Shown piece after piece: positions 1 through 24,283 of a stretch of 24,283 nucleotides of DNA. The stretch's first letter is position 1. Each line of letters opens with the position of its first letter. The notes beneath the pieces are model-generated. The model had not been told where the DNA came from. It did no database searches and saw only the letters and a program-made list of their open reading frames with translations. Both the position numbers and the translations under genes were made by a program. The stretch lies in the IMG/VR virus record IMGVR_UViG_3300035010_000023, positions 1 through 24,283 of that record; one strand, 5' to 3'. The DNA is from a virus.

Positions 1-792
1 ATGAAGACGATCGGGATCGAAGCTTTCCTGACCTGGGCCTATCGGGAAGAGTTGCCGAAGGCGCTGGCGACCAGTGCTGATATCGGGCCGGGCTGCTCGT
101 CCATGTGGGGCGCCATCGGCGGCTGGGCCGATTCGCTCGGCGCGCTCGTCAGCGACGGCAGGCCGAACAGCTATGGCGTGATGGCGACGAGCTTTACGGT
201 CAGTGCGCCTCATGAGGACGCTATTTCGGCCCATGCCGCTGTCATCGGCCTCGACAGCTGGGATCTCGACATGCCCGACGATTGGGACCCGCTGACCGAT
301 CTCGGGCTCGGCGAGCATGAGCGGCTCGATGCGGTGGCGCGGGCGCTGCCGCGCATCCTCGTCGATGTCGGCGGGCAGATGCGGCACAGGCAGCGGCCGG
401 GCGAACTGGTGCGCCACCATGCCATCATGCGCAACACGCCTGTCTGGCAGGCCGAGGTGCCGAAGGCCCGCTTCGTCAGCGCCTATGGCAAGCCCCTGTG
501 GTTCCGCATGATCACGGAAACCATTCGGGGTATCGACTATCAGCGTGAGGTGGATGGCTTCAATCCGAAGTCCCGCCGTCCCTATCCGGGCGCCTATCGC
601 AAGACGGTGCTCGACCCTGACCCGGCCTTGGCTGCTGCCGATCGGGCGGAATACGAGGTCTGGCATGCGGCCCTCGGGATGCTGGTCGAGGTGCTCAATG
701 CGCCCGGCTATCTCAAGGCGCACAGGCTCATCGGGCCTGCTGCCCCGCCCCGGCCATGGGAGGCCAGTGCATCGGCTGCAATACGCGCTTGA
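1..792 (+). CDS. Phage protein of unknown function
   Basis: This 263-residue reading frame opens with ATG at the first base of the window. The true start may therefore lie here or upstream, and any ribosome binding site is outside the window. I recognise no domain, catalytic motif, signal peptide or membrane segment. The N-terminal 30 residues are compatible with a helix (IEAFLTWAYREELPKAL), and the C-terminal third is rich in charged and aromatic residues (RRPYPGAYRKTV). Codon use is GC-rich like the packaging genes that follow. It is the last gene before the HNH endonuclease and terminase block, a place where phages often carry late regulators or small DNA-binding proteins. That position is the only hint of function. 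The reading frame is very likely real; the role is unknown. Confidence 0.7.
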   Translation: MKTIGIEAFLTWAYREELPKALATSADIGPGCSSMWGAIGGWADSLGALVSDGRPNSYGVMATSFTVSAPHEDAISAHAAVIGLDSWDLDMPDDWDPLTDLGLGEHERLDAVARALPRILVDVGGQMRHRQRPGELVRHHAIMRNTPVWQAEVPKARFVSAYGKPLWFRMITETIRGIDYQREVDGFNPKSRRPYPGAYRKTVLDPDPALAAADRAEYEVWHAALGMLVEVLNAPGYLKAHRLIGPAAPPRPWEASASAAIRA

Positions 793-835
793 CTTGCGAC
801 AGTCGCTTGACGTAGCCCTTATGCGCTAAGATTTG
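786..835 (+). promoter_or_regulatory. Possible promoter region with direct repeat CGCTTGAC
   Basis: The 8-base word CGCTTGAC occurs at 786-793 and again at 804-811, 18 bases apart. Each copy contains a TTGAC that resembles a -35 element. A TAAGAT hexamer at 827-832 could be a -10 element, but it lies only 14 bases from the second TTGACG, shorter than the usual 16-18. This is the only non-coding gap upstream of the packaging genes, so a late promoter or activator site is plausible. The non-standard spacing makes this a weak call. Confidence 0.3.
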
Positions 836-839
836 TGTC

Positions 840-871
840 CGCCGCCCGGTTCGCCCCGAGGCGGCGTTTTT
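840..871 (+). terminator. GC hairpin followed by T tract ahead of the HNH gene
   Basis: A 7-bp stem (840-846 pairing with 860-866, core GCCGCC/GGCGGC) encloses a 13-nt loop and is followed by five T residues at 867-871. This looks like an intrinsic terminator or attenuator. It lies just upstream of the HNH ribosome binding site, so late transcription would have to read through it. It belongs to a recurring set of such hairpins in this window. Confidence 0.5.
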
Positions 872-884
872 GTTGGAAGGAGCC

Positions 885-1298
885 ATGCCTTATCGCCCTC
901 CTGTTTTCCGACCGTCCATAGGCCTCGGCTCTGACGCCGATCGTGCTGCTGGCGCTCGGGAATATGAGGCGCGGCGAGGAAGCGCCCGGCAGCGTGGTTA
1001 CGATGCGCGCTGGGATCGCGAGCGCTCCGTCTTCCTGCAGCTCAACCCGCTCTGTCTTGGGTGTCAGGCTCGCGGCGAGACGACCATTGCCACGGTAGTC
1101 GACCACGTCATCCCACATAAGGGCGATATGGCCCTGTTCTGGGATGTGTCGAACTGGCAGCCCGCATGCTCATGGGATCACGACGTCATCAAGCAGAAGC
1201 TGGAGGCGATGTGGTCGAAAGGCGAGATCGAGATCGCCGACCTGCGCCTTGACGGGCCGATGGCCCGCCGCATCGCCCCGCCTCTCCGCTGCCTCTGA
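885..1298 (+). CDS. HNH endonuclease, packaging-associated
   Basis: This 137-residue protein has the HNH nuclease signature. A C57xxC60 pair precedes VVDHVIPHKGD (H74), then N90 in SNWQPAC and H99 in the SWDHD segment, followed by VIKQKLE. H74, N90 and H99 fit the H-N-H metal-binding catalytic set. The second zinc-ligand pair usual in the family is altered here: C95 and H99 stand where a CxxCH is typical. The ATG at 885 is preferred because GGAAGGAG (875-882) lies directly upstream; an in-frame TTG at 870 falls in the T tract of a hairpin. In HK97-like phages the HNH protein beside the terminase genes works with TerL in cutting DNA at cos. The placement directly before TerS supports the same role here. 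Confidence 0.85.
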   Translation: MPYRPPVFRPSIGLGSDADRAAGAREYEARRGSARQRGYDARWDRERSVFLQLNPLCLGCQARGETTIATVVDHVIPHKGDMALFWDVSNWQPACSWDHDVIKQKLEAMWSKGEIEIADLRLDGPMARRIAPPLRCL

Positions 1299-1401
1299 CC
1301 GGGGAGGGGGAGGGTCGATCTCTAGCCCCCTCGGGACCTCGGACCGGCTGGGGTCCAACGCGTAAACCGTCGCGAAATTCTGAGAAAAAAAGGTTGGCCC
1401 T
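1299..1401 (+). other. Non-coding gap between HNH and TerS; candidate cos region
   Basis: This 103-base interval has no plausible gene. It opens with a purine tract (GGGGAGGGGGAGGG, 1301-1314). It also holds a short inverted repeat, GGACC at 1341-1345 with GGTCC at 1352-1356. It ends with an A-rich stretch before the TerS start. In HK97 the cohesive-end site lies between the HNH gene and the TerS gene, so this interval is the natural candidate for cos. The sequence itself does not prove it. Confidence 0.35.
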
Positions 1402-1989
1402 ATGGCTCTTCGCGGTCGCAAGCCGAAGCCCGATGCTCTGAAGAAGATCCAAGGCAATCCCGGTCGGCGTAAGGTCGCGCAGGCTCCGGCGGCGTCCGAC
1501 CAGAAGGATCTGGGTGCCTTCTCTCCGCCGGCATCTCTCAATGCGGTCGAGCGCAGGATCTGGGAGGAGATGCTCGGCACGCTCCGGCATCTCAACTTCG
1601 TCCGCGAGTCGGACCTGCGCGCCTTCGCCCGCATGGTGAAATTCCATGCGCTGTTCGATGCCATCGCGCCGCTCGTGACCGTCGACAACCTGGTCGAGAC
1701 GACGGTTTCCGACAAGGTCACCATGCAGCGCGTTTCGAAGCACTTCTTCGTCATGGAGCGCACGAACAAGATCCTCGAAGGATTTGACGAGCGGTTCGGC
1801 ACGAACCCGGCCGCGCGCCAGGCTCTGCTTTCGCGACTGGCCTCGTCCGCTCCGCAGCTGTTCGATCAGGCGAAGCAGCAGGCGAAGACCGAGGACGAGT
1901 CTAGCAAAAAGGCTGACGCGCCGGCCGCTCCTCCTCCGCCGGCGCCTGCGATGCCTGCGTCGCCGGTCGGCTTCGGTCGCCCGCACTGA
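1402..1989 (+). CDS. terS: Terminase small subunit, P27 family
   Basis: The 195-residue product starts with the typical P27-family N-terminus (MALRGRKPKP, then KIQGNPGRR). It continues with the helical core seen in these proteins (LNAVERRIWEEMLGTLRHLNFVRESDLRAFARMV). The protein recognises phage DNA and delivers it to the large subunit. The last 35 residues are a low-complexity tail rich in alanine and proline (about 160-190), probably disordered. The start has only a weak A/G-rich binding site (aaaaaaagg) about 9 bases upstream. The gene lies between the HNH nuclease and TerL, the standard HK97-type order. Family assignment is firm; the DNA site it binds is not visible. Confidence 0.9.
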   Translation: MALRGRKPKPDALKKIQGNPGRRKVAQAPAASDQKDLGAFSPPASLNAVERRIWEEMLGTLRHLNFVRESDLRAFARMVKFHALFDAIAPLVTVDNLVETTVSDKVTMQRVSKHFFVMERTNKILEGFDERFGTNPAARQALLSRLASSAPQLFDQAKQQAKTEDESSKKADAPAAPPPPAPAMPASPVGFGRPH

Positions 1990-1996
1990 TCCGCGC

Positions 1997-3697
1997 GTGA
2001 CATCGACTGCCATCCCTGTCTGGGTCGCCGACTTGGCAGCCAATCCGGTGCACGATTGGGTGCGCTCGGAATGGGAGCGTGCCGCGAAGACGGCTGGCGC
2101 GTGGTTCGATCCTGTCGCGGCGGACAAGGCGGCGCAGTTCTTCCCGGGCTACCTTGTCCACACGAAGGGCAAATGGGCCGGACGCCCGTTCCACCTGTCA
2201 CCGTGGCAGGAAGCCATCGTGCGGATGCTGTTCGGGTGGAAGACGGCCGAGGGCAAACGCCTGTTCCGCCGGGCGCTGATCTGGATCGCGCGCGGCAACG
2301 GCAAGAGCGAGTTCGCCGCGGGGCTTCTCCTCCTCGCCTTCCTGTTCGACGGCGAACTCGGCGGCGAGGCCTATGTCATCGCCGCCGACAAGAAGCAGGC
2401 GGGCATCGTCTTCACCATGGCGACGCGCATGGTGCAGCTCTCGCCGGCACTCGCGGCGCATATCGAGACGTTCAAGACGTCGCTCTATTGCGCCGAGCTG
2501 CTCGGTTCGATCCAGCCGATGTCGGGACAGGCCGAGGGCAAACACGGCCTTTCCTGCTCGGTCCTGGTTGGCGACGAGATGCATGAATGGCGCGACGGCG
2601 ACCTCTATGAGTTCGTCAAGCAGTCGGAGATCAAGCGCGATCAGCCGATCGAGATCCTGATCTCGACGGCCGGTCAGGCGCGGCGCGGTTACGGTTGGGT
2701 GCTCTGGGAAGAGTCCCTGAAGATCAAGGATGGCACCTTCGAGGACCCGACGACACTCGTCGTGATCTACGCGGCCACGGCGAACGACAACTGGAAAGAC
2801 CCGTCGACCTGGGCGAAGGCGAACCCGAACCTCGGCGTTTCCGTTCAGCTCGACGACATGCGCAAGCTGCTGGAGCGCGCGCTGCAGTCGCCTCGGCTGG
2901 AGACGAACTTCAAGCGCTACCATCTCGATATCTGGGTTGGGCAGGATCTGCGCTGGCTCGATACCGAGGCATGGCGCCGGGGCTCCGGCCAGCCCAGCCT
3001 TGCCGACGATGCCGGCTGGCGCTCGATGGCCGAGCGATGCCGCGGGCGGCTTTGCTATGGCGGGCTCGACCTCTCGTCGGTTAGCGACCTGACCAGCCTG
3101 GTCTGGCTCTTCCCGCCGGATGCTACGGAAAAGAACTGGCTCGTGCTGCCGCGCTTCTGGGTGCCGGCGGACAATATCGAGCGCCGGGCGCGTCGTGATC
3201 GCGTGCCCTACGACATCTGGCAGGCACGCGGCGCGATCGAGCCGACGGTCGGTAACGTCGTCGATTATGACCCTGTGATCGCGGCGATCCACGAAGGGAT
3301 GGAACTCTTTACGGTCCGGTCCGTCGCATACGATCCGTACAACGCGACGGCGACCGTCAACACCCTCGTCAACGAGGGCGCGCCGATGGTGCTGATGCGC
3401 CAGGGCGTGCAATCGCTCGGCGCCGCTTCCAAGCAGCTGGAGCTGCTGACGCTGAAGGGCGCGCTCGATACCGGGCAGCATCCGGTGATGGACTGGCAGG
3501 CCGGCAACGTCGCCAAATACGAGGATCGCAACGGCAACCTGAAGCCGGACAAGGAGCGGTCCTCGGAAAAGATCGACGGCATCTCGGCGCTGGTGAATGC
3601 GCTGGCCGTCGCGGATGTGGCGATCGAAACGGCACCGGCTTCGCCCTGGGATGATCCGTCGTTCTCGCTCTCGAAGATGATGAGTGCAGCAGCATGA
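1997..3697 (+). CDS. terL: Terminase large subunit (ATPase/nuclease)
   Basis: From the GTG at 1997, eight bases after the TerS stop, the product is 566 residues. It is the packaging motor. Walker A is ARGNGKSE (98-105), Walker B is VLVGDE (189-194, with D193 and E194), and the coupling motif is ILISTAG (220-226). The C-terminal RNase-H-like nuclease shows GGLDLSS (D358), a second aspartate at D446 in AYDPYNA and a third at D527 in EKIDGIS. These features fit the HK97-type Terminase_1 family at normal length. The same frame stays open upstream into terS, but that stretch is arginine-rich out-of-frame sequence, so I reject an earlier ATG. No strong ribosome binding site precedes the GTG, which suggests translational coupling to terS. 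The stop overlaps the portal start as ATGA. Confidence 0.93.
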   Translation: MTSTAIPVWVADLAANPVHDWVRSEWERAAKTAGAWFDPVAADKAAQFFPGYLVHTKGKWAGRPFHLSPWQEAIVRMLFGWKTAEGKRLFRRALIWIARGNGKSEFAAGLLLLAFLFDGELGGEAYVIAADKKQAGIVFTMATRMVQLSPALAAHIETFKTSLYCAELLGSIQPMSGQAEGKHGLSCSVLVGDEMHEWRDGDLYEFVKQSEIKRDQPIEILISTAGQARRGYGWVLWEESLKIKDGTFEDPTTLVVIYAATANDNWKDPSTWAKANPNLGVSVQLDDMRKLLERALQSPRLETNFKRYHLDIWVGQDLRWLDTEAWRRGSGQPSLADDAGWRSMAERCRGRLCYGGLDLSSVSDLTSLVWLFPPDATEKNWLVLPRFWVPADNIERRARRDRVPYDIWQARGAIEPTVGNVVDYDPVIAAIHEGMELFTVRSVAYDPYNATATVNTLVNEGAPMVLMRQGVQSLGAASKQLELLTLKGALDTGQHPVMDWQAGNVAKYEDRNGNLKPDKERSSEKIDGISALVNALAVADVAIETAPASPWDDPSFSLSKMMSAAA

Positions 3698-4956
3698 GAT
3701 TTGCGATCGAGATCGGGCGGGACCGGGAAGCTCGTGCGGCCAGCATCGAGAGCCCCGGCGTTCCGGTGAGCCAGACGAAGGAATTCATGACCTTCTTCGG
3801 CATGGATTCGGTCGCGCTGCCGAGCGTTTCGCTCGCCTCGGCCATGAAGGTTCCCGCGGTGAATGCCGCGGTGAACTTCCTGTCGCGGACGCTCGCGGCC
3901 CTGCCGCTGCATGCTTTCGTCCGGAAAGACGGCAATACGAACCGGGAAGATGGCGCCGTTGAAAAGGTGCTGCGCAACCCGACGCCGGAGATGGATGGCT
4001 TCAAGGCACGGCAATATTTCTGGCAGAACGTCTTCACCGGCGGTCGCGGCCTCGCCTGGATCGAGCGCAAGGGAAGTTCCGTCGAGAACATCTGGCCGCT
4101 CAATCCGCTGAAGGTGCAGATCCGCCGGCGGGGCCTGTCGACGGTCTATCTGCATGACGGGCAGGAGTATGTCGCCGCCGACGTCATCGACGTTCCGTAC
4201 ATGCTGCTGGAAAATCAGCTGGGTCATTGGGGGCCGATCAAGCTGGCGAGCAAGGCCATTCAGCTCGCCCTGGCGATGAACGACTACGGCAGCACCTTCT
4301 TTGCCGGCGGCGGCGTGCCGCCCCTCTCCATCTCGGGCGCTCTGCCGACCGGCAATGAAGCGCTGAAGCGCGCCACGCACGATGTCGAGCAGGCGGTCCA
4401 GTTCGCCCGCCTCAACAAGAGCCCGATCGTTCCGATTCCGGCCGGCTATGAGCTGAAGCCGGTCGGTATCGACCCGGCCAAGGGGCAGATGGTCGAGGCG
4501 AGGCTCTTCCAGATTCAGGAGATCGCGCGCGCCTGGCAGCTGCCCCCCGCCTTTCTGCAGGATTTGTCCAAGGGCACATTCACGAATGTCGAGCAGCAGG
4601 ATCTGCACCTCGTCAAGCATGTCGTCGGCCAGTGGGCGAGGGCTTACGAGACGCAGGCGACGCTCAAGATCTACGGCCGCGAAAAGGCCGATTCCGAATA
4701 TGTCGAGCACAATCTCGACGGGCTGATGCGTGGCGATCTGAAAAGCCGCATCGAGGCTCTGGGGCGCGGCATCCAGACGTCGCAGATCACGCCGAACGAG
4801 GCGCGCCATCTCGATAACCGGCCGAAGCACGAGAACCCGCTCGCCGACGAGCTCCTCGTGCAGGGCGCGACCGTCGTCCTCGGACAGCAGCCGGTGCAGG
4901 CGCCGCCCGCCGAACCGAAACAGGATGGAGAAGGCGATGACCCACGCAAAGCCTGA
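3694..4956 (+). CDS. Portal protein, HK97 family
   Basis: The 420-residue product is an HK97-type portal, the dodecameric ring at one capsid vertex through which DNA passes and to which the tail attaches. Typical segments are VPAVNAAVNFLSRTLAALPLHAF near residue 53, PLNPLKV followed by the short-stranded wing, and the clip/stem region with EIARAWQLPPAFLQDLSKGTFTNVEQQ (about 277-303). The C-terminal crown holds ITPNEAR and ends in a proline/acid-rich tail. The ATG overlaps the TerL stop by four bases (ATGA), so translation is probably coupled. Length and neighbours match the family. Confidence 0.93.
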   Translation: MRFAIEIGRDREARAASIESPGVPVSQTKEFMTFFGMDSVALPSVSLASAMKVPAVNAAVNFLSRTLAALPLHAFVRKDGNTNREDGAVEKVLRNPTPEMDGFKARQYFWQNVFTGGRGLAWIERKGSSVENIWPLNPLKVQIRRRGLSTVYLHDGQEYVAADVIDVPYMLLENQLGHWGPIKLASKAIQLALAMNDYGSTFFAGGGVPPLSISGALPTGNEALKRATHDVEQAVQFARLNKSPIVPIPAGYELKPVGIDPAKGQMVEARLFQIQEIARAWQLPPAFLQDLSKGTFTNVEQQDLHLVKHVVGQWARAYETQATLKIYGREKADSEYVEHNLDGLMRGDLKSRIEALGRGIQTSQITPNEARHLDNRPKHENPLADELLVQGATVVLGQQPVQAPPAEPKQDGEGDDPRKA

Positions 4957-5539
4957 AGGCCCGGAGCTGCGTTCCTTCGTCGCGAAGGTAGAGCGGCGCG
5001 CGGCGGATGACGGCAAGGTGACGGTCGCGGGCTATGCCGCGGTGTTCGGGGAGGTCGCCGATATCGGCGGCTGGTTCAATGAGACCCTGGCGCGCGGCGC
5101 CTTCACCGAGACCCTGAAGACCTCGGATGTTCGGGCGTATTTCGATCATGACCGTGGCCGCATCTTGGGACGCTCGACGGCCGGAACGCTGCGTCTGACC
5201 GAGGATACGAAGGGGCTCCATGTCGAGATCGACCTGCCGGATACGACCGATGGTCGCGATGTGGCCGCGCTGATCGAGCGCGGCGACGTCTCCGGCATGT
5301 CCTTCGGTTTCGCTGTTCAGCGGCAGCTCTGGGATGAAACGGTGGAGCCGCCGCTGCGGACGATCCTGGCGGTCGACCTGCGCGAGGTCAGCATTGTCTC
5401 GGAGCCCGCTTACGAGGGTGCCACCATCGCGCTGCGCTCGCTGGAGGCGGCCCGCAAGGAAAAGCGGGAACATCCCGCCCATCGCCGCATCGAGGCGCGG
5501 CGCGCCGAGATGGAGCAGCGCATCCGGCGCATTCGCTAG
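4937..5539 (+). CDS. Prohead maturation protease, HK97 family (peptidase U35)
   Basis: This roughly 200-residue protein is the serine protease that trims the capsid protein during maturation. The family pattern is visible: VAGYAAVFGE near residue 30, the catalytic histidine in YFDHDRGRILGRS (about H71), and the catalytic serine in SGMSFGF (about S122). A conserved acidic region, VSIVSEPAYEG, follows (about 151-161). The ATG at 4937 is preferred over the in-frame ATG at 4925 because GGAGAAGG (4926-4933) sits directly before it and would lie inside the longer version. The gene overlaps the end of the portal frame by 20 bases. The last 35 residues are a basic and acidic helix, probably the self-removed scaffolding tail. 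Confidence 0.92.
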   Translation: MTHAKPEGPELRSFVAKVERRAADDGKVTVAGYAAVFGEVADIGGWFNETLARGAFTETLKTSDVRAYFDHDRGRILGRSTAGTLRLTEDTKGLHVEIDLPDTTDGRDVAALIERGDVSGMSFGFAVQRQLWDETVEPPLRTILAVDLREVSIVSEPAYEGATIALRSLEAARKEKREHPAHRRIEARRAEMEQRIRRIR

Positions 5540-5593
5540 TTTCCCCGGTTTCGTCCGGAGGTGGCGTGGCAGCTCCCGCTTCCCGCCCTAATC

Positions 5594-5614
5594 GCCCGCT
5601 TCGGCGGGCATTTT
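5594..5614 (+). terminator. UUCG-tetraloop hairpin and T tract ahead of capsid gene
   Basis: A perfect 6-bp stem, GCCCGC (5594-5599) with GCGGGC (5604-5609), closes on the very stable cUUCGg loop and is followed by ATTTTCAT. It has the form of an intrinsic terminator. It sits in the leader of the major capsid gene, so it may also act as an mRNA 5'-end stabiliser or processing stop. Confidence 0.5.
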
Positions 5615-5642
5615 CATGGTCAGAGGTAAGAAAGGACCCCCA

Positions 5643-6908
5643 ATGACCCTTCGCCAACTGCAGGAGAAGCGGGAAAAGCTGGTTGCCGATGCCCGCTCCG
5701 CTCTGGAAGAGATCCGCAAGAACACCGACGACGCCCGCACGGCCGAGCTGGAAAAGCGCCACGACGATTTCATGGGTGATCTCGACAAGCTCGACAGCCA
5801 GATCGCCCGCGAAGAGCGCATGTCGAAGCTGGAAAAGGCCGAGGAAGAGCGCCGCGCCCGTATGCGCCCCAATCCCGGCGGTGATAAAAACCTGGGCGAC
5901 GACGATGACAAGCCGGTCGAGTACCGCCAGGCCTTCCACAGCTGGGTGCGCGCTGCAGGCGACATGTCGGCGTTGACCGAGGAGGAGCGTTCGGCCCTGC
6001 GCGCTGGCGTGGCGCCGAAGGAGGTTCGCGCCCAGACGGTCGGCACGCCGGCCGCCGGTGGCTACACCGTGCCGACCGAGTTGGCCAACGAGATCATCAA
6101 GTCGATGAAGGCCTGGGGGCCGATGTACGACGAGGACGTCTGCACGGTCCTCACGACCTCGTCCGGCCATCCGATCGACATGCCGACGATCGACGATACT
6201 GCGCAAACGGTCGACAAGCACACCGAGGCCGGCGCCGTGACCGACGACGGCAGCAAGGATGCCGTCTTCGGCAAGAAGACGCTGAGCGCCCATGCCTACG
6301 ATACGAACTGGGTCCGTTTCAGCTATGAGCTGGCGCAGGATTCCATCTTCAACATGGAAACGCTCCTCGGCGGCCTGCTCGGCGAGCGTCTCGGCCGGCG
6401 CGCCAACGTCGAGCTGACGGTCGGCGACGGCACCGGCGATCCCCAGGGCATCGTCGTTGGCTCCACTCTGGGCAAGACGGCGGCGGCGACCGCGGCCTTT
6501 ACCTATGACGAGGTTGTCGACCTGGTTCACTCGGTCGACCCGGCCTATCGTTCCTCGCCGAAGGTCGGCTTCCAGTTCCACGACACGACGCTCGCGGCGC
6601 TGCGCAAGCTGAAGGATGGCGAGGGCCGCTATATCTGGTCGGCGGGCGACGTGCAGCAGGGGGTGCCGGGCACCATCCTCGGCTATCGCTACCGCATCAA
6701 CCAGGCGATGGACACGCTGGCCGCCGCCAAGAAGGTCATGATCTTCGGCGACCACGCGAAGTATTTCGTCCGCAAGGTCGGCGGCATCGTTCTCTTCACG
6801 GCTCGCGAGCGTTTCGCCCCCGATATCGGCCTGCTTGGCCTGGTGCGCCTCGACGGCCGTCTCGGCGACGCGGCTGCCGTCAAGCACCTCATCACAGCCG
6901 CCTCTTAA
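5643..6908 (+). CDS. Major capsid protein, HK97 fold
   Basis: The 421-residue product has the HK97 gp5 plan. A charged coiled-coil delta domain occupies about residues 1-75 (LQEKREKLVADARSALEE). A Gly/Asp-rich linker follows near 78-90, and the shell-forming domain begins around 130-150 (AQTVGTPAAGGYTVPTEL). Later landmarks are the E-loop region (VTDDGSKDAVFGKKTLSAH), LTVGDGTGDPQGI and the C-terminal RFAPDIGLLGLVRLDGRLGD. The neighbouring protease probably removes the delta domain; the exact cleavage site cannot be read from sequence. The ATG at 5643 is chosen over 5616 because AGAAAGGA lies just upstream of it and homologous capsids begin with the coiled coil. Confidence 0.93.
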   Translation: MTLRQLQEKREKLVADARSALEEIRKNTDDARTAELEKRHDDFMGDLDKLDSQIAREERMSKLEKAEEERRARMRPNPGGDKNLGDDDDKPVEYRQAFHSWVRAAGDMSALTEEERSALRAGVAPKEVRAQTVGTPAAGGYTVPTELANEIIKSMKAWGPMYDEDVCTVLTTSSGHPIDMPTIDDTAQTVDKHTEAGAVTDDGSKDAVFGKKTLSAHAYDTNWVRFSYELAQDSIFNMETLLGGLLGERLGRRANVELTVGDGTGDPQGIVVGSTLGKTAAATAAFTYDEVVDLVHSVDPAYRSSPKVGFQFHDTTLAALRKLKDGEGRYIWSAGDVQQGVPGTILGYRYRINQAMDTLAAAKKVMIFGDHAKYFVRKVGGIVLFTARERFAPDIGLLGLVRLDGRLGDAAAVKHLITAAS

Positions 6909-6928
6909 CGCGGTTGGCTTGAACCGGT

Positions 6929-6951
6929 AGGCGCCGCCCAGCGTGGCGCCT
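6929..6951 (+). other. Hairpin without T tract after capsid gene
   Basis: AGGCGCC (6929-6935) and GGCGCCT (6945-6951) form a perfect 7-bp stem around a 9-nt loop in the gap between the capsid gene and the next gene. No run of T follows, so it is a poor terminator. It may protect the 3' end of processed capsid mRNA. Confidence 0.4.
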
Positions 6952-6976
6952 GCTTCTCAAGCCAATGGAGGATCGC

Positions 6977-7159
6977 ATGAAACTCAAGATTCTGATCGGC
7001 CTGTCCGGGGCGGATTTCTCGCTCGCGCCGGGTGAGGAAACCGAGCGCTTTTCCGGCGAGGAGGCTCAGCGCCTCATCGACGCCGGCATTGCCGCCCCGC
7101 TCGCCGATGACAAGCGCGAGACCGCCACGAAGAAAGCTGCGCCGGAGAAGCGCGGCTGA
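6977..7159 (+). CDS. Small conserved protein following the capsid gene
   Basis: This 60-residue product starts at the ATG at 6977, preceded by GGAGG (6967-6971), rather than the in-frame ATG at 6965 that overlaps that binding site. The N-terminal half is a short beta-like segment, KILIGLSGADFSLAPGEE, followed by an amphipathic helix, GEEAQRLIDAGIAAPL. It ends in a lysine-rich tail. Small proteins of this kind commonly sit between capsid and connector genes in HK97-like phages, but I cannot assign a role. Its stop overlaps the next start by one base (TGATG). The gene is very likely real. Confidence 0.7.
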   Translation: MKLKILIGLSGADFSLAPGEETERFSGEEAQRLIDAGIAAPLADDKRETATKKAAPEKRG

Positions 7160-7707
7160 TGTGGTATCCGGCGAAGACGACAGCGGGGCCGGAGGCCGAG
7201 CCCGTGACTCTCGATCGCGCTCGGCTGCAGGTCGGCGGCGACGGGACGGAGTTCGATGCCGTCCTCACCGACCTGATCGCGGCCGCACGGGATCACGCCG
7301 AGAAATACTGCTCGGTTCGATTCGCGCAGCGCACGGTCGATCTCGTTTGCGACGACTTTGCCGAGCTGTCCCGCTTGCCGGAGGCGCCAGCGAGCGCGTT
7401 GACCTCGATCGACTATGTCGATGTCGACGGCGCGGCGCAGTCGGTCGCGAGCACGGTCTATGAGACGCGTTTTGACGGCTACGAGGTCTCGATCGTGCTT
7501 AAGCCCGGCCAGCGCTGGCCGGAGCGTGCGCGCGGCACCCGTGTCACCTTGAAAGGGCTGGTCGTCGGCGGTTCGGCCCCGGAATCGGTGCGTCAGGCGA
7601 TGCTGTTGATGATCGGCGCGTGGTTCAAGGATCGCGAAAACGTCTCGGCTGCCATCCGGACGGCCGTCGACAACCTGCTATGCAACGACCGTCGCGGGGC
7701 TTTCTGA
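7159..7707 (+). CDS. Head-tail connector, gp6-like
   Basis: The 182-residue product matches the gp6-like / phiE125 gp8 connector pattern. An N-terminal segment (EPVTLDRARLQV) is followed by a helical pair (FDAVLTDLIAAARDHAEKYCSVRFAQRTVDL), a beta-rich middle and a C-terminal helix (PESVRQAMLLMIGAWFKDRE). These proteins form a ring beneath the portal and start the neck. The ATG shares one base with the preceding stop, and its own stop shares one base with the next ATG (TGATG), so translation is probably coupled. Family call from pattern and position. Confidence 0.8.
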   Translation: MWYPAKTTAGPEAEPVTLDRARLQVGGDGTEFDAVLTDLIAAARDHAEKYCSVRFAQRTVDLVCDDFAELSRLPEAPASALTSIDYVDVDGAAQSVASTVYETRFDGYEVSIVLKPGQRWPERARGTRVTLKGLVVGGSAPESVRQAMLLMIGAWFKDRENVSAAIRTAVDNLLCNDRRGAF

Positions 7708-8057
7708 TGCTCTCGGCCGGGAAGAGAATTCATCGCGTTCGCTTTGAGCGGCGCGGCGTTGGCGAAAAATCACCGTCCGGCAACGTCCTGCAGAACTGGT
7801 CGGCCGTCGTCACCTGTTTGGCCGCTTTTCGCCCCGTCTTCGGGCGTGAGCAGGTCGCTTCCGGACAGCCCCAGAGCACGCTTACCGGTACGCTCACCAC
7901 GTTGAGCTTCGCCGAAGCCAAGGCGGTGACGTCCGCCGACCGCGTCGTGTTCCTCGCCGGTCCCTATGCCGGCCGCGAGTGCCAGATCCGTTCCATCGTG
8001 CCGACCCCGGATGCTCGCGAGATCGAGTTCCTGATCGAGCACGGTCCGCAAACCTGA
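7707..8057 (+). CDS. Head closure / head-tail joining protein
   Basis: Starting at the ATG that overlaps the previous stop (TGATG at 7705-7709), this gives a 116-residue protein. The pattern is that of the phage head-tail joining family (HK97 gp7, SPP1 gp16 type): an N-terminal basic beta strand pair (KRIHRVRFERR), WSAVVTCLAAFRPVFGRE, then LSFAEAKAVTSADRVVFLAG and a C-terminal strand CQIRSIVPTPDAREIEFLIEHG. It should seal the connector after DNA packaging. A longer version starting upstream is rejected because it would read out of frame through the preceding gene. Confidence 0.8.
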   Translation: MLSAGKRIHRVRFERRGVGEKSPSGNVLQNWSAVVTCLAAFRPVFGREQVASGQPQSTLTGTLTTLSFAEAKAVTSADRVVFLAGPYAGRECQIRSIVPTPDAREIEFLIEHGPQT

Positions 8058-8072
8058 CCTTAGGAGCTATCC

Positions 8073-8483
8073 ATGGCAGATCTCACCATCACTGCGGCGA
8101 ATGTCGTCGCGGGTGCTAACGCCTCCGTCGCGAACGGCGTCGCCGGCGAGGCGGTCACCGCCGGAAAGCCGGTCTATCTCAGCGCGACCACGAAGAAGTG
8201 GATGCTGGCCGATTCGAACAGCGCCACGGCCGAGGCGCGCAAGGCGACGGGCGTCGCGCTGAACGGAGCCGCGCTCAATCAGCCGGTCGCCATCCAGACC
8301 GGCGGTGATATCACGATCGGCGCCACGCTGACGCCCGGCGCGGCCTATTATCTGTCGGACACGCCCGGCGGCATCTGCCCGCTCGCCGATGTCGGTGCCG
8401 GCGAATATGTCTGCCTGCTCGGCCTCGCTAAGAGCACCTCGGTGCTGACGCTGGATATCCAGTTCCCGAACGTCGCGCTCTGA
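8073..8483 (+). CDS. Putative capsid decoration/cement-type structural protein
   Basis: The 136-residue product is almost entirely short beta strands and small residues (Ala, Gly, Thr, Val), with no cysteine pairs or catalytic motif. Features are a repeated VTAGKPVYLSATTKKW and IQTGGDITIGATLTPGAAYYLSD pattern and a YVCLLGLAKSTSVLTLDIQ end. Composition and size resemble DUF2190-like or decoration proteins that bind the outside of HK97-fold capsids. Its location among head genes agrees. A good AGGAG lies about 8 bases before the ATG. Other virion roles, such as a small head fibre, are possible. Confidence 0.55.
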   Translation: MADLTITAANVVAGANASVANGVAGEAVTAGKPVYLSATTKKWMLADSNSATAEARKATGVALNGAALNQPVAIQTGGDITIGATLTPGAAYYLSDTPGGICPLADVGAGEYVCLLGLAKSTSVLTLDIQFPNVAL

Positions 8484-8489
8484 CGCTCC

Positions 8490-8771
8490 ATGCCCCATGT
8501 GATCTTCACGGCGGATTTCGATTGGTATCCGCCGGAGCTGAACGGCCGCTGGTGCCGGGCGTTCAAGGCCGGCGATCAGCCGCTGCTGGTGACGACGCCC
8601 TGCGCCCGCGCCGCCATCGCGGCGGGAAAGGCCACCCTCTGGAAAGGCGCTGCCCATGGCGAAGCTCAGCCGACGCGAGAACCTTCTGCGCAAGATGGCA
8701 GCGATGCCGCCGGCGGTGCGCAGCGCCATCAAGCAGGCGCTAGCGCAAGGCGCCGACGAAATCACGGATGA
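8490..8771 (+). CDS. Small phage protein with out-of-frame C-terminal overlap
   Basis: The frame encodes 93 residues. The first 55 look like a genuine short protein (MPHVIFTADFDWYPPELNGRW, then AFKAGDQPLLVTTPCARAAIAAGKATLW). The remaining residues are read inside the next gene for 116 bases and have the Gln/Ser/Ala/Arg-rich look of shadow sequence. Such short proteins are common between connector genes, and the aromatic N-terminal motif is reminiscent of them, but no function is known to me. The start has no clear ribosome binding site and may be coupled to the stop seven bases upstream. The long overlap could reflect loss of an earlier stop codon. Confidence 0.5.
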   Translation: MPHVIFTADFDWYPPELNGRWCRAFKAGDQPLLVTTPCARAAIAAGKATLWKGAAHGEAQPTREPSAQDGSDAAGGAQRHQAGASARRRRNHG

Positions 8772-9120
8772 CATGAAGCGCCTCGCGCCGAAGCGAACCG
8801 GCAAGCTGCGCGGCTCGATCCGCCAGAGCTGGGGTGGCGGCAAGGTCCGCTATTCGTCGCTGGCCGGCACGGCGGGCGAAGCCGGCGATCCCGATCTGTC
8901 CGTCAGAATCTCCGCTGGCGATAGCGGTGTGCGTTATGCCCATCTTGTCGAGTTCGGGACTGCACCGCATCTCAATGGCGGGCTGTTCGCCGGTTCGCGC
9001 CATCCCGGCACCTCGCCACAGCCCTTCTTCTTTCCAGCCTATCGCGCGAACCGGCGGCGGGTGAAGTCGCGCATCAGCCGCGCGACGACGAAGGCGGTGA
9101 AGCAGTTGGCATCATCATGA
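8656..9120 (+). CDS. HK97 gp10-like tail completion/neck protein
   Basis: This 154-residue product fits the HK97 gp10 family. It has an N-terminal helix (PPAVRSAIKQALAQGADEITDDMKRLAPKRTGKLRGSI), a beta core with YAHLVEFGTAPH, and the family ending PQPFFFPAYRANRRRVKSRI. Proteins of this family act at the head-tail junction during tail attachment. The start is preceded by GGAAAGG about 10 bases upstream. The last four bases overlap the next start (ATGA at 9117-9120). Recognition rests on the APKRTGKLRGSI and VEFGTAPH motifs. Confidence 0.88.
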   Translation: MAKLSRRENLLRKMAAMPPAVRSAIKQALAQGADEITDDMKRLAPKRTGKLRGSIRQSWGGGKVRYSSLAGTAGEAGDPDLSVRISAGDSGVRYAHLVEFGTAPHLNGGLFAGSRHPGTSPQPFFFPAYRANRRRVKSRISRATTKAVKQLASS

Positions 9121-9521
9121 GCGAGGCGACGCTCCCGATCCAGAAGGCGGTTGTCGCCCTGATCGACGCCGATGCCGATCTGCGCGCTATGGTGCCGGTC
9201 GGCATTCTCGACCCGATCCCGCAAGGTACGAAGCATCTCTATCTGCGCCCATCCGGCTGGCAGGAGCTGGAGGACGGTCATGATTGCGGCGACGCCGTGC
9301 GCGTCACCTTTGAGATCCAGTGCTTCGCGCCGCCTCCGGCGCGGGATGACCTCGCCGTGCTCGCCGGCATGGTCAAGCGCATCCTGCATCGCGCCACGCC
9401 ACCAGCCGAGGGGTGGAGCAATGTCGAGATCACCTGGCGCGACACCCTTTGGTTCGATGAGCCGGACGGCCTGTCGCGCCGCGCCGTCCTTCGATTCGAG
9501 GCCCTGGCTGATCAGGCCTGA
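9117..9521 (+). CDS. DUF3168 tail completion (terminator) protein
   Basis: The 134-residue protein fits DUF3168. An N-terminal helix, LPIQKAVVALIDADADLRAMV, is followed by GILDPIPQGTKHLYLRPSG, the beta strand VRVTFEIQCFAPPPARDD, a helix VLAGMVKRILHR, and a final RRAVLRFEALADQA strand. DUF3168 proteins cap the tail tube at its head end (lambda gpU-like). The order gp10-like, DUF3168, tube, chaperone, tape measure is the standard siphovirus order. The ATG overlaps the previous stop by four bases. Confidence 0.85.
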   Translation: MSEATLPIQKAVVALIDADADLRAMVPVGILDPIPQGTKHLYLRPSGWQELEDGHDCGDAVRVTFEIQCFAPPPARDDLAVLAGMVKRILHRATPPAEGWSNVEITWRDTLWFDEPDGLSRRAVLRFEALADQA

Positions 9522-9547
9522 GACCTTCGATCCACCCTTTCGCAGCG

Positions 9548-9568
9548 GCCGCCTTCGGGCGGCGTTTT
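9548..9568 (+). terminator. UUCG-tetraloop hairpin and T tract ahead of tail tube gene
   Basis: GCCGCC (9548-9553) pairs with GGCGGC (9558-9563) around a TTCG loop and is followed by gTTTTCAT. It is near-identical in form to the element ahead of the capsid gene. It looks like an intrinsic terminator but lies 14 bases upstream of the tube gene start, so read-through or a stabilising role is likely. Confidence 0.5.
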
Positions 9569-9581
9569 CATGAGGTGAACC

Positions 9582-10022
9582 ATGGCCCAGGCCAAGACCT
9601 TCCGCCGCTCTGGTCTGCGGCTTCTGCTCGGCGATGGCGCGACGCCGGAGGGCTTTGCCGCCCCCTGCGGCCTGCTGGAGCGCGCGATCACCCTGTCGAA
9701 GGAGCTCGGCGAGACCAATGTGCCGGACTGTGCCGATGAGGATGCGGCGCCGTGGACCGAACGCGATGTCACCTCGAAGAGCGCCTCGATCGAAGGCTCG
9801 GGCGTGCTCGATGCCGATGCGCTGCCGATCTGGCAAGGCTTCTATGACGATGACGGCAGCCGCAACTGCCGGATCGAGCTCTGGCGCAATGGCGCGAAGG
9901 TCGGTCACTGGCAGGGTTCCTTCCATATCGAGACCTTCAACCCCGCCGCGCCGGAGGAAGGCCGCGTCACGTTGGAGATTTCGCTGCAGAGCGACGGCGC
10001 CGTCGTCTGGAGCCCCGTCTGA
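9582..10022 (+). CDS. Tail tube (major tail) protein
   Basis: The 146-residue product fits the short phage tail tube family: AKTFRRSGLRLLLGDG, then ITLSKELGETNVPDCADEDAAPWTERDVTSKSASIEGSGVLD, and a C-terminal beta sheet (CRIELWRNGAKVGHWQGSFHIETF, VTLEISLQSDG). Hexameric rings of this protein stack to form the tail. AGGTGA lies just before the ATG, and a stable hairpin precedes it, fitting a highly expressed gene. It lies directly upstream of the chaperone genes. The final TGA shares a base with the next ATG. Confidence 0.82.
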   Translation: MAQAKTFRRSGLRLLLGDGATPEGFAAPCGLLERAITLSKELGETNVPDCADEDAAPWTERDVTSKSASIEGSGVLDADALPIWQGFYDDDGSRNCRIELWRNGAKVGHWQGSFHIETFNPAAPEEGRVTLEISLQSDGAVVWSPV

Positions 10023-10459
10023 TGAGCGAGGAGAGCCGCAACGCTGCTGTCGATCTCGATTTCGGCGGCGGCAGCTATCGCTTCCGGCTCGCGATGGGCG
10101 AGCTGGAAGAGCTGCAGGAGGTGACGGGCGCAGGGCCGTATCACTGCCTGCGCCGGCTGCTCGCCGGCGACTGGCATGTGCAGGATGTGCGCGACACGAT
10201 CCGCCTAGGGCTCATCGGCGGCGGCCTTTCGGCGAATGAGGCGCTGAAGCTGACCCGGCGCTATGTCGACGAGCGCCCGGACTGGATTCGGAACGCGACG
10301 CTCGCCATCGCGGCGCTGAGTGCGGCGCTCGCGGGCGCGCCGGAGGAGCAGCCGTCAAAAAAAGGCGGCGCACCGAAGGTTCGGAGCAAGGCGCGTCGCT
10401 CCCGAACGGGCGCCTCGCCTTCGGTGCGTTCTACCGAGCCGCCGCCGCCATCGGCATGA
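10022..10459 (+). CDS. Tail assembly chaperone, GTA g11-like (TAC_11), zero-frame product
   Basis: The 145-residue zero-frame product begins with the TAC_11 / GTA family domain (about 1-100): VDLDFGGGSYRFRLAMGELEELQEVTGAGPYHCLRRLL, then IRLGLIGGGLSANEALKLTRRYVDERP. It is the analogue of lambda gpG, a chaperone that coats the tape measure protein before the tube polymerises. After residue 113 the zero frame becomes a Ser/Arg/Pro-rich tail, which is what an out-of-frame shadow looks like. That change falls exactly at an A7 run (10357-10363). The -1 frame from there encodes a second chaperone domain, so a fraction of ribosomes probably makes a longer fusion. The zero-frame stop overlaps an ATG as ATGA (10456-10459). 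Confidence 0.85.
   Translation: MSEESRNAAVDLDFGGGSYRFRLAMGELEELQEVTGAGPYHCLRRLLAGDWHVQDVRDTIRLGLIGGGLSANEALKLTRRYVDERPDWIRNATLAIAALSAALAGAPEEQPSKKGGAPKVRSKARRSRTGASPSVRSTEPPPPSA
10357..10428 (+). promoter_or_regulatory. Predicted programmed -1 ribosomal frameshift element
   Basis: Seven A residues at 10357-10363 form the canonical heptamer A_AAA_AAA in the correct phase of the upstream gene (tca aaa aaa ggc). After a 5-nt spacer an 11-bp perfect inverted repeat follows: CGCACCGAAGG (10369-10379) with CCTTCGGTGCG (10418-10428). An inner stem is also possible, GTTCGGAGC (10379-10387) with GCTCCCGAAC (10398-10407), with one bulged C. Slippery heptamer, short spacer and stable stem are the three parts of a -1 frameshift signal. 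The gene context, between the two tail-chaperone frames, is where such signals are known (lambda G/GT). Confidence 0.8.
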
Positions 10460-10611
10460 GCCGGGCGGATCTCAGGGCCGCGAGCTACTGGCAGTTCATG
10501 GAGATGGTCGACGGCTGGACCGCGGCGCATGTGCCCAACCGCAAGGAAGGGCTGAGCGCCGACGAGGAGGGTGCGCTCTGGGAGCTCGCCAGCCTGTCGA
10601 CGGAGGAGTGA
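10363..10611 (+). CDS. Second tail chaperone domain, translated by -1 frameshift (T-like)
   Basis: This is the frameshifted continuation of the upstream chaperone. After slippage the -1 frame reads from AGG at 10363 without a stop to TGA at 10609-10611, adding 82 residues to 114 for a fusion of about 196. The extension contains a helical segment (GRLAFGAFYRAAAAIGMS) followed by RADLRAASYWQFMEMVDGW, a pattern like the small GTA/TAC_6 chaperones (a helix, a polar turn, then a conserved W/F helix). Of the 20 codons at 10381-10440, 17 end in G or C. An ATG at 10456 could start a 51-residue version coupled by ATGA, but it lacks a binding site and would lose the first helix. The stop falls one base before the tape-measure ATG. 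Confidence 0.75.
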   Translation, partial: RRRTEGSEQGASLPNGRLAFGAFYRAAAAIGMSRADLRAASYWQFMEMVDGWTAAHVPNRKEGLSADEEGALWELASLSTEE

Positions 10612-10612
10612 G

Positions 10613-12757
10613 ATGGCGACCGATCTGGAAAGGCTGACGGTCTCCCTCGAGGCGAACGTCAAAAAGTTCGAAAGCGAGCTCAACAAGGCGCGCGGCCTCG
10701 CGGTCAAGACGCTGAAGGATATCGAGCGCGAGGCCGGCGGCATCGAGAAAGGCGTCAGCGCAGCGCTCGGCAAGGTCGCTGGCGCAGCGCGCAACGCACT
10801 CGCCGGTGTTGCTGCCGGCCTCGGCGTCAACGAGCTGCGGCAAGCCGCCGACGAATATACCAAGATCATCAACTCGCTGAAGGTTGCCGGCGTCAGCGGC
10901 GGCCAGCTCGACAGCGTCTTCAACGCGCTCTTTGCCTCGGCTCAGCGCAATGCGGTTCCGCTCGATGCGCTGGCCCAGCTCTATGGCCGGGTCAGCCAGG
11001 CCCAAACAACGCTGAACGCCTCCTCGACCGATCTCCTCGGTCTGACTGATATTGTCGCGCAGTCGCTGCGCGTCTCCGGCACTTCAGCGAGCGAGGCCTC
11101 GGGTGCGCTGCTGCAGCTCGGGCAGGCGCTCTCTGGCGGCAAGATCCAGGCGGAGGAGTATAACTCTCTGCTCGACGGCATGTATCCGTTGCTGCAGGCA
11201 GCGGCGGCTGGCCTGCAGGAGGCGGGTGGCGACGTCGCCAAGCTCACCGCGCTCGTGAAGGACGGCAAGGTCTCGTCGGAGGCCTTCTTCCGCGCCATTC
11301 AGGCCGGTGCGCCACTGCTGGAATCCAAGCTCGCCGGCGCGGTGCTGACCACCGACCAGGCGATGCAGCAGCTTCGCAACGAGTTCGTGCGCGCCGTCGG
11401 CGAGTTCGACAAGGCGACCGGCGCCAGCCAGGCGCTCGCGGGCGCAATTCAGGGATTGGCTGGCAGTATCGGCGGCGTCGGGCAGGCGGCGGCCTCGGCG
11501 GTCAACGGCGTGCAGGCTCTGATCGCCAAGGTCGGCGAACTCGCCAAGGCCAATGCCGGTCTGCAGCGGCAGGCGGCGCTGTCCTATCAGGAAGAACGCG
11601 CCCAGCGCGTCGCGCAGGCGCGCGAGATGGGGCTTGCTAACGCCGGAGGCCGCGAGGCGTTGGCGCAGGAGCGTGCCGCCGCGAACGCCGCAGCAGCAGA
11701 GCAGAGTCGCAAGGCGCTGCAGGATTTCCGGTCGAGCGAGCGCGAGTTCCGCAACGCGCTCGTCGATGCGCCGCAACCGCCGACGCGGCCGGCAGGGCTC
11801 GGCAATTCCGGCATCAAGCCGGTCTCGCTCAAGGATTTCAAGGTTCCGGGCGACGACAAGGCGAAGGGCGGCGGTGGCGGCTCGGAGGATAAGGATCGCG
11901 CCACGGCCCTGGAGCGCTATGTCATCAACCTGCAGAAGGCCGGCGAGCTCGCCAAGGCGGACCTCGCCACGGCCGGCAAGTCCAATGTCGAGCGGGAGAA
12001 GGCCCGTGCGTTGGTCGAGGCCACAGCGGCGGCGCAGAAGGATTTCGCCGCCGGCCTGCGCGAGACGGCGACGCTGACCACCGACGAGCGCGACAAGATC
12101 CTCGGTCTCGCCCAGGCGACGGCGCAGTGGAAGGAGGAGGCGCGGCAGGTCAAGGAGGCGATGGACTTCTCGGCCGACCTCGCCAAGGACGCCTTCAAGG
12201 GGCTGGTCTCGGACCTGATGCAGGGCAAGAGTGCCGCCGAGGCATTGGCCGACGCGTTGCAGCGAGTGGCCTCGAAACTTGCCGACAAGGCGATCGACAG
12301 CCTGATCGACGGGCTGTTCAAGACGGGCGGCACTGGCGCGGGCGCCGGGCTGCTGGGCGGGCTCGGCAAGCTCCTCGGCTTCGCCGAGGGCGGCCGGGTC
12401 TCCGGCCCCGGTTCGGGTCGGTCCGATTCCATCCTCGCCAGGCTCTCGGATGGCGAATTCGTCGTGAACAGCAAGGCCGCGAAGAAATACGGCCCGCTGC
12501 TCGCCGCGATCAACAGCGGGCAGATTCCGAAATTCGCCGATGGCGGCATGGTCGGGGGGCTGCCGGCGTTGCGCGCGCCCGCGGTGCCGGCTGGGCGGCG
12601 TATCGGGGCTGGCGCGACCGCAGCCTTCAACTATGCCCCGACCACGACGATCAACGCCCCCGGCGCGGATGCTCGGCAGATCGCGGCGATGCTGGATGCG
12701 CGCGACCGGGCCTTGCCGGAACGGTTTCGCGACTTCCAGCGGCGTGCCGGGAGCTAG
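10613..12757 (+). CDS. Tail tape measure protein
   Basis: The 714-residue protein is the tape measure that sets tail length and is later ejected. The N-terminus (LERLTVSLEANVKKFESELNKARG) is typical. The tape-measure core spans about 60-270 (LNASSTDLLGLTDIVAQSLR, QALSGGKIQAEEYNSLLDGMYPLL). Long alanine-rich helices follow, with a Gly-rich hinge near 420-430. The C-terminus holds the common phage segment FAEGGRVSGPGSGRSDSILARLSDGEFVVN (about 597-626). The ATG at 10613 lies one base after the stop of the -1 chaperone frame. An upstream in-frame ATG at 10571 lies inside that frame and is rejected. At the usual ~1.5 angstrom per residue this length suggests a tail near 107 nm, which is an inference. 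Confidence 0.92.
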   Translation: MATDLERLTVSLEANVKKFESELNKARGLAVKTLKDIEREAGGIEKGVSAALGKVAGAARNALAGVAAGLGVNELRQAADEYTKIINSLKVAGVSGGQLDSVFNALFASAQRNAVPLDALAQLYGRVSQAQTTLNASSTDLLGLTDIVAQSLRVSGTSASEASGALLQLGQALSGGKIQAEEYNSLLDGMYPLLQAAAAGLQEAGGDVAKLTALVKDGKVSSEAFFRAIQAGAPLLESKLAGAVLTTDQAMQQLRNEFVRAVGEFDKATGASQALAGAIQGLAGSIGGVGQAAASAVNGVQALIAKVGELAKANAGLQRQAALSYQEERAQRVAQAREMGLANAGGREALAQERAAANAAAAEQSRKALQDFRSSEREFRNALVDAPQPPTRPAGLGNSGIKPVSLKDFKVPGDDKAKGGGGGSEDKDRATALERYVINLQKAGELAKADLATAGKSNVEREKARALVEATAAAQKDFAAGLRETATLTTDERDKILGLAQATAQWKEEARQVKEAMDFSADLAKDAFKGLVSDLMQGKSAAEALADALQRVASKLADKAIDSLIDGLFKTGGTGAGAGLLGGLGKLLGFAEGGRVSGPGSGRSDSILARLSDGEFVVNSKAAKKYGPLLAAINSGQIPKFADGGMVGGLPALRAPAVPAGRRIGAGATAAFNYAPTTTINAPGADARQIAAMLDARDRALPERFRDFQRRAGS

Positions 12758-12763
12758 CCGACC

Positions 12764-13327
12764 ATGTCATTCCTTGGCGTCAATGCCGATGCCGTCTCCG
12801 GCCCGGTCGCACGCCTCGCGCTGCTCGCCTGGTTCGATTTCGCCGATGATCCGCGCTGGTACTGGACCGGCTTCGGCCCGCTGCGCACCGCCGATGGTCA
12901 GGCCTGGGAGGGCACCGCCGGGCTGGCGTCGATTTCGGGCCTGTCGGTGCCGATCGGAACGGCGGCGCAGCAGGTCAGCTTCGGCCTGTCGGGCGTCGAT
13001 CCGCGCGTGATCGTGCTGGCGCGCCAGCAATCGGCCAAGGTCAAGGGGCGCGACTGTGCGGTGTCCCTGCAATTGTTCAATGAGGATTGGAGCCTGCGCG
13101 GCCCCGCTCGTCATGTCTGGAGCGGGCTGCTCGACGTGATGACCTACAAGGCCGATAGCGACGGCACCTATTCGGTCGAGCTCACCGCCGAGAATCTCTG
13201 GGCCGGCCGGCGCAAGCCGCCGCACGGCTACTACACCGACGCCGACCAGCAGGCGCGGTTTTCCGGCGATCTCGGCTGCCAGTTTGTGGCCAGCCTGCCC
13301 GGCAAGACGATCAACTGGCCCGCCTGA
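12764..13327 (+). CDS. Distal tail / tail-tip structural protein, DUF2163-like
   Basis: The 187-residue protein is beta-rich. It has an N-terminal LARLALLAWFDFADDPRWYW, a middle LASISGLSVPIGTAAQQVSFGLSGVDPRVIVLA, and a C-terminal HGYYTDADQQARFSGDLGCQFV. The LSGVDP and YTDADQ..F.GD patterns recur in proteins found directly after the tape measure in alphaproteobacterial prophages, including those annotated near DUF2163. It probably forms part of the distal tail that connects tube and hub. It starts six bases after the tape-measure stop, and its stop is two bases from the next ATG. The precise family is uncertain. Confidence 0.65.
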   Translation: MSFLGVNADAVSGPVARLALLAWFDFADDPRWYWTGFGPLRTADGQAWEGTAGLASISGLSVPIGTAAQQVSFGLSGVDPRVIVLARQQSAKVKGRDCAVSLQLFNEDWSLRGPARHVWSGLLDVMTYKADSDGTYSVELTAENLWAGRRKPPHGYYTDADQQARFSGDLGCQFVASLPGKTINWPA

Positions 13328-13329
13328 CC

Positions 13330-13725
13330 ATGACGGCACGTTCCGAACGGCTGAGCGCCTTCCTGGCGGCCGGTAGCGCCCTGCCTTTCGCCTGGGGCGA
13401 GCGCGATTGCTGTCTCTGGGTCGCCGACTGGATCAAGGCCGAGAGCGGGCGCGATCCCGGAGCGGCGCTGCGTGGCTATTATGGCAGCTCCGGCGCCTGC
13501 CTGCGCCTGCTGCGCCGCGGCGGCGGCCTGTCGGCCGTCGTTTGCGAGCTGATGAAGGGGGCCGGTTTCGAGGAAGCGCGTTCGCCCGTCGTCGGCGATG
13601 CCGGTCTGATCGAAACGAAGATCGGCGCCATGGGGGCGATCTGCCTCGGCGAAAACTGGGCGGTCAAATCGGCCGAGGGCGTCGCCATCCTGCCCGCGGC
13701 TCCCGTCAAGGCCTGGAGAATCTGA
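13330..13725 (+). CDS. DUF6950 / NlpC-P60-like tail protein without histidine
   Basis: The 131-residue protein has the DUF6950 pattern: FAWGERDCCLWVADW (20-34), GRDPGAALRGYYG (40-52), GGGLSAVVCELM (64-75) and GDAGLIE (89-95), ending VKAWRI. The family sits where GTA and lambda-type tails carry NlpC/P60 peptidases. D26-C27 occupies the place of the catalytic DC motif. The whole protein contains no histidine, so a Cys-His-polar triad cannot form. It is probably a structural relative rather than an active peptidase. It lies between the distal tail protein and the hub, and its stop overlaps the hub start (TGATG). Confidence 0.75.
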   Translation: MTARSERLSAFLAAGSALPFAWGERDCCLWVADWIKAESGRDPGAALRGYYGSSGACLRLLRRGGGLSAVVCELMKGAGFEEARSPVVGDAGLIETKIGAMGAICLGENWAVKSAEGVAILPAAPVKAWRI

Positions 13726-15815
13726 TGCCAGTTGCGATCGGAACCGCGATCCTCGGCGCGTCGCTCGGCGGCACGGCGATCCTTGGCACCACAGCGGCAG
13801 CCATCGTTGGCAACATCGTTATCACCGGCGCGCTTTTCGGCGCGAGCTTGGCCATGCAGTCGCTCTCGCAGCAGAAGCCGCGCCGCGAGCGCCAGCAGGC
13901 GACCCTCAACGAGGCGATGGGTCCGCGCCGCTTCATCTATGGCAAGGCGCTGGTCGGCGGCACGCGCGCCTTCTGGGATGCGCGCCACGGCATGATGTAT
14001 CAGGATCTCCTGCTCTGCTCGCACGAGATCGACGGCATCGCCGAATACTGGGTCGGCGATGTCAAGGTCGATACCGATGGTGGCGAGGCGGGCGGCAACG
14101 TCACCACCTTGCCGATGAGCGGCGCGATCTTCTTCGAGCGCTATCTCGGGACGGCCGACCAGGCGGCTGCGACCCTGCTGCGGGATCGTTTTCCCGAGGT
14201 CTGGAGCGCCGATCATCGCCTGCGCGGCATCGCCCATGTCTGCGTCGTGTTCGCCGGCGTGCCCGAGAAGCATCGGAACAAGGTCTTCCCGCAGGGCGCC
14301 TACACGGTCCTGCGCTTCGTGGTGCGTGGCAAGAAGCTCTACGATCCATCCGTTGGCGGCATGGACCCTGAGAACCCGGCGACATGGCTCTGGGGCGACA
14401 ATTCCTCGGATGTCATCCTCGATTACCTGCGCAGTTCTGACGGCTATCGCCGCTCGCTGGCGCAGGTCGATATGCCGTCCTTTGCCGATTTCCACGCCCA
14501 CTGCGCCGAGAACGTGCCGCGCAAGGATGGCACGCCGGTCGGCCGCTACCGGACCTGGGGCACGATCGGCTTCGACGAGGAGCCGCAGGCCGTGCTCGCC
14601 CGCCTCAGCGCCAGCTGCGATGCGACGCTTTATCAGGGGCCGAGCGGCCAGATCGGCATCCGCAACAGCGTCTGGACCGGCCCGCTGATCAACATCTCGA
14701 CGCAGCATATCGTCGGCGCGGCGCTGACTCAGGGCAATGACAAACTCGACAGCTATAACCGGCTGAAGGTCAGTTACACCGACCCAGAGAACTACTACCA
14801 GCCGACCGAGCTGACACCTCGGGACGATCTCTCGTCGCAGGCCGCGATCGGCGTGATCGAGGAGACGCGCGACCTGGTGATGGTGCCGGAGTTCACCCAG
14901 GCGGCCCGGCTCCAGAAGATCATGATGGCCAAGGAAAACCCGATCTGGAAGGGCACGATCGCGACGGACCTGATGCCGCTCGATGCCCTCGACGCCAAGG
15001 TCGTCGACATCACCTATGACCCGGTGCCGGGTGGCTCGGAGCCGTTGATGAACGCGCCCTGCGAGTTCACCGCCTTCTCGCTGCGCGGCGATGTTTCCGG
15101 CTGCGATATCGGCTTCCGCTCGGTGCCGCTCTCGGCCTTCTCCTGGAATGCCGCGGTGGAGGAGCCGCCGAAGCCGGCGACGCCGGGCGCGATCGCGCAT
15201 GTCGACGAGATCGACCCGCCCGGCGAGGTTGCGGCCGAGGTCGAGCGCTCGGACATCTCCGGCGGCATTTCCGGCGTTGCGATCCGGTTGAGCTGGGCGG
15301 CGTCGCCTCGGCCCGACGTCGCGGCCGAGGCGCAATATGCCGCCGCCGGAACTGAAGGCTGGCTTGCCATGGTCCTGGCGGCGGATGGGCTTTCGGCGGT
15401 GACGCCGCTGCTGACCGATGGCGGTGGCTACGATCTGCGTGTGCGCTTCGTCGCCGGCGGCACCGATAGCGACTGGAGCGCGGTCGGGCCGATCACCGCA
15501 GTCGCCGACGAGGTGGTCACCGGCCCGCCGACCGGCTTCGTCGCCAATGGCGGCACGGGCCAGGCCATGCTGGCCTGGACTGCACCCGCCGACGCCAATA
15601 TCGGCGCGGTTCGCATCTATCGCGCCCCGTCGGGAATGCCATTCGGCAGCGCGACGGTGGTGGTGACGGTGAGCCTTGGGCCGAACCAGCCCTTCGACAT
15701 GACCGATGGCGGGCTTGTCGCCGGCTCCTATGATTATTGGGCGCGCGCGCTCAATCGATCAGGCCTGGGCGATGTGGCGAGCACTGCCGGGCCGATGACC
15801 GCCACGGTGAGCTGA
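13725..15815 (+). CDS. Tail hub / tip attachment protein (J-like) with FN3 domain
   Basis: From the ATG that overlaps the previous stop the product is 696 residues. Residues 1-47 are a hydrophobic Ala/Gly/Ile-rich stretch (ILGASLGGTAILGTTAAAIVGNIVITGALFG), common in lambda J-type hubs and probably involved in membrane contact during DNA delivery. The core carries J-like landmarks: MGPRRFIYGKALVGG, the segment around PENPATWLWGDNSSDVILDYL (about 218-240) and a carbohydrate/baseplate-like beta region. The C-terminal part (about 600-690) resembles fibronectin type III (PPTGFVANGGTGQAMLAWTAP, YDYWARALNRSG). The hub closes the tail tip and likely carries host-attachment loops. An in-frame upstream extension is read through the preceding gene and is rejected. 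Confidence 0.85.
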   Translation: MPVAIGTAILGASLGGTAILGTTAAAIVGNIVITGALFGASLAMQSLSQQKPRRERQQATLNEAMGPRRFIYGKALVGGTRAFWDARHGMMYQDLLLCSHEIDGIAEYWVGDVKVDTDGGEAGGNVTTLPMSGAIFFERYLGTADQAAATLLRDRFPEVWSADHRLRGIAHVCVVFAGVPEKHRNKVFPQGAYTVLRFVVRGKKLYDPSVGGMDPENPATWLWGDNSSDVILDYLRSSDGYRRSLAQVDMPSFADFHAHCAENVPRKDGTPVGRYRTWGTIGFDEEPQAVLARLSASCDATLYQGPSGQIGIRNSVWTGPLINISTQHIVGAALTQGNDKLDSYNRLKVSYTDPENYYQPTELTPRDDLSSQAAIGVIEETRDLVMVPEFTQAARLQKIMMAKENPIWKGTIATDLMPLDALDAKVVDITYDPVPGGSEPLMNAPCEFTAFSLRGDVSGCDIGFRSVPLSAFSWNAAVEEPPKPATPGAIAHVDEIDPPGEVAAEVERSDISGGISGVAIRLSWAASPRPDVAAEAQYAAAGTEGWLAMVLAADGLSAVTPLLTDGGGYDLRVRFVAGGTDSDWSAVGPITAVADEVVTGPPTGFVANGGTGQAMLAWTAPADANIGAVRIYRAPSGMPFGSATVVVTVSLGPNQPFDMTDGGLVAGSYDYWARALNRSGLGDVASTAGPMTATVS

Positions 15816-16492
15816 TGACGATTTCGACTTGGCCGGCCGTGTTGAAGGCCCGGATCTGGGATCCGCACCTGCGCAACCAGAGCGCCTCCGGCGGCAGATC
15901 GCCGACGGGGCGGAGCCAGCGCGTCTTCGGCGATGGCGGCTTCTGGATGGTCAGGGTGAGCGGCATCAAGGTGACCGACCGTGCCGCCGCCGCTGCTTAT
16001 CGCGCGCTGATTGCCCGGCTGCGGGCGGGCGAGGATATCCTGCTGCCGGTGCGCGACCTCTACCAGCCGGCCGGCAGCAGGCTCGTCGATGCGGCCATCA
16101 CGCTAGCCGCCGATGCGGCGCTCCGCTCGACGCAGATCGCCGTCAACGTGGCGGGCGTCGATGTCGCGGCCGGTCATCACCTGACGATCGGCGACCGGCT
16201 TTATCTCGTCACCGAGATCGTCTCCGGCCCGGCGCAGCCACCTCTGCTCAACCAGCTGGTCAGCGATTCGCCATGGTCGGACGCGCTGCCCTGGACCGAC
16301 GCGGTCGATGGCTCTTCGTCCTATGTGGTGAAGATCCTGCCGCCGCTGCGCGCCGATCTGAATGCCGGCGAGCCCGGCCGTTTTCGCGACCTGCTCGTGC
16401 GCTGCAAGCTCGACGATCCCGCCAATGGCGATCTCGACCTCGACCTCGGCCGCTTCGGCGCGCCTGAGCTGACTTTCATCGAAAGCATCTGA
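15815..16492 (+). CDS. Tail-tip associated protein of unknown function
   Basis: This 225-residue product starts at the ATG overlapping the hub stop (TGATG at 15813-15817). The N-terminus has RNQSASGGRSPTGRSQRVFGDGGFW, a segment I associate with uncharacterised proteins found after the hub in alphaproteobacterial prophages. The middle is mixed helix and strand (AAYRALIARLRAGEDILLPVRDLYQP; IAVNVAGVDVAAGHHLTIGDRLYLVTEIV). No catalytic motif, membrane segment or known fold is evident. Position between hub and fibre genes suggests a baseplate or fibre-adaptor role, which is an inference. Confidence 0.65.
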   Translation: MTISTWPAVLKARIWDPHLRNQSASGGRSPTGRSQRVFGDGGFWMVRVSGIKVTDRAAAAAYRALIARLRAGEDILLPVRDLYQPAGSRLVDAAITLAADAALRSTQIAVNVAGVDVAAGHHLTIGDRLYLVTEIVSGPAQPPLLNQLVSDSPWSDALPWTDAVDGSSSYVVKILPPLRADLNAGEPGRFRDLLVRCKLDDPANGDLDLDLGRFGAPELTFIESI

Positions 16493-16509
16493 CGGCTCTG
16501 CCGTCTTTT
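16491..16509 (+). terminator. Short hairpin and T tract ahead of fibre gene
   Basis: GACGGC (16491-16496) pairs with GCCGTC (16500-16505) around a 3-nt loop and is followed by TTTTCAT. It overlaps the stop codon of the preceding gene and precedes the GGAG and ATG of the next. It has terminator form but is short; it matches the other hairpin-TTTTC leaders in the window. Confidence 0.45.
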
Positions 16510-16526
16510 CATCCGGAGAACTCGAC

Positions 16527-17690
16527 ATGGCTATCGCTCCGATCACTGTCGGGGATATGACGGCGCGCGCCAAGATGAACGCGGCGATCGTCGAGGCGAA
16601 CAAGGTTGTCGGCAAGGTCGAGCAATCGGCGCTGACGGCCGAGGCGCAGGCGCGGCAGCAGGGGCTTGCGGCCGAGGCGCAGGCGCGGCAGCAGGGGCTT
16701 GCGGCCGAGGCGCAGGCGCGGCAGCAGGGGCTTGCGGCGCGCGACAGCGCGATCGCGGAGCGTCTGAGTCAGGCGGAGCATCTGGCAGCCACCGGGCGGC
16801 TCGGCGAGGCGCCGCGTGCGGCAACGGCCGATCTCGATGGCGCGCCTGCATCGACCGAGCCCATCGCAGCGGATCGGCTGTCTGTCTCCGCCACGGCGGG
16901 TGCGGTTCTGAGCGTGGTCGGCGCCGCCTCGGTCGCGCCGCGGGCGGTGCAGAGGCTTGAGCCTGGCCGGCGCTATCGCCTGCGCGTTGTCATCCAGCGG
17001 GTGTCCGACACCTCCGACCCGGCCGGGGATACGGTGCGGATCGGCCTGCGCTGGCTCAGGGCCGACAAGTCGGGGCTGTCGACCACGATCCTGTCCGATC
17101 TGGTCGGCGTTTCTGTCGCATCGGGTCGGCTCGAATATGTCTATGCCGTCGCCACGATCGACGACGATGTCGACGCGGTCGCGCCGACCGGCGCCGTCTA
17201 TGCCCGGCCTTTCGTGCGCTTCTATGGCGACGGCGAAGCCCAGGTCGAGGTCATGGCCTGGGAGGATCTCTCTCTCGCGACCGAGTGGTCGCCCGACGTC
17301 TCCGAGTTCCGCCGCTCGCTCGCCGGCGTCGATCATCGCCTGGGCGATGCCGAGCAGGAGATCGCCACGCTCGCCGAGGCGTTGGCCATAGAGCAGCAGG
17401 CTGCGGCGCGCGCCTCTTATGCCCTCGTCGAAACTGACGGCGATTTCACGATCAGCGCCGTCTCGGATGCTCGCTTGATCCGGCACACCGCGACGCTGAC
17501 GCAAACCCGCCAGGCCGCATTGATCGTCCCCGGCGCGGAGGTCGGCGCGACGGTGCGCCTGGTCCGCTCCGGGGTGGGGCCGTTTCCGCTCAATGTGGGG
17601 CCGGGGCTCAAGGCCGTGGCCGCTGGCAGCTGGGCCGACTTCACCTTCGACGGCGCCGCCTGGTTCGTGGCCGCAGCCGGCACTCTCTAG
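16527..17690 (+). CDS. Tail fibre-type protein with tandem coiled-coil repeat
   Basis: The 387-residue product has an N-terminal helical region. Three identical 11-residue units (AEAQARQQGLA, about 38-70) extend a probable coiled coil, then a linker leads into beta-rich domains (about 115-250). A second short helix follows, VDHRLGDAEQEIATLAEALAIEQQ. The C-terminal beta module (DGDFTISAVSDARLIRHTATLTQTRQAALIVPGAEVGATVRLVRSG) resembles the terminal domains of phage fibres. A shaft and head-like architecture together with the position next to the tailspike indicate a fibre or fibre-adaptor protein. GGAG lies about 8 bases before the ATG. I recognise no named family. Confidence 0.65.
   Translation: MAIAPITVGDMTARAKMNAAIVEANKVVGKVEQSALTAEAQARQQGLAAEAQARQQGLAAEAQARQQGLAARDSAIAERLSQAEHLAATGRLGEAPRAATADLDGAPASTEPIAADRLSVSATAGAVLSVVGAASVAPRAVQRLEPGRRYRLRVVIQRVSDTSDPAGDTVRIGLRWLRADKSGLSTTILSDLVGVSVASGRLEYVYAVATIDDDVDAVAPTGAVYARPFVRFYGDGEAQVEVMAWEDLSLATEWSPDVSEFRRSLAGVDHRLGDAEQEIATLAEALAIEQQAAARASYALVETDGDFTISAVSDARLIRHTATLTQTRQAALIVPGAEVGATVRLVRSGVGPFPLNVGPGLKAVAAGSWADFTFDGAAWFVAAAGTL
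16638..16736 (+). repeat. Perfect 33-bp tandem repeat, three copies, in fibre gene
   Basis: Units at 16638-16670, 16671-16703 and 16704-16736 are identical at every base and begin GCCGAGGCGCAGGCGCGGCA. Each encodes AEAQARQQGLA, an 11-residue step of a coiled coil. Identity at synonymous positions implies recent duplication or ongoing slippage. Confidence 0.95.
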
Positions 17691-17711
17691 ACCGAAAACG
17701 GAGCACGCAAG

Positions 17712-18056
17712 ATGGCAGCCTTCACGGTTGCCGCCGGGACCGACTGGCTCGCCACGCTTCTGCTGGGCGAGCTGGGCGAACGCTGGCGGCTGGACGATTA
17801 CAACATCGCCGCGCACCTCAAGCGCCCCGGCGACGACACTGTCCTGCTCGAACTGACGCTCGCCAATGGGCGCCTCGTCATTGCGGACGCCAGCGCCCGC
17901 CGGCTCGAGGTCAATGTCGGCTGGGCGCTGATCGAGCCGCTTCTGCCCGGCGACTTCGTCTTCGACCTCCTCTTCGAAAACCTTTCGACCGGCGTGCGCT
18001 CGCGCAGCGCGACGCACGGCCTGTCCATCACCACCGGCATCACGCAGGAGCTCTGA
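17712..18056 (+). CDS. Small beta-rich protein between fibre genes
   Basis: The 114-residue product has AFTVAAGTDWLATLLLGELGERWRLDDYNIAAHLKRPGDD, followed by VLLELTLANGRLVIADASARRLEVNVGWALIEPLLPGDFVFDLLFEN. This alternation of strands resembles small tail-fibre accessory proteins. No signal peptide or membrane segment is convincing. GGAG (17700-17703) precedes the ATG by 8 bases, and the stop is two bases from the tailspike start, so the two genes are probably co-translated. A structural adaptor for the tailspike is the most likely role, by position only. Confidence 0.6.
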   Translation: MAAFTVAAGTDWLATLLLGELGERWRLDDYNIAAHLKRPGDDTVLLELTLANGRLVIADASARRLEVNVGWALIEPLLPGDFVFDLLFENLSTGVRSRSATHGLSITTGITQEL

Positions 18057-18058
18057 CC

Positions 18059-21000
18059 ATGGCGCGCGCGCTTTCCAATCCCGTTCGTATCGCCTCGCCG
18101 CTGCAGGGCGTCGATGGCCGCACCGTCCTCGCCAAGGCGCGGGCGCCGCTGGTCACTGACGGGCGCATCGGCGATTTCTGGATCGATACCGTCGCGAAAA
18201 AGCTCTACGGCCCGAAGAACGCCGGAGGCTGGCCGGATAACGGGCTGATCAAGGGTGACCGCGGCTGGGTGCCGCTGCTCGCCGCGGTGACGGATGGAAC
18301 GCGGCGCGTTCATCGCATCGTCGACTGGTCGGGTGGCGAAGGCGTGAAGCCCGCCACCGGCAGCTATGTCGGCGCGACCGGGCTGGTTGCGGACATCGCC
18401 GACGCTGTCGACATGCGCGGTCCAGATGGCCCCGCAATGCTGATCGATGCTCTCGCCGCCGGTGCTGACGATATCGCCTATGACGACAATGCCGCCATCG
18501 CCAAGGTCGGCGACGACAATGAGCGGCAGCCGCTCAAGCGCCTGCTCGGGGCGGGCGGCCTGCTGCAGTTCGATAGCGTCTCCGATGCCGCGGCGCTCGT
18601 CGTTCCCGCCAGCGTCAAGGCCGTGCAGATCAACGGCGCCGATAGCACCGAAGGCGGCGCGGGCCATATCCGCCGCCGCGTCGACAGCGAGCCGGCGATC
18701 GGGCCGAAGCACCGGTCTGCCGATCGCTTCACCTCCGATGGCAGCTCCGACGCCGCCAATGGCGGCTGGTGGGCATTCGTCGAGGACCGGGCTTTCCTGC
18801 CGGCGCCTGCCGTCAATTTCGTCCGCGGCATTGGCGAGAAGCTGCGGGATCGCTTGCACCTCAAAGACTTCGGGGCCGTTGGTGATGGTGTCACAGATGA
18901 TACTGCCAAGGTGCAGGCGGCGATCGATGCTGTCTACGCGCGCGGCGGCGGAGAGATTGACTGCTCGGGTGGGCGCTGGTTGATTGATAGCGGCGAGCTG
19001 CTGGTCAAGGAGAGTGTGCACCTCATCGGGCCGCACCAGTTCTATGCGTGGCGCGGCGCGACTATCGATCATTCGACCACGAAGGGCTCATTCGTCGTCA
19101 GTCCTGGTGCGCTCATCCGACTGGTTGGGCATCAGGCGGGTCTGCGCGGTCTCGTCTTCCTGCGCAAGGGCATGGTCAAGCCGAGCAATCTCCGCGAGGG
19201 GCTCGACTTCATCGCGGCCATGGCCGGCACAGGCGTTCGGATCGGCTATGACGCCGGGGCGACCAACCGCGCGGTCAATACCTATATCGGGCATTGTACG
19301 TTCTTTGGCTTCGAGTACGCGGTCTATTGCGATTTTTCGACGTGCCCGGTGGTTGAGTACCTAAATATCGACTGTAAGCACGGCGTATTCCTCAAAAATG
19401 TCTTCGATAAGAATCATCTGAGTCACGTTCACTGCTATCCGTATCTGACCGCTCACCAGCCTGATTGGTCATATATGAGCTATGAGATCAGCAATGTCGC
19501 CAACAACGGCGGCGGTCACTGCCGGGTCACGCTCGCGGCGCATGGGCTGGCCACGGGTGACAGCATCGTCGTCAAGGATGTGGTGGGAACGACGGAGGCC
19601 AATGGCCGCTGGACAGTCACTGTCATCAACAGCACGACTGTCGATCTTCAGGGCTCGGTCTTCGCTAACGCTTATGTCTCGGGTGGCGTGCTCTCCCCCC
19701 GTCCGCTGGCTCGCGATGGCGTGGCCTTCAATTTTGACGCCAATGTCGATTGGGGTCAGGCTGACAACTGCTTCTCCTATGGCTACCAGACGGGTTTCCG
19801 CATCGCGAGTTCGAACCACTGCCAGCTCGTGAACTGCGGTGCGGACCACTACGCGCCTGCCGGCGATCCTACCACGATTGGCTTCAACATCGTTTCGGCG
19901 GTGTCCGCAAAGCTGATCGGTCCGCAAGCTGCCGCGCAAGGCACTGGAATCCGTCTGGACGTAGGGACGACGAACGGCGCCTCGGTCGTCGGCTGGGACA
20001 CCTGGGGCGACATCGATAAGTGCATTCATGTCGTCAGCGGCGGTGCAGCCATCGTCGGCGGCGAGATGAAGAACGGCACGTCGGCGGCGACCGCTGGCAT
20101 TGTAATCGATGCAACCGCCGAAGATTGCGTGGTGACCGGCAACAAGTCGCGCGGCATAGCCGCTCCCATTTCCGCCAGCGGTACGGGCCTGCGCAAGCTG
20201 ACGGCGTGGGCCAATTCCTGGGCGGACTCGGGCTCTGTTGGCAACCGTCTTGCCGCCAGCAACTCACAGCGGGCCGTCACATTCGACGAGATCAGCGACA
20301 ACGGGGCCGGCTTCAGTCTCGTCGGTCAAAAGGCGCGGGGTACTCAGGATGCCCCCACGATAACGCTCTCTGGCGATACGCCAATCAACATCATCGGCCG
20401 AATCTATGACGGTGCGAATTACGGAGCGCTCGCGGGCCTCCGGGCGAGCGCTCGCGGGGCACCTTCAAGCGGAAGTGTGGCGGGCGGCTGGCTCTTCTCC
20501 ACAGCGCCATCGGGGTCGTTAGTTGCGGTAGACCGTCTTCTTTTGAATGAGGCCGGACACCTAATGCCCTTAACCGACAACGCTTATGCTTGCGGGACAA
20601 ACGGCTTTCGGTGGTCATCCTTCTGGGGCGCCAATGCGACCATCCAGACATCCGATGCTCGGGCCAAATGTGAGATCGCCGATAGCGCTCTCGGCCTCGA
20701 TTGGGTAATGAGCCTGCGCCCGGTCTCCTACAAATTCGTCGAAGGCGGCAAGCGGGCTGTCCGGCAGGTCTACCGCGACGCCGAGGGGAATGAGGTGCCG
20801 GAAGGCGTGCCAATCCCCGATGGCGCCAGCGCTGCGGAGATCATCACCGAAAGCGTCTTAGGTCGGCGCACCCATTGGGGCTTTCTCGCGCAGGAGGTCA
20901 AAGCCTCGCTGCCCGATGGCGTCGATTTCGGGGGCTGGGTTCTGACGAACAGTGATGATCCCGAGAGCGAGCAAGGGCTCCGTTACGAAGAGCTGATCGC

Positions 21001-21091
21001 TCCGCTCGTCAAGGCGCTTCAGGAGGCTGTCGCGCAGGTCCGTGACCTTCAAGGTAGGGTCATGACGCTTGAGGGCGCAGATCTAACCTGA
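18059..21091 (+). CDS. Tailspike: pectate-lyase-type beta-helix with S74 C-terminal chaperone
   Basis: The 1010-residue protein starts after AGGAG (18046-18050). The N-terminal 260 residues form the virion-attachment part. At 266-310 it has the Pectate_lyase_3 signature LHLKDFGAVGDGVTDDTAKV, opening a right-handed beta-helix typical of spikes that bind or cut surface polysaccharide. An insert at about 481-544 (CRVTLAAHGLATGDSIVVKD, then NGRWTVTVI and YVSGGVL) resembles the E1_FCCH-type module found in phage tail proteins. The C-terminus is an S74 intramolecular chaperone: TSDARAK gives S865 and K870, the same 5-residue spacing as the endosialidase Ser-Lys dyad. GFLAQEV and a final coiled coil follow. 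Cleavage near S865 would release about 145 residues. The helix region is clearly less GC-rich than neighbouring genes. Substrate is unknown. Confidence 0.88.
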   Translation: MARALSNPVRIASPLQGVDGRTVLAKARAPLVTDGRIGDFWIDTVAKKLYGPKNAGGWPDNGLIKGDRGWVPLLAAVTDGTRRVHRIVDWSGGEGVKPATGSYVGATGLVADIADAVDMRGPDGPAMLIDALAAGADDIAYDDNAAIAKVGDDNERQPLKRLLGAGGLLQFDSVSDAAALVVPASVKAVQINGADSTEGGAGHIRRRVDSEPAIGPKHRSADRFTSDGSSDAANGGWWAFVEDRAFLPAPAVNFVRGIGEKLRDRLHLKDFGAVGDGVTDDTAKVQAAIDAVYARGGGEIDCSGGRWLIDSGELLVKESVHLIGPHQFYAWRGATIDHSTTKGSFVVSPGALIRLVGHQAGLRGLVFLRKGMVKPSNLREGLDFIAAMAGTGVRIGYDAGATNRAVNTYIGHCTFFGFEYAVYCDFSTCPVVEYLNIDCKHGVFLKNVFDKNHLSHVHCYPYLTAHQPDWSYMSYEISNVANNGGGHCRVTLAAHGLATGDSIVVKDVVGTTEANGRWTVTVINSTTVDLQGSVFANAYVSGGVLSPRPLARDGVAFNFDANVDWGQADNCFSYGYQTGFRIASSNHCQLVNCGADHYAPAGDPTTIGFNIVSAVSAKLIGPQAAAQGTGIRLDVGTTNGASVVGWDTWGDIDKCIHVVSGGAAIVGGEMKNGTSAATAGIVIDATAEDCVVTGNKSRGIAAPISASGTGLRKLTAWANSWADSGSVGNRLAASNSQRAVTFDEISDNGAGFSLVGQKARGTQDAPTITLSGDTPINIIGRIYDGANYGALAGLRASARGAPSSGSVAGGWLFSTAPSGSLVAVDRLLLNEAGHLMPLTDNAYACGTNGFRWSSFWGANATIQTSDARAKCEIADSALGLDWVMSLRPVSYKFVEGGKRAVRQVYRDAEGNEVPEGVPIPDGASAAEIITESVLGRRTHWGFLAQEVKASLPDGVDFGGWVLTNSDDPESEQGLRYEELIAPLVKALQEAVAQVRDLQGRVMTLEGADLT

Positions 21092-21983
21092 ATTGAGCGA
21101 GGAGCCTGACCAGGGCTATCTCGTCTTGCCGGTTCTCGAAGTTGACGCCGTTGTTTCTCGACGATGGCGTGTAACGGTAGCATCGGTCCCGGCCGTTAGC
21201 CTGGACCTGCACCATCGATGAACAGACATCATCCCATGTAGGCGTCGTTAACTGAACGCAAATGAAGGTTGAGTTGCGCGTGATCTGGCCTAGCGCATCC
21301 GAAAGTTGAGCAAAGAGTTCGACTGCGTCGTGCTTCGCCTCGGATAGCATCCAGAAAATCTTGCCGTCTTCTGAGGCGCAGACATCCCGAAAGCGTTGAA
21401 CGCAGCGTTCAAAGTATGCGTAGTGCACGGGCTCGGTGGGGTCGCGATGGGCGAACATCTGGGTCACATTGAAGTTCTCAACGAACCAAAGATGCTCTGC
21501 CCCGCGCTCCCCTTCGGGCCGTGGGATACTTCGATAATGAGAGGCGTCCAGAAAGGTGCTGAAATCGTCACGAAGGCAATGCAGAACCGCTCCAGGAGAC
21601 GAGAATAGCCAATCGAAAGGCGTTGAATATCGCTTTAGGCCATTCGATTTGAGGACAGCCGCAGTAAGGCAGTTCGTACCAAGGGGCACAACGTGCTTCA
21701 CTTCGCAGTTCGCGATTAACTGCTTCGGAACAGACAGTGAAGAGAGGAAATCGAGGATCCCGTTAAGATGCTGAACGGCCAGCAGCCTATATTCTTGTGA
21801 GGCGAGCATCGAACTAACCGCAGCGGCAACCCCACGATGGCCCCCGTGGCCCAAAAGCAGTGCGGCGTACGAGTTAAGGCCGCCATCGTCAGCCGGCCGC
21901 TTGAGAACGGCAGGATACAACGCTGCAACGATCTCGCGAGCCTCGTCTTCCTGGCTCTTCGATTGTTCCTCGTGAGCCAACAT
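21060..21983 (-). CDS. DUF4214 + DUF1796 papain-like cysteine peptidase-type protein
   Basis: This minus-strand protein has about 307 residues from the ATG at 21983. An in-frame ATG at 22010 would add nine residues, but the internal ATG has AAGGG 8 bases upstream and lies four bases after the methyltransferase stop. Residues about 16-66 (LYPAVLKRPADDGGLNSYAALLLGHGG, VSSMLASQEY) fit the DUF4214 repeat of secreted or glycan-linked proteins. The remainder fits DUF1796: VVPLGTNCLTAAVLK (C105), STPFDWLF (121-127) and VTQMFAHRDPTE (H179, D181), compatible with a papain-like Cys-His-Asp set. No signal peptide is seen. Its 3' end overlaps the tailspike stop by 32 bases. Base composition is near 50% GC in sampled lines. 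Function is unknown; peptidase or transferase chemistry on surface glycans is an inference. Confidence 0.75.
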   Translation of the reverse strand: MLAHEEQSKSQEDEAREIVAALYPAVLKRPADDGGLNSYAALLLGHGGHRGVAAAVSSMLASQEYRLLAVQHLNGILDFLSSLSVPKQLIANCEVKHVVPLGTNCLTAAVLKSNGLKRYSTPFDWLFSSPGAVLHCLRDDFSTFLDASHYRSIPRPEGERGAEHLWFVENFNVTQMFAHRDPTEPVHYAYFERCVQRFRDVCASEDGKIFWMLSEAKHDAVELFAQLSDALGQITRNSTFICVQLTTPTWDDVCSSMVQVQANGRDRCYRYTPSSRNNGVNFENRQDEIALVRLLAQFRLDLRPQAS

Positions 21984-21987
21984 TCTC

Positions 21988-22527
21988 TCAGCCCTTATAC
22001 GCCATGACATTCAGATGCCATGGCTCGCTATCTTTACCCTGAAGCACGCGCTCGACGCGTGAAAATCCGGCGTGCTTCAGCGCAGCGGATAGGGTTTCGA
22101 ATGAATAGCCCCAGCGATGGGCATCGTAGCGGGAGCCGCCACGGCTCTCGACCTTCCATCCATAGAAGCCGGCCATGGCGTGGAAATGCTGGTCGTTAGT
22201 GATCGTGCTTATCGCCATGCCGAGATATTGCTTGGCGTGAAATACCAGGTCCGGGCAGATGATGTGAGCATGCCCGCCGGCGCTTAAAACGCGCGCCCAC
22301 TCGCGGAAGGACCTCGTCGCATCGTCGGGCTCAAGATGCTCGATCATGTGGCGTGTATAGATCGACGCGACAGACCCGTCCTTGAACTCATGCAGGTCCC
22401 AGGCGTCGCCGACCAGATCGGTGGCGACTGTATTGCGGACATCCATATTCAGATAGTCCGGCAACCGAACATCAGCGCAGCCGAGATGCAGCCGGATAGG
22501 TTTCGTTTGCGAAAGGCTCTCGTTCAT
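21988..22527 (-). CDS. Class I SAM-dependent methyltransferase
   Basis: From the ATG at 22527 (minus strand) the product is 179 residues; the longer frame begins with TTG at 22551 and has no better binding site. The Rossmann-fold signature is IRLHLGCADVRLPDYLNMDV (11-30), with the motif I glycine loop LHLGC and D29 for SAM ribose binding. It is followed by VGDAWDL (motif II), the common TRHMIEHLEP (58-67) and LSAGGHAHIICPD (81-93, motif post-III). This fits the small COG4627-like methyltransferases often found in polysaccharide and glycan loci. It is the first gene of a two-gene minus-strand operon, opposed to all other genes in the window. The acceptor is not predictable; sugar or glycan methylation is suggested by its partner gene and by the adjacent tailspike. 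Confidence 0.82.
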   Translation of the reverse strand: MNESLSQTKPIRLHLGCADVRLPDYLNMDVRNTVATDLVGDAWDLHEFKDGSVASIYTRHMIEHLEPDDATRSFREWARVLSAGGHAHIICPDLVFHAKQYLGMAISTITNDQHFHAMAGFYGWKVESRGGSRYDAHRWGYSFETLSAALKHAGFSRVERVLQGKDSEPWHLNVMAYKG

Positions 22528-22645
22528 TGCGCCGCCCGTTGTTGAGATCAATTGCTGGCCTCGCGACCTCTATACCAAAGCGCTCGCCCGCGCCCATCCC
22601 CCCAGCCGCCTCCGGGCGGCTTTTCCATATCTGGAGCACGCTGCC
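22528..22645. promoter_or_regulatory. Divergent intergenic region between cassette and lysis genes
   Basis: These 118 bases separate the minus-strand cassette from the endolysin. On the minus strand TATAGA (22574 to 22569) could be a -10 element for the cassette, but no good -35 lies 17 bases upstream. On the plus strand it holds a hairpin-TTTT element and the GGAG (22633-22636) of the endolysin. A promoter for the cassette is expected here because no other upstream gene shares its strand. Confidence 0.35.
22604..22624 (+). terminator. GC hairpin and T tract ahead of endolysin gene
   Basis: AGCCGCC (22604-22610) pairs with GGCGGCT (22615-22621) around a TCCG loop and is followed by TTTTCC. 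It has intrinsic terminator form on the plus strand and stands 21 bases before the endolysin start. Confidence 0.5.
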
Positions 22646-23395
22646 ATGAGCGATCGTTTCGCGATCTGCCTGCCGATCACGCTTGCCTATGAGGGCGGCT
22701 ATGTCGACCATCCGAAGGATCCGGGCGGCACGACCAATCTCGGCATCACAATCAAGACGCTGTCGGGTTGGCTCGGCCGGCCGGCGACGAAAGGCGAGGT
22801 CAAGACGCTCACGATTGCCAAGGTCTCGCCGATCTACCGCGGGAACTACTGGGACGCCGCGGCCTGCGGCGGCTATCGGCCGGGCGCCGATCTTTGCGTC
22901 TTCGACGGCGCCGTCAATTCCGGCGTATCGCGCTCGATCGGCTGGGCGAAGCAAGTGAAGGCCGGCGCCGACGCGAAGGCCTTTGTCGCGCAGTTCTGCG
23001 ACCTCCGACTTGGCTTCCTGAAGCGCCTCGGCACCTGGTCGAGCTTCGGCAAGGGATGGTCGAACCGCGTCGCCTCGATCCGAGCCAAGGCTACGACGAT
23101 GGCGCTGGCGGCCATGGGCGTGACCGGCGCTGCCGCGGCGCAGCAGCTTCGGGCCGAGGCCGCTCGCGCCGAGGGGCAGGCCAAGGCCGACACCACGAAG
23201 GCGACGACAGCCGGCGCCGCGACCGTCGCCTCGCCGGCCGTAGCGCCGCAGGCGGGCATCGAGGGCGCGACCAGCTGGGGCGTCCTTGCCATTGTCGCCG
23301 TCGTCGTTCTCGGCGCCGTCGCCTTCCTGATCATCCGTTCCCGCAACCGCCGCGACGAAGCCGCGGCGTTCCGCCAGGAGGCTGCCCTTGTCTGA
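22646..23395 (+). CDS. GH108 endolysin with C-terminal membrane anchor
   Basis: The 249-residue protein is a glycoside hydrolase 108 (DUF847) muramidase that cuts peptidoglycan for lysis. Its start gives ICLPITLAYEGGYVDHPKDPGGTTNLGIT, where E16 in YEGGY is the catalytic glutamate. NYWDAA and DGAVNSG are further family segments. Residues about 136-150 (KGWSNRVASIRAKA) match the PG_binding_3 end. The catalytic part stops near 155. An Ala-rich linker leads to a single hydrophobic segment (about 210-230, WGVLAIVAVVVLGAVAFLII) and a basic tail RSRNRR. No N-terminal signal is present. By the positive-inside rule the basic tail stays in the cytoplasm and the enzyme would face the periplasm, an unusual anchor position. 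GGAG precedes the ATG by 9 bases. Confidence 0.9.
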   Translation: MSDRFAICLPITLAYEGGYVDHPKDPGGTTNLGITIKTLSGWLGRPATKGEVKTLTIAKVSPIYRGNYWDAAACGGYRPGADLCVFDGAVNSGVSRSIGWAKQVKAGADAKAFVAQFCDLRLGFLKRLGTWSSFGKGWSNRVASIRAKATTMALAAMGVTGAAAAQQLRAEAARAEGQAKADTTKATTAGAATVASPAVAPQAGIEGATSWGVLAIVAVVVLGAVAFLIIRSRNRRDEAAAFRQEAALV

Positions 23396-23933
23396 TATCC
23401 TCGAATCGCTGGCCGCGACGCTGGCCAAGCAGGGCGCGCCGGTGCTCGGCGGCATGATCGGGACGGCGATCGGCGGGCCGGCCGGCGCGGCGATCGGTGG
23501 GCTCGCCGGCAAGGCGCTGGAAAGCCTCGCCGATGCCTTCGGTGTGCCGGCGACGCCGGAGGCGGTGACCGTTGCCGTCCAGCAGCCCGGCGCCGCGGCG
23601 ACGGTCGACACGGTCGAGGATCGCGCGAAGTTGATGTTGCCGATCTGGCAGGCCGAGGTGCAGCGCGTCAGCGACGCTCAGGCGGCCGAGATCGAGAAAG
23701 GCTTCGGCTCTTGGCAGTTCTGGCGCGGCGCCTGGCAGGCGCTGATCATCGGCGGTTGGGCCATCATCCTTCTCGCCGGGATCTTCGGCGGCGGGCGCGT
23801 CGTGCCCCTGCTGCCGATGAATGACGTCGTGACCGCCTGGGGCTCGGTGACGCTGACCTGGCTCGCCGTCTTCAATGGCGGGCACACCCTGAAGGAGATC
23901 GCACCCTCGATCGGCTTCGGGGGGCGGCGCTGA
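23388..23933 (+). CDS. 3TM holin (GTA holin family)
   Basis: The product of 181 residues starts at TTG 23388. A consensus AGGAGG (23376-23381) six bases upstream decides this start; it lies inside the endolysin gene, whose stop overlaps by 8 bases. An N-terminal Gly/Ala-rich amphipathic segment (GAPVLGGMIGTAIGGPAGAAIGGLAGKA) is followed by a charged helix VEDRAKLMLPIWQAEVQRVSDAQAAEIEKG. Two hydrophobic helices come next, about 113-135 (WRGAWQALIIGGWAIILLAGIFGG) and about 140-165. The pattern matches the alphaproteobacterial 3TM holin family. It controls release of the endolysin by permeabilising the inner membrane. The use of TTG may lower expression and delay lysis, an inference. Confidence 0.82.
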   Translation: MSDILESLAATLAKQGAPVLGGMIGTAIGGPAGAAIGGLAGKALESLADAFGVPATPEAVTVAVQQPGAAATVDTVEDRAKLMLPIWQAEVQRVSDAQAAEIEKGFGSWQFWRGAWQALIIGGWAIILLAGIFGGGRVVPLLPMNDVVTAWGSVTLTWLAVFNGGHTLKEIAPSIGFGGRR

Positions 23934-24283
23934 TGACGATCACTTCGGAGCTCGTCGTCTTCATCATCACCGTCCTGGGCGCGCTGGGGGCGATTTGGGC
24001 GCGAATCGAGGCGATCGTCAGCCGCGCTCGGACCGAGGCCATGCTCGCGGCCAACGGGGCTTCCAACAAGGCGGACATCGTCGCGTCGGACCTCGCCGCG
24101 CATCGGCTGCATGTGGCCGAGACCTACGTCAGCAAGGCCGGCCTGCGCGACCAGGTCGGCCAAGTCATGGACCTGCTGCGCGACGTGCAGAACGATGTCG
24201 GCAGCGTCAATGAGCGCCTCGACCGCGTGATCGAGACGCGGTCCCATCCGCCGCAGCGCAGAGACTTCAAATCGACCTCATGA
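23933..24283 (+). CDS. Single-pass membrane coiled-coil protein of the lysis cluster
   Basis: The 116-residue product starts at the ATG that overlaps the holin stop (TGATG) and ends with TGA at the last bases of the window. Residues 7-22 form one hydrophobic helix (VVFIITVLGALGAIWA). Basic residues R24, R31 and R33 follow, then an amphipathic helical region (LRDQVGQVMDLLRDVQNDVGSVNERLDRVIE, about 71-101) that should form a coiled coil. The placement after holin suggests a lysis accessory role. Positive charges after the helix favour a cytoplasmic C-terminus, which does not fit an inner-membrane spanin, whose C-terminal part is periplasmic. An antiholin or membrane-organising protein is possible; I do not recognise the family. 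Confidence 0.65.
   Translation: MTITSELVVFIITVLGALGAIWARIEAIVSRARTEAMLAANGASNKADIVASDLAAHRLHVAETYVSKAGLRDQVGQVMDLLRDVQNDVGSVNERLDRVIETRSHPPQRRDFKSTS

Follow-up and report, generated by a model that had tools for sequence, protein, structure and literature searches.

A very probable programmed −1 frameshift in a viral tail-assembly chaperone gene, and its likely counterparts in gene transfer agents

The viral IMG/VR record IMGVR_UViG_3300035010_000023, the full 24,283 bases of which constitute the window analyzed here, very probably contains a programmed −1 frameshift that, judged from the sequence, would give two tail-assembly chaperones from one start. The locus is a further member of the lambda G/GT class, a mechanism already familiar from phages that here occurs in a new location. 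Comparison of the sequence with its relatives establishes the arrangement of the two frames, the slippery site, a stem whose arms covary, and selection acting in the −1 frame. An initial annotation of this DNA had described a heptamer and a stem at which a −1 frameshift joins two chaperone domains, had likened the second domain to TAC_6, and had regarded the two chaperones as separate genes in gene transfer agents (GTAs). Its central claim is strongly supported by the arrangement, sites and stem of the relatives, whereas the likeness to TAC_6 is unproven and the statement on GTAs looks wrong.

The window contains matches to terminase, portal, protease, capsid, connector, tube, tape-measure and tail-fibre proteins. 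The features of the locus, from the tube gene to the tape measure gene, lie on the forward strand, and domain matches give the gene order as tube, tail-assembly chaperone and tape measure. The major tail (tube) protein gene is located directly upstream (9582–10022; PF06199 Phage_tail_2, E 9e-18), and the tape measure protein gene is at 10613–12757 (PF20155 TMP_3, E 2.6e-48). The zero-frame ORF (10022–10459) encodes the short tail-assembly chaperone, and contains a TAC_11 domain at approximately residues 9–105. This ORF scored 75.8 bits against Phage_TAC_11 (PF11836, E 2.9e-21), above the gathering score of 27.8, and also matched phrog_8985 (E 8e-39). The zero-frame codons CCG TCA AAA AAA GGC place the heptamer A_AAA_AAA (10357–10363) in phase. 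An SD-like element, GGAGGAG (10342–10348), lies 8 nt before the heptamer, and a 5-nt spacer, GGCGG (10364–10368), separates the heptamer from a putative stimulatory stem, which was recognized from an inverted repeat, the predicted fold and covariation. Its 5′ arm, CGCACCGAAGG (10369–10379), and 3′ arm, CCTTCGGTGCG (10418–10428), are complementary at 11 of 11 positions, as had been claimed, and the predicted fold shows an inner imperfect helix. The zero frame continues past the heptamer as GGAPKVRSKARRSRTGASPSVRSTEPPPPSA. In the −1 frame, there are 82 open codons (10363–10608) followed by a TGA at 10609–10611, the whole stretch of 10363–10611 encoding the 82-residue C-terminal domain of the proposed long chaperone; the ATG of the tape measure gene at 10613 lies one base beyond. 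An internal ATG of the −1 frame overlaps the zero-frame TGA (10457–10459) in the sequence ATGA (10456–10459), and the product from this ATG would be 51 aa long. The earlier coordinates of the heptamer, spacer, stem, −1 frame and stop were all right where checked; GGAGGAG and ATGA were both absent from the initial annotation. Across 21 gene frames checked in the window, there are two in-phase X_XXY_YYZ sites (Y = A/T) in total. The other one, GGGTTTC at 19792–19798 inside the tail-fibre ORF (18059–21091), is probably due to chance.

In the proposed mechanism, the majority of ribosomes would stay in the zero frame, which runs from 10022 to 10459, and would produce a 145-residue, G-like TAC_11 protein. 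A minority would move one base back on the heptamer, with help from the stem that begins 5 nt further on and possibly from the upstream GGAGGAG, and would continue in the −1 frame to 10611. Their product would be a GT-like TAC_11 fusion of approximately 196 residues, the C-terminal domain of which is predicted to be helical. If the two products behave like those of the lambda class, whose fusion protein is a minor product in an essential ratio, the short form would wrap around the tape measure protein, the rarer long form would bring in tail-tube subunits, and both forms would be absent from the finished virion. The occurrence of the slip, its efficiency and this division of labour between the products are what we infer for the locus. 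One point against the proposal comes from E. coli, where A_AAA_AAA slips less readily than A_AAA_AAG (PMC5009743).

Approximately 105 loci, in viral contigs and in bacterial genomes, were recovered by scanning with the TAC_11 part; where named, the hosts are mostly Hyphomicrobiales. A profile of the second domain places it in the −1 frame in 82 distinct loci, where it overlaps the first domain. Four loci had no match to the second-domain profile; in two of these the domain can be recognized by eye, a third is truncated, and the domain seems to be missing from the fourth (L022). The initial annotation had proposed that the heptamer and the stem pairing be compared among homologues. Some slippery site was found at the junction in all 73 scorable loci, and A_AAA_AAA itself in 5. 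The exact heptamer of the window is a minority variant, the relatives having mostly G_GGG_GAG or G_GGA_AAR. The other counts were G_GGG_GAG 32, G_GGA_AAA 20, G_GGA_AAG 11, G_GAA_AAG 3 and G_GGA_AAC 2, where G_GGG_GAG and G_GAA_AAG (the latter with n = 3 loci) are non-canonical classes that were admitted after the junctions had been seen. As background in the same ORFs, in-phase X_XXA_AAN was found at 0 of 8,382 codons versus 38 of the 73 junctions, and in-phase G_GGG_GAG at 2 of 8,382 codons. The G_GGG_GAG class is supported because the stem test described below holds within it. The near-identical GGGGGAA was reported in the PRFect paper for approximately 1,000 annotated phage chaperone genes, with G:U re-pairing as the explanation (PMC10885494). 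Overall, the relatives constitute a large natural set of slippery sites that are apparently equivalent in function and accompanied by a covarying stem. Two public phages are also of note here. Nostoc phage Nsp-JY10, whose recorded host is cyanobacterial, has a TAC_11 gene that resembles its rhizobial-phage counterparts and carries A_AAA_AAA (L117:1821–1827) as the site, as in the window. In Sinorhizobium phage HMSP1-Susan, G_GGG_GAG abuts a zero-frame TAG (L219:1345–1354), a layout seen in several GTA loci.

The stem arms covary between relatives when their sequences are compared. Pairing was scored in a fixed register, set by the heptamer at one end and a conserved Phe codon at the other, and across 73 loci and 9 positions 80% of cells were observed to pair. 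Slid registers gave approximately 45%, and partners swapped between loci gave 62% (maximum 66% in 500 swaps); these counts are not probabilities because relatedness is not in the model, and the slid and swapped controls agree with each other. Within each main site class, 0 of 1,000 swaps reached the observed pairing. For the ten closest loci, 90.9% of stem cells pair, and in the close group both-sided changes were found at two pairs, one of which is G-C, A-U or U-A depending on the member. The arms of subgroups are wholly different in sequence, still complementary, and located 5–7 nt past the site, examples being GCGCCGGAGG/CCTTCGGCGC, GGCGCCAAA/TTTGGCGCC and GCGGCAAGTC/GATTTGCCGC. Fold energy alone was unremarkable, being mildly below that of shuffles (z −1.4 and −1.9), and is not used as an argument because such z-scores are too weak alone; an equally good stem starting 2–13 nt past the heptamer was obtained in 0 of 60 shuffles. 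Upstream of the site, GGAGG, AGGAG or GAGGA was found at a distance of 5–18 nt in 39 of the 73 loci, versus 4.3% at other in-phase ORF positions, an enrichment that may be attributed partly to Glu codons because the protein is acidic there. The GGAGGAG of the window is a possible dnaX-like upstream stimulator.

The overlap carries the pattern of substitution of a coding −1 frame. Among eight close relatives, substitutions by −1 codon position were 0.18, 0.19 and 0.40, position 3 being the highest, and amino-acid identity in the overlap was 0.69 in the −1 frame versus 0.51 in the zero frame. The initial annotation had named homologues with a separate start and without the signal as evidence that would speak against a frameshift; between the heptamer and the conserved core, ATG, GTG or TTG was found in the −1 frame in 0 of 73 loci. 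In 27 of these 73 loci, a −1-frame stop lies at most 12 nt upstream of the heptamer, and because this stop is directly upstream, the second domain can there be reached only by a frameshift.

The lack of starts among the relatives also bears on termination-reinitiation, in which ribosomes would stop at the TGA at 10457–10459 and restart at the ATG at 10456, producing a separate 51-residue protein. The ATGA is really present in the window, overlaps of this kind are classic signals of coupling, and in several public phage records the second domain appears as a small gene with an internal start. However, none of the aligned relatives shares the Met at 10456. It is residue 32 of the −1 domain, and a protein starting there would lose the first predicted helix together with the most conserved stretch, GRLAFGAFY. 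Moreover, the region 10363–10455 is conserved in the −1 frame, which would be unnecessary under re-initiation. Because this ATG is without a counterpart and falls past the first helix, and because the relatives are without a start, re-initiation is very unlikely as the main route to the second domain.

Slippage of RNA polymerase on the seven A's, resulting in a shifted mRNA, is an even more improbable origin of the −1 product, although the site in the window is a homopolymer run and transcriptional slippage is documented for Thermus dnaX (PMC5009743). Most relatives have no long homopolymer at the same place (G_GGA_AAR, G_GGG_GAG), the site is phased to the zero-frame codons and followed by the covarying stem at a fixed spacing, and a run of seven A's falls short of the nine-base runs described as slippage sites (PMC5009743). 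A sequencing error or pseudogene, in which an indel in the A-run has broken a single frame, would be in line with the error-prone nature of A-runs and with the fusion of the two domains in one frame in three relatives. But 82 distinct loci, taken from independent sources, have the same −1 offset, together with varied slippery sequences and an intact covarying stem; an artefact of this kind has a negligible probability and is ruled out by this conservation across relatives.

Programmed frameshifting is the very probable reading, and the three fused relatives are, as judged from their sequences, natural losses of it. TAC_11 and the second domain are fused in frame, without a slippery site, in the isolated Rhizobium phage RHph_X2_26 (L114:1498–2070) and in two further loci (L100:2998–3567 and L086:2953–3570), the last of which also looks degenerate. 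Since these fusions are in frame and have no slippery site, they would be expected to give the long product alone. Because three relatives are fused without the signal, the two-product output seems not to be indispensable everywhere.

What is the second domain? In 15 of 16 aligned relatives it matches phrog_18467, which has no annotation. The −1 domain of the window itself falls below the phrog_18467 threshold and gave no match in Pfam, PHROGs or NCBIfam, and is 51–52% identical to those of close relatives. The TAC_6 model of Pfam (PF09550) matched neither the window nor any of the 16 relatives, and the hhalign comparison of the −1 domain with TAC_6 was marginal (probability 56%, E 1e-4 over 41 columns), hence the verdict of unproven given above. 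The −1 domain is predicted to have four helices, at residues 16–29, 34–39, 42–56 and 66–81, and Foldseek searches of PDB and BFVD with this predicted model found nothing at E ≤ 0.001. Searching public phages with the −1 domain by tblastn, together with a single-sequence viral scan, returned nothing; because single-sequence searches were empty, profiles were needed to find the second domain. In the public phage records (L113, L115–L117 and L217–L220), the domain is either a tiny hypothetical gene or unannotated. The two frames are joined in none of the eight inspected records with the frameshift arrangement, the ninth record being the in-frame fusion of RHph_X2_26. The present reading would correct an error that recurs in annotation, since none of the records inspected presents the second chaperone domain of a TAC_11 phage as a frameshift product.

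The more interesting and wider part of this study concerns GTAs, for which loci L118–L214 were obtained from host genomes by PF09550 searches. Two GTA loci were extended (NCBIfam matches in L215 and L216) and are RcGTA-type clusters, on the basis of the RcGTA tape measure and the Rcc01695 distal tail protein and, in one locus, also the baseplate hub and megatron. The view that the two chaperones are separate genes in GTAs looks wrong in the light of 94 RcGTA-type loci with both genes: in 88 of them, the frame of TAC_6 (g10.1) is −1 relative to that of TAC_11 (g10). An in-phase slippery heptamer was found in 64 of these 88, and 57 of the 64 have no ATG or GTG start for TAC_6. The remainder of the 88 consists of 16 loci with a start and no heptamer, 7 with both and 8 with neither (Fisher p 6e-7, ignoring relatedness). 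C_CCU_UUN was found in 33 of 39 GTA loci in which the zero frame is open at the Phe codon, versus 3 of 30 in which it has already ended, the expectation from codon usage being approximately 8%. The heptamer abuts the zero-frame stop in 11 GTA loci, in the forms AAACCCT-TGA (seven), GGGAAAG-TAA (two), AAAAAAT-TAG (one) and CCCTTTT-TGA (one). For the AAACCCTTGA group only, a TTG start of the second gene overlapping the TGA is a rival explanation; L140, L149, L164, L169 and L179 are among the loci that keep A_AAC_CCU without that TTG.

It is likely that alphaproteobacterial GTAs join g10 and g10.1 by programmed −1 frameshift at lineage-specific sites, and that the family as a whole exchanges its slippery sites while retaining the −1 fusion, with occasional loss by in-frame fusion; the signal in the window would be one state of this turnover. 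These GTA sites would be C_CCU_UUN within the Pro-Phe-x-Trp motif, A_AAC_CCU (often with UGA immediately after it), G_GGA_AAG_UAA and A_AAA_AAU_UAG. If this is true, g10.1 is an extension of g10 in many lineages, while others have switched to an ordinary overlapping start, which is a testable prediction for GTAs, where g10 and g10.1 count as separate genes. In the literature searched, which covered few subscription papers and on which no priority claim is based, there was no report of a g10/g10.1 frameshift; one GTA paper with a frameshift describes a +1 site in a Wolbachia hydrolase.

The lambda G/GT (gpG/gpGT) −1 frameshift and its counterparts in long-tailed phages are known from Xu, Hendrix and Duda (2004), as described in PMC5009743. 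Like lambda G/GT, the window has a short and a putatively −1-extended chaperone between the tube and tape-measure genes, a canonical heptamer, and an extension that is a small C-terminal domain; as in the lambda class, the second ORF has no independent start, the ATG at 10456 falling inside the domain. Unlike lambda, the window combines a TAC_11 (GTA-gp10 type) N-terminal domain with a C-terminal domain of the phrog_18467 type and has the heptamer A_AAA_AAA instead of G_GGA_AAG; its covarying stem at a 5-nt spacing and its SD-like element resemble dnaX. E. coli dnaX likewise has an A-rich heptamer, an upstream SD-like element and a downstream stem-loop, whereas its shift leads to a shortened product, at approximately 50% (PMC5009743), and the shift proposed for the window would lead to a longer one. 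In arrangement, the window also resembles the Caulobacter phage CbK group, alphaproteobacterial phages for which the −1 sites AAAAAAC and GGGAAAC are annotated upstream of the tape measure gene (PMC3556154). RcGTA-type g10/g10.1 (PF11836/PF09550) shares with the window the gene order, TAC_11 as the first domain, and the −1 position of the second frame noted above. Clusters of the RcGTA type are characterized by a short RcGTA tape measure, an Rcc01695-type distal tail protein and a megatron; the window contains a 714-aa TMP_3 tape measure and an S74 fibre. Unlike the window, the RcGTA type has the heptamers C_CCU_UUN, A_AAC_CCU or G_GGA_AAG, sometimes right before the zero-frame stop, and a second domain of PF09550 that is only marginally similar to that of the window.
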